The position numbers and the translations under genes are program-made. From assembly GCF_000226255.1 (NCBI RefSeq), contig NZ_AGFG01000022.1, forward strand, positions 1 to 48,727: a stretch of DNA of 48,727 bases, in the 5' to 3' direction. The first letter of the stretch is position 1; each line of letters starts with the position of its first letter. The DNA comes from Desulfovibrio sp. A2. GTDB lineage: Bacteria; Desulfobacterota; Desulfovibrionia; Desulfovibrionales; Desulfovibrionaceae. This document shows positions 1-48,727 of this stretch, piece after piece. The notes beneath the pieces are model-generated. The model was not told where the DNA came from. It ran no database searches and saw only the letters and a list, made by a program, of their open reading frames with translations.

Positions 1-228
1 GGGGGGGGCGTCTGCCGCCAGCGCCCGCGCCGGGTCGCCCACACGGGTCCAGAAGGGAGTGCCCCCGGCAAAGGAAAGATGCGCCCGCAAGGAGGCTTCC
101 GCCCCCAGCAGCAACAGCGCCCTGCCAGTCAAATGGGCGGGCAGGCGACCGGACAGCAGACGGCAGGCCAGTTCCGGCCCGAGGCCGTTGGCGTCGCCAA
201 GGGTTATCAGCAACGGTTCCGCACGCAT
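1..228 (-). CDS. pdxA: 4-hydroxythreonine-4-phosphate dehydrogenase, N-terminal part (cut by window edge)
   Basis: Reading the minus strand from the ATG at 226-228 gives 76 open residues that run off the window start. Residues 8-19 carry the ITLGDANGLGPE signature of PdxA, which sits in the nucleotide-binding N-terminal region. It is followed by a hydrophobic ALLLLGAE strand as in the family. PdxA is a cytoplasmic, metal- and NAD-dependent enzyme that oxidises 4-phosphohydroxy-threonine for pyridoxal-5-phosphate synthesis. No strong ribosome binding site is visible before the ATG and the frame stays open upstream, so the start could move. The gene lies about 170 nt downstream of the asparaginase on the same strand. 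The catalytic and metal-binding residues lie outside the window. Confidence 0.8.
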   Translation of the reverse strand, partial: MRAEPLLITLGDANGLGPELACRLLSGRLPAHLTGRALLLLGAEASLRAHLSFAGGTPFWTRVGDPARALAADAPP

Positions 229-259
229 GCCGCACAGGCTATGCGCATTCGCGCGGGCT

Positions 260-277
260 GTCCATATGCGTATGGAC
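260..277. promoter_or_regulatory. 18-bp inverted repeat upstream of pdxA
   Basis: GTCCATATGCGTATGGAC is a perfect 7-bp inverted repeat with a 4-nt centre. It lies 32 nt before the pdxA start, in the gap between asparaginase and pdxA. It could be an operator or a short mRNA hairpin. No regulator can be named from sequence alone. Confidence 0.35.
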
Positions 278-398
278 GCGCCCATGTCCGGACGGCGGGC
301 CGGGCGGACTTGGCGGGCTTGGGGGCTGCACGCGAAAGGCGGCGACGGACCGAAGTCCGCCGCCGCCCGCATGCATGTTTCGCTTTTGCATTGCGCCG

Positions 399-1370
399 TC
401 AGCGCCGCACGTCCACGTCCGCGTGGATGCCCCCGCCCGGCAGGGCATAGGCATGGGCGATGTGCTCGGTGTTGCAGTGCACGCCGTAGCGGCCGTGCCG
501 GTCCAGCATGATCAGCCCGGCGTGGCCGGACACGCGGCGGTGCAGCAGGTCGATGGCCTTGCGGGCGGCCTCATCGGGGGATGCGCCCCCATCGCGCAGG
601 AAATCGCAGGCGGAGCGGGTCATCAGCACCCGGATGATGCCTTCGCCGAAGCCGGTGGCCGATGCCCCGCCGGTTTCGTTGTCCGCGTAGGTGCCCGCGC
701 CGCACAGGGGCGAATCGCCCACCCGGCCCGGCCGCTTCATGGGGGTGCCGCCGGTGGAGGTGGCGGCGGCGATGTTGCCCGCCGCGTCCAGAGCCACCGC
801 GCCCACGGTGCCCTTGGGCATGGCCGGTTCCGGCCCCACCGGGCAGTTGCACGCAGTGCCGTCCGCCGTCACGGCCTGGGGCCGGAAGGCGTCGTGGGTG
901 GAAAAGCCCGCGCGGGCGCGCAGTTCGTTGAACAGGCGCACTTCACGCTCCACCACCAGTTCGGCGGGGTCGATGGCGGCAATGCCCGACTCGCGGGCGA
1001 AGCGTTCCGCCCCTTCGCCCACCAGGAAGCAGAATTCCGTGTCCATGACCTTGCGGGCGATGTCCACGGGGTGCAGAAAGCTGCGCACCGCCGCCACGGC
1101 CCCGAAGTTCAGTGTGGCTCCGTCCATGATGGCGGCGTCCAACTCGATCTGGCCGTCGGCGTTCAGCACGGCCCCGCGACCGGCGTCGTAGGTGGGGTCG
1201 GCCTCCAGCACGTTGACGGCCAGGCGCACGGCCTCCAGCGCGGGCATGCCGCGTTGCAGTTCGCCCCACACGGCGTCCACGGCCGCGCGGCAGCCGTCGA
1301 TGTGGGCCTTCTGCCGGTCGGCGGGGATGGTCCACGCGCCGCCGTGCACGATGATTCTCGGTTCGGTCAT
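399..1370 (-). CDS. isoaspartyl peptidase / L-asparaginase (Ntn-hydrolase, type 2)
   Basis: A 323-residue protein starting MTEPRIIVHGGAW, the usual opening of plant-type asparaginases. These enzymes cleave beta-aspartyl dipeptides and asparagine in the cytoplasm after autoproteolysis into alpha and beta subunits. The autoprocessing site is visible: Thr188 in KGTVGAVALD would become the N-terminal nucleophile of the beta subunit. It is followed by the conserved TSTGG (about 204-208) and GDSP (about 216-219). Family length is about 310-340, so the protein is complete. The ATG at 1368-1370 is chosen because the family N-terminus begins there; an ATG 21 codons upstream adds an unrelated arginine-rich stretch. 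It is the fourth of five minus-strand genes (NUDIX, glgA, glgB, this gene, pdxA), but a 550-bp repeat-rich gap separates it from glgB, so it probably has its own promoter. Confidence 0.92.
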   Translation of the reverse strand: MTEPRIIVHGGAWTIPADRQKAHIDGCRAAVDAVWGELQRGMPALEAVRLAVNVLEADPTYDAGRGAVLNADGQIELDAAIMDGATLNFGAVAAVRSFLHPVDIARKVMDTEFCFLVGEGAERFARESGIAAIDPAELVVEREVRLFNELRARAGFSTHDAFRPQAVTADGTACNCPVGPEPAMPKGTVGAVALDAAGNIAAATSTGGTPMKRPGRVGDSPLCGAGTYADNETGGASATGFGEGIIRVLMTRSACDFLRDGGASPDEAARKAIDLLHRRVSGHAGLIMLDRHGRYGVHCNTEHIAHAYALPGGGIHADVDVRR

Positions 1371-1589
1371 GGGTGTCTCTGCGGTTCCGGAATACGCCCG
1401 CGCGGCGTGCGCGAGCGGGCGGAATCTACGCAATTGCGGCCCGAAGGTGAAGGGAAAAGGCAGGGGGAAAGAACGGGGAAGGAAGACAGACCACGCGGAT
1501 ATTCAGGGACGAAGTGGCCCCTTTGTGCACTATACGACTCGCTCAGGTTGTTGACAAAATCTGTTTTTGTGAGCCTCCGGCGGCCAAGG

Positions 1590-1650
1590 ACGGCAGCCGT
1601 TAGACGAGCTTGCGAGCCTTACGGATGGCGATCGCAGAGCGGCTACCGCC
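1590..1650. repeat. structured nested repeat, copy 1
   Basis: About 60 nt placed exactly between the arms of an older hairpin (CCAAGG 1584-1589, CCTTGG 1651-1656). The core hairpin pairs 1599-1605 (GTTAGAC) with 1616-1622 (GCCTTAC). It has a GA at 1606-1607 facing a GA at 1614-1615 and a GCTTGC loop. The tail GGATGGCGATCGCAGAGCG matches copy 4 (41572-41625) at nearly every position. This is one of four copies in the window. Confidence 0.75.
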
Positions 1651-1715
1651 CCTTGGAACCCCACATTCTGTATTCTCGTAATGCCCAAGAAACACAAATG
1701 AAAGTTTTTGGGGGA

Positions 1716-1766
1716 GCTTTAGCCGTTATGCGAGTCTTCGAGCATTACGGATAAAGACAGCAAAGC
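1716..1766. repeat. structured nested repeat, copy 2
   Basis: Same core as the other copies, with different stem bases: GTTATGC (1725-1731) pairs with GCATTAC (1742-1748), again with GA/GA at 1732-1733 and 1740-1741. The outer stem CTTTA (1717-1721) pairs with TAAAG (1752-1756), whereas copies 3 and 4 use GC-rich outer stems. The insert splits a G-rich tract (TTTTTGGGGG before it, CGGGGGTGCGGGGG after it). Confidence 0.7.
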
Positions 1767-1774
1767 GGGGGTGC

Positions 1775-1868
1775 GGGGGAGGAGACCCTTTTGCGGCAGA
1801 TGTTAGCCGAACGCGAAGCGTGAGGCTTACAGATGGCGACCGCAGCGCGTCAAAAGGATCCCTCCCCC
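1775..1868 (-). terminator. interrupted GC-rich hairpin downstream of glgB (likely terminator)
   Basis: The left arm (GGGGGAGG at 1775-1782, then GACCCTTTT) pairs with AAAAGGATC and CCTCCCCC at 1852-1868. The loop is occupied by repeat copy 3. It lies 57 nt beyond the glgB stop and could end transcription of glgA-glgB. Confidence 0.5.
1793..1851. repeat. structured nested repeat, copy 3 (longest apical stem)
   Basis: It sits exactly in the loop of the 1775-1868 hairpin. GTTAGCC (1802-1808) pairs with GGCTTAC (1824-1830), GA 1809-1810 faces GA 1822-1823, and an extra apical stem ACGC-GAA-GCGT (1811-1821) extends the hairpin. Outer TGCGG (1792-1796) pairs with CCGCA (1840-1844). Confidence 0.75.
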
Positions 1869-1924
1869 GAAAGAATCTGGGTTTGCCAGCAGTCTGTCGC
1901 TGCGCTTCCGGGGCTGCATTCGAA

Positions 1925-3853
1925 CTACCCCGGCATCAACGCCACCCCCGCCAGCGGCGGCAGGGTAAGCACAAGGTGGTGCCCCCCGCTCCACTCGTCG
2001 GTGCGGGCCTGCAATTCGCCGCCGTTGCCCACGTTGGAGCCGCCGTAATACTCGCTGTCGGTGTTCAGCACCTCGCGCCACGTGCCGCCCCTGGGCGCGG
2101 GCACCCGGTAGTACTGGCGCACCACGGGGGTGAAGTTGAACACCCACAGCACGGGCGGGGCGCCGTCACACTGACGCACGAAGCTGATCACCGAGCCGCC
2201 CCAGTCGGAAAAGTCCATCCAGCGAAAGCCTGTCCAGTCATGGTCGTGCGCGTGCATGGCCGGTTCGCGCAGCAGGATTCCGTTCAGGTCGCGCAACAGG
2301 GCGTGGATGCCGCCGTGCGCGGGGAACTGGTACAGGCACCAGTCCAGGGCCTTGCTTTCGTCCCATTCGTTCCACTGGCCGAACTCGCCGCCCATGAACA
2401 GCAGTTTCTTTCCCGGATGCGCCCACATGTAGGCGTACAGCGCGCGCAGGCTGGCCTGTTGCTGCCACGCATCGCCGGGCATCTTGGACAGCAGCGCGCC
2501 CTTGCCGTGCACGACTTCATCGTGCGAGAGCGGCAGCACGAAATTCTCGGTGAAAGCGTACAGCAGCGAAAAGGTCAGCGCGTTGTGGTGGTAGGCGCGG
2601 TGCACCGGCTCGTGCCGGAAGTAGTCCAGCGTGTCGTGCATCCAGCCCATGTTCCACTTGAAGGTGAAGCCGAGCCCGCCGGTGTACACCGGGCGCGACA
2701 CCCCCGGCCACGCCGTGGATTCTTCCGCGATGGTCATGGCGCCGGGGAACTGCCCGTGCACCACCACGTTCAGCTGGCGCAGGAATTCCACGGCGTCCAG
2801 GTTCTCGCGCCCGCCGTGCTCGTTGGGCAGCCAGTCGCCGTCCTCGCGCGAGTAGTCGAGGTAGAGCATGGAGGCCACGGCGTCCATGCGCAGGCCGTCG
2901 ATGTGGAATTCGCGCAGCCAGTACAGGGCGTTGGCCAGCAGGAAGTTGCGCACCTCGTGCCGACCGTAGTTAAAGATGAAGGTGCCCCAATCCGGGTGCT
3001 CGCCCCGGCGCGGGTCCAGGTGCTCGAACAGGGCCGTGCCGTCGAAGCGGCCAAGGCTCCAGTCGTCCTTGGGAAAGTGCGCGGGCACCCAATCGAGAAT
3101 GACCCCTATGCCCGCCTGGTGGCAGCGGTCCACGAAGCGCTTGAAGTCCTCGGGCCTGCCGTGGCGCGACGTGGGCGCATAATAGTGCCCGGTCTGGTAG
3201 CCCCACGACTGGTCCAGCGGGTGTTCCGCCACGGGCAGCAGTTCGATGTGGGTGAAGCCCAGGTTCTGCACGTGCGGGATAAGCCCGTCGCCCAGTTCGT
3301 CCCACGACAGAAAGGGATGGCCGCCCACGCCCGAGCCGTCGGTCTTGCGCTGCCACGAACCTGCATGCACCTCGTAGATGGACACGGCTTGCCGCAGCGG
3401 CGGCCCTGCCTCGACGCGGCGCTGCATCCACTCGCCGTCGGACCATTGGTAGTTGTCGATGTCCCAGGCCACGGCGGCCACGCCGGGCCGCATTTCGGCA
3501 TACAGGGCGAAGGGGTCGGTCTTATAGACGATGCGCCCGCCGCCGTTGTCGCCGTCACCGGTGCGGATGCCGAACTTGTACAGCGCGCCCTTGCGCATGC
3601 CCGGCACGAAGGCCGCCCACACGCCGGAAACGCCCACGGGGTACAGCGGATATTCGCCCCAGCGCCAGTCGTTGAAGTCGCCCACCAGGTGCACCTCGCG
3701 GGCGGAAGGAGCCCACACGGCCACCCGGTAGCCTTCCGCGCCGTCCTGCGCCATGGGGTGCGCCCCGAGTACCCGATAGAGGTCCCAGTGTTCGCCCTTG
3801 CCGAACATGTACAGGTCGAAGGGCTCGATGAAGGCGGGGTGGGTAAGCTGCAT
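1925..3853 (-). CDS. glgB: 1,4-alpha-glucan branching enzyme
   Basis: A 642-residue GH13 protein that transfers alpha-1,4 glucan segments to alpha-1,6 branch points during glycogen synthesis. The N-terminal beta-sandwich (CBM48-like, about 20-120) carries the WAPSAREVHLVGDFNDW signature. The catalytic TIM barrel follows, with GLRMDAV (nucleophile Asp324), TIAEES (general acid Glu at 377-378) and LPLSHDEVVHGK (transition-state Asp at 445). The length is typical of the shorter branching enzymes. It ends VALMPG, followed by the repeat-rich gap. It lies 75 nt downstream of glgA on the same strand, so the two are probably co-transcribed. No clear ribosome binding site precedes the ATG, but the N-terminal sequence matches the family. 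Confidence 0.95.
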   Translation of the reverse strand: MQLTHPAFIEPFDLYMFGKGEHWDLYRVLGAHPMAQDGAEGYRVAVWAPSAREVHLVGDFNDWRWGEYPLYPVGVSGVWAAFVPGMRKGALYKFGIRTGDGDNGGGRIVYKTDPFALYAEMRPGVAAVAWDIDNYQWSDGEWMQRRVEAGPPLRQAVSIYEVHAGSWQRKTDGSGVGGHPFLSWDELGDGLIPHVQNLGFTHIELLPVAEHPLDQSWGYQTGHYYAPTSRHGRPEDFKRFVDRCHQAGIGVILDWVPAHFPKDDWSLGRFDGTALFEHLDPRRGEHPDWGTFIFNYGRHEVRNFLLANALYWLREFHIDGLRMDAVASMLYLDYSREDGDWLPNEHGGRENLDAVEFLRQLNVVVHGQFPGAMTIAEESTAWPGVSRPVYTGGLGFTFKWNMGWMHDTLDYFRHEPVHRAYHHNALTFSLLYAFTENFVLPLSHDEVVHGKGALLSKMPGDAWQQQASLRALYAYMWAHPGKKLLFMGGEFGQWNEWDESKALDWCLYQFPAHGGIHALLRDLNGILLREPAMHAHDHDWTGFRWMDFSDWGGSVISFVRQCDGAPPVLWVFNFTPVVRQYYRVPAPRGGTWREVLNTDSEYYGGSNVGNGGELQARTDEWSGGHHLVLTLPPLAGVALMPG

Positions 3854-3928
3854 GGCGTGTGCGTCCAGTGGCTTGGAGTCAACCGGTTCGGAAGGGGACG
3901 GGCGGTTTGCGGCAGCGGCAGGCCGAAA

Positions 3929-5395
3929 TCAGGAAAAGTCGAAGCCCAGTTGCCGGTACAGGTTGACGTAGCTGCGCCCGGCCCGCTCCCACGAAAAGTC
4001 CTGGCGCATGGCACGGGTCATCATGGCGCGCCAGCCCTCGCTGTCGTGCTCCCAGTAGTGCACGGCGTCGAGAATGGCTTCGAGGAACAACTGCGGCTCG
4101 GGCCGCCCGAAGGTGAAGCCCGTGGATTCGGGCGACGGCCACGGCACGATGGTGTCGCGCAGCCCCCCCACGGCCGTGGCCACGGGCGGGGTGCCGTAGC
4201 GCAGGGCGTACATCTGGGTCAGGCCGCAGGGCTCGTAGCGCGAGGGCATGAGAAAGATGTCGCTGCCCGCCTGGATGCGGTGGGCAAGGTCTTCCGTGTA
4301 GCCCACGATGGCGCACAGCCTGCCCCGGTAGGTTTCCATCAGGTCCAGCGCCCGCGCCTCGTGCGCAAGATTGCCCTCGCCCAGAATGATCACGCCCACG
4401 TTGCGCTCCATGAGCCGGGGCACGATGTCCAGCAGCAGATCTATGCCCTTCTGCCCGCGCAGCCGCCCGATGAAGCCCAGCACCGGCCGGTGGGCCAGTG
4501 CCGGATCAAGGCCCAGTTCATCCAGCAGGGCCGTCTTGCAGCGCTGCTTGCCCGCAAAGCCCTGCGGGTCGTCCGGACCGTAGCGGCACGGCAGAAACTT
4601 GTCCTGCGCCGGGTTCCAGATGCCGTAGTCCGCCCCGTTGAGAATGCCGTGCAGCGAGCGCTGGCGGGCGCGCAGGATGCCGTCGAGCCCGCTGCCGTAG
4701 GCCGGGCCCAGTATTTCGCGCGCGTAGCTGGGGCTGACCGTGGTGACCATGTCGGCGTAGGCGATGCCCGCCTTCAGCAGGTTGAAGTCGCCCCAGAATT
4801 CCACCCCGTCCATGGCCCATGCCTGCGGCGGCAGCCCGCAGCCCGTGAACAGGCGCGAGGCGAACCGCCCCTGAAAGGCCAGGTTGTGGATGGTCATGAC
4901 GCTGCGCGTGTCGGCCCAGAACGGGTCCGTCTGCCGCCAGAAGTGCAGGTAGGCGGGCACCAGAGCGGTCTGCCAGTCGTTGGCGTGCAGCACGGCGGGC
5001 GGCGTGCCCAGGCGGCGCAGCAGCGACAGGGCGGCCCGGCAGAAGAAGATGAACCGCTCGCAGTTGTCGAAATAGTCGCCCTTGTGGTCGTTATAGTAAT
5101 AGCGGCGGTCAAAGTATTCCCCACGGTGCACGAAGTACACCTTCATGCCGTGGTAGTCGGCCTCGTACACCTCGCAGGTGATGGGCCCCCACGGGTAGCC
5201 CACGTGGCAGTCGGAAATGGTCAGGTGGATGCCGTAGTCCGCCGTGCGCAGGCGGCCGTAGAACGGCGTGATCACCGACGTGGGCACGCCCATGCGGTGC
5301 AGGGCCAGGGGCTGCGCGCCCAGCACGTCGCCAAGGCCCCCGCTTTTGGAGAAGGGATACATTTCCGAGGTGACGAAAACGACCTCACGTCGCAT
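3929..5395 (-). CDS. glgA: glycogen synthase (ADP-glucose)
   Basis: A 488-residue GT5 glycosyltransferase that adds glucose from ADP-glucose to the non-reducing end of alpha-1,4 glucan. The ADP-glucose binding KxGGL motif is at residues 17-21 (KSGGL). The C-terminal GT-B half contains the phosphate-contacting [19 protein letters not shown] region and ends in the EHDSEGW...[14 protein letters not shown] tail. The ATG at 5393-5395 is preferred over an ATG 11 codons upstream because GGGGAGGAA lies just before it and the family begins there. The glgB gene follows after 75 nt. No glgC or glgP is visible in the window, so the ADP-glucose supply lies elsewhere. Confidence 0.95.
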
Positions 5396-5555
5396 GATCG
5401 CGCGTTCCTCCCCTTGCGCGCGCGGCATGGCCGCGCGATGCGTTGCGCGCCGTCAGGCGCGTGCGTCCCGAAAATGCCTGCGCCGCGAGGCGGCCCGGCA
5501 GCATGCGGCCCGGCAGCAACCGTTCACGCCCTGAAAGCCCCGTGGTGCGCCGCCC

Positions 5556-6050
5556 TCAATTCCCTTCCCCCGCGCGCTCCGGGCAGACGGCCCGGCCGCG
5601 CAGCCAGTCGGCGATGATCGTTGCATGGTCGAAGGCCATGGGGTGCGGCAGGTCGTCCGGCGCAAAGAACCGCGCGTCCGCCGCGTCGTCTCCGGCCACC
5701 GGCCCCGCCGCCGGTATGGCTGCGGCCCCGCCCCGCACCCGCGCGGCATAGACCACGCTGAGGGTGTGGTGGCGCGGGTCGCGCCCCGGTTCGGAATACA
5801 CCCCCACCAGCCCGGTGAGTTCCACGTCCAGCCCGGTTTCCTCCCGGGCCTCGCGCAGCGCCGCCGCCTCGGCCGATTCGCCGTAGTCGATGAACCCGCC
5901 GGGCAGCGCCCAGCCGGGCGGCTCGTTGCGCCGCCGGATGAGCACGATGCCCCGCCCCGGCTCGTGGATGAGAATGTCGACGGTGGGCGCCGGGTTGCGA
6001 TACATGACCACCGGGCCGCCGCAGTGCGGGCAGGGGACGCGATGTTCCAT
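5556..6050 (-). CDS. NUDIX hydrolase, ADP-ribose pyrophosphatase type
   Basis: A 164-residue cytoplasmic hydrolase of nucleoside diphosphate derivatives. The NUDIX box is complete between Gly52 and Leu74: Gly52, Glu58, then REAREETGL at 66-74, whose glutamates bind the metal. The N-terminus has CPHCGG (7-12), a half zinc ribbon seen in some ADP-ribose or NADH pyrophosphatase-like members, but no second Cys pair is present. The substrate cannot be fixed from sequence. It lies 160 nt upstream of glgA on the same strand and diverges from the GT9 gene. No strong ribosome binding site precedes the ATG. Confidence 0.9.
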   Translation of the reverse strand: MEHRVPCPHCGGPVVMYRNPAPTVDILIHEPGRGIVLIRRRNEPPGWALPGGFIDYGESAEAAALREAREETGLDVELTGLVGVYSEPGRDPRHHTLSVVYAARVRGGAAAIPAAGPVAGDDAADARFFAPDDLPHPMAFDHATIIADWLRGRAVCPERAGEGN

Positions 6051-6191
6051 GGCGGGCGTGTTCGTCCTTGCCGGTTCCGGAATGGGGTTGCGGGGAATGT
6101 CCCGGCCTTCGCCGGGTCACCGCCGGGTCGGAACGCACTGTCCCGGTAGGCGGCGAGGATACGACACCACTTTCACAGAGTACGCGCAGAG

Positions 6192-7298
6192 ATGAAAAGT
6201 GACAAGTTGATAGCCGTGCACAACGGCGCGCTGGGCGACTTCCTGTGCGCGTGGCCCGCCCTGCTGGCCCTGGCACGAGGCATGGGGCATGGGTCGGAAG
6301 ACGCCGTGGAGGAAGGGGCGGCGGCCAGCCCGGGGGCCGCCCCGCGCCTGCTGTTCGCGGGCAGCGCCGAGCGCATGCGCTGGCTGGCCCCGCTGGGTTA
6401 CGCGCCCTGCCCCCCGGCCATGCGCCGGGCGCTGGAAGAATTGTACGGCTGCGGGCGTGAGGGTTGCGGCGAAGCTGATGCAGGCAACGCCACGGCGTGG
6501 CCGCACCCCCTGACAGGCGCGACGGTGGCGTGGTTCTGCCTCGACCGGGTTGCGGCGGCCCCGCACCCACGCATCGTTCCCCTGCCCTGCCTGACGCCGG
6601 GGCTGGACACGGACAAGCAGGACGCCACCGCGCGGGATTCCTGCCACGGGCGGCACGTCACCGACGCGCTGCGGGGTCACCTTGAACGCGCGGCCCCGGC
6701 CAGCCTTCCCTGGCCTGCCCGTTGGGACGCGGACTGGCCCGCCGCATGGCGACGCCTCTTCGGCGGCTGGGAGGGCGCGGCTTCGCACACCGTGGTGCTG
6801 GTGCCCGGCGCTGGGCACCGGGCCAAGCAGTGGCCGCCCCGGCGGTTCGCCGCCGTGGCCAGCGCGCTGGCGCGGGCCGGGTACAATCCGTTGTACGTGC
6901 TGGGCCCGGCGGAACTGGAACGCGGGCTGGACCGCAACGACCTGCTGCCCCCCGGACTGGAGGCGGCCGTTACCACCCCCGTCGACCACGGCGAACTGGC
7001 GCAACTGCTGCGCCGCGCGCGGCTGGTCGTGGGCAACGATTCCGGCCCGCTGCACCTTGCCGCGCTGCACGGCACGCCGGTGCTGGCCTTGTTCGGCCCC
7101 GCGCCCGCCGCCGCGTGGAGGCCGCACGGGGCCATGGCGCTGGCCAGCCCGCTTGCCTGCGCGCCCTGCTCCGCCACCTTGCGCAGCCTTGGCTGCGGCG
7201 GCGTGGATGCCGTGCTTGGCGCGGCCCCCTGCATGGCGGGCATCGAAGTGGACGCCGTGCTGGAAGCGATATGGGAACTGCTGGAACGCAGCGCCTGA
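6192..7298 (+). CDS. glycosyltransferase family 9 (heptosyltransferase-like)
   Basis: A 368-residue GT-B protein resembling ADP-heptose:LPS heptosyltransferases, which build the lipopolysaccharide inner core on the cytoplasmic side of the inner membrane. The N-terminal acceptor-side loop is HNGALGDFL (10-18). The C-terminal nucleotide-sugar half starts at VVLVPGAGHRAKQWP and contains VVGNDSGPLHLAALHGTPVLALFGP (quoted in family terms; about residues 280-303), the hallmark of GT9. There is a long insert between the two halves (about residues 30-180). The donor sugar cannot be assigned. The gene is alone on the plus strand, convergent with tsaC. Confidence 0.85.
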   Translation: MKSDKLIAVHNGALGDFLCAWPALLALARGMGHGSEDAVEEGAAASPGAAPRLLFAGSAERMRWLAPLGYAPCPPAMRRALEELYGCGREGCGEADAGNATAWPHPLTGATVAWFCLDRVAAAPHPRIVPLPCLTPGLDTDKQDATARDSCHGRHVTDALRGHLERAAPASLPWPARWDADWPAAWRRLFGGWEGAASHTVVLVPGAGHRAKQWPPRRFAAVASALARAGYNPLYVLGPAELERGLDRNDLLPPGLEAAVTTPVDHGELAQLLRRARLVVGNDSGPLHLAALHGTPVLALFGPAPAAAWRPHGAMALASPLACAPCSATLRSLGCGGVDAVLGAAPCMAGIEVDAVLEAIWELLERSA

Positions 7299-7390
7299 GC
7301 ACACGCCCGTCCGCGTGCACGCAGGCGTACCCGCGCGGCATCACGCGAACGGGGCCGCCAGAGGCACGGCAGGCGGCGGCAAGCGAACCA

Positions 7391-7427
7391 CAAAAGAAAA
7401 ACCGGCCCCACACCCCTGTAGGACCGG
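7391..7427 (-). terminator. rho-independent terminator
   Basis: On the minus strand CCGGTCC (7427-7421) pairs with GGGCCGG (7408-7402), with one G-U pair, and is followed by TTTTTCTTTT. It lies 257 nt beyond the tsaC stop, so it may instead end a separate small transcript. Confidence 0.6.
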
Positions 7428-7515
7428 CTCTCTGCAAAGAAAGGAAGGTAATCTGGGTACAGCAAACGGCGTGCCAGCACTTGAGCACAGGCATTCACGC
7501 CCGCTTCAAACTAAA
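7391..7515 (-). ncRNA. candidate small RNA, minus strand
   Basis: The AT-rich block at about 7508-7545 reads on the minus strand as overlapping TATA-type -10 hexamers. About 110 nt further on, a GC hairpin with a U-run closes the unit. No convincing protein is encoded between them. The -35 element is not clear, so this is a weak call based on promoter-like composition plus terminator spacing. Confidence 0.25.
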
Positions 7516-7683
7516 AAAATATTTATATTACAGAATAATAAAAGGCACTTCACCCCCGTCTCACAGCCGGACTACCCGCTGAACCGTTCAGCCAATCAGT
7601 TCAACTTTTTTGTCCCGCCGCGCCCCCGTGCCCCGCGCTGCCTGCAATTTTTTGTACCCCAGGTAGGGAATACCCCCAATCGC

Positions 7684-8313
7684 TCACGCCACCGCGTACC
7701 CGGCATCGCGCAGCGCCTGCACCGTCACGGCCCCGGCCCGCAGCACCCTCAGGCGCGGCGGGCCCTCCTCGTTCCCCTCCCCCCCCAGCACCTCCACCAA
7801 GGTAGAGGGCAACCCGCCGGGCGGGGCGGGCGGCAGGTCCAGCACCCCGGCCACCTCGGCGGTCAGTTCCGGGTCAAGCTCCGCGGCGCGGGTCACGGCC
7901 GGGCGGCCGCTGATGTTGGCGCTGCTGGCCACCAGCGGACCACCGACCAGCAGGCACAGCTCGCGGGCCACGGGGTGCGGGGTCAGCCGCACGGCCACCC
8001 GCCCGGTGCCGCCGGTGAGCGGCGCGGGCACGCCGGGCGCGGCGGGCAGCAGCACGGACAACGGCCCCGGCCAGAACCGCCGGGCCAGGTCTTCCGCCAC
8101 CGGGCACATGCGGGCCGCCACCTGCGCCAACTGGTCCACGTGCCCCACGATGACCGGCAGGGCCAACCGGTGGGCTCGGCGCTTCACCCGGTACACCTCG
8201 TCCACGGCGCCGGCATGGGTGGCCAGGCAGCCTACCCCGAAAAAGGTCTCGGTGGGGAACACCACCACCCGTCCCGCGCGCAGCAGCGCGGCCGCGCCGT
8301 CCATGTTCAGCAT
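7684..8313 (-). CDS. tsaC: L-threonylcarbamoyladenylate synthase (YrdC/Sua5 family)
   Basis: A 209-residue protein that makes threonylcarbamoyl-AMP from threonine, bicarbonate and ATP, the first step of t6A37 modification in ANN-decoding tRNAs. The family features are FPTETFFGVGC (about 19-29), the basic KRRAHRLALPV strand (about 45-55) and SSANISGRPA (about 135-144), which binds the nucleotide. The length fits YrdC-only enzymes without the extra Sua5 domain. The ATG at 8311-8313 gives the family N-terminus; an in-frame ATG 49 codons upstream would overlap the rlmH leader. It is divergent from rlmH with a 137-bp spacer. Confidence 0.9.
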   Translation of the reverse strand: MLNMDGAAALLRAGRVVVFPTETFFGVGCLATHAGAVDEVYRVKRRAHRLALPVIVGHVDQLAQVAARMCPVAEDLARRFWPGPLSVLLPAAPGVPAPLTGGTGRVAVRLTPHPVARELCLLVGGPLVASSANISGRPAVTRAAELDPELTAEVAGVLDLPPAPPGGLPSTLVEVLGGEGNEEGPPRLRVLRAGAVTVQALRDAGYAVA

Positions 8314-8450
8314 GCCGGAATCCGTTGTTGCGTGACGTTGAAAAAGAGAAAAACAATGGCCGGGGCAGCGCGCCGCCCGCGCGGCAACGCCTTGCCGCCC
8401 GCCCCGCTCCGGGATAGACCATGGCCGGAAACAACGCACCCGGAGGTTTC

Positions 8451-8918
8451 GTGAAGTCACTGCGCCTTCTGGCGGTGGGCAAGCTGAAGACGCCGTTCTG
8501 GCAGCAGGCCGCCGCGCACTATCTGGAACGATTGCGCCACACCTGGCGCGTCACCGAAACCCTGGTCCGCGACGGCGACGCCGCCCTGCCGCCCGCCAAA
8601 CGCAACGCCGACGAGGGCGCGCGCCTGCTGGCCGCCCTTGGCCCCTCCGACATCGTGGTATGCATGGACGAGCGGGGCAAGGCCCACACCTCGCCGGAAT
8701 TCGCCGCCCTGCTCGCCCGGCTGACGGAAAACGCCACGGCCGCGCCCTGCTTCGTCATCGGCGGGGCCTACGGCCTGGACGGCGAGGTGCTCAAGCGGGC
8801 CGCCCTGCGCGTGTCGCTTGGCCCCATGACCTTCCCCCACGAGATGGCCCGGGTGGTGCTGCTGGAACAGTTGTACCGCGCGGACTGCATACTGCGCGGT
8901 TCACCCTACCACCATTAG
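8451..8918 (+). CDS. rlmH: 23S rRNA (pseudouridine1915-N3)-methyltransferase
   Basis: A 155-residue SPOUT methyltransferase, exactly the length of the E. coli enzyme, acting on helix 69 of 23S rRNA in the assembled 70S ribosome. The trefoil-knot SAM region is visible as FVIGGAYGL (about 102-110), followed by LGPMTFPHEMARVVLLEQ and the C-terminal SPYHH that ends RlmH proteins. The GTG at 8451-8453 is chosen because GGAGG sits 4 nt upstream (8442-8446). An ATG at 8421 adds ten unrelated residues and lacks such a site. The gene is convergent with the STT3 gene. Confidence 0.93.
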   Translation: MKSLRLLAVGKLKTPFWQQAAAHYLERLRHTWRVTETLVRDGDAALPPAKRNADEGARLLAALGPSDIVVCMDERGKAHTSPEFAALLARLTENATAAPCFVIGGAYGLDGEVLKRAALRVSLGPMTFPHEMARVVLLEQLYRADCILRGSPYHH

Positions 8919-9013
8919 CCGCGAAGGGTGCTTTCGCCGCAACTCCGGCATCCACACGCTAGCACCCTGCGCGCCCCATCATAAGAAAAGAACACGTGGC
9001 GGGTGGGTGCGGG

Positions 9014-11311
9014 TCATAACACTTCGTACACGCGCGTATGCACGTTATCGAACACCAGCTTGAAGTATGGCGTGAAGCGCGGGTCTTCCGGTGACGACAG
9101 CAGCAGTTGCACCATCAGCGTGTTGTACATGTCGTCGTCGATGACCAGCTTGTCGCCCGTGGTGCGGTTGAAGATGAAATGCCGCCCGTTGAAGCGGAAA
9201 TACATCTGGCGGTTCAGGCCGGTATCGTCCAGCACGTCGATGGATTCGGCGTACACCGGGTCCATGTTCTGCACCAGCACCACACCGTTCTCCATGCTGA
9301 ACTGCAACGGCTTGCTGATGGAGGCGATCTGGTAGCCGCGCCCTTCCTTGGCCAGGAAGTCCCAGCGGCCATAGGTGGTTATCCAGAAGCCCAGACGCAG
9401 CATGTCGAAGCTGACCACAAGGTACTGCCTGCCCTGCGCGGCCACCAGCGGTTCCTTTCGGGCCGCCAGCTTGCGCATCAGGTCGTCGGCGTCGTGGTTG
9501 TTCATGCCCTCGAAGACGTTGCCGGGAATGTTGCCCTTGCTGGCCGCATACTTGATGAGCTGCCGGGCGAAGCGCGGATTGTCCGAGGCGTACACGGCGG
9601 CGGGCACGAACAGCGAAGGCCCGCCGTGGCTCGCGCCGTCGGCGATGGTCGAGCGGTGCGCGAAATGGTGGGTGGCATAGCCCCAGTCCCACCAGTTCCA
9701 GATCATGGAATCTTCCGGGGTGTTGGTGCGCAGAAACTTCAGGGCCGCCGCGTGCCGCTTGTTCAGGATGGGCCCCTGGGTCATGGCCGGGATCACTTCC
9801 AGGTACGGCGCGCCCAGCACCGTGAGCAGCACGGCGGAAACCAGCAGCCGTCCGGCGGTGCGGTAGAAGTTGTCGCGCAGCACGAGGCCCGCAAGCCAGT
9901 GCACCGGCATGCAGATGCCCAGCGCCATCACCGGCGCGCCGAACATCACCATGCGCCCGCCCAGCTTGATGGACAAAAAGGCCAGCACCGCCAGCGGCAG
10001 GTGGAACAGCGCCGCCGGACGCGCGACGAGCGCCACGCCGAACCCGGCCAGCCCGGCCAGCGCGGCGGGCATCCACGGATGAAAATAGGCCAGCACCTCT
10101 GCCAGTGAAAGGTCCTGCACCTCGATGATGCTCTGGGCCACCGAGGGGTAGACCAGCACGTCGCCGTCGGGCTGGGCCACGGCGTCACCCGCCCGCTTGA
10201 TGTAGCTCTGGGCCGAGCGCAGCATGGTCTGGAACACCTCGGCGTCGGCCACCAGCCACAGCACCACCAGCCACAGCAGCCCGTGCACCACCCGCCGCTC
10301 GGCCAGCGCGCGCAGGAAGGGCCACGGTCCGCGCAGCCCCACGGCCAGCAGCGCCGCCCCGGCAAAGCCCGGCCAGCCTCCCAGCACGGGCAGCGCATAC
10401 AGCAGCCCGCCCACCAGCAGGTCGGCCCGGCGGCCGCGCATGCCGAACACCATCACCAGCCCCGGCACCAGCAGCGCGTAGTAGCGCACCAGATACGGGA
10501 ACATGGAATGCCATTCCTGCGACCACCAGCCCAGCAGGCCGCTACACAGCAGCACGGCCATCCAGCGGGGGGACAGGGGATCGTCGGCCGCGCCCGTCAC
10601 ATCAGGAGCATCCGACGGGGTTGATGCGGAAAGCGGACGGCCGCGCCGCAGCCGCCGGTACAGCGCCACGGCCAGTTCCGGCAGGGTGTGCAGGCGAGGG
10701 GCCAGCCACAGCCCCGGTCCCAGCCCGGACACCAGGGCGAACAGCAGGGTCACGAGGTCGGTGTCGCAGTAGCCAAGCAGGGTGCGGGCCAGAAAGCCCG
10801 GCGCGAGCGAGGCCAGCACCCCGGCGCACAGCCCGGCCTCCATGCCGCCCAGCGCCGCCGCCCAGGCGAACACCGCCACCGCCAGCAGGCTGCCCATGAC
10901 CGGCGGCAGCCAGAAGCCCACCGCCCCGGACGTGGACCTGGTAAGCAGGGCCACGTAGCGCACCAGTTCGGACATGGGGTGCCCCGCGCCGAATTCAAAG
11001 CCGTCGGCCCCCGCCGTCCAGTGGTAGGCGTCGTGGGTGGCCAGCAGGTATTCACCGTCCAGTTGATATTCCGGGGTCTGCCAGGCCGGGTATTCCAGCA
11101 TGCGCATGGCGAAGGCCACGCCGAAGGCCAGCAGGGCCAGCAGCACGGCGCGCCCGCCCGGCGAACACAGCCAGGCCGCGACGCGGCGCAGCACACCGGC
11201 AAGGATTCGGCGGCCGTCCCGCGAGGAGGAGGGTTCGCCGTTGCCTTCGGTGTTCCGGGGGGCACCGTACGAGGCGGCTATGGGGGATGTTTCGGACGCG
11301 TGCACGCTCAT
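9014..11311 (-). CDS. STT3/PglB-type oligosaccharyltransferase (protein N-glycosylation)
   Basis: A 765-residue polytopic inner-membrane protein. The N-terminal half has more than ten hydrophobic segments and an external loop with the acidic residues expected to bind metal (GEYLLATHDAYHW, about 65-80). The C-terminal periplasmic domain carries WNWWDWGY, whose WWDWG (540-544) is the STT3 signature that binds the Asn-X-Ser/Thr sequon. Bacterial PglB-type enzymes transfer a lipid-linked glycan to asparagine, and Desulfovibrio PglB homologues are known. The ATG at 11309-11311 follows AGGAAGCC; upstream in-frame starts add arginine-rich sequence. No glycan assembly or flippase genes flank it, so the lipid-linked donor must be made elsewhere. 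It is convergent with rlmH. Confidence 0.9.
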   Translation of the reverse strand: MSVHASETSPIAASYGAPRNTEGNGEPSSSRDGRRILAGVLRRVAAWLCSPGGRAVLLALLAFGVAFAMRMLEYPAWQTPEYQLDGEYLLATHDAYHWTAGADGFEFGAGHPMSELVRYVALLTRSTSGAVGFWLPPVMGSLLAVAVFAWAAALGGMEAGLCAGVLASLAPGFLARTLLGYCDTDLVTLLFALVSGLGPGLWLAPRLHTLPELAVALYRRLRRGRPLSASTPSDAPDVTGAADDPLSPRWMAVLLCSGLLGWWSQEWHSMFPYLVRYYALLVPGLVMVFGMRGRRADLLVGGLLYALPVLGGWPGFAGAALLAVGLRGPWPFLRALAERRVVHGLLWLVVLWLVADAEVFQTMLRSAQSYIKRAGDAVAQPDGDVLVYPSVAQSIIEVQDLSLAEVLAYFHPWMPAALAGLAGFGVALVARPAALFHLPLAVLAFLSIKLGGRMVMFGAPVMALGICMPVHWLAGLVLRDNFYRTAGRLLVSAVLLTVLGAPYLEVIPAMTQGPILNKRHAAALKFLRTNTPEDSMIWNWWDWGYATHHFAHRSTIADGASHGGPSLFVPAAVYASDNPRFARQLIKYAASKGNIPGNVFEGMNNHDADDLMRKLAARKEPLVAAQGRQYLVVSFDMLRLGFWITTYGRWDFLAKEGRGYQIASISKPLQFSMENGVVLVQNMDPVYAESIDVLDDTGLNRQMYFRFNGRHFIFNRTTGDKLVIDDDMYNTLMVQLLLSSPEDPRFTPYFKLVFDNVHTRVYEVL

Positions 11312-11670
11312 GGCTTCCTGCCGTGAAAAAGGGCTGCGGCCCACGGGCCGCGCAGGGGGGATATACGCGAAACGGCGGCGCATCGCCAGCGGGGCCGGAA
11401 CGCGCTGGCGGGACGTGCGGGAACGGTTGGGCCATGACGCCCTTTCGCGCCTAGGCCGGACGGCCGCGCCCGCGCGCTGCCGGGACAATGCGACGCCGCA
11501 CGCGCAGCGGGGGCGAGTCGCCGCTTCACCTGCGGCGCGAAATGGGGTAGAGCCTTCCGCGAACCGGACACCAGCGCCGCCCCGTGCGGCGAACCGGCCC
11601 GCCCCGCGCGGGACGCCGCCACCACACCGCTCCGGCAGGGACGCCCCCTCCGGCCCATGGAGACGCCGCC
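11312..11670. other. divergent spacer between STT3 gene and small conserved gene
   Basis: About 360 nt of GC-rich sequence between two divergent starts. It should hold both promoters, but no convincing -35/-10 pair, operator or hairpin is visible. Confidence 0.5.
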
Positions 11671-11889
11671 ATGCTGAACATGAAGTATCTCGAAGAACTT
11701 GAGGAATACCTTACGTCGGAACGCCTGGAGGACGAATTCGAATATTCGCCCGAGGAACGCCGGCACGAAATCCTCGAATTCCTCGAACGCCTCATGGATG
11801 TGGCGGACAAGGCCGACGCCGCCGCCACCAAGCTCATCTTCCGTAAATCGCAGCTTGGCGCGCTGATGGGCACCCCGCCCGAAAAATAA
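11671..11889 (+). CDS. small acidic conserved protein of unknown function
   Basis: A 72-residue protein starting MLNMKYLEELEEYL. It is strongly acidic and almost wholly predicted helical in its first 50 residues (EELEEYLTSERLEDEFEYSP, then EERRHEILEFLERLMDVADK), with no signal or membrane segment. Codon use matches neighbouring genes and GGAGA lies upstream of the ATG. The function is not recognised; the heptad-like spacing of Leu and Glu suggests a helical bundle or a small binding partner. It stands alone between the divergent STT3 gene and the convergent rsmG. Confidence 0.65.
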   Translation: MLNMKYLEELEEYLTSERLEDEFEYSPEERRHEILEFLERLMDVADKADAAATKLIFRKSQLGALMGTPPEK

Positions 11890-11943
11890 CCCCGCCACGG
11901 GCCGGTCCGGCCACCGCGCCGGAATGCCCCCGCAGGTTCCGCG

Positions 11944-12705
11944 TCACGCCTGGGCCAGCGCCCACAGGTGGCGCACCGTGGATTCGGGTTCCACGCTTCC
12001 CCTGCCCACCGCCTTGCCGCCCGCGCCGCCCTTGCCGCCCGCGCCGCCCATGCCGTCCGCGCCGCCCATGCCGTGGGCCGGCGGGGCCTGCACCGTGTAT
12101 TCCACCCGTGCAGCCACCCGCCAGCCGGGGGACAGTTGCGCGGGCGGGCCTTCATTGGCCAGGAACACCACCAGGCCGTCCGGGGCCACGTGACCCCGCA
12201 CCAGTTCCAGCACTTCGGGCCAGGGCAGAAAGGCCCGGCTCACCACACAGTGCGCCTTGGGCCTGGTGGGCATGAATTCCTCCACCCTGCCCCGGAACAC
12301 CACGGTGCCCGGCAGGGGATGGCGGGCCAGCACGTTGGACAGGAACAGGGTGCGCTTTTCGCGCGCGTCCACCAGGTGATAGGCGCCCGCCTGCCACACC
12401 GTGCGCAGGGGAATGCCCGGCAGCCCCGCGCCCGCCCCCAGGTCCCACGTTTCCGGCGCTTCCGGCAGGGGCAGCGTACGCAGAAAGCGCGCCAGATGCA
12501 GGCTGTCCACGATCAGGGTGCGGAAGGTGGCCTGCCAGGTGCGCGTGCCCACCAGGTTCATGACCCGGTTCCACTTCATCAGCAGTTCCAGATAGCCCGC
12601 CAGCGCGGCCAGCGCGACATCGGGCACGGATTCCGGGCCAAAACCGGCCTCGGCGCACAGCCGGGCCAGTTCCTTCGGGGATACATGGACTTCTGCGGGG
12701 GGCAT
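11944..12705 (-). CDS. rsmG: 16S rRNA (guanine527-N7)-methyltransferase
   Basis: A 253-residue SAM-dependent methyltransferase of the GidB family acting on G527 of 16S rRNA. The SAM-binding loop DLGAGAGLPGIPL is at 88-100. LLMKWNRVMNLVG (about 41-53) and VVSRAFLPWPEVLEL (about 154-168) are also family blocks. Two in-frame ATGs are possible: AGGAG (12712-12716) abuts the first, at 12711, and stands 6 nt before the second, at 12705, so the second is preferred. Unusually, residues about 208-237 are a Gly/Ala hexapeptide repeat tract inserted before the conserved C-terminus, which makes the protein about 45 residues longer than the E. coli enzyme. It is divergent from fabD. Confidence 0.92.
   Translation of the reverse strand: MPPAEVHVSPKELARLCAEAGFGPESVPDVALAALAGYLELLMKWNRVMNLVGTRTWQATFRTLIVDSLHLARFLRTLPLPEAPETWDLGAGAGLPGIPLRTVWQAGAYHLVDAREKRTLFLSNVLARHPLPGTVVFRGRVEEFMPTRPKAHCVVSRAFLPWPEVLELVRGHVAPDGLVVFLANEGPPAQLSPGWRVAARVEYTVQAPPAHGMGGADGMGGAGGKGGAGGKAVGRGSVEPESTVRHLWALAQA
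12014..12067. repeat. 18-bp in-frame tandem repeat inside rsmG
   Basis: Three units of TTGCCGCCCGCGCCGCCC, two identical and the third with two substitutions, followed by a partial fourth. They encode GGAGGK/GGADGM hexapeptides on the minus strand. As 18 is a multiple of 3, copy-number change would alter length without shifting the frame. Confidence 0.85.
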
Positions 12706-13050
12706 GGGCATCTCCTGGAAAAAGGTCCGGTCCGCACAGGCCGGACACGGGAACTGGCGGCCTTGTAGCCGCCCCGGCGTTCGGTGGCAAGCACCGGTCC
12801 GCCAGCGGATGCGCGCGGCGGCGATGCGCCATCCCGTCCCTGGGGCACGGCCCCGCGCGGCCGGAAACGACAGCACCACTTGCATCGGCGCGCGTGTTTG
12901 ACTATGCAGCGAACGGGCGACGCGCCGCGCGCGGCAAAGCTGGCGCACCCGTCCTGAGGGGGACGGCCCCGCGTGCGCCCGACACACGATACCGCACATC
13001 CATCGGCCGGGACACACCCGGCGCAATCCCGCATTCTGGAGCGACACCGA
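12706..13050. other. divergent spacer between rsmG and fabD
   Basis: About 345 nt with the ribosome binding sites of both genes at its edges (AGGAG at 12712-12716 on the minus strand; GGAG before fabD). No clear promoter hexamers or hairpins are visible in between. Confidence 0.5.
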
Positions 13051-14013
13051 ATGAACCGTACCGACCTCGCCATACTGTTCCCCGGCCAGGGCTCGCAGGA
13101 ACCCGGCATGGGCCGTGACGTGGCCGACGCCATGCCCGAGGCCATGGACCTGTGGAAGAAGGCCGAACGCGCAAGCGGCCTGCCCCTGCGCGAAATCTAC
13201 TGGGACGGCGGCGACGACAAGGCCATGGCCGACACCCGCAACCTTCAGCCCGCGCTGACCGTGGTCAATCTTTCCCTGTGGCTGCGCCTTGCCGGGCGCG
13301 TTGCCCCGGCCTGCGCCGCCGGGCACAGCCTTGGCGAGTACGCCGCCGCCGCCGCTTCCGGCGCGCTTTCGGTGGACCGCACCCTGGAACTGGTGTCCCT
13401 GCGCGGCCAGCTGATGGCCGAGGCCGACCCCGACGGCAGTGGGGCCATGGCCGCCGTGCTCAAGCTGGCGCTGGCCGACGTGGAGGACGTGGTGCGCGAG
13501 GCCGCCGAGGCCACCGGCCAGATGATCCGCATCGCCAACTACAACACGCCGGGCCAGTTGGTGCTGTCCGGCACGCGCGACGCCATCGCCGACGCCGCTG
13601 CCAGGGTCAAGGAGCGCAAGGGCCGCGCCCTCTTGCTGCCCGTCAGCGGGGCCTTTCACAGCCCGCTCATGGACGAGGCCGCGAAGGAACTGGCCAGGGC
13701 CATGCGCTCGGCCACCTGGTCGCGCCCGCGCTTTGCCGTGTACTGCAACGTCACCGGCCGGGCCGTCACCGACGGCGAATCGCTGCACGAGGCCATGACC
13801 AGGCAGATGACCTCTTCCGTGCAGTGGATCTCCACCGTGACCAACCAGTGGAACGACGGCGTGCGCCGCTGGGTCGAGGCCGGCCCCAAGGGCGTGCTGA
13901 CCAAGATGGTGGGGCCCATCCTTGCCGCGTCGGGCGTGCCCGCCGCCGAGGAAGGCGGCTGGGCTGCCGAGGGGGCTGGCAGCCTGGAGGCGGCCGACGC
14001 CCTGACGATTTAG
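13051..14013 (+). CDS. fabD: malonyl-CoA:ACP transacylase
   Basis: A 320-residue enzyme that moves malonyl groups from CoA to acyl carrier protein in type II fatty-acid synthesis. GQGSQ (12-16) shapes the oxyanion hole. GHSLGE (91-96) holds nucleophile Ser93, and AFHSPLM (201-207) holds catalytic His203. The ATG at 13051 follows GGAG with an 8-nt spacer, and family similarity starts there (LAILFPGQG). The C-terminal 30 residues after LAASGVPAAEE are low-complexity Ala/Glu/Gly and look lineage-specific. It is not in a fab operon here and stands between divergent rsmG and argS, 424 nt upstream of the latter. Confidence 0.93.
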   Translation: MNRTDLAILFPGQGSQEPGMGRDVADAMPEAMDLWKKAERASGLPLREIYWDGGDDKAMADTRNLQPALTVVNLSLWLRLAGRVAPACAAGHSLGEYAAAAASGALSVDRTLELVSLRGQLMAEADPDGSGAMAAVLKLALADVEDVVREAAEATGQMIRIANYNTPGQLVLSGTRDAIADAAARVKERKGRALLLPVSGAFHSPLMDEAAKELARAMRSATWSRPRFAVYCNVTGRAVTDGESLHEAMTRQMTSSVQWISTVTNQWNDGVRRWVEAGPKGVLTKMVGPILAASGVPAAEEGGWAAEGAGSLEAADALTI

Positions 14014-14437
14014 GCCGCCTGGCCCGCCTGATCCGTCTGACCCGTTTGGGCCGCTGCATTCCTTTTCATGACGCCGGGCCGGGTGTGCGCTTGCGCACCC
14101 GGCCTTGTGCGTCCCGCGCGCGGCCCGCCACCGCGCCGTGGCCGGGAACAGGCCGATCTCAAACGGACTGCGCACCTGCCCGGCCCCGGCGTCCGCCCTC
14201 CGGCAATTGCCCGCTGGCGCCGGACGCCCATGCGGCTTTGCAGTCGCCCCGATTTCTGGTACACGACCCACTTCGGACAAGCACCCCGCCGCCGCGGCAT
14301 CGCGCCCGCCCCCCAGGGCCGGACGGCCGTGCCGCGCCCGGGTTGCGGATTTTCGTCCGCGCGGCCCCTTGCGGGGCGCGCCGACACCGCCCACGCAGCC
14401 ATCACATCCCAAAGAAAAACAGGACACAGATACATCC
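14014..14437. other. fabD-argS intergenic region
   Basis: It begins with an imperfect 10-nt tandem pattern (CCGtcTGAc type, 14018-14050). A strong GGCCGGGTG...CACCCGGCC hairpin with a GCGC-tt-GCGC tip follows at 14077-14104. The remaining 330 nt hold no supported gene and must contain the argS promoter, which is not recognisable. Confidence 0.55.
14077..14104. terminator. GC hairpin after fabD, probable terminator
   Basis: GGCCGGGTGTGCGC pairs with GCGCACCCGGCC across a TT loop, 63 nt beyond the fabD stop. There is no long T-run after it (TTGTG), so termination would be weak or factor-assisted. Confidence 0.45.
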
Positions 14438-16093
14438 ATGCGCGCACGTCAGCAGTTGCTGGCCTCCCTTCAGGCCATCGTGAAGGACATGGGGCTTTCC
14501 TGGCCCGAAAAGGCCACTCTGGAGCCGCCCCGCGACAAGTCGTTCGGCGACCTTGCCGCCAACATCGCCCTGGTGCTCGCCAAGGACGCGGGCGTGCCCC
14601 CGCGCGAACTGGCATCGCGCCTGGCGGGCGCCCTGCGCGACTCCGATCCGGCCATCGACGCCGTGGAAATCGCCGGGCCGGGCTTCCTGAACGTCACCTA
14701 CTCGCCCGACTTCTGGCGCGAGACCGTGCTGCACGTGGAAGCGGCGGGCGAACGCTATGGCGCCACCACCGTGGGCGCGGGCCGCAAGGCGCAGGTGGAA
14801 TACGTGTCCGCCAACCCCACCGGGCCGCTGCACATCGGCCACGGGCGCGGCGCGGCGCTGGGCGACTGCCTGGCGCGGGTGCTGCGTTTCGCCGGGTACG
14901 ACGTGACCACCGAATACTACATCAACGACGCCGGGCGGCAGATGCGCCTGCTGGGCCTTTCGGTGTGGCTGCGCGCGCTGGAGCTTTCCGGCCGCCCGTT
15001 CACCATGCCCGAAGATTTCTATCGCGGCGACTACATCAAGGACATCGCCGCCGAGATGCTGGCCAAAGACCCCGGTCTGGTGGACCTGCCCGAGGCCGAA
15101 GGGCAGGACCGCTGCTTCGAGTACGCCATGAATTCCATCATGGACGGCATCAAGCAGGACCTCATCGACTTCCGCGTGGAGCATCAGGTGTGGTTCTCCG
15201 AACTTTCCCTGGTGCGCGAAGGCGCGGTGGAAAAGACCTTCGAGCGACTGAAGGCCGCCGGGCTCGCCTTCGAGCAGGACGGCGCGCTGTGGTTCCGCAC
15301 CACCACCCTCGGCGACGACAAGGACCGCGTGCTGCGCAAGTCCGACGGCACCCTGACCTACTTCGCCTCGGACATCGCCTACCACGACAACAAGTACGAC
15401 CGTGGCTTCGACCTCGTCGTGGACATCTGGGGCGCGGACCATCACGGCTACGTGCCGCGCATGCGCGCCGCCGTGGCGGCACTTGGCAAGCGGCCCGAGC
15501 AGTTCGACGTGATTCTCGTCCAGCTCGTGAACCTCTTGCAGGGCGGCGAACAGATCGCCATGTCCACGCGCGCCGGGCAGTTCGAAACCCTGCACGACGT
15601 GGTCAAGGAAGTGGGCGCCGACGCCGCGCGGTTCATGTTCCTTTCGCGCAAGAGCGACAGCCACCTCGACTTCGACCTGGAACTGGTGAAGCAGCGCTCC
15701 ATGGACAACCCGGTGTACTACGTTCAGTACGCTCATGCCCGCGTGTGCGCGGTGCTGCGCAAGGCCGCCGAACGCGGCATAGTGCCGCCCGCGCGCATGG
15801 ACGCGGCGGCGCTGGCCCCCCTGACCCTGCCGGAGGAACTGGACCTGCTGCGCCTGGTGGACCGCATGCCCGACACCTTGTCCGCCGCCGCCGAAGGGCT
15901 GGCCCCGCACCACGTCAGCTTTTACCTGATGGAAGTGGCGGGCGCGCTGCACAGCTACTACGCCAAGGTGCCGGTGCTGAACGCCGACACCCCGGAAACC
16001 ATCGTGGCCCGGCTTGCGCTGCTGCGCGCCGTGGGCCGGGCCGTGGCCAACGGCCTGAACCTGCTCGGCGTCGAAGCGCCCGTGGCCATGTAG
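14438..16093 (+). CDS. argS: arginyl-tRNA synthetase
   Basis: A 551-residue class I synthetase that charges tRNA-Arg. The N-terminal Add-1 domain, which contacts the tRNA D-loop, spans about 1-90. The signature [19 protein letters not shown] (about 121-139) contains the HIGH motif at 132-135. The MSTRAG stretch (about 374-379) stands where other class I enzymes have KMSKS, as usual in ArgRS. The C-terminal DALR anticodon-binding domain begins near [13 protein letters not shown] (about 425) and ends with [14 protein letters not shown]. The ATG at 14438 is preferred because the family starts with a helix like [14 protein letters not shown] lies 13 nt upstream. The SPOR-domain gene follows 24 nt later and is probably co-transcribed. 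Confidence 0.96.
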
Positions 16094-16117
16094 CGCGCCA
16101 AGGCGCGGAAACCAGGC

Positions 16118-16954
16118 ATGGCAGCACCCAGACAAGGGCAACCCGGAGGGGGACAGGGGCAGAAGGATGGCGGACGCAAGAAAGGCGTCTACACCATCCA
16201 CGTCACCCTGCCCTCGCTCATTTCGGCGGGCATCGTGGCCATCATCGGCTTCGGATGGGTGTTCGTGCTCGGCGTCATCGTGGGGCGGGGCTACAACCCG
16301 GAAGAACGCCTGGGCATCGAGCGCATCATGCCCAAGCCCGCCGTGAACGCCTCGCAACCAACCCCCATGCCCGGCGGGGTCATCAAGCCCGAGGATCTCC
16401 AGTTCATGGATTCCCTGCGGGCCAAGCCCGCCCCGGTATCGGGCAACGCGGGCGTGTCGGTGAACGCCACCGAAATCGTGCTCAAGAACGGTAAGAAGGA
16501 CCAGAAGCCCGATCCGAAAGCCGACGCGAAAAAGGACGCCAGGACAGACGCCAAGGCGGCAGACAAGAAACCCGACGCTAAAACGGATTCCAAGTCGGAT
16601 TCCAAGGCCGCCCAGAAGCCCGAACCGAAAAAGGACGACAAGAAGGCCGCCGCGCCCGCTTCCAGGGACGCCAAGGCGGCGGAAGCCCCGCCCGCCGATG
16701 GCGACCGGTTCGACTACGTGTACCAGGTGGCGGCCTACAAGGCGGCGGACCCCGCCAACGCCCTGAAGGCCAGGCTGGAGGCATCCGGCATCAAGGTGCG
16801 CCTGGACACTTCGGTGGAAAACGGCGTGTCGTGGTACCGGCTGAACGCCCTGTTCCGGGGCACGCCGGAAGACACGCGCCAGTTGCGCGCCGCGCTTTCC
16901 AAACACGGCATCGACAAGGTCATCCTGCGCAGCAAGACTCCGGTTTCCCGATAG
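16118..16954 (+). CDS. SPOR-domain inner-membrane protein
   Basis: A 278-residue bitopic protein. Residues 1-30 are a short, Gly/Lys-rich cytoplasmic tail. Residues about 32-56 (SLISAGIVAIIGFGWVFVLG) form one membrane helix. Residues about 125-200 are a Lys/Ala/Asp-rich low-complexity linker. A C-terminal SPOR domain (about 205-272, starting DYVYQVAAYKAADPANALKA) should bind denuded peptidoglycan glycans at division sites. The layout matches FtsN/DedD-like proteins, but no FtsN core motif can be claimed. It starts 24 nt after argS and precedes the mla operon by 116 nt. Confidence 0.85.
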   Translation: MAAPRQGQPGGGQGQKDGGRKKGVYTIHVTLPSLISAGIVAIIGFGWVFVLGVIVGRGYNPEERLGIERIMPKPAVNASQPTPMPGGVIKPEDLQFMDSLRAKPAPVSGNAGVSVNATEIVLKNGKKDQKPDPKADAKKDARTDAKAADKKPDAKTDSKSDSKAAQKPEPKKDDKKAAAPASRDAKAAEAPPADGDRFDYVYQVAAYKAADPANALKARLEASGIKVRLDTSVENGVSWYRLNALFRGTPEDTRQLRAALSKHGIDKVILRSKTPVSR

Positions 16955-17070
16955 CGCAGCCTTGACGGCATGTTGCGACGGGACTAGCATGTAAGGATGT
17001 GAAGACACCGGGAACGGGTTGGCTGCGCTGCGCCCCCGTTTCCACCGCCCGCCCGCCGGGAGAGAACACC

Positions 17071-17874
17071 ATGAGCACAGGCCCGAACATACTCGCCCCC
17101 GTCACCGCCCTTGGCGCGGCCACCTTGCGCCTGCTGGGCGAACTGGGGGCCATGTTCCTGTTCCTGGCGGACGGCCTGCGCCTCATCTTCGCCTCGCCCA
17201 AGCAGATACCCAAGATACTGAACCAGGTGTTCGTCATCGGCTCCAAGTCGCTGTTCGTCATCCTGCTCATCGGGGTGTTCACCGGCATGGTGCTGGGGTT
17301 GCAGGGCTACTACACGCTGGTCAAGTTCGGGTCCGAAGGGCTGCTGGGCGCGGCCGTGGCCCTTTCGCTGATCCGCGAACTGGGGCCGGTGCTCACGGCC
17401 ATCATGGTTACGGGCCGGGCCGGGTCGTCCATGGCCGCCGAGATCGGGGTCATGCGCATCACCGACCAGATCGACGCGCTGGACGTGATGGACATCAACC
17501 CCATGGCCTACCTGGTGGCCCCGCGCATCGCCGCCTCGCTCATCTCGTTTCCGCTGCTGACGGCGGTGTTCGACGTGGTGGGCATACTTGGCGGGTACGT
17601 CACCGGGGTTACGCTGCTCGGCATCAACGAGGGCGTGTATTTCTACCGCATCCAGACCAGCGTCGAGATGGCCGACATCACCGGCGGCTTCATGAAGTCG
17701 CTGCTGTTCGCGGTCATCGTGGCCACGGTAAGCTGCTACCAGGGTTATTTCACCCACATGCGCCGCGACGGCGTGGGGCCCGAGGGCGTCAGCAACTCCA
17801 CCACCTCGGCCGTGGTTCTTTCGTGCGTGTTCGTGCTGGTGGCCGACTACGTGCTGACCTCGTTCCTGCTGTAA
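17071..17874 (+). CDS. mlaE: Mla lipid-asymmetry ABC transporter permease
   Basis: A 267-residue MlaE-family permease with five to six hydrophobic segments. It contains ELGPVLTAIMVTGRAGSSMAAEIG (about residues 108-131), the most conserved block of the family, and ends in VLVADYVLTSFLL. With MlaF and MlaD it forms the inner-membrane complex that exchanges phospholipids with periplasmic MlaC. The ATG at 17071 follows GGGAGAGAACACC; upstream in-frame codons give non-family sequence. MlaF starts 9 nt after the stop. No STAS-domain mlaB partner is present in this operon. Confidence 0.93.
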   Translation: MSTGPNILAPVTALGAATLRLLGELGAMFLFLADGLRLIFASPKQIPKILNQVFVIGSKSLFVILLIGVFTGMVLGLQGYYTLVKFGSEGLLGAAVALSLIRELGPVLTAIMVTGRAGSSMAAEIGVMRITDQIDALDVMDINPMAYLVAPRIAASLISFPLLTAVFDVVGILGGYVTGVTLLGINEGVYFYRIQTSVEMADITGGFMKSLLFAVIVATVSCYQGYFTHMRRDGVGPEGVSNSTTSAVVLSCVFVLVADYVLTSFLL

Positions 17875-17883
17875 CAAGAGACC

Positions 17884-18711
17884 ATGGCCATGCGCGCGAC
17901 ATCGGGTTGGGACATACGGCTTGACGGCCTCACGGTGGGCTACGGCGACCACGTGGTGCTGCGCGACGTAAACGCGCTCTTGCCCGCTGGCGAAATATCC
18001 ATGATCATCGGCGGCTCGGGCTGTGGCAAGTCCACCCTGCTGCGCCACGTGCTGGGCCTGCAACGCCCCATGTCGGGCACCCTTTCGGTGGGCGGGCGCG
18101 ACCTGTTCGCCCTGCCCGGGCGCGACTTTCGCAAGGTGCGGCGGCGCATGGGGGTGCTGTTCCAGGACGGCGCGCTGCTGGGCTCGCTGACCCTTGGCGA
18201 CAACGTGGCCCTGCCCCTGCGCGAGCACACCGGGCTGCCCAAGGACACCATCCGCCAGATCGTGCTGCACAAGCTGGCCCTGGTGGGCCTGGCCGACTAC
18301 GCGGACTACTACCCCAACCAGCTTTCCGGCGGCATGCGCAAGCGCGCGGGCCTGGCGCGGGCCATCGTCATGGACCCGCCCATCCTGCTGTGCGACGAGC
18401 CGACATCGGGCCTTGACCCGGTCAACGCCGCGCGCATGGACCACCTGCTGCTGGACATGCGGGCCAACTTTCCCGGCATGACCATCGTCGTGGTCAGCCA
18501 TGACCTGCGCAGCCTGGACGCCATCGCCGACTACGTGCTCATGCTGCACGACGGCACGGCCGCCTTCGCGGGACCGGTGGACGAACTGCACGCATCGCGC
18601 GCCCCGTACGTGCGCAGTTTTCTGGACCGGCGGGCCGACGAGGGCGAACGGACGGACGTATCGCTTGCCCCCGAGGTGCAGCAGGCCCTGGACGCCTGGC
18701 TGGACCGCTGA
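17884..18711 (+). CDS. mlaF: Mla lipid-asymmetry ABC transporter ATPase
   Basis: A 275-residue ABC ATPase driving the MlaE permease. Walker A GGSGCGKST is at 43-51, the ABC signature LSGGM at 147-151, and Walker B ILLCDEP ends near 173 with catalytic Glu172. The switch His is in VVSHDLRS. LSGGMRKRAGLARA with an arginine-rich continuation is typical of MlaF rather than of sugar importers. A second in-frame ATG two codons downstream is an alternative start. mlaD follows after 40 nt. Confidence 0.93.
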   Translation: MAMRATSGWDIRLDGLTVGYGDHVVLRDVNALLPAGEISMIIGGSGCGKSTLLRHVLGLQRPMSGTLSVGGRDLFALPGRDFRKVRRRMGVLFQDGALLGSLTLGDNVALPLREHTGLPKDTIRQIVLHKLALVGLADYADYYPNQLSGGMRKRAGLARAIVMDPPILLCDEPTSGLDPVNAARMDHLLLDMRANFPGMTIVVVSHDLRSLDAIADYVLMLHDGTAAFAGPVDELHASRAPYVRSFLDRRADEGERTDVSLAPEVQQALDAWLDR

Positions 18712-18751
18712 ACGGTTTGCAACAGCCCCCAACGGATACGGGAAGGGCATC

Positions 18752-19198
18752 ATGAAGAAGTATTCGCGAGAAACATCGGTCGGCATCTTCGTCCTCATCG
18801 GGCTGCTATGCGTCGGCTACCTCACGGTGAAGCTGGGGCGCATGGAACTTCTGTCCGACAAGGGCTACACCGTGCACGCCCGGTTCAGTTCCATCACCGG
18901 CCTGCGCGTGGGCGCGGAAGTGGAGATCGCGGGCGTGCCCGTGGGACGCGTGGCGGGCATCGCCCTTGCGCCGGACAAGCCGGTGGCGGTGGTCAGCCTG
19001 CGCATGAAGGAAGGCGTGCACCTGACCGACGACGTCATCGCCTCGGTAAAGACCAGCGGCCTCATAGGCGACAAATACATCAAGCTTTCTCCCGGCGGCT
19101 CCGAAGACGCGCTGGGCGAGGGCGACGAGATCACGGAAACCGAATCAGCCATCGACATCGAATCGCTGATCAGCAAGTACGTGTTCGGGGGAGTCTAA
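18752..19198 (+). CDS. mlaD: MCE-domain substrate-binding protein of the Mla complex
   Basis: A 148-residue protein with one N-terminal membrane helix (about 10-28, VGIFVLIGLLCVGYLTVKL) and a single periplasmic MCE domain (about 38-115, from YTVHARFSSITGLRVGAEV to GDKYIKLSPGG). MlaD hexamers form a lipid-conducting ring on MlaFE. It is shorter than E. coli MlaD (183) and lacks most of the C-terminal helix used for lipid binding and MlaB-independent assembly. GGAAGGG precedes the ATG. The stop is 2 nt before mlaC, and the mlaC ribosome binding site (GGGGGAG) lies inside the end of this gene, suggesting translational coupling. Confidence 0.92.
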   Translation: MKKYSRETSVGIFVLIGLLCVGYLTVKLGRMELLSDKGYTVHARFSSITGLRVGAEVEIAGVPVGRVAGIALAPDKPVAVVSLRMKEGVHLTDDVIASVKTSGLIGDKYIKLSPGGSEDALGEGDEITETESAIDIESLISKYVFGGV

Positions 19199-19200
19199 CC

Positions 19201-19905
19201 ATGTCCGTTCACAACATCCTGCGCGGCGCATTTCTTGCCGCGCTGCTCGCCATCACCCTTTCCTGCTGGACCGGCGCGGCCGTGGCGGCCGCCGCGGGCA
19301 GCACGGACAACGCGGGGGCGGCCCGCGAGACGCTGAAAGCGTCCGTTGACCGCATCATGGACATCATCAAGCGTCCGGAATTCACCGACGCCGCGCAGCG
19401 CCCCGCGCTCATGGACAAGGTGGAGTCCGAGATCCGCCGCATCTTCGACTTCCGCGAGTTCTCGGCCCGCACCGTGGGGGCCAACTGGCGCTCGTTCACC
19501 CCGGACCAGCAGGACCGCTTCGCCGAGGCGTTCGCCTCGCTGCTGCGGGCCACCTACCTGGAAAAGTTCGACGGCTACACCGGCCAGCAGGTCCTGTTCA
19601 CCGGCGAACTGGTCAGCGGCAAGGGCGACAAGGTCGAAGTGCAGACCACCGTGGTGGTCAAGGACAAGCAGGTGCCCGTGGCCTACCGCATGCTCCAGAA
19701 GCAGGACTGGGTGGTGTACGACGTCATCGTGGAAGGCGTGAGCCTGGTGAAGAACTACCGCACCCAGTTCCAGGACCTGCTGGAAAAGGGCACGGCGGAC
19801 CAGCTCATCGACCGGGTGAAGGCCAAGGCCGAGGAAGTGCGCAAGCAGCCCGCCCAACCTGCCCAGTCGGGCCAGTCGGGCCAGTCGGCCCCGGTGGGCA
19901 AGTAG
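19201..19905 (+). CDS. mlaC: periplasmic phospholipid shuttle protein
   Basis: A 234-residue exported protein. Residues 1 to about 31 form a Sec signal (hydrophobic AFLAALLAITLSCWTGAAVAAA). The mature part (about 40-205) is an MlaC/Ttg2D domain, recognisable by FDFREFSARTVGANWRSFT (about 80-98), FASLLRATYLEKFDGY and WVVYDVIVEGVSLVKNYRTQF. It carries phospholipid between MlaA in the outer membrane and MlaFED in the inner membrane. The C-terminus is a short Pro/Gln/Ser tail with SGQ repeats. It is followed by mlaA after 86 nt. Confidence 0.92.
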   Translation: MSVHNILRGAFLAALLAITLSCWTGAAVAAAAGSTDNAGAARETLKASVDRIMDIIKRPEFTDAAQRPALMDKVESEIRRIFDFREFSARTVGANWRSFTPDQQDRFAEAFASLLRATYLEKFDGYTGQQVLFTGELVSGKGDKVEVQTTVVVKDKQVPVAYRMLQKQDWVVYDVIVEGVSLVKNYRTQFQDLLEKGTADQLIDRVKAKAEEVRKQPAQPAQSGQSGQSAPVGK

Positions 19906-19991
19906 CCAGAACCGCGCGACCAGGGACCGCGAGGAACCGCGCCCCCGGGGCCGGTGCGTCGCCACATGCATCCGCTCCCAAGGGGGTTTCC

Positions 19992-20777
19992 ATGACAGAA
20001 GGCTTGTCCCGCATCAGAATCGCCCCGCTGCTGTACGCGGCCTGCCTTGCCTGCGCCCTGCTGCTGGCCCCCGGTGCCGCGTTCGCCGACACGCCCGCCG
20101 AAGGCGCGCCCCATGCCCCGCCCACGCTGGCGGCGGACCTTGACGACTACGACACCAGCAATGAAGACATGGTGCCCGACCCGCTGGAAGGCTGGAACCG
20201 CATGTGGTTCGCCGTCAACGACGTGCTGCTGCTGAAGGTCATCAAGCCCGTGCACCAGGGGTACGTGGCCGTGACCCCCGACGAACTGCGCAGCGGTGTG
20301 CGCAACTTCTTCCACAACCTGGGCTTTCCGCTGCGCTTCCTGAACTGTCTGTTGCAGGGCAAGCCCAGCGAGGCCGGGGTGGAGATGGGTCGGTTCATCA
20401 TCAACTCCACCGTGGGCATGGCCGGGTTCATCGACGTGGCCAAGAAGGACAAGCCCATCGTGGAGCCGGACAAGGAAGACTTCGGCCAGACGCTCGGCGT
20501 CTGGGGCGCGGGCGAAGGCTTCTACATCGTATGGCCGCTGATCGGCCCCAGCACCCTGCGCGACAGCGTGGGTCTTGCGGGCGACTACCTGGCCGAGCCG
20601 TTCGGCTACATGGTGGACGACCAGACCGTCTATCTGGGCGCGCGCGCCTACGGCGAATTCAACAAGGCGGATGAAGCCATCGCGGGCTACGAAGCCGTGA
20701 CCAAGAGCGCGGTGGAGCCGTACACCTCGGTGCGCAACGCCTACATCCAGCTGCGCCGCTCCAAGGTGGCCAAGTAG
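19992..20777 (+). CDS. mlaA: MlaA/VacJ outer-membrane phospholipid-removal protein
   Basis: A 261-residue VacJ-family protein that pulls mislocalised phospholipid from the outer leaflet. An N-terminal signal (about 8-32) ends in PGAAFA, a signal peptidase I site. The MlaA core starts at DPLEGWNRMWFAVND (about 57-71) and continues through NFFHNLGFPLRFLNCLLQGK, FIINSTVGMAGFIDVA and QTLGVWGAGEGFYIVWPLIGPST. No good lipobox Cys is visible, although E. coli MlaA is a lipoprotein. AAGGGGG precedes the ATG. It is the last gene of the operon and a strong terminator follows at 20811. Confidence 0.92.
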   Translation: MTEGLSRIRIAPLLYAACLACALLLAPGAAFADTPAEGAPHAPPTLAADLDDYDTSNEDMVPDPLEGWNRMWFAVNDVLLLKVIKPVHQGYVAVTPDELRSGVRNFFHNLGFPLRFLNCLLQGKPSEAGVEMGRFIINSTVGMAGFIDVAKKDKPIVEPDKEDFGQTLGVWGAGEGFYIVWPLIGPSTLRDSVGLAGDYLAEPFGYMVDDQTVYLGARAYGEFNKADEAIAGYEAVTKSAVEPYTSVRNAYIQLRRSKVAK

Positions 20778-20810
20778 CCAAGAGGACGCGCTGCCGGACC
20801 AGCAAACGAC

Positions 20811-20842
20811 AAAGGGAGGCCCTTGCGGGGCCTCCCTTTTTT
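20811..20842 (+). terminator. rho-independent terminator of the mla operon
   Basis: AAAGGGAGGCCC (20811-20822) pairs with GGGCCTCCCTTT (20828-20839), followed by T residues; the adjacent A- and T-runs could make it bidirectional. Confidence 0.9.
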
Positions 20843-20884
20843 CGTCGGGGGGTGCTGTCCGACCGGCAGTGTGCTGTTTGCCCG

Positions 20885-21034
20885 TAGGGGCTGTTTCTAA
20901 AGTAGGATTTTCGTTCGTTGGCGAGGAAAACGAGCCTGCCATGAGGGAATATACTCTTATCGTATTTGACCGACATGGCAGGCGAAGTTTGCCGAAGCCA
21001 ACGGGCGAAAAGACAATTTAGAAACGGCCCCCTA
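20885..21034. mobile_element. MITE-like palindromic element A (uninterrupted), TA-flanked
   Basis: 150 bp with imperfect terminal inverted repeats of about 55-60 bp. TAGGGGCTGTTTCTAAA at the left faces the complement of TTTAGAAACGGCCCCCTA at the right, and CCTGCCATG (20935-20943) faces CATGGCAGG near 20974. The 30-nt centre is AT-rich. Both ends are TA, the target duplication expected of IS630/Tc1-mariner type transposition. It has no coding capacity. It lies between convergent mlaA and the cupin gene, and its right end supplies the TA of the cupin TAG stop. Confidence 0.75.
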
Positions 21035-21349
21035 GATGGGAGGGGCGATAACGACAACAACCCGCATCTCGGTCTTCGCCCGCACGCCATGCGGCACGCG
21101 GATTTCCGAGACCAGCATGTCGCCCTGCTTCGCGGGGATGGCCGCGCCGTCCGCGCCCAGGAATTCGCCCTCGCCCTCGATGACGGTGATGGCCAGTTCC
21201 CCGTCGATGTCATGGCTGTGCACGGGCAGTTCCTGGCCAGCCTTGAAGTTGAAATTGATGATCTTGAAGTTTTCCGAATCGTGCACCAGGTTCATGGCGA
21301 ACCCGGCATCCTTGAAGGTACGCATGTCGTCGAGACGGATGTGGCGCAT
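21032..21349 (-). CDS. small single-domain cupin protein
   Basis: A 105-residue cupin_2 barrel. Motif 1 is PVHSHDIDGELAITVIEGEG (about 42-61), with metal-ligand candidates His44, His46 and Glu51. Motif 2 includes KQGDMLVSEIRVPHGVRA, with His87. Such proteins are cytoplasmic metal-binding folds with varied roles, so the substrate cannot be stated. The start at 21349 has AAAGGAG 7 nt upstream. The reading frame ends at a TAG that coincides with the terminus of MITE element A. An FNR/CRP-type palindrome lies 116 nt upstream, so oxygen, nitrosative-stress or cAMP-type control is possible. Confidence 0.85.
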   Translation of the reverse strand: MRHIRLDDMRTFKDAGFAMNLVHDSENFKIINFNFKAGQELPVHSHDIDGELAITVIEGEGEFLGADGAAIPAKQGDMLVSEIRVPHGVRAKTEMRVVVVIAPPI

Positions 21350-21464
21350 GATGGTCTCCTTTTGCTTTCCCGGCGGCCGCGCCGCCCTGGTGTGTTGTCG
21401 ACTGATGCGGGCGGTGGTTTCCGCCGCCCTCGACCATACAATAGGTCCGCCGCGCGATGCGTGC

Positions 21465-21478
21465 GTGACGCGCATCAC
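21465..21478 (-). promoter_or_regulatory. candidate CRP/FNR-family (HcpR-like) operator upstream of the cupin gene
   Basis: GTGACGCGCATCAC fits the GTGA-N6-TCAC core used by CRP/FNR-family regulators. A TATTGT-like -10 on the minus strand near 21440 would place the site close to -41.5, the class II activator position. HcpR is the Desulfovibrio member with this core. Confidence 0.45.
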
Positions 21479-21694
21479 GGGTGCGCGCTTTTTTCTTGCC
21501 CGGGGGGCCGCGTTGCGCACCCCGTGCGCCGCCTCACCGCCACCGGGTGGTCCGTTGGCGCCGGGCGCGGGTTGACAGCGCGCGGCGGGGCGGGCTACCG
21601 CTTAGCCTTTCCCAGAAACGGCGGCCCGTTGCCGCGCACGATCGGCAGCACCCTTTCCGGAGCACTCCCAGGGCAACGCCGCGCCGAGGTTTTC

Positions 21695-22066
21695 ATGATC
21701 GTCGAAATCGCCTGCATAGCCGTTGGCGTGCCCGCAGGCTACCTGTTGCGCACGCGCCCGGCCGTGGTCGGCGCGGTGGACCGCCTGACCACGTGGTCCA
21801 TCTATGCGCTGCTGTTCCTGCTGGGCCTGTCGCTGGGCTCGGACGACGGGCTGGTGGCCCAGGCCGGGGACATCGGCCTGCGGGCCGTGGTCATCAGCAT
21901 GGCTTCGCTGGCGGGCAGCGTGGCCGCCGGGTGGCTGTTGCAGCACGTGCTGCTGCGCGGCGCGCTGGACGGCCGCATAGCCCCCGGCAAGGGCGCGCGC
22001 GCCGCGATGGCCGCCGTACCCGCCGGTCCCGCCGCCAAAGCCGGGGAGGCGCGGCATGAAGGGTAG
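21695..22066 (+). CDS. LysO-family lysine exporter, N-terminal half protein
   Basis: A 123-residue hydrophobic protein equivalent to the first part of LysO (YbjE, DUF340): MIVEIACIAVGVPAGYLLRTR, a second helix STWSIYALLFLLGLSLGSD-like (quoted loosely), then AVVISMASLAGSVAAGWLL. E. coli LysO exports L-lysine and is a single chain of about 299 residues; here the function is split over two genes. GAGG precedes the ATG. The final 11 nt overlap the next gene. A TTGACA sits at 21572-21577 with no good -10 behind it. Confidence 0.75.
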   Translation: MIVEIACIAVGVPAGYLLRTRPAVVGAVDRLTTWSIYALLFLLGLSLGSDDGLVAQAGDIGLRAVVISMASLAGSVAAGWLLQHVLLRGALDGRIAPGKGARAAMAAVPAGPAAKAGEARHEG

Positions 22067-22661
22067 CCTGATCATCCTCGGCTTCTTCCTGTCCGGCGTG
22101 CTGCTGGGCAGGCTGGACATCATCCCCCGCGCCGCGGAGGCAGGCAGTCTTGCCTCGTGGGCGCTGTACATGCTGCTGTTCGTGGTGGGCATGGGCATCG
22201 GGTTCGACACCCGCTCGTTCCGCATCCTGCGCGAACTGCACGTGAAGGTGGCGCTGGTGCCGCTGTTCGTGGGCATCGGCACCCTGGGCGGTTCGCTGGC
22301 GGCGTGGGCGCTCTTGGGCGACATGCCCCTGCGCGACGTGCTGGGCGTGGGCGCGGGCTTCGGCTACTACAGCCTGTCCAGCATCATGATAACGAAAATG
22401 GGCAACGCGGCCTTGGGCTCCATGGCGCTCATCGCCAACATTTCGCGCGAGCTGGCCACCCTGCTGGCCGCGCCGCTGCTGGTGCGCCTGTTCGGCGGGC
22501 TGGCCCCGGTCATGGCGGGCGGGGCCACCAGCATGGACACCAGCCTGCCGGTCATCGCCCGCTTCGCCGGTGAACGGTACGGTATCATCGCCGTGTTCAG
22601 CGGCATGGTGCTTACCGTGGCCGTGCCCATTCTGGTGACGGCCATCTTCACCTGGATGTAG
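22056..22661 (+). CDS. LysO-family lysine exporter, C-terminal half protein
   Basis: A 201-residue membrane protein with about six helices. It carries the most conserved LysO block, GFGYYSLSSIMITKMGN (about 108-124) followed by ISRELATLLAAPLLVRLFG, and the signature GGATSMDTSLPVIARF (about 166-181). It starts inside the end of the upstream gene in another frame with its own GGGGAGG 6 nt before the ATG, so this is a real two-gene arrangement with translational coupling, not a sequencing frameshift. Together the two chains (123 + 201) cover the length of a fused LysO. A hairpin at 22709-22738 follows. Confidence 0.8.
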   Translation: MKGSLIILGFFLSGVLLGRLDIIPRAAEAGSLASWALYMLLFVVGMGIGFDTRSFRILRELHVKVALVPLFVGIGTLGGSLAAWALLGDMPLRDVLGVGAGFGYYSLSSIMITKMGNAALGSMALIANISRELATLLAAPLLVRLFGGLAPVMAGGATSMDTSLPVIARFAGERYGIIAVFSGMVLTVAVPILVTAIFTWM

Positions 22662-22708
22662 GGACTCGCCCGGCGAGATCAGCCGCGCCCCCGTTCGCGC
22701 GCCAGACG

Positions 22709-22738
22709 CTTGCCGCCCGCCAGCGAGGGGGCGGCAAG
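22709..22738 (+). terminator. hairpin after the lysO pair
   Basis: CTTGCCGCC (22709-22717) pairs perfectly with GGCGGCAAG (22730-22738). No T-run follows. Confidence 0.5.
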
Positions 22739-22870
22739 CAGGGGGCCAGGGCGGCATCCGGTGCGCATTCCTGCGGTAAGGTCGGTAGGCGGCATGGCGG
22801 GCGGCGCGACGCGCGCAGGAACGATCCAAAGTGAGCGCACACCCCCTTTCGGGACCGCCCCGCCAAGTGA

Positions 22871-22884
22871 TGACAAATGTGTCA
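22871..22884. promoter_or_regulatory. TGACA/TGTCA inverted repeat
   Basis: TGACA-AATG-TGTCA, a perfect 5-bp inverted repeat about 117 nt before the binding-protein gene. It is a possible operator for the transporter; the regulator is unknown. Confidence 0.35.
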
Positions 22885-23000
22885 ATCATGCCGCAGGGGT
22901 CTGGCGTTTTCTCACTCATTCATTGACAATCTGCCCACTTATGCTCCACAAAAGGGAGTCCGTCCGTCACACCAACCACATGTCCAGAGGAGTATCCGGG

Positions 23001-23741
23001 ATGCTGAAGAAGATCGTCCTCACCCTTGCGGCCCTGCTGGTCACCGCCAACGTGGCCTTCGCCGAGAAGACCATCGTCGTCGCCCACGACGCCACCTGGC
23101 CGCCCATGGAATTCGTTGACGCGAGCAAGAACATCGTCGGCTTTGCCGTTGACTACACCGACGCCATGGCCAAGGAAGCCGGCTTCAAGGTCGTGCACAA
23201 GAACGTGGCCTGGGACGGCATCTTCGCCGGTCTCGAAGCGGGCAGCTACGACGCCATCGTTTCCTCGGTGTCCATCACCGACGAACGCAAGAAGGCCATG
23301 GACTTCAGCACCCCCTACTACGAAGTGCGCCAAGCCCTCGTGGTGCCCAAGACCACCAACGTCACCAAGCTGGACGAAATGAAGGGCAAGACCCTGGGCG
23401 GCCAGATCAGCACCACCGGCTACTTCACCATCAAGAAGACCGCCGGCGTCACCGCCAAGTCGTACGACGAAATCGGCCTGGCCATGGAAGACCTGTTCAA
23501 CGGCCGCATCGACGGCGTGGTGTGCGACGACCCCGTTGCCGCCAACTACGCCCTGCAGCAGGAACAGTACGCCGCCAAGATGAAGATCGCCTTCGTCATC
23601 GAGACCCAGGAAAAGGAATTCTACGGCATCGCCGTGAAGAAGGGGAACAAGGAAGTCCTGGACCTTCTGAACAAGGGCATCGCCGCCGTGCAGGCCAAGG
23701 GCATCGACAAGCAGCTCCGCGCCAAGTGGATCGGCCGCTAG
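23001..23741 (+). CDS. polar amino-acid ABC transporter, periplasmic binding protein
   Basis: A 246-residue SBP_bac_3 protein. The signal peptide is residues 1-21 (LTLAALLVTANVAFA, cut before Glu22). The mature part shows the family blocks WPPMEFVD (about 33-40), GFAVDYTDAMAKEAG, WDGIFAGLEAGSYDAIVSSVSIT (about 72-94) and the Arg/Asp ligand region near DPVAANYAL. Its relatives bind glutamine, arginine or other polar amino acids; the ligand cannot be fixed. GAGGAG lies 9 nt before the ATG. It leads a three-gene unit, and a hairpin with a T-run directly after it should make this gene more abundant than the permease. Confidence 0.92.
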   Translation: MLKKIVLTLAALLVTANVAFAEKTIVVAHDATWPPMEFVDASKNIVGFAVDYTDAMAKEAGFKVVHKNVAWDGIFAGLEAGSYDAIVSSVSITDERKKAMDFSTPYYEVRQALVVPKTTNVTKLDEMKGKTLGGQISTTGYFTIKKTAGVTAKSYDEIGLAMEDLFNGRIDGVVCDDPVAANYALQQEQYAAKMKIAFVIETQEKEFYGIAVKKGNKEVLDLLNKGIAAVQAKGIDKQLRAKWIGR

Positions 23742-23770
23742 CCTTGCGCCACTAGACGCTTGCGTATCAG

Positions 23771-23806
23771 GGGGGACTGGCGATATGACGCCGGTCCCCC
23801 GTTTTT
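23771..23806 (+). terminator. intra-operon attenuator between binding protein and permease
   Basis: GGGGGAC-t-GGCG pairs with CGCC-g-GTCCCCC, followed by GTTTTT. It lies 30 nt after the binding-protein stop and 25 nt before the permease start. Partial termination here is a common way to produce excess binding protein. Confidence 0.8.
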
Positions 23807-23831
23807 ACAACGCCAAAGCATCCGGAACGCC

Positions 23832-24623
23832 ATGACCACCGAACCCCAGAACGTCCGCATCGTCATCACCGACGGCGCGATCATACCGGACCCGAAGGAA
23901 CGGCGGATCATAACCGCATGGTCCATCTCCTTCGTGGGCGCGCTGGCCGCGCTCGTCTACCTGTGCACGAGCCGGCCCGACCCCTACTGGCGGTTGCTCC
24001 AGTTCCTGCCGGACGGCATCGCCGTCACCTTCAAGGTGACCGTGCTGTCCATCCTGTGCTCCATCCCCATCGGCCTCGTCACCGGGCTCGGCCGCCTGTC
24101 GCGCAACCGGCTGATCAACCTCGTGGCCTCCACCTACGTCGAGGTCGTGCGGGGCATTCCCCTGCTGGTGCAGCTGTTCTACATCTACTACGCTCTGGGC
24201 CGGTTCCTGAAGGTGCCGGACCTGCTGGCCGCCATCATCGCGCTCAGCGTGTGCTACGGCGCCTACATGGGCGAGGTGTTCCGCGCGGGCATCGACTCCA
24301 TCTCCAAGGGGCAGACCGAGGCGGCGCGCTCGCTGGGCTTCAACCGGGCCGAGACCATGTTCATGGTCATCCTGCCGCAGGCGTGGCGCACCATCCTGCC
24401 GCCGGTGGGCAACGAATTCATCGCCATGCTGAAGGACACCTCGCTGGTGTCCATCATCGCGGTGGCGGACATCCTGCGGCGCGGGCGCGAATTCGCCTCG
24501 GAGAGCTTCCTGTACTTCGAGACGTACACCATGATCGCCCTCATCTACCTTCTGATCACGCTGTTCCTGTCCAAGGGCGTCAGCATCATGGAATCGAGGT
24601 TGAACTACTATGACCGCCGCTAG
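23832..24623 (+). CDS. polar amino-acid ABC transporter permease
   Basis: A 263-residue HisMQ-type permease with a soluble N-terminus of about 30 residues, one early helix ([13 protein letters not shown]) and then the five-helix core. The cytoplasmic EAA loop is visible at [24 protein letters not shown] (about 158-181), and [13 protein letters not shown] (about 112-124) is typical of glutamine and glutamate permeases. The start at 23832 places the N-terminus sensibly; GGAA lies 4-5 nt upstream. The ATPase gene overlaps its end by 14 nt. Only one permease gene is present, so it should act as a homodimer. Confidence 0.9.
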
Positions 24624-25356
24624 CGCCGAACCCATCATCAGCATCCGCAACGCCTGGAAGTTCTTCGGCGAGCTGACGGCCCTCAACGACGTCAGCCTCG
24701 ACGTGATGCCCGGCGAAAAGGTGGTCATCTGCGGGCCGTCCGGTTCCGGCAAGTCCACCCTGCTGCGCTCCATCAACCGCCTGGAAACGGTGGACAAGGG
24801 CTCCATCATCGTGGACGGGCTGGACGTGAACTCCCCCGACAACGACATCAACAAGATCCGCCAGGAACTGGGCATGGTCTTCCAGAGCTTCAACCTCTTT
24901 CCGCACAAGACCGTGCTGCAGAACCTGACCATGGCCCCCATGCGGCTGCGCAAGACCCCGCGCGCCGAGGCGGAAAGCCGGGCGCTGGAACTGCTGAAGA
25001 AGGTGGGCATCAGCGACAAGGCCAACGTCTTCCCGGCCATGCTCTCGGGCGGGCAGCAGCAGCGCGTGGCCATTGCCCGCGCGCTGGCCATGAACCCCAA
25101 GATCATGCTGTTCGACGAGCCCACCAGCGCGCTGGACCCGGAAATGATCGGCGAAGTGCTGGATGTCATGGTGACCCTGGCCCGCGAAGGCATGACCATG
25201 GTCTGCGTGACCCACGAAATGGGCTTCGCCCGCGAGGTGGCCGACCGCATCATCTTCATGGACCACGGCCAGGTGCTGGAAGAAAACGCGCCGCAGGACT
25301 TCTTTGGCGCGCCCAAGCACCCCCGCCTGCAGAAGTTCCTGAACCAGATCCTGTAG
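24610..25356 (+). CDS. glnQ: polar amino-acid ABC transporter ATPase
   Basis: A 248-residue GlnQ/HisP-type ATPase. Walker [10 protein letters not shown] is at 42-50, the Q-loop at [11 protein letters not shown] (91-101), the signature LSGGQQQR at 145-152, Walker B MLFDEP at 166-171 and the switch His in [27 protein letters not shown] is the diagnostic block of amino-acid importers. The gene starts inside the permease gene, so translation is coupled. The symbol reflects the family; the transported amino acid is not proven. A strong terminator follows. Confidence 0.92.
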
Positions 25357-25394
25357 CGCGTCCGCAGCGCCACGGGCCATGGTACGAATGCATA

Positions 25395-25424
25395 CGGGCC
25401 GCTCCGCAAGGGGCGGCCCGTTTT
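25395..25424 (+). terminator. rho-independent terminator of the amino-acid transporter operon
   Basis: CGGGCCGCTCC pairs with GGGGCGGCCCG over a GCAA loop, followed by TTTTC. It marks the last GC-rich host sequence before the AT-rich island. Confidence 0.85.
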
Positions 25425-25870
25425 CGTTGTTGGCTCTATGCCTTCCTGAAGCATACCTGCTTGATAATTTCAAACCAAGAGACAGCAGGCCATATCAAAT
25501 TATAACTACCCACATACCGGCAAGTCTCAAATGCCAGCCACTTTACGGGCGAACTCGCAATGAATTCACACACATGACACACGGCAACGTTCCTCGTGAC
25601 GACCGCAAAACTAAAGAGCGCCACGGCGATCTGTTGAGTATTGCGCCATTTCCTCTTACAATAAATAAAACTATTTCACCCGCACCAAACCGCAAGACAA
25701 CAAACTAAAAAATCAACATCACATTTCCTGCATAACCAACACAAAAACACCATACAATACACATACTATTCAAAAAAAATATATTTAAACACAAGAAGCA
25801 GCAAAGCACTAACACCAACTTCAGAGTGCAATACTACTGACAGGCACACATAAAAAAAAGAGTTACATCA
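25425..25870. other. AT-rich, A/C-skewed non-coding stretch, left part of the foreign island
   Basis: Composition changes abruptly after the glnQ terminator. No frame on either strand has a convincing start, ribosome binding site and codon pattern. A TACAAT hexamer at 25753-25758 could be a -10 for the two genes that follow, but no matching -35 is seen. No tRNA, attachment repeat or integrase is visible. Confidence 0.55.
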
Positions 25871-26062
25871 ATGTTTGAACTTATAATTGAAAACGCTGAA
25901 TGGATTTTTAGCGGGATTGGCGTGTCTATAATTTTTTCTATATTTAAAGTCATACAACCGCGCTGCGGGATACAAAAAACTACTTCTGGTTCCAATTCCA
26001 TCAACATCCAAGCTGGCAAAGATGTTATCATAAAAAATGGGGACTTCCATGTCAAAAAATGA
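25871..26062 (+). CDS. small membrane protein with a C-terminal GxN..IQAGKD motif
   Basis: A 63-residue protein in AT-rich DNA (33 % G+C in the line that holds its start). Residues about 9-28 (AEWIFSGIGVSIIFSIFKVI) form one membrane helix. The C-terminus is SGSNSINIQAGKDVIIKNG (about 39-57), a motif repeated in the next gene. The EWIFSGIG opening followed by an IQAG(K/R)D tail is a combination I recall from other bacterial hypothetical proteins, but no function can be given. The last 14 nt overlap the next gene in another frame. Codon use differs sharply from all flanking genes, which indicates transfer. Confidence 0.65.
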   Translation: MFELIIENAEWIFSGIGVSIIFSIFKVIQPRCGIQKTTSGSNSINIQAGKDVIIKNGDFHVKK

Positions 26063-26738
26063 TCATATAAAACAGAGCATGTCAGGCGGCGATAATTGCG
26101 TGCTAATACAGGCTGGTCGAGATTTTAATTTGTCTATCAAAAAGCACCCCCCAGACATTCGACTTGTAAAACTAGAAATTGAAGATGTTCACAATAGTGG
26201 GTTGACACTACAAAAAATAAAAATTGTCATAAAAAACAATGGAGATAAAACAGCCGTACTCATGAAAGGAATTATAACATACGACAAGCAAGAGACTCTC
26301 AAAGATTGCAATTTTATGAAATCGCAATTCTCACTCATCGAATCCGACTGGACGTACGATGTTGATATATTGTCAAAAAATCCATATTTTACCGGGAAAC
26401 ACGCAATAGCCCCGAACGAAGTCGTCAGTTTCGACATCATGTTAGGCCGGAAGAAAGGTGGCTACGAACTCACGGTGTACCGATGCTACCTATTACTAGA
26501 ATTCGACGAAGGCCAATCACTAGAAACTGAGGCCTTCCATTTGGGAATTTCCGGCCCCACGCAAATAGCAGGAGCCTACACCGCAAGCGGCCCCACAGAG
26601 AGGGAATGGGGGAATTGCTGGGCTGACAATATTCGCAGGCTTGATGCGATCGGATACGACGCACGAGGGCTCATACATCCACAATCTGTCGAAATAATCG
26701 AATCTGTCGCCCCTGGGCTGATGAACAAAATTAAATAA
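26049..26738 (+). CDS. unknown protein with N-terminal GDN..IQAGRD motif and beta-sandwich-like body
   Basis: A 229-residue protein. Residues about 11-24 (MSGGDNCVLIQAGRDF) repeat the motif at the end of the upstream membrane protein. Residues about 40-165 alternate beta-like strands (VKLEIEDVHNSGLTL, KIKIVIKNNGDKTAV, MKGIITYD, VVSFDIMLG, LTVYRCYLLLEF), resembling an Ig-like or CARDB-type sandwich. The C-terminal 50 residues are helical-looking. There is no signal or membrane helix. The start at 26049 is chosen for GGGGA at -10 to -6; an ATG at 26037 adds four residues. G+C is as low as 28 % in one counted line. Together with the upstream gene it looks like a transferred two-gene cassette. 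A weak GGGCT/AGCCC hairpin follows at 26754-26769. Confidence 0.7.
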   Translation: MSKNDHIKQSMSGGDNCVLIQAGRDFNLSIKKHPPDIRLVKLEIEDVHNSGLTLQKIKIVIKNNGDKTAVLMKGIITYDKQETLKDCNFMKSQFSLIESDWTYDVDILSKNPYFTGKHAIAPNEVVSFDIMLGRKKGGYELTVYRCYLLLEFDEGQSLETEAFHLGISGPTQIAGAYTASGPTEREWGNCWADNIRRLDAIGYDARGLIHPQSVEIIESVAPGLMNKIK

Positions 26739-26938
26739 CTAAACCTGTAACACGGGCTCATATCAGCCCCATAGAGAATGCCAGCAACTGTGCCCTCGGC
26801 TATTGCATCCACCATCCGCCAAATACATCATGCCCCCTCACCCCCAAAAGCCGCACCTTTGGGCAGGAGCATAGCCCCGGCCCGTCGATGCCGCGTGAAA
26901 GACGCTGACTGCCCGTGCCGGGCAGCCTCCGCACCGCC

Positions 26939-27607
26939 TCAGCGCCCGGCAATGCGTAGTGCTTCTGCCCGTGCCAACGCGAAGTCCACTTCCAACGGCA
27001 GCAGGCAGAACCGCTCGCGCAGAGCATGGGCGTCGTGCAAAAAGCGCCGGTAATCGACTTGCGTGCGCGGGCTGGAGCCGTCACGCACCGCCTGCCCCTT
27101 CAGAAAGGCCAGCCCGCGCCACAAGGCCGGGGAGCACGGCAGAAAGAAAGCCGCGTCGTCGGCGTCATTGTCCGCTCCGGACTTCAGGTACAACAGCAGC
27201 GACAACGCGAAGATGCCCGCACCCGCAGCCTTGCGCGCCCCGTGCAGGCGAAAGGCCTCGGTCAGCACCGCATCCTGAGCACCGGCAACCGGCAGCGCCC
27301 ACAGGCCCGCCAGCCACGGCCCACGCTCGTCCACGCGCGGGGCAAGCCGCAGCAGACTGGCAAGTCCCGCCCCGAACCGGGTGCAGGTGATGCGCTTGGG
27401 CACGCTGCCCTCGATGCATTCACGGTTCACGGCCCTGCACAGGGCCCGAAAGTCGGCGGCGGACATGGCCCCGCTGCCGCCCGGCCCGAAGGCCGCGTCC
27501 AGCAGCGCGCGCGCCTCGGCCTCGCCCTGCTTGCGGCTGTTGATGAAGTCCACCCCGGAATGAATGTCGCGCCATGCGTCCACCTGCGCGGCATACCGCT
27601 CGAACAT
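26939..27607 (-). CDS. unknown protein beside the AT-rich island
   Basis: A 222-residue soluble protein in host-like GC-rich codons. It starts MFERYAAQVDAWRDIHSGVDF and is mostly helical by eye (ARALLDAAFG, AADFRALCRAVNRE, RRFLHDAHALRERF). No signal, membrane helix or known motif is seen. GGAGG lies 4 nt before the ATG at 27605-27607; upstream in-frame sequence is not credible. A CTGCCC/GGGCAG hairpin (26909-26925) follows its stop, and it lies downstream of the glnD terminator, so it is probably transcribed alone. I do not recognise the family. Confidence 0.6.
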   Translation of the reverse strand: MFERYAAQVDAWRDIHSGVDFINSRKQGEAEARALLDAAFGPGGSGAMSAADFRALCRAVNRECIEGSVPKRITCTRFGAGLASLLRLAPRVDERGPWLAGLWALPVAGAQDAVLTEAFRLHGARKAAGAGIFALSLLLYLKSGADNDADDAAFFLPCSPALWRGLAFLKGQAVRDGSSPRTQVDYRRFLHDAHALRERFCLLPLEVDFALARAEALRIAGR

Positions 27608-27802
27608 GCTGCCTCCGTGTGCCGTGAAAACTCGTCCTGCCGATTCAACCGGGTCGGCCTTCCCTGCCGTACCCGATGAACGCCCACGCTTGCTGCGCCC
27701 CAATCACGCCCTGCCCGACTGGCCATTGCCGTGCAACGGGATGACCTCTGCCGACCATCCCGCCGCCCTGCCCCGCGTCGTCGCGCCGCCCAAGGTGAAT
27801 AG

Positions 27803-27850
27803 CAAAAAAGACGTGCGTTCCCAAGGGATGCACCGGCATCCGGAACGCAC
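27803..27850 (-). terminator. rho-independent terminator, minus strand (glnD side)
   Basis: On the minus strand GTGCGTTCC and GGATGC pair with GCATCC and GGAACGCAC around an apical CGGT loop (27813-27850, with one small internal bulge). GTCTTTTTTGC follows. It should end the amtB-glnB-glnD transcript. Confidence 0.85.
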
Positions 27851-27936
27851 GGGTAGCCACCCCCGACTGTTAAATCTGCAACGCCATCCATCCTTGCCTT
27901 TTCTGTCTGTGATGACGTGCCTTTCTTCCTTACACT

Positions 27937-27958
27937 CCGCGCCGGGCTTCCGGCGCGG
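27937..27958. repeat. perfect 9-bp hairpin
   Basis: CCGCGCCGG-GCTT-CCGGCGCGG. There is no T-run on either side, so its role is open (RNA stability, or a repeat remnant). Confidence 0.55.
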
Positions 27959-27992
27959 ATGGCTGGTGCGGGGGCGATGCAAGGAATTACGA

Positions 27993-28092
27993 GTTTTTGC
28001 GCCGGACAAGGCAGCGCGCGCCTTTTGCGCGGAGCGTACTTATGTACGTGAGCACAAAAGGCGCGCGCTAACGCCACCCGGCGGCAAAAGAC
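27993..28092. repeat. large intergenic hairpin repeat, member 1
   Basis: A 100-bp imperfect palindrome. The basal stem GTTTTTGCGCCGG pairs with CCGGCGGCAAAAGAC, an internal loop ACAAGGCA faces AACGCCA, the middle stem GCGCGCGCCTTTTG pairs with CAAAAGGCGCGCGC, and the apex is GCGTAC-ttat-GTACGT. The same layout with different stems occurs at 41378-41510. Confidence 0.7.
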
Positions 28093-28154
28093 GGATTTCG
28101 CAGGCAGCGGACCCGCGTCAATCGCAATACAAACAATCTCCCAATCCTTCTCAC

Positions 28155-31106
28155 CTACTGCGACACCACGTGCAGCAGGGCCGCGCGCACCTCGTCCATC
28201 TGCTGCTCGTCGGTAATCTTCTGGCCATACACGGTGCGCACCGAAAAACTGTCCGACGTACGGTTGCCGAGGGTGGCGATCTTGGCGAACAGGATATCCA
28301 ACTGCAACGCCTGCAACACCCGCGCAACGTCATACAGCAACGCGGGCCGGTCCGGCGTGAACACCTCGACCACGGTATGAAAATCCGACAACTCGTTGTC
28401 GATGCGCACCTCCGGCGGACGGCGCACCGCATCCAGCAGCACGCTGGGCACCTTGTGCTTCAGCGCATTAGACGCCCGCGCCTGCTCCAGCCGGTAATCC
28501 AGCGACAGCTTGCCCGTCAGGGCGAAATGGATGGCCCCGCGCACCTTGCCCCAGAAATCTTTGGCATACAGCGGGTCCGGCGGCGCGGTGACGTGAAAGA
28601 CGTCCAGCACCGTGCCATCGCTCCACACATAGGCATCGGCCCCGAACACGTTCAGCCCGTGCAGCGAAAGCACCCCGGCGATGGTGGCGAACAGCCCGGA
28701 CTGGTCGCGCGCGGCCACCAGCACCTCCCACAGCTCGCTGTCGCGCCCGCCATGCAGCGGCCTGCCCTCCAGCACCACGACACCCCGCTCCGCACGGTCC
28801 TCGGGCAGGCGGCGACGCGATTCGGCCACATCGCGGTTCAACTGGTAGACCAACGACATGTGCCGCACGATGTCTTCCGGCGGCATGGCCAGCAGATAGC
28901 GCGAGGGCATGGCGTCCAGATACAGCCCCGCCGTCTCGGGCGTGTAGTGCAGCGACGACTGCCGCTCGCGCACCAGCGCGCGCACCATGTCGCGCGTGCG
29001 CACGATGGCCTGCGCGGTCTGGGTGCCCGCAAGCTGCCCGTCGCGCAGCATGTTGGCCACCTTGCCGTGCAGTTCGTACAGCAGGCTGGCGGTCCAGCGG
29101 TTCCATGCCTTGTGCCCGGTGGCCATGGAATCGGCATGGGTGAGCAGGTAGAGCATGTTCAGGCGGCGCAGGCTGCCCACGGTGCCCGCGCACTGGGCCA
29201 CCACGGATTCGTCGTTGAGGTCGCGACGCTGGGCGGTGCGGATGAGCAGCAAGTGGTGCAGCACCAGAAAGACCACGTCGTCGACGATCTCCGGCGGCGC
29301 GCCCCATTCGGCCAGCAACTGCATGGCCATCTCGGCCCCCACCTCGGAATGGTGCGAGGCGTCGGCCCCGCCCTTGCCAAGGTCGTGCAGCAGCGCGGCC
29401 AGCAGCAGGCACAACCGGTCGCGCGCGGCGTCTTCCGCCTGGGCGCACGCGGGCGGAGAGGCCGTGACGCTTCCCTCGCACAGGCCAAGGCACCCGCCCC
29501 GCCAAAGGGCGGAGAACGGGTCCACGTCGTCCGTGGCCAGCGCCTCCAACTGGCGGATCACGAACAGGGTATGCATGCCCACGGGGTAGGTGTGGAACCC
29601 GTCGAACTGCACCCGGTCGCGCGCGGCGGCGTAGGCGGGCAGGATGGCGGGCAGAAGCCCCGTCTCGTCCATGTGCCCGAGCACGGGAAATGCCTTGCCC
29701 GAGGCCAGGATGCGCATCAGGGCCGCGCCCACGTCCGCGCCGGAAAGCGCCCCGGCCTCGCCGGACAGGGACTGCAGCAGCACCTGTTCCATGGCCTTGC
29801 GGGTGTTCCAGTCCGGCGCGGGGGCCTCGCTGCCCGGCCATTCGGCGGCGCGCACGAAGGCGGACAGGGCCAGGGCCGGGGTGACGGCCTCGGGGTCGGG
29901 CAGGCAGATGTGCAGGGTGCCATTGGCCATGACCACCGGCCCTTCCACTTCGGGGCAGGGCTGGTCCGGATGCACCGGCCCGCCGGGAATGCCCCGGAAG
30001 GCGGCGGACAGCGCCTTGATGTGCGACATGCACCGGTGCAGGCGGCCCAGAAAGCATTCCACAGCCAGCAGGTTGCCGCATTCGCGAAAGCCCAGGCGCG
30101 CGGCGATTTCCGGTTGCAAGTCCAGGAAAAGCTGGTCGTTCTTGCGGTGCGACAGGTGGTGCAGCAGGTTGCGCACGTCGTGCAGAAAGCCCACGCTTTC
30201 GCGCAGCAGGGCCGCGTCGGACGCGGAAAAACCGGCCTGGGCCAGGATTTCCTCCACCGTGCCCGCCTCGTTGCGGATGCGGCCTATCCACAGGATGCGA
30301 TGGTAGTCGCGCAGGCCGCCAAGCCCTTCCTTCAGGTTGGGTTCCAGCAGCACCGCGCCGTCGCCGTGGGCGGAGCGCCTGCGCTCGTGCTCCTCGTCGT
30401 TCCAGGCCAGGAACGAGGCCCCCCGGCGAGGCAGCACCTTGTCGTTCAGGCGGTCCACCAGTTCGCGGAACAGGGCCTCGTTGCCGGTGATCAGCCGGGC
30501 GTCCAGCAGGCTGGCCAGCACCTTGTGGTCCTTGGCGGCCAGCTTCACGCAGTCGCCGATGGTGCGGAACCCGTGCCCCAGGGTGTAGCCCGCGTCCCAC
30601 AGCGGCAGGAACAACGGCTGGGCAAGGTCGATGGCCTGCGGCGGAATGGAGCGGCCGCACAGGATCAGGATGTCGATGTCCGAACCCAGGCACAATTCCT
30701 CGCGGCCGTAGCCGCCCACGGCCACCAGGGCCACCCTGTCGTGGCCGCCGCGCAGTTCGGCGAAGCGAAGACGAAAATAGTCGTCGAGCAGGCGGCTGTA
30801 GGCCCGCTCGAAGCGCGACGCCCCCGTGGGGGCGGGCGCGGTGGCGCGGCACAACGCGTCGGGGCGGGGTCCGCAGGCGTCGCCCCCGGAAACGGAGACG
30901 GCCCCAACGGCGGCGTCGATGACGGCGGAGGGGGCGGCAGGCGTTACGGCGGGGGGCATGGTGGACGAAATATCCGGCGGAGCGGAAGGGGCGTCCAGAC
31001 GCGCGAGCAGCGCGGCGCGCCCTTCCTTCAGGACCGTGGCGGCATCGCGCGGCGTGCCGGAAGCACCGGCGGGAGAGGTGGTTGAAGGCGCGTGTGCCTG
31101 CATCAT
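28155..31106 (-). CDS. glnD: PII uridylyltransferase / uridylyl-removing enzyme
   Basis: A 983-residue nitrogen sensor that uridylylates GlnB when glutamine is low and removes UMP when it is high. Domains in order: a variable Ala/Pro-rich N-terminus (1 to about 95); a nucleotidyltransferase domain with GYGREELCLGSDIDIL (132-147; metal ligands Asp143 and Asp145); a GlnD linker; an HD domain with ALLHDLGKG near 570 and HHSE; and two ACT domains at about 795-870 and 905-983 that bind glutamine. All key motifs are intact. The protein is longer than E. coli GlnD (890), mainly at the N-terminus. The start is uncertain: two consecutive Met codons and no ribosome binding site. It is the last gene of the amtB-glnB-glnD operon, 66 nt after glnB. 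Confidence 0.95.
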   Translation of the reverse strand: MMQAHAPSTTSPAGASGTPRDAATVLKEGRAALLARLDAPSAPPDISSTMPPAVTPAAPSAVIDAAVGAVSVSGGDACGPRPDALCRATAPAPTGASRFERAYSRLLDDYFRLRFAELRGGHDRVALVAVGGYGREELCLGSDIDILILCGRSIPPQAIDLAQPLFLPLWDAGYTLGHGFRTIGDCVKLAAKDHKVLASLLDARLITGNEALFRELVDRLNDKVLPRRGASFLAWNDEEHERRRSAHGDGAVLLEPNLKEGLGGLRDYHRILWIGRIRNEAGTVEEILAQAGFSASDAALLRESVGFLHDVRNLLHHLSHRKNDQLFLDLQPEIAARLGFRECGNLLAVECFLGRLHRCMSHIKALSAAFRGIPGGPVHPDQPCPEVEGPVVMANGTLHICLPDPEAVTPALALSAFVRAAEWPGSEAPAPDWNTRKAMEQVLLQSLSGEAGALSGADVGAALMRILASGKAFPVLGHMDETGLLPAILPAYAAARDRVQFDGFHTYPVGMHTLFVIRQLEALATDDVDPFSALWRGGCLGLCEGSVTASPPACAQAEDAARDRLCLLLAALLHDLGKGGADASHHSEVGAEMAMQLLAEWGAPPEIVDDVVFLVLHHLLLIRTAQRRDLNDESVVAQCAGTVGSLRRLNMLYLLTHADSMATGHKAWNRWTASLLYELHGKVANMLRDGQLAGTQTAQAIVRTRDMVRALVRERQSSLHYTPETAGLYLDAMPSRYLLAMPPEDIVRHMSLVYQLNRDVAESRRRLPEDRAERGVVVLEGRPLHGGRDSELWEVLVAARDQSGLFATIAGVLSLHGLNVFGADAYVWSDGTVLDVFHVTAPPDPLYAKDFWGKVRGAIHFALTGKLSLDYRLEQARASNALKHKVPSVLLDAVRRPPEVRIDNELSDFHTVVEVFTPDRPALLYDVARVLQALQLDILFAKIATLGNRTSDSFSVRTVYGQKITDEQQMDEVRAALLHVVSQ

Positions 31107-31122
31107 GTGGTGGGTATGGAGT

Positions 31123-31150
31123 GGCGGCGCCCCGTTGCCGGGGCGCCGCC
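31123..31150 (-). promoter_or_regulatory. perfect 11-bp hairpin between glnB and glnD
   Basis: GGCGGCGCCCC (31123-31133) pairs with GGGGCGCCGCC (31140-31150) over 6 nt. There is no T-run. It could stabilise the amtB-glnB message, reduce read-through into glnD or mask its weak start region. Confidence 0.6.
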
Positions 31151-31172
31151 CGTTGATTGCTGTCTGCGGGGG

Positions 31173-31595
<423 letters not shown>

Positions 31596-32804
31596 TTAGA
31601 GCTGGTAGCCCGTTTCGTTGTGCTCGCTGACGTCGAGGCCCGCCACTTCCGATTCCACGTCCGCGCGCAGGCCCACGAGGGCATCGACGACATGGAACAG
31701 GATACGGCTGGCCACGTAGCAGAACAGCCAGGTGGCGACCACGGAGATGAACTGGATCCAGAGCTGCGAGGGGTTGCCTTCGAGCAGGCCGGTGGCCGTG
31801 TTCACGGCACTGGAGGCAAAGATGCCGGTGGCCAGCGCGCCGAAGGTGCCGCCCACGCCATGCACGCCCACCACGTCAAGGGCGTCGTCGTACTTGAAGA
31901 CATGCTTCATCAGCACGCCGCCGTAGCACAGGGCGCCGCCGATGAGCCCCATGATGATGGCTGGCATGGGGGCAACGAACCCGGCGGCCGGGGTGATGAC
32001 CACAAGACCGGCCACCGCGCCGGAAGCTGCGCCAAGGGTGGTGGGCTTGCCGCTGTGCAGCCATTCAGCGGCCATCCAGCTGACGGCGGCGGCTGCGGCG
32101 CACAGGTGGGTGGTGACGAAGGCGTTGGCGGCCAGGCCGTTGGCGGCAAGGGCGCTGCCCGCGTTGAAGCCGAACCAGCCGAACCACAGGATGCCCGCGC
32201 CAAGCACGGTCATGGGCAGGTTGTGGGGCACGAAGGGCTCGCGGCCGTAGCCGTGGCGGCGGCCCAGCACGTGGGCGGCGGCCAGGGCGGCGGCGGCGGA
32301 GCTCATGTGCACCACGGCGCCGCCGGCGAAGTCAAGCGCGCCAATGCCGAACATCCAGCCGCCGCCCCACACCCAGTGGGCCATGGGGGCGTAAACCACC
32401 ACCAGCCACAGCACGGAGAACAGCAGCATGGCGCGGAAGCGGATGCGTTCGGCGTAGGCGCCGGAAATGAGGGCCGGGGTGATCACCGCGAACATGCACT
32501 GGAACACCATGAACAGCAGGTGCGGGATGTTGGTGACCGTCTCGCTGGGTTCCATGCCCACGCCGTTCAGGAAGGCGAAATCGAGCCCGCCGATGACCCC
32601 GCCGATGTCGGGGCCGAACGCCAGCGTGTAGCCGATGACCGCCCAGACGATGCTGGCCACGCCCACGAGAATGAAACTGTGCATGGTGGTGGAAAGCACG
32701 TTGCGCGCACGCACGAGCCCCCCGTAGAACAGGGCGAGCCCCGGGGTCATGAACATGACCAGAGCGGAGCAGACCAGGATGAAGGCGGTATCCGCCGCGT
32801 TCAT
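31596..32804 (-). CDS. amtB: ammonium transporter
   Basis: A 402-residue Amt/Rh membrane protein with 11 expected helices that conducts ammonia derived from periplasmic ammonium. The pore twin-His residues are visible in GGAVVHMSSAAAALAAA (about 156-172) and VVGVHGVGGTFGALATG (about 300-316). The N-terminal block MFMTPGLALFYGGLVR is also diagnostic. There is no long signal peptide; AADTAFILVCSALVMFM starts the first helix. The ATG at 32804 has GAGGAGG 6 nt upstream. It leads the amtB-glnB-glnD operon and sits behind a sigma-54 promoter. Confidence 0.96.
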   Translation of the reverse strand: MNAADTAFILVCSALVMFMTPGLALFYGGLVRARNVLSTTMHSFILVGVASIVWAVIGYTLAFGPDIGGVIGGLDFAFLNGVGMEPSETVTNIPHLLFMVFQCMFAVITPALISGAYAERIRFRAMLLFSVLWLVVVYAPMAHWVWGGGWMFGIGALDFAGGAVVHMSSAAAALAAAHVLGRRHGYGREPFVPHNLPMTVLGAGILWFGWFGFNAGSALAANGLAANAFVTTHLCAAAAAVSWMAAEWLHSGKPTTLGAASGAVAGLVVITPAAGFVAPMPAIIMGLIGGALCYGGVLMKHVFKYDDALDVVGVHGVGGTFGALATGIFASSAVNTATGLLEGNPSQLWIQFISVVATWLFCYVASRILFHVVDALVGLRADVESEVAGLDVSEHNETGYQL

Positions 32805-32885
32805 GTGAACCTCCTCGAAAAGTTGACGTACACCCCCTGCCGGACCGAACGAACAGGGGCAAACCCGAACCATGCCCCGGTAAAG

Positions 32886-32900
32886 GCAAGGAGCGTGCCA
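32886..32900 (-). promoter_or_regulatory. sigma-54 (-24/-12) promoter of amtB-glnB-glnD
   Basis: On the minus strand TGGCAC (32900-32895), five bases, then TTGC (32889-32886): an exact match to the RpoN core TGGCAC-N5-TTGC. The predicted transcript start near 32875 is about 70 nt before the amtB ATG. Confidence 0.88.
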
Positions 32901-32905
32901 CTGCC

Positions 32906-33012
32906 TACAAAATGGTCTGCCTCAATGAATTCAGCCCATTGCGAAAATATGATATTCATGAAATTTTCCATTTTGGTAACACTGAAAAAGGATTCAGTTC
33001 CCATTTTGTAAA
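32906..33012. promoter_or_regulatory. amtB upstream control region: three CCATTTTG boxes and one inverted repeat
   Basis: CCATTTTGGTA at 32968-32978 and CCATTTTGTA at 33001-33010 are direct copies 33 bp apart. An exact inverted copy of the second lies at 32906-32915, 5 bp from the -24 element. Between the direct copies is the perfect inverted repeat ACTGAA-AAAGGA-TTCAGT (32981-32998), about 115 bp upstream of the predicted start, where sigma-54 activators usually bind. The stretch is AT-rich against a GC-rich genome. Confidence 0.6.
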
Positions 33013-33230
33013 AACAGACATTTTTGCAGTATGAAGCGAAAATTCATCCCACTCAGGTTTCCATGCCCGCGCCGTTATGGTATGGCTTGACGAAACCGCC
33101 GTGCCCCGCCGCCAGCCGCAGGCGCGTAGGCACGCAGCCGCCGCCCGGCCCGCCGTGGCGGAACGCCAAGGCTCCTCGCTCCCGCGCGAGGCGACCCTTT
33201 CGAACCATCTTCCGCAGGAGGCGGAAACCC

Positions 33231-33743
33231 ATGGACCGTACCGGCATCATCACCTTCAGAGGCACGCCCCTCACCCTTACCGGCACCCCCGTGGCCGTGG
33301 GCGACAAAGCCCCCGGCTTTTCCGCGCTGGCCAACGACCTGTCGCCGCGCACCCTGGCCGACTACGCGGGCAAGGTCCTGCTCATCTCCGCCGTACCCTC
33401 GCTGGACACCGGCGTATGCGACATGGAAACCCGCAGGTTCAATCAGGAAGCCACCCGCCTTGGGGCGGACGTGCGCATCCTGACCATCAGCTGCGACCTG
33501 CCCTTCGCCCAGGCCCGCTGGTGCGGGGCCGCCGGAGTGGACGCGCTGGAAACCCTGTCCGACCACCGCGACCTGGCCTTCGGGTCCGCTTACGGCGTGG
33601 TGATCAAGGAACTGCGACTGCTGACCCGCGCCATCTTCGTGGTGGACCGGTCGGGCAAGGTCACCTACACCGAAATCGTGCCTGAAGTGAGCCACGAACC
33701 CAACTACGAGGCCGCGCTGGCGGCGGTGCGCGCCGCGCTGTAG
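33231..33743 (+). CDS. tpx: thiol peroxidase (atypical 2-Cys peroxiredoxin)
   Basis: A 170-residue periredoxin-type enzyme reducing hydrogen and alkyl peroxides with thioredoxin. The peroxidatic Cys63 is in SLDTGVCDMET and the resolving Cys98 in AQARWCGA, matching Cys61/Cys95 of E. coli Tpx. An extra Cys88 is present (ISCDLPFAQ). FRGTPLTLTG at the N-terminus and the ELRLLTRAIFVVD block are Tpx-specific. AGGAGG lies 8 nt before the ATG at 33231. It is divergent from amtB and shares its AT-rich upstream region. It should help an anaerobe survive oxygen exposure. Confidence 0.94.
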   Translation: MDRTGIITFRGTPLTLTGTPVAVGDKAPGFSALANDLSPRTLADYAGKVLLISAVPSLDTGVCDMETRRFNQEATRLGADVRILTISCDLPFAQARWCGAAGVDALETLSDHRDLAFGSAYGVVIKELRLLTRAIFVVDRSGKVTYTEIVPEVSHEPNYEAALAAVRAAL

Positions 33744-33873
33744 CGGCCCTTCGGGGTTGCCCACGCCCCTCTCCCGCCGAGCGGCAGCGTGCCTGCCCGC
33801 CCCTGCAACGCATAACGGGCGGCCAGCATGCCCCGACACGAAGCGGGCCGTGCGAAAGAACGATGATTTACAA

Positions 33874-33917
33874 AAACGACAAAACGGCCCTGTTCACGTG
33901 GGGCCGTTTTGTCGTTT
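33874..33917. terminator. bidirectional terminator after tpx
   Basis: AAACGACAAAACGGCCC (33874-33890) pairs with GGGCCGTTTTGTCGTTT (33901-33917) over a 10-nt loop. The stem itself carries A- and T-rich ends on both strands. Confidence 0.85.
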
Positions 33918-33927
33918 CACGCATCAA

Positions 33928-33953
33928 CGTTGCAACTTTGTGAAATTGCAACG
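33928..33953. promoter_or_regulatory. CGTTGCAA-N10-TTGCAACG inverted repeat
   Basis: Perfect 8-bp arms (33928-33935 and 33946-33953), about one helical turn of spacer (centre-to-centre 18 bp), located 219 nt before the small gene at 34172 and just after the tpx terminator. The shape suits a dimeric regulator. The regulator is unknown. Confidence 0.4.
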
Positions 33954-34171
33954 ATTACCTTCGGCATGACGATACCCGCCACGACCCGCATGCGCCTTGC
34001 GCGGCAGGGCGGGCTGCGCTAGGCTGCGCCACTTCGTCGCGTGCCCGCCCCCATGCCGGGCGTGGCAGTAACCGGCCAGGCATGGCCGGATACGGGCGGC
34101 ACGCCCCGAACGGTACGAAACAGATTGACGGCACAGCCCCGCACGCATCCAGCCCCTTTCAGGAGAACGCC

Positions 34172-34642
34172 ATGTCCGCAGCGCCCCTCTCGCCCGAAGC
34201 AGCCCGCGCCCACGTCATCGCCACGGTGCTGCGCCACCTCTCGCGTGACACGGGACGCCGCAGCGAAGCCCTGGAGGAGTTCATGGCCGTGACCATGCCC
34301 GACATGGACGAGCGGGGTGCGCGCGCGCTTTCGGCCATGGTGCCCCACCTGCCGGAATCGCTGTACGGCAAGTGGGCGGCCATGTTCGCGGACCGCCTGC
34401 AGGAAACCGTGCCCCACGAGCACCTGGCGGCCATGTGCGACGGCGGCGCGGACAACGACGCCACCATCGCGCTGGTCTACGTGATGTTCATGGAATCGGA
34501 AAAGATGGAACGCCAGGTTGCCGAAGACCTGCACGCCCTGGGCCTGTCGCAGGGCGAAGGCGGCCAGGACGATGCCGGCGCGCTGCTGGGGGCGTACCTG
34601 CGCGCCCGGCTCACCGCGCGCGGCCGGGGCCCGGTCAACTAG
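34172..34642 (+). CDS. unknown soluble protein
   Basis: A 156-residue protein, mostly helical by eye (PEAARAHVIATVLRHLSR, RSEALEEFMAVTM, ESLYGKWAAMFADRLQET), with no signal, membrane helix or known motif. It has an acidic central part (CDGGADNDATIA) and a basic tail (ARLTARGRGPVN). AGGAG lies 7 nt before the ATG at 34172, and codon use matches the host. It is single, followed by a hairpin at 34692 and a convergent small gene. I do not recognise the family. Confidence 0.65.
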   Translation: MSAAPLSPEAARAHVIATVLRHLSRDTGRRSEALEEFMAVTMPDMDERGARALSAMVPHLPESLYGKWAAMFADRLQETVPHEHLAAMCDGGADNDATIALVYVMFMESEKMERQVAEDLHALGLSQGEGGQDDAGALLGAYLRARLTARGRGPVN

Positions 34643-34691
34643 CCGCCGGTCCTTCGGGTCGCGCGGTCGCAGACCGCCCCGCCAACACGAA

Positions 34692-34712
34692 GGGCCGCGC
34701 TCCGCGCGGCCC
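34692..34712. terminator. hairpin between convergent small genes
   Basis: GGGCCGCGC-tcc-GCGCGGCCC, perfect 9-bp arms, without a T-run. Confidence 0.5.
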
Positions 34713-34749
34713 CACTGCACATTCCGGCACCCCGCCGGGTGCCCCGGCC

Positions 34750-34986
34750 CTAGCTTTTTTCCACGCGCAGCCCATCGTCGGTGGCGGTCAGCATGTAGGT
34801 GCAGCCGCCGGTTTCGAGACAGTAGTCCGAACCGGGGAACAGGGTGGCGCGGGCGCTCCATTCGTCGTTGACGAACACGTCGCGCGCGCCGCCGCTTTCC
34901 TCGTAGCGCACCTGGGTGCCGTCGGACAGGATGACGAACTCCGCTTCGTGGATGACGGCGGGCAGATCGGCTTCGGTGTGGCTCAT
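34750..34986 (-). CDS. small unknown protein
   Basis: A 78-residue soluble protein starting MSHTEADLPAVIHEAEFVIL. It looks beta-rich (EFVILSDGTQVRYEE, TYMLTATDDGLRV), with two Cys residues separated by five (YCLETGGCTY). GGAGG lies 7 nt before the ATG. No family is recognised; the short strands around a DGTQVRY turn suggest a small barrel. It is divergent from tex and convergent with the 34172 gene. Confidence 0.65.
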   Translation of the reverse strand: MSHTEADLPAVIHEAEFVILSDGTQVRYEESGGARDVFVNDEWSARATLFPGSDYCLETGGCTYMLTATDDGLRVEKS

Positions 34987-35095
34987 GGCATGCCTCCTTC
35001 ATGGTTGAGGACGGTTCCGCTGCACCGATGGTTCAATCCATGGACGTAATCACATGCTTACATCGTCCTCCACAGGACAACAACAGGAATCTCCC

Positions 35096-37321
35096 GTGAC
35101 AGCAGAAGCCACAGCCTCCACCCGCACACCCGCCGCCACACCCTGCCCCACCGCCGCCGCGCCGAACGCGCTGGCCGCCACGCTGGCGCTGCCCACGCCC
35201 GGCGTGGCCGCCGTCATCGCCCTGCTGGACGAAGGCGCGACCATTCCGTTCATCGCCCGCTACCGCAAGGAGGCCACGGGCAGCCTGGACGAGGTGCAGG
35301 TGGCCGCCGTGCGCGACGCGCTGGAAAAGGCGCGCGAACTGGACAAGCGCCGCGCCGCCGTGCTGGCCTCGCTGGAGGAACGCGGGCTGCTCACCCCGCA
35401 ACTGGCCGGGGCCGTGGCGGGCGCTTCCACCCTCACCGCGCTGGAAGACGTCTACCTGCCCCACCGCCCCAAGCGCGTCACCCGCGCGGAAAAGGCCCGC
35501 AAACGCGGCCTGGCCCCGTTGGCCGAGGCGCTGCGCACGGCAAAACCCATGGCCGACGCCCGCGCGCTGGCCGCAGCGCATGTCACCCCGCACGCGACGG
35601 ACCCGGAACTGACCGTGCCCGACGTGGAGGCCGCCCTGGCCGGCGCGCGCGACATCCTGGCCGAGAATTTCGCCGAATCCGCCCCCCTGCGCGGCGCGCT
35701 GCGCGAACTGTTCGCCCGTCGCGCAGCGCTGCGCGCCAAGGCCGTGCCAGGCAAGGAAGCGGAAGGGGCCACCTACGCCGACTGGTTCGGCCACGAGGAG
35801 CGCGCCGCCGCCATGCCCTCGCACCGGTTGCTGGCCATGCTGCGCGGCGAGCGCGAGGGGTTCCTGTCCGTGACCGTGCGCCCCGAGGACGCCGACGCGC
35901 TGGACGCCCTGCGCCGCCGCGCGAACATCGCCGGAAACGGTCCCGCACCCCGGCCGGAAACCGCCGCCGGGCAGGTGGACGCCGCCCTTGCCGACGCCTG
36001 GAAGCGCCTGCTGGCCCCCTCGCTGGAAAACGAGCTGCGCACGGCCCTGCGCGAACGGGCCGAGGCGCAGGCCATCGGCGTGTTCGCCACCAACCTGCGC
36101 GAACTGATCATGGCCCCGCCGCTGGGCGGCCGCCGCGTGCTGGCGCTGGACCCCGGCTGGCGCACCGGGGCCAAGCTGGTCTGCCTGGATGGGCAGGGCG
36201 CCCTGCTGCACCACGAGGTCATCCACCCCCTCACCGGCGACGCCGGGGCGGAACGCGCCGCGCGCACCCTGCGCGACTGCTGCGCCAAATACGCCATCGA
36301 GGTGGTGGCCGTGGGCAACGGCACCGCCGGGCGCGAGACGGAGGCCTTCGCGCGGGGCGCGGGCCTGCCCGCCGGGGTGGACGTGGTGCTGGTGAATGAA
36401 ACCGGGGCCTCGGTGTATTCCGCGTCAGAGGCGGCGCGCCGCGAATTTCCGGACCACGACCTGACCGTGCGCGGGGCGGTGTCCATCGGACGTCGCCTCA
36501 TGGACCCGCTGGCGGAACTGGTGAAGATAGACCCGCGCTCGCTGGGCGTGGGGCAGTACCAGCACGACGTGGACCAGGCCGCCCTGCGCCGCGCGCTGGA
36601 CGAGGTGGTGGCCTCGTGCGTCAACGCCGTGGGCGTGGACGCCAACACCGCAAGCCCGGAACTGCTGGCCCACGTTTCCGGCATCGGGCCGGTGCTGGCC
36701 CGCAACATCGTGGCCCACCGGGCGGAGAACGGCCCCTTCCGTGCCCGCAGGGACCTGCTGAAGGTGCCGCGCCTGGGTCCCAAGGCCTTCGAGCAGGCGG
36801 CTGGCTTTCTGCGGGTGCACGGGGACAACCCGCTGGACGCCAGCGCGGTGCACCCGGAACGCTACGCCCTGGTCTCCCGCATGGCGGCGGACCTTGGCTG
36901 CGCGGTGGCCGACCTGCTGCGCCGGGCCGAGCTGCGTGACCGCATCCGGCCCGAGAGCTACGTTTCCGGCGAGGTGGGCCTGCCCACGCTGGCGGACATC
37001 CTGGCGGAACTGGCCCGCCCCGGCCGCGACCCGCGCCCGGCGTTCACCCTGTTCCGCTTCGCCGAGGGCGTGCATTCGCCCGACGACCTGGAGCCGGGCA
37101 TGGTGCTGCCGGGCATCGTCACCAACGTCACCGCATTCGGGGCGTTCGTGGACATTGGCGTGCACCGGGACGGGCTGGTGCACGTCAGCCAGTTGTCCGA
37201 CCGTTTCGTGCGCGACCCCGGCGAGGTGGTGGCCCCCGGCCGCATGGTGCGGGTGCGCGTGCTGGAGGTGGACCGGGCGCGCGGCCGGGTGAGCCTGGCC
37301 ATGAAGGGCGTGGAACAATAG
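35096..37321 (+). CDS. tex: Tex-family transcription accessory / RNA-binding protein
   Basis: A 741-residue protein. The N-terminal helical domain carries GATIPFIARYRKEATGSLDEVQV, the best-known Tex block (quoted within family terms; about residues 45-68). Next come a YqgF-like RNase H fold with LALDPGWRTGAKL (about 350-362), a tandem helix-hairpin-helix domain (SGIGPVLARNIVAHR, about 530-544) and a C-terminal S1 domain (GMVLPGIVTNVTAFGAFVDIGV) that binds RNA. Tex associates with RNA polymerase and RNA. The GTG at 35096 is preferred for AGGA 7 nt upstream; an in-frame ATG at 35054 has no ribosome binding site and would add 14 residues. It is convergent with the TPR gene. Confidence 0.94.
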   Translation: MTAEATASTRTPAATPCPTAAAPNALAATLALPTPGVAAVIALLDEGATIPFIARYRKEATGSLDEVQVAAVRDALEKARELDKRRAAVLASLEERGLLTPQLAGAVAGASTLTALEDVYLPHRPKRVTRAEKARKRGLAPLAEALRTAKPMADARALAAAHVTPHATDPELTVPDVEAALAGARDILAENFAESAPLRGALRELFARRAALRAKAVPGKEAEGATYADWFGHEERAAAMPSHRLLAMLRGEREGFLSVTVRPEDADALDALRRRANIAGNGPAPRPETAAGQVDAALADAWKRLLAPSLENELRTALRERAEAQAIGVFATNLRELIMAPPLGGRRVLALDPGWRTGAKLVCLDGQGALLHHEVIHPLTGDAGAERAARTLRDCCAKYAIEVVAVGNGTAGRETEAFARGAGLPAGVDVVLVNETGASVYSASEAARREFPDHDLTVRGAVSIGRRLMDPLAELVKIDPRSLGVGQYQHDVDQAALRRALDEVVASCVNAVGVDANTASPELLAHVSGIGPVLARNIVAHRAENGPFRARRDLLKVPRLGPKAFEQAAGFLRVHGDNPLDASAVHPERYALVSRMAADLGCAVADLLRRAELRDRIRPESYVSGEVGLPTLADILAELARPGRDPRPAFTLFRFAEGVHSPDDLEPGMVLPGIVTNVTAFGAFVDIGVHRDGLVHVSQLSDRFVRDPGEVVAPGRMVRVRVLEVDRARGRVSLAMKGVEQ

Positions 37322-37358
37322 CCGGACGGCCTCGCCCGATACCACACCCCTAACGATG

Positions 37359-37395
37359 AAAAAAAACGCCCGTGCGATGCTCGTCGCGCGGGCGT
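37359..37395 (-). terminator. rho-independent terminator of the TPR gene
   Basis: On the minus strand ACGCCCGCGCG pairs with CGCACGGGCGT (one mismatch) and is followed by eight T residues. It lies 43 nt beyond the stop. Confidence 0.85.
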
Positions 37396-37437
37396 TCCGT
37401 CTTGATCGGGATACCGCCGCATGGCCGGGCGGCCAGC

Positions 37438-40062
37438 CTATTTCTTCTTTTTGCCGCTGCCCTGGCGTGCCTCGCTGAACAGCTTCTCCTTCTTCTTCTC
37501 GAAGACCAGGGCCGTGCGCAGGGCGGCCAGCCCCAAGGCCACGATGGACAGGATGAGGATGAAGCCCTTCTGCAACTGCCACTTCTGGGTGCTGATGAGC
37601 CCGGTGGCCCATGTGGCCCCGGCCCGCTCGCCGTAGTAGAGGCTGAGCGGCAGCACCACCAGGATGAGCAACAGGCCGACGATTTCCATCCACAAAAAGC
37701 TGCGGCCCAGCAGCAGCAGGAACAGCGTGGAATCGCGCACCACCCGCAGGAACTTCAGGCGTCCTTCCAGTTTCTGCAGCCGTTCCTCCTCGGCTTCGGC
37801 CACCACGTGGGCGCGCTTGAAGGTCTCGGCCACCTGCAGGTTGTTCTTCAGCGCCCAGTTCAGGTTGGCGGCGCACAGGTTGTAGTTCTTGTTGAACTCC
37901 ACGAGAATGCGCGGAAAGGGAAACCACGCGGCCTCGTCGCGCACGTACATCAGCCGGGCCATGAACCCCTTGAACTTGGTCTTCAGGTCCTTGGCCTCTC
38001 GGTTGATGCGCAGTTGCAGATCCTTTTCCAGTTGAGAGCGGCCGTTGATCACCGTCTGGTACGGCACGAAGTTGCGGATTTCGGACATGCGGATCAGGTT
38101 GGCCACGCGCACGTCGGTCTGCGCGGCAAAGGGGTGCTCCTCGCTGAACCAGCTGGACACCTCGCCCCGCAGGCGCGACAGCCCTTCCTTCTCTTCCTCC
38201 ACGCGGTTCTCGGCCTCGGCCCACGGCAGGTGCAGCGCCGTAAGCAGGTGCACGTGGCCGCGCTCCATCTCCGGGTCCAGCAATATCCGGTTGAACACGT
38301 TGGGGTCCAGCCCCATCAGCGCCAGCAACTGGGTCGTGGCCTGCTCCACGAAGCCCATCTTCACGTGGCATACGGCCTGCCGGTATTCGGCTTCCGCCCA
38401 CTGCGGGCACAGCCGCACCACCTGCCGGTACAGCTGGGTGGCGGGCTGGTACCGGCCCTGCACCTCCTGCAACCGGCCTTGCAAGAAAATGTGCCAGGCT
38501 TGCTGCAACTGCGTGGGCGACAGGGTTTCCGCCTCCTTCCACAGCGAGGCGGCCCGCATGAGGTCGCCGCGCTCCAGCGCCACGTAACCCATCATGGTGC
38601 GGTTGCGGTAGTCGCGCGGGTTCTTGATCTGGATCTGGGCCAGTTCGCGCTCCAGCGCCATGGGTTCGCCGTGGCGCAGGCCATCCAGCACGGCCCATAC
38701 CGGGTTGTCGTCCTTGGGGGCCAGTTCGTCGAGCCCCTTGGGGTACTCCTTGCCACGCGCCAGCCACATGCGGCGCGCCATGCGGTGCTGCCCCGCGCTG
38801 CCGATGTCGAACATGGCGCGGGTCATGATGCCTTCGGCCCCCTCCGAGGACAGCAGCGAGGTGAACCCCTCGCCGATGTCGCCCGCGAGCTGGCCGTCGA
38901 TGATCTGGAACCCCCGGTTGATGGTCTCAAAATCCAGCAGGGCCACGTCGCGCCATACGCTGGGGGTCAGCGACTCCAACTTGCGCGTGGGGCAGGCGGT
39001 GACCTCGTGGTTGCGCATGCCGCAGTAGAAGCAGCAGGGGTTGTTGCCCGCCACCGCGCGGGTGGAAACAACCACCGGCAGCGCGCCCGCCTCCTGCCCG
39101 TCGTCGGCGAGGCCCACGTTGCACCAGTCGTCCATGCTGCTGTGCTCCACCGAAAAGCGCACTTCGTGGATGGTGAAGCCTTCGCCCAGCAGGTAGGCGT
39201 TGCGGAAGCTGGCATGCGGGTAGTCGGGCACCAGCTGGTCCCAGTCCAGGGACACCTTGCGGGGCAGTTCGTTGTTGAAGTTCAGGCCCTTGCGATCCAC
39301 TATGGCGCTCACGCACGGCCAGTAGCTGTCGGGGCGCTGTTCCTTCACCTCACGCACGCGCTGCAACAGGTCGCGGCACCACTGGCGGTACAGGCGCAGG
39401 TTTTCCAGCGGAAAGATCAGGAAGGATTCGTGCAGGATGTACTTGAACTTGTGGCGTTTGAGAATTTCCTCTATCTCGCCGAACATGGCGCGCCAGCCCG
39501 CCTGAAAGCCCTTGTCCAGGGGGTTGCCCAGTGGGCGCAGCACCGAGTACCATCCGGTGGTGGACTGGTACGGCAGGCGCGGGTCGGCCTGCAGCATGGT
39601 CCATTCGGCGGGCACCATGCCGCGCAGGGCCGCCGCCTTTTCGAAGGACAGGCCGGGCACTCCGGCGCCCATCTCGCGGGCGCGCGGGTGCACCCACACC
39701 TGGAACTCCTGCGGGGCGATGAGTTCCTGCGTGGTCAGCACGTTCTCGATGGAGAGGGATATCTCGCGCTTGATGCCCAGCAGCAGGCGCGCGGGCAGCA
39801 CCTGCACCGCCACGGGCAGCGGGTTGAACTTGCCCCATATCTCAAGCCGGGCCAGCGCCAGGAACACGTCCGCCGAGAAGAAGAACCACAGCGACTGGTC
39901 GCGCTCGGCGGCGATGGTCATGCCGCCGTAGTCCTGCAAGGTCTGCGGCACGGCGGGGTTGATGTCGCCCTGCCAGTTCAGCCACAGGGAGAGACCCGCG
40001 GCGCTCATGCGCGATTCGCGGAACTCCGGCAGGCGGCGCAGCAACGATTGCAACTGGGGCAT
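37438..40062 (-). CDS. TPR membrane protein with a CCHC zinc knuckle
   Basis: An 874-residue protein. The N-terminal half (1-340) is unassigned. Residues 344-357 read C-x2-C-x4-H-x4-C (Cys344, Cys347, His352, Cys357), the exact spacing of retroviral-type zinc knuckles. Residues about 455-570 form TPR-like helix pairs (MMGYVALERGDLMRAASLWKEAE, AWHIFLQGRLQEVQGRYQPATQL). A coiled-coil-like Glu/Lys segment (VVAEAEEERLQKLEGRL) precedes two membrane helices near the C-terminus (EIVGLLLILVVLPLSL and ILILSIVALGLAAL). The tail GSGKKKK is very basic. GAGG lies 5 nt before the ATG. It is transcribed alone. The function is unknown; scaffold or membrane-bound nucleic-acid contact is only a suggestion. Confidence 0.8.
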   Translation of the reverse strand: MPQLQSLLRRLPEFRESRMSAAGLSLWLNWQGDINPAVPQTLQDYGGMTIAAERDQSLWFFFSADVFLALARLEIWGKFNPLPVAVQVLPARLLLGIKREISLSIENVLTTQELIAPQEFQVWVHPRAREMGAGVPGLSFEKAAALRGMVPAEWTMLQADPRLPYQSTTGWYSVLRPLGNPLDKGFQAGWRAMFGEIEEILKRHKFKYILHESFLIFPLENLRLYRQWCRDLLQRVREVKEQRPDSYWPCVSAIVDRKGLNFNNELPRKVSLDWDQLVPDYPHASFRNAYLLGEGFTIHEVRFSVEHSSMDDWCNVGLADDGQEAGALPVVVSTRAVAGNNPCCFYCGMRNHEVTACPTRKLESLTPSVWRDVALLDFETINRGFQIIDGQLAGDIGEGFTSLLSSEGAEGIMTRAMFDIGSAGQHRMARRMWLARGKEYPKGLDELAPKDDNPVWAVLDGLRHGEPMALERELAQIQIKNPRDYRNRTMMGYVALERGDLMRAASLWKEAETLSPTQLQQAWHIFLQGRLQEVQGRYQPATQLYRQVVRLCPQWAEAEYRQAVCHVKMGFVEQATTQLLALMGLDPNVFNRILLDPEMERGHVHLLTALHLPWAEAENRVEEEKEGLSRLRGEVSSWFSEEHPFAAQTDVRVANLIRMSEIRNFVPYQTVINGRSQLEKDLQLRINREAKDLKTKFKGFMARLMYVRDEAAWFPFPRILVEFNKNYNLCAANLNWALKNNLQVAETFKRAHVVAEAEEERLQKLEGRLKFLRVVRDSTLFLLLLGRSFLWMEIVGLLLILVVLPLSLYYGERAGATWATGLISTQKWQLQKGFILILSIVALGLAALRTALVFEKKKEKLFSEARQGSGKKKK

Positions 40063-40115
40063 CCGGACCTCTAACTGCAGTTTACCGGGGCATTACCCGG
40101 CACGGAGCAAACACA

Positions 40116-40478
40116 ATGGACGTCAACAAGGCACTGGCCGACCTGAAAAAGGAACCCGGCTTCGCCGACAACGTCGGCATGGTGCTGGTGCACAACGGCG
40201 TGGTGCGCGGCTGGTCGCGCAAGGACAAGGGCAACGTTGTCGCCATCAGGGTAACGCCCGACCGTGCGCGCATCAATGAAATATGCCGTGAACTGTCGGC
40301 GCGCCCCGGTATTTTCCGCATTCTGGCCGACGCCGTGGACGGCGAACTGGCCCCCGGCGACGACGTGCTGTTCCTGGTGGTGGCGGGCGACATCCGCGAA
40401 AACGTCAAGGCCGTGTTCGCGGAACTGCTGGACCGCATCAAGGCCGAAGCGGTGACCAAGGAAGAAATCTTCGGCTGA
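40116..40478 (+). CDS. MoaE-like protein
   Basis: A 120-residue protein with MoaE-like layout: an opening strand NVGMVLVHNGVVRGWSR, a central helix INEICRELSARPGIF, ILADAVDGELAPGDDVLFLVVAGDIRENV, in which MoaE proteins have the HRxGxLxxGE and SxHR blocks, and a terminal helix. MoaE is the large subunit of molybdopterin synthase. The His/Arg and lysine residues expected in an active enzyme are mostly replaced, and the protein is shorter than E. coli MoaE (150), so catalysis is doubtful. GGAG lies 9 nt before the ATG. A strong terminator follows. No other molybdenum-cofactor genes are nearby. Confidence 0.65.
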   Translation: MDVNKALADLKKEPGFADNVGMVLVHNGVVRGWSRKDKGNVVAIRVTPDRARINEICRELSARPGIFRILADAVDGELAPGDDVLFLVVAGDIRENVKAVFAELLDRIKAEAVTKEEIFG

Positions 40479-40515
40479 CGCCACGGGGCCCCGGCCCCGC
40501 GCCACATCCCGTTCC

Positions 40516-40548
40516 GCCCCGGTGGCAGTGCCGCCGGGGCATTTTTTT
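40516..40548 (+). terminator. rho-independent terminator after the MoaE-like gene
   Basis: GCCCCGG-t-GGC pairs with GCC-g-CCGGGGC, followed by ATTTTTTT. Confidence 0.9.
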
Positions 40549-40717
40549 CACCTTCCGCCAAAAGTACAGCAAGTTCCATTCCTTTTCGCGCCATTCGGGC
40601 TACGACAGGGTTGCGGCGGCAACGGATGCCGGGTCTTGCCGGGCGTTCACCCCCGCGAACCGCGCCACGGAAGCAAGGGGCCGACCCGGCAACGCCGTCC
40701 CACGCCGCGCGGCACTC

Positions 40718-40749
40718 TTGCACTTTTTCCATATATAGATTTTTATATA
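40718..40749 (+). promoter_or_regulatory. candidate sigma-70 promoter of the nuclease gene
   Basis: TTGCAC at 40718-40723 and a TATA-type -10 within 40742-40749, with an 18-19 bp spacer. The predicted start falls within a few bases of the ATG at 40753, so the message may be leaderless. Confidence 0.45.
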
Positions 40750-40752
40750 TGC

Positions 40753-41217
40753 ATGCGCCGCACATTTCTTGCCCGCATGCTCCGCGCCGGGCTTCTGGCC
40801 CTGCCCCTGCTGTGCCCGCCGTTACTGGCGGACACGGGGGGCTTTGCCTGCCGGGCCGAAGAAACCTTCGGCGACGCGCGGGCCGTGGTGCTGCGGGTGC
40901 CCGACGGCGACACCCTGGTGGTGGACATTCCCGGCTACCCGCCCGTGGCGGGCCGGGCCATCAGCGTGCGCATCGCCAGGTGCGACACCCCGGAAAAGCG
41001 CGACCCGCGCACGGAACTGCGCGAACTTTCGCGCCGCGCACGCGAACTGACCCTGCGCCTTGCCGCTCCCGGCAGCACCGTCACCCTGCGCAACCTGCGC
41101 CGCGACAAGTACTTTCGTCTGCTGGCCGACGTGGAGGCCGACGACGGCGACATCGCCACCGCGCTCATCGAACGCGGGCTGGCCAAGCCCTACGCGGGGG
41201 GCCGCAAGGAATGGTGA
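40753..41217 (+). CDS. secreted thermonuclease (SNase-like)
   Basis: A 154-residue staphylococcal-nuclease-fold protein. Residues 1 to about 26 form a signal peptide (RMLRAGLLALPLLCPPLLA). The catalytic layout is intact: PDGDT, then R-x4-DTPE (VRIARCDTPE, matching Arg35, Asp40, Thr41 and Glu43 of SNase) and DKYFR (matching Arg87). ALIERGLAKPY is the usual C-terminal block. It should cleave DNA and RNA in the periplasm or outside the cell, with calcium. No ribosome binding site precedes the ATG and an AT-rich promoter-like stretch abuts it. Convergent with the symporter gene across a repeat cluster. Confidence 0.88.
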   Translation: MRRTFLARMLRAGLLALPLLCPPLLADTGGFACRAEETFGDARAVVLRVPDGDTLVVDIPGYPPVAGRAISVRIARCDTPEKRDPRTELRELSRRARELTLRLAAPGSTVTLRNLRRDKYFRLLADVEADDGDIATALIERGLAKPYAGGRKEW

Positions 41218-41300
41218 GGTGCGGGGCTGGCCTGCGTATCCGCTGTGCGCCTTTTCCTCACTTCCCTTTCCCGCGCGTCCCTGCCCCCTGCTCATTCAAC

Positions 41301-41331
41301 GCAAAAGGCCCCGTCGAAGCGGGGCCTTTGC
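41301..41331. terminator. hairpin after the nuclease gene
   Basis: AAAGGCCCCG pairs with CGGGGCCTTT over a TCGAAG loop. T residues are short on the plus strand and slightly longer on the minus strand, so it may work for either convergent gene. Confidence 0.65.
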
Positions 41332-41377
41332 ATTCATGCCTTGGCGAGTTCAAACGAACCTCGGCCGATATTTTCAA

Positions 41378-41510
41378 CTGCGCGCGGCAGTATTTCCGTT
41401 TTCCGGCAAGGAAGACAAGCCCGCCACGCAGGGCGCATACTCCGGCGTATGTAACCGAAGTGGCGGGCGCAGTCTGACGCAGCCGGAAACGGAAAGACAA
41501 CGCGCGCCAG
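41378..41510. repeat. large intergenic hairpin repeat, member 2
   Basis: A 133-bp imperfect palindrome. The outer CGCGCG arms are followed by TTTCCGTTTTCCGGC pairing with GCCGGAAACGGAAA. Internal loops follow (CAAGGAAGACAA against GCAGTCTGACGC), then GCCCGCCAC pairing with GTGGCGGGC, then an apex GCATAC-tccg-GCGTATGT. It has the same order of stems and loops as 27993-28092. Its right edge touches MITE element B. Confidence 0.7.
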
Positions 41511-41707
41511 GGGCTGCTTATAAATTAGGATTTTTGTTCGTTGGCAAGGAAAACGAGCCTGCCATGAGGGAGTGCGGCAGCCGTTAGGCGAGCTTGTGAG
41601 CCTTACGGATGGCGACCGCAACGCGTACTCTTATCGTATTCGACCGACATGGCAGGCGAAGTTTGACGAAGCCAACGGGCAAAAGGCCAATTTAGAAGCA
41701 GTCCCTA
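41508..41707. mobile_element. MITE-like palindromic element B, carrying a nested repeat
   Basis: 200 bp homologous to element A (20885-21034) along both arms: GGGGCTGCTTATAAATTAGG at the left, and CCTGCCATGAGGGA and CATGGCAGGCGAAGTTTG around the centre. It has CA at the left end, where A has TA, and TA at the right. A 54-bp insert (41572-41625) absent from element A sits in its loop. Its right-end TA forms the first two bases of the symporter TAG stop. No coding capacity. Confidence 0.75.
41572..41625. repeat. structured nested repeat, copy 4, inside MITE element B
   Basis: 54 nt with GTTAGGC (41583-41589) pairing with GCCTTAC (41600-41606), GA at 41590-41591 facing GA at 41598-41599, and TGCGG pairing with CCGCA outside. 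Element A gives the empty-site comparison: GAGGGA-ata-TACTC there, GAGGGA-insert-TACTC here. Confidence 0.75.
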
Positions 41708-43069
41708 GAAGACCTTCAGGCCCTTGAGCAGCACCAGCAGCACCAGCACCGGGCTCACCCAGCGCACCACCGTCAGGAACGCGCCGACGATGGCCCCGTT
41801 GAGCAGTTGGCCCCGGTTGGACAGTTCGGTCTTCACGTTGGCCGCGCCCCACACCCAGCCCGCGAACAGGCAGATGAAGATGCCGCCCACGGGCAGCAGC
41901 ACGTTGGACGACAGGAAGTCATACAGGTCGAACACGGTCATGCCGAAGATCTTCACGTTGGCCATGGTGGACATGGACAGCGTGGCCGGAATGCCGATGA
42001 TGGCCAGCGTCACCGAGGTCAGGATGGTGGCGCGCTTGCGCGGCATGCCGAACGATTCGGCCAGCCAGGCCACGGGCACTTCCAGCAGCGAGAGCATGGC
42101 CCCGGTGGCGGCGATGGCGGTGAGGCAGAAGAAGATGACCATGAACACCTGGCCGCCCGGCAACGAGGTGAACACGGCGGGGATGGTCATGAACAGCAGG
42201 CTGGGCCCGGCGCTGGGCTCGAAGCCGAAGTTGAACACGGCCGGGAACACCGCCATGCCCGCCAGGATGGAGATGGTCAGGTCGCACAGCATGACGCGGG
42301 TGGCAGTCAGCGGAATGTCCTGGTCGTTGCGGAAGTAGCTGCCGTAGGTGGTCATGGTGCCCATGCCGATGGACAGCTTGAAGAAGGCCAGGCCCAGCGC
42401 CATCAGGATGACGCCGGGGGTGATCTTGCTGAAGTCGGGGGTGAACAGGAAGGACAGGCCCTCGCCCGCCTTGGGCAGGGTGAGGCTGCGCGCGCACACC
42501 GCCACCAGCAGCAGGAGCAGCACGGGCATGAGCACCTTGGTGGTGCGTTCGATGCCCTGGGCCACGCCCGCGATGATGATGATGCTGATCAGCACCAGCA
42601 CGCCCCACTGCCACAGCAGCGACTGCACCGGGTCGCCCACCAGCGCCTCGAAGGCCTTGGCGGCCACGCCGGGGTCGGTGGTGGCGATCTCGCCGGACAG
42701 GGCCTTGAAAATGTAGGCGAACACCCACCCGGCCACGTCGGTGTAAAAGCCCATGATCAGGAACGCGGCCACCACGCCCGAAAGGCCCACCAGGTGCCAG
42801 GGCTGGCCCTTGGGCGCAAGCTGGCGGAAGGTGCCCACCGCGTTGGCCCGGGCGCGGCGGCCCAGCATGATTTCCGATATCATCACCGGCAGGCCGACCA
42901 GCAGGGTGGCCAGCACGTACACCAGCAGGAACGACGCGCCGCCGTTCTGGCCGGTAAGGGCCGGGAACTTCCAGATGTTGCCGAGGCCCACGGCCGAGCC
43001 GAGGGTGGCGGCGAGCACGCCGAGGCGCGTCGCGAAGCCGTCGCGGGCGGTGGTGATCTGTTTCGCCAT
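41705..43069 (-). CDS. sodium-dependent symporter (SNF/NSS family)
   Basis: A 454-residue LeuT-fold transporter with about 11-12 helices. The first unwound helix carries LAATLGSAVGLGNIWKFP (about 19-36), the sodium- and substrate-binding signature, followed by GGASFLLVYVL and GLPVMISEIMLGRRA. Bacterial members import amino acids with sodium; the substrate cannot be assigned. AAGGAAA lies 9 nt before the ATG at 43069; upstream starts are unlike the family. The stop TAG at 41705-41707 coincides with the end of MITE element B. It is single and convergent with the nuclease gene. Confidence 0.92.
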   Translation of the reverse strand: MAKQITTARDGFATRLGVLAATLGSAVGLGNIWKFPALTGQNGGASFLLVYVLATLLVGLPVMISEIMLGRRARANAVGTFRQLAPKGQPWHLVGLSGVVAAFLIMGFYTDVAGWVFAYIFKALSGEIATTDPGVAAKAFEALVGDPVQSLLWQWGVLVLISIIIIAGVAQGIERTTKVLMPVLLLLLVAVCARSLTLPKAGEGLSFLFTPDFSKITPGVILMALGLAFFKLSIGMGTMTTYGSYFRNDQDIPLTATRVMLCDLTISILAGMAVFPAVFNFGFEPSAGPSLLFMTIPAVFTSLPGGQVFMVIFFCLTAIAATGAMLSLLEVPVAWLAESFGMPRKRATILTSVTLAIIGIPATLSMSTMANVKIFGMTVFDLYDFLSSNVLLPVGGIFICLFAGWVWGAANVKTELSNRGQLLNGAIVGAFLTVVRWVSPVLVLLVLLKGLKVF

Positions 43070-43152
43070 GTGCACTGTTTCCTTGAAATGTGGGCTCCGG
43101 GCGATCCGGGCACCCCTCATTAGACTCATCCCCCTTCTTTATCAAGAGATTT

Positions 43153-43323
43153 ATGGCCCGCTTCCACGGCAAACATGCCCCGCCCCAAGGCGGGCGGGCG
43201 CAACAGTTTGAAATGGTGCGCAATGGCGAACCACACGAAAAAGAAGCGGCACTCGCATCCGCAAGTGCCGCCTGTGAACAAGGCAAAGCAGGTCGTTCTC
43301 GCTGGTACCACTACAATGAATGA
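43153..43323 (+). CDS. possible small protein
   Basis: A 56-residue frame starting MARFHGKHAPPQGG and ending WYHYNE, with AAGAG a few bases before the ATG. It is hydrophilic, with no known motif. It overlaps a minus-strand terminator hairpin (43246-43271) and its third-position G+C drops in the second half, so it may be spurious. Confidence 0.3.
   Translation: MARFHGKHAPPQGGRAQQFEMVRNGEPHEKEAALASASAACEQGKAGRSRWYHYNE
43236..43271 (-). terminator. rho-independent terminator of the PP-loop gene
   Basis: On the minus strand GCGGCACT and AGTGCCGC pair (43271-43246) over a 10-nt loop and are followed by TCTTTTTCG. Confidence 0.75.
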
Positions 43324-43404
43324 AGGCCGCGCCCGCAAGCGGGACGACAGGCCGTCGGCCGCCAGGAGAAGAGGGGCGAGGGCAGGAGACGGGCCTTCCG
43401 CGTG

Positions 43405-44511
43405 CTATTCCGACTGGCCGTCGGGGCCGTCGTCGTTGCCATCGGGCACGGGCAGCGCGCGGGCGCGGGCATCGGCGCGGATTTCCTCGCGCACGCCCTG
43501 CCAATTCAGTTCGCCCCAGCCCAGGGGGGTCACGCGCGCGGGCATCACCGTCACCTCGGCCATGCCGTCCGGCCCGGCCACGCGCACGGTGACCGGCGCG
43601 CCCTCGCGCACCGCCTTCGGCGAGAACGAGGCCACGAAGGCGGCGGCGTCGCGCACCACCTCCGCATCCCACGGCTTGCCGTCGAACTGCCGCCCGATGG
43701 CCAGCGGACCGGGAAAGCCCGCTACCTTGAAGTGCAGGTCCGAGGGAAAGGCAAAGCGCACCAGCGCGTCGTTGTCGGCCTGGTGTCGCCCGATGGACAG
43801 CCAGTGCGGCCCGGCCCAGTATTGCCGCCCGATGTTGGCCAGCTTGAATTCGGCGGCGGTGGCGTGCGTGGCGTGGGCCAGCACCGGCCAGTAGCGGCGG
43901 GCGTTTTCCCGCTCCGCCAGCTTGCAGCCCCCGGCCGGGGTGGGAATTTCGGTCAGGCCGTACTTTTCGGCCAGGGCCATCTGTTCCTTGCGGCCGCGCC
44001 CGAAGATGGCGTGCAGGCGGCTGCGGTCCACCAGGCCCGATTCCTCGGCGGGGGTGGGGTCCAGCTTCTGTGCGCACAGGGGGCGCAGCAGCAGTTCCTT
44101 CACCCCGGCGTCGCGCCGGATGACGTTCAGCGTGTCGCGCCGCTGCGACATGGGGCGCTGGCCCAGCACTTCTCCCGTTATGATGAACGAGGCCCCGTAG
44201 CGTTCCATCAGCTCGCGGGCCTTGGAAATCATGATGATCTTGCAGTCCACGCAGGGGTTCAGCACCTTGCCGAAGCCGTGGGCCGGGCGTTCGCGCAGCA
44301 GCGTGGCGAAGGATTCGCCAAGGTCCACGGCGGCGATGTCGAGACCGTAGATGGCCTCCCAGTGCTTGACCTTGCCGGGCTTGCCGAAGAAGGGCGAGAC
44401 GAAGTGCAGGCACTTCACCGAAAGCCCCTGCTCCTCTATGACTTTGACCGCCAGAATAGAATCGAGACCGCCGGACAGCAGGGCCACGGCGTCATAGAGT
44501 TTGCGTTCCAT
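43405..44511 (-). CDS. PP-loop tRNA-thiolation-like protein (ThiI/MnmA-related)
   Basis: A 368-residue cytoplasmic protein. The N-terminal adenylation domain has the PP-loop SGGLDS (13-18) that binds ATP pyrophosphate. NPCVDCK (about 85-91) is a Cys-x2-Cys site in the position where MnmA-like enzymes carry a catalytic cysteine. IITGEVLGQRPMSQR (about 109-123) and TPAGGCKL (about 195-202) are further conserved blocks. The C-terminal 130 residues resemble an NFACT-R-like or DUF814-type RNA-associated domain. Sulfur transfer to tRNA uridine is the likely role. It lacks the THUMP and rhodanese domains of classical ThiI. No strong ribosome binding site is seen. It is divergent from recA. Confidence 0.7.
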   Translation of the reverse strand: MERKLYDAVALLSGGLDSILAVKVIEEQGLSVKCLHFVSPFFGKPGKVKHWEAIYGLDIAAVDLGESFATLLRERPAHGFGKVLNPCVDCKIIMISKARELMERYGASFIITGEVLGQRPMSQRRDTLNVIRRDAGVKELLLRPLCAQKLDPTPAEESGLVDRSRLHAIFGRGRKEQMALAEKYGLTEIPTPAGGCKLAERENARRYWPVLAHATHATAAEFKLANIGRQYWAGPHWLSIGRHQADNDALVRFAFPSDLHFKVAGFPGPLAIGRQFDGKPWDAEVVRDAAAFVASFSPKAVREGAPVTVRVAGPDGMAEVTVMPARVTPLGWGELNWQGVREEIRADARARALPVPDGNDDGPDGQSE

Positions 44512-44766
44512 GGGGGGTCACATACGGTGCGGGCGGCCCATTGGCAAGGGGCGGCAAGGCTGCGTGAAGGACGGGGAAATACGAGCGGCTGACCGCCGTC
44601 TGTCCACCGCGGACCATACGGACGGGGACGGGGCCGGACCGTCCGGAGTCGCGCGCCCGCCGTTGCCCGCCGCCGCGCCTTCTGATATGCCCGTGAAGCC
44701 TGTCGACACATGGTGACGCCTGCCGGCGCACGTCGCGGCTACACTCATCCCACTCCGGAGACTCCC
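44512..44766. other. divergent spacer between the PP-loop gene and recA
   Basis: It holds the recA ribosome binding site (CGGAG), a TACACT -10-like hexamer at 44740-44745 and a TGTCGACA palindrome at 44701-44708. A LexA site is expected here, but I cannot identify one with confidence. Confidence 0.5.
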
Positions 44767-45840
44767 ATGGCGAAGAAACCCGCCCTGACGCCCGAAGAAA
44801 TGCGCCGCGAGGCCCTTGCCACCGCCCTCAGCACCATCGAGCGCAAGTACGGGCAGGGCTCGGTCATGAAGCTGTCCGACACCGCCCACGTGAACATCCC
44901 GGTGATTCCCACCGGCTCCATCGGGCTGGACCTTGCCCTGGGCGTGGGCGGCATTCCGCGCGGCCGCGTGTCGGAAATCTACGGCCCGGAATCCTCGGGC
45001 AAGACCACGCTGGCCCTGCACATCATCGCCGAATGCCAGAAGCTGGGCGGCACCGCCGCCTTCATCGACGCCGAACACGCGCTGGACACCAACTACGCCA
45101 CGCGCCTTGGCGTAAAGACCGATGAACTGCTGATCTCGCAGCCCGACTTCGGCGAACAGGCGCTGGACATCGCCGATATGCTGGTGCGTTCCAGCGCCGT
45201 GGACATCGTGGTCATCGACTCTGTCGCCGCGCTGATTCCCCAGGCGGAACTGGAAGGCGTGATGGGCGAAATGCAGGTGGGCGGCCAGGCCCGCCTGATG
45301 TCGCACGCCCTGCGCAAACTTACCGGCACCATCCACAAGTCGCGCACCGCCGTCATCTTCATCAATCAGATCCGCATGAAGATCGGCACCATGGGCTACG
45401 GCAACCCGGAAACCACCACCGGCGGCAACGCGCTGAAGTTCTACAGCTCGATCCGCATGGACATCCGCAAGATCCAGACCCTGAAGGACAAGGAAGAAGT
45501 CTACGGGTCGCGCACCCGGGTCAAGGTGGTGAAGAACAAGGTGGCCCCGCCCTTCCGCGAGGCGCTGTTCGACATCCTGTACGGCACGGGCATCTCGCGC
45601 ACCGGGGAACTCATCGACCTTGGCTCCGACGTGGGCATCATCGAAAAGAGCGGTTCGTGGTTCGCCTTCGGGTCCGAGCGCCTCGGCCAGGGCAAGGAGA
45701 ACGTCCGCGCCCTGCTGGAAGAAAACGAGGCCCTGCGCCTGACCGTGGAAGCCAAGCTCATCGAGCACCTGGGCATGATGCCCACCAAGGTGGTGGACCC
45801 GGACGACAACGCGGGCGCCATGGACGACGACGAATTCTAG
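44767..45840 (+). CDS. recA: recombinase A
   Basis: A 357-residue strand-exchange ATPase that drives homologous recombination and LexA cleavage. Walker [10 protein letters not shown] is at about 71-79, Walker [13 protein letters not shown] near 145-156, and loop L2 ([28 protein letters not shown]) is intact. The C-terminus is acidic ([14 protein letters not shown]), as in RecA, and modulates DNA binding. The ATG at 44767 is preferred because CGGAG lies 7 nt upstream and the family starts MAKKPALT; an ATG at 44710 adds a non-family leader. alaS follows after 132 nt; recX is absent between them. Confidence 0.98.
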
Positions 45841-45972
45841 CCGCGCCTTCGCGCCGCGCCGCCGCCATCCCCGCCCGCCCGCCGCCACGCGGCCGGGCAT
45901 TCGGGGTGATCGGGTCAACGGACGCGGCGCGCACTGCATGCGACGCCATACGATCCGCACAGGAGACAACCA

Positions 45973-48612
<2,640 letters not shown>

Positions 48613-48638
48613 CTAGCCCGCATCGCCAGTGAAACACG

Positions 48639-48674
48639 ACGCCCCCGCGTGCCTGCACGCGGGGGCGTTTTTTG
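48639..48674 (+). terminator. rho-independent terminator of alaS
   Basis: ACGCCCCCGCGT pairs perfectly with ACGCGGGGGCGT over GCCTGC, followed by TTTTT. Confidence 0.93.
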
Positions 48675-48683
48675 TATGTAGAA

Positions 48684-48707
48684 AACCCCGCGCTATGCGC
48701 GGGGTTC
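48684..48707. terminator. second hairpin at the window end, probably for a convergent gene
   Basis: AACCCCGCGC-TAT-GCGCGGGGTT. On the minus strand it is followed by TTTTC, so it may end a gene coming from the right. A perfect GTAAGCTTAC palindrome follows at 48711-48720. Confidence 0.65.
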
Positions 48708-48727
48708 TCGTAAGCTTACAGCTATAG

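Follow-up and report, generated by a model that had tools for sequence, protein, structure and literature searches.

A ~57-bp hairpin unit of Desulfovibrionaceae spacers that appears to spread by insertion at the tips of other fold-backs

The window analyzed here is the whole of a 48,727-nucleotide stretch of Desulfovibrio sp. A2 (contig C62 of the 4.15-Mb genome G000), and its GlgB is a 96% match to Nitratidesulfovibrio oxamicus. As the first-pass annotation had pointed out, three copies of a short hairpin, which we call the A unit, lie between the glgB and asparaginase genes, and a fourth lies near 41572; matches to the core pattern GTTANNCGAN{2,14}GAGNNTTAC (at 1599, 1725, 1802, and 41583, all on the + strand) and to R1, the covariance model of the A unit that we used for the genome scans, agree on these four. 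The core pattern had 0 matches in 100 shuffles of the window, which rules out a chance origin. Copies 1-3 share one insertion of ~354 bp (window ~1543-1895), which we call element C, and copy 4 lies in element B, which also occurs in the window without an A unit. The features are as follows:

399-1370, - strand: Asparaginase_2 protein gene, neighbor of copies 1-3
1543-1895, + strand: element C, composite ~354-bp insertion with imperfect inverted ends CAGGTTGTTGACAAA / TTTGCCAGCAGTCTG, holding copies 1-3 (ends approximate)
1589-1642, + strand: A unit copy 1 (R1 70.1 bits, plus pattern), first hairpin of the ~354-bp insertion
1715-1768, + strand: A unit copy 2 (R1 68.3 bits)
1774-1791, + strand: host hairpin of copy 3, 5' arm (78% complementary inverted repeat I1)
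1792-1850, + strand: A unit copy 3 (R1 59.1 bits), tip of a purine-rich host hairpin (CCCTTTT-A-TCAAAAGGATCCC)
1852-1869, + strand: host hairpin of copy 3, 3' arm (inverted repeat I1)
1925-3853, - strand: GlgB gene, neighbor of copies 1-3
20887-21032, + strand: element B without an A unit, TA flanks (ends by eye)
41398-41490, + strand: B-like hairpin without an A unit (fold z -7.4), adjoining the A-bearing element B
41510-41705, + strand: element B with copy 4, inverted ends GGGGCTG..., TA (or CA) flanks (ends by eye)
41573-41626, + strand: A unit copy 4 (R1 75.2 bits)

The A unit is a family of hairpins of 52-60 nt. From the outside in, the stem has 5 outer pairs, a G.A mismatch, 4 pairs (C-C-G-T), a T.T mismatch, and 4 pairs, and its inner part has a tandem GA/GA, 2-4 pairs, and a small loop; a 3-bp mini-hairpin follows. 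The core outlined in the annotation is part of this structure, and the true stem is longer than it described. In the window we read the same stem triplets as it did, GAC/GCC with one A-C mismatch in copy 1 and TGC/GCA, GCC/GGC, and GGC/GCC in copies 2-4, and the outer stems of the copies change together in the way that it noted.

A looser pattern has 49 matches in the genome and 0 when read backwards. Allowing up to 3 substitutions around those matches gave 65 copies, of which 62 were aligned (alignment A1, leaving out L143_3100-, which is misaligned, L119_2249-, which has a one-base deletion, and 1 duplicate). Under a structure written by hand, 92.0% of the cells in these 62 copies pair and both-sided changes are found in 14/20 pairs, in a total of 127 cells compared to 45.8 ± 8.2 after shuffling. 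None of 500 shuffles reached the observed value of any of five covariation measures, with the caveat that kinship alone can beat such shuffles on some measures and rarely on pair counts, and pairing falls to 41.6% or less when the partners are slid along the alignment. The annotation had asked whether stem changes are any better paired than in shuffled controls, and its proposal that selection acts on a folded single strand is strongly supported by these counts together with the conserved mismatches. Pairing is weakest in the outer stem, where one pair is standard in only 33/62 aligned copies. RNAalifold, unaided, recovered 13/20 pairs and missed the mini-hairpin. Single-sequence folding is less clear: with short flanks, copies 1 and 2 show no clear gain over shuffles (z -1.5 and -0.2), and the minimum-energy structures of copies 1 and 4 leave part of the A stem unused. 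When the host stems are included, copies 3 and 4 reach z -5.4 and -5.0, and the opposite strand gives much the same (-5.9 and -4.0).

The pairing of the A unit and its three non-Watson-Crick features are conserved. Over 121 copies (alignment A3), the T.T is kept in 114/121, the GA/GA in 109/121, and the G.A in 97/121, figures that lean high because the copies were found by the motif's own model; the facing GA dinucleotides had been described as constant, and they are retained to this extent. Among 2169 cells on the A strand there are 80 G.U vs 22 A.C, and this strand (+) folds better than its complement in 110/121 copies. Since 46/80 of the G.U cells sit in two pairs, part of the G.U excess is probably inherited within subfamilies. 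A GNA center is found in 41/59 odd-length apical loops.

Four copies is the correct count for the window, and the total is much larger: R1 found at least 121 in the same genome among the best 150 of 2060 candidates scored, and relatives also match, so the search does not return only the four sequences that the annotation had listed. All 8 genus genomes have matches (lower-bound counts from the best 71 candidates per genome), as do at least 13/39 genomes from other genera of the same family, and 0/32 genomes from other families of the order matched, each among the best 71 candidates per genome. Across the class, R1 matches (E<=1e-4) were found in at least 128/348 genomes and at least 22/59 genera among the best 16 candidates per genome, and all of the 128 matching genomes listed belong to the same family, Desulfovibrionaceae. 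Plasmid records had no match to an 81-base A query.

The gene neighborhoods of the copies were taken from the predictions of a codon-usage caller rather than from curated annotation, with background gaps from the same loci. By these predictions the 121 copies form 81 clusters, of which 54 lie between tandem genes, 21 between convergent genes, 1 between divergent genes, 1 inside a predicted frame, and 4 at contig ends, while the background gaps of more than 100 bp (n=231) are 157 tandem, 38 convergent, and 36 divergent. Thus, 80/81 clusters are outside predicted genes, two of them overlapping the end of a gene. Between tandem genes, sense copies number 44 and antisense copies 39, and relative to the nearest stop codon the 121 copies are 56 sense, 61 antisense, and 4 without. 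When classes of arms and tips are assigned by approximate patterns, antisense orientation to the nearest stop is found for 34/36 A1 and A2 arms of element B, and sense orientation for 20/23 A3-type arms and 11/16 copies at purine-hairpin tips. A single motif retained in either orientation is evidence against its acting in the adjacent mRNA. A function in the mRNA of the neighboring gene is not supported overall by the tandem-spacer counts, and a role in the host mRNA as the sole cause was rejected on the balanced orientations.

Element B at 41510-41705 abuts, with its 3' end, the TAG stop (41705-41707, - strand) of an SNF transporter gene, and the 3' end of the A-less element B at 20887-21032 abuts the TAG stop of the gene at 21032-21349 (- strand). 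One B site is empty in G002, with a 3-bp overlap containing TA, and at the same site G007 holds a B with a different arm; TA or CTAG is found at many, not all, other B ends. The TA target duplication that marks an IS630-type MITE was therefore found for element B in one empty-site comparison. In element B, arm A2 adjoins a stem instead of occupying a tip. In a sample made up of A-bearing loci, a stop codon is found no more than 25 nt from the 3' end of B in 31/38 motif matches and from the 5' end in 0/37, and 5/7 of the misses are 5' ends also caught by the pattern. The stops at these 3' ends (n=31) are 23 TAG, 4 TAA, and 4 TGA, in one polarity. Because B abuts all three stop types in one polarity, symmetric CTAG targeting is disfavored, and CTAG targeting as a full account of B placement is weakened. 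Among the 350 predicted genes of these loci the stops are TAG 190, TGA 100, and TAA 60; TAG as the commonest stop is unexpected for a GC-rich genome, in a sample that is biased to A-bearing loci and rests on our own gene caller.

Element C is missing from the orthologous glgB-asparaginase spacer in 5/7 relatives (G003, G004, G005, G006, and G007). The remaining two relatives have other A-bearing inserts there, with 3 R1 matches in G001 (L256:764-962) and 1 in G002 (L257:529-582), as if this spacer were a favored insertion site. From the comparison of the relatives' spacers, a TCGCT duplication at the element C of the window is only a candidate. Related copies of element C are found in L258 to L262. 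At L261 (G007), a ~24-bp terminator-like hairpin stands on each side of C (~564-587 and ~935-958), and in 6/7 relatives the left and right alignments to this site overlap on one 23-24-bp hairpin (the overlap is longer in L272, where the alignment runs on, and the seventh relative, G000 (L278), aligns by its flanks only). Because the alignments overlap there, the hairpin is single in those relatives and double around C. As a target duplication, these ~24 bp would be unusually long as well as palindromic.

As a discrete module of ~56-58 bp, the A unit is carried by some alleles and lacking in others, between conserved flanks at or next to the tips of host hairpins, and it occurs both ways round and interrupted by an A-type arm in its own apical loop. 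Four host hairpins gave 23 scored alleles across species, of which 13 are A-less hairpins and 10 have A at the tip; among the 10 A-bearing alleles, 1 is inverted, 2 have an A-type arm nested in A's loop, and 1 is truncated. At site 1 (L137), 5/7 relatives have a clean CC-tip hairpin, G000 and G005 have A, and G001 has an inverted A. At site 2 (L137, scored leaving out G003, G006, and G002), A is lacking in G001 and G005 and present in G000 and G004, and G007 has A with a nested A-type arm. Sites 3 and 4 (both L122) were scored leaving out G001, G005, and G002, whose sequence stretches fall short of the site: at site 3, G003, G004, and G006 are A-less, G000 has A, and G007 has A with a nested arm, and at site 4, G003, G004, and G007 are A-less, G000 has A, and G006 has a truncated A. 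The nested arms in G007 match R1. In G000 at site 4, A lies two bases 3' of a two-base loop with no base lost and no visible duplication, and at the other three sites the two bases that form the loop in the A-less allele are not seen next to A. The distal hairpin of element C provides a fifth host: A is plus-oriented in L258 and in the window, L259, L260, and L261 (copies of one element in one genome) carry it inverted, and L262 has an empty CC tip. We read the A-less tips as probably the older state because they are clean and symmetric, and the choice between gain and loss depends on that symmetry.

Presence and absence at orthologous sites, as looked for in a mobile hairpin of the mitochondrial type, were therefore found. 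The constraint on a fold reported by the first-pass annotation holds, and what it missed is the mobility of the hairpin, which is present or absent at orthologous hosts and nested, and that the three-copy cluster is an insertion (C), absent in 5/7 relatives. The site-1 unit of G005 and the site-2 unit of G004 are identical (56/56), and the inverted site-1 unit of G001 is 56/59 identical to the site-2 unit of G000; because of these near-identical units at neighboring sites, sites 1 and 2 are not independent, and copying of units between neighboring hairpins is likely. The purine-rich host hairpins (L137, L122, and orthologs) are near-perfect palindromes even though the arms on either side differ from species to species, as if the one had served as template for the other. 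In the window's own genome, the flanks of L198:2537-2590, L188:2633-2686, and L210:2542-2596 resemble A inside A, in the stem and not in the apical loop. A dispersed repeat of several hundred bp at L132 (~2276-2996) has partial matches in all 8 genus genomes.

Across the genome, 27/121 copies are flush with a host stem of at least 10 pairs, compared to a permuted mean of 4.7 and maximum of 10 (500 permutations); the remaining 94/121 are not flush on a stem of that length. The duplex energy of the 30-nt flanks is -20.7 kcal/mol vs -14.7 ± 0.44 when permuted (200 permutations, lowest -16.0). Because random positions in this GC-rich genome average -18.8 ± 6.1, nearly as low, only the tail of the flank energies is telling, and 14% of copies fall below the 1% quantile of the random-position energies. 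For 32 copies from other genera, flush tips are not clear; the longest stem is 12 with a looser offset, judged with no permutation.

No named family was known to the first-pass annotation for this consensus, and in agreement with this, the window has 0 Rfam matches at the gathering scores of the families. This outcome also bears on a group IIC intron, which would have a domain V and a reverse transcriptase. At E<=10, the spacer 1450-1924 has 0 matches and the spacer 41218-41710 has 4, none of which attains its family's cut-off: on the - strand istR and RsmY (~41303-41401), over a terminator-like hairpin, asX2 at 41271-41327, and mir-2830, the only one to overlap copy 4 (17.4 bits, cut-off 70, E 1.2). 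Identity with an Rfam family was rejected on these scores. The core order of integron attC sites is 5' RYYYAAC ... GTTRRRY 3'; by inspection A has GTTARRC on its 5' arm and GYYTTAC on its 3' arm, so attC was rejected by core order. The Y1_Tnp domain (PF01797), searched in the window's own genome only, had no match (0/1), with matches in 5/14 controls, and REP/RAYT membership was rejected on this result. The DDE_3/IS630 transposase (PF13358) was found in 0/8 genus genomes (controls match in 3/14, over the cut-off in 2), and an IS630-type (DDE_3) mobilizer present today was rejected accordingly. The GT(A/G)G head is absent from the 60 columns of alignment A3, and units start with GCGG (36), GCCT (28), or AGCG (19) in the 121 copies.

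Bacterial spacers are commonly filled by small palindromic repeats, and for most of these we know of no established means of movement. No title or abstract opening in our literature search, which covered subscription papers and preprints thinly, names the A element. REPs with RAYT are short extragenic imperfect palindromes, often with more than 100 copies per genome and with compensatory changes (PMC2817692). The A unit shares these traits, being extragenic, palindromic, and high-copy (121 copies, with 1/81 clusters inside a predicted gene), and the Coxiella REP also has GA-GCTTGC-GA in its stem (PMC2817692). In contrast to REP/RAYT, the modeled A unit has no GT(A/G)G head, its genome has no Y1_Tnp match, and A sits on the tips of other hairpins. 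The pneumococcal BOX, RUP, and SPRITE elements are likewise structured and intergenic, enriched between convergent genes, and inserted into one another, and BOX is modular with a length that varies between strains (PMC3049150); going by these descriptions rather than by sequence, A is set apart by inserting at hairpin tips and by its fixed mismatches. Mitochondrial double-hairpin elements, GC clusters, and RHEs are tiny mobile hairpins as well, GC clusters merge and shuffle, and for Allomyces a lack of duplications at the flanks is reported and an RNA intermediate has been suggested (PMC2800124, PMC4478555). A differs from them in being bacterial, in having the tip of another hairpin as its target, and in its covarying stem with fixed mismatches. 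Palindromes are also the insertion targets of REP-targeting ISs such as IS1397, but those have a transposase and A is too short to encode one (PMC1525189). The IS630 target papers by Tenzen are cited as references in PMC2170065.

We read the A unit as a mobile hairpin because its hosts have A-bearing and A-less orthologs, because it is found inverted and nested, and because C is absent from 5/7 relatives. It appears to spread by insertion at the tips of other fold-backs, its own kind included, and we consider it probable, with moderate confidence, that A is a mobile hairpin, small and non-coding, which reaches the tips of hairpins through a putative trans factor and nests into many-armed elements. 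In such a process, a putative factor supplied in trans would recognize A as a folded single strand (probably the one shown here) and would attach it, as ssDNA or via RNA, to hairpin tips, and repeated tip landing would yield nested, many-armed spacer elements (B, C, and others). Some units may have been copied between neighboring hairpins. We put forward only tentatively, as possible and rather doubtful, a specific version in which a dedicated recombination system of the Desulfovibrionaceae reads A by its T.T and tandem G.A and inserts ssDNA- or RNA-derived A into extruded hairpin tips, making hairpins grow by nesting; the target would be chosen by shape rather than by sequence, and the enzyme would belong to neither the Y1 nor the DDE_3 family.

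Template switching during replication, or gene conversion, could instead copy hairpins onto tips and keep their arms complementary with no dedicated enzyme, making A a passive by-product. The near-perfect host stems whose sequence changes between species would fit, as would the one insertion without visible duplication, the near-identical units on neighboring hairpins, and the lack of a Y1 (own genome) or DDE_3 (8 genus genomes) match. However, such correction should remove internal mismatches, and the T.T (114/121) and GA/GA (109/121) persist; one module dominates, and matches are limited to one bacterial family in the class sample, and we regard this account as unlikely. A functional structured RNA, such as a 3'-end stabilizer, terminator, or processing signal, maintained for the host and spread by ordinary spacer duplication, would fit the strong covariation, the exclusion from genes (80/81 clusters), the near absence from divergent gaps (1 vs 36/231 background gaps), and the sense bias of A3-type arms (20/23) and purine-hairpin-tip copies (11/16). 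Against this, orientation is balanced over all copies (44 vs 39 in tandem spacers, 56 vs 61 to the nearest stop), arms A1 and A2 of B are antisense in 34/36, which places the GA/GA motif outside that mRNA, and A is missing at orthologous hairpins of close relatives, all of which leaves a structured RNA quite improbable in our view. It is highly improbable that A never moves alone and that its units only form arms in ordinary MITEs moved by IS transposases (B, with a TA duplication, and C, whose duplication is longer): B and C do have inverted ends and empty sites, with TA at B and the two ~24-bp terminator-like hairpins around C at L261, but at four sites A alone differs while the host hairpin and flanks are conserved, A is found in several different hosts, and the DDE_3 transposase is found in 0/8 genus genomes.

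To return to the mobile hairpin, a unit of ~57 bp that is seen with and without insertion, on other tips and in its own loop, makes shape-directed insertion directly testable, and its nesting suggests a route by which many-armed spacer elements could grow. The R1 covariation model provides a handle for finding the factor that moves A. An exact-pattern search also placed an A unit in one viral contig (L314:2804-2857), preceding a tail-fiber gene. There, the upstream frame (2429-2818) stops at a TAG inside the A unit, with GTTAG supplying the stop.
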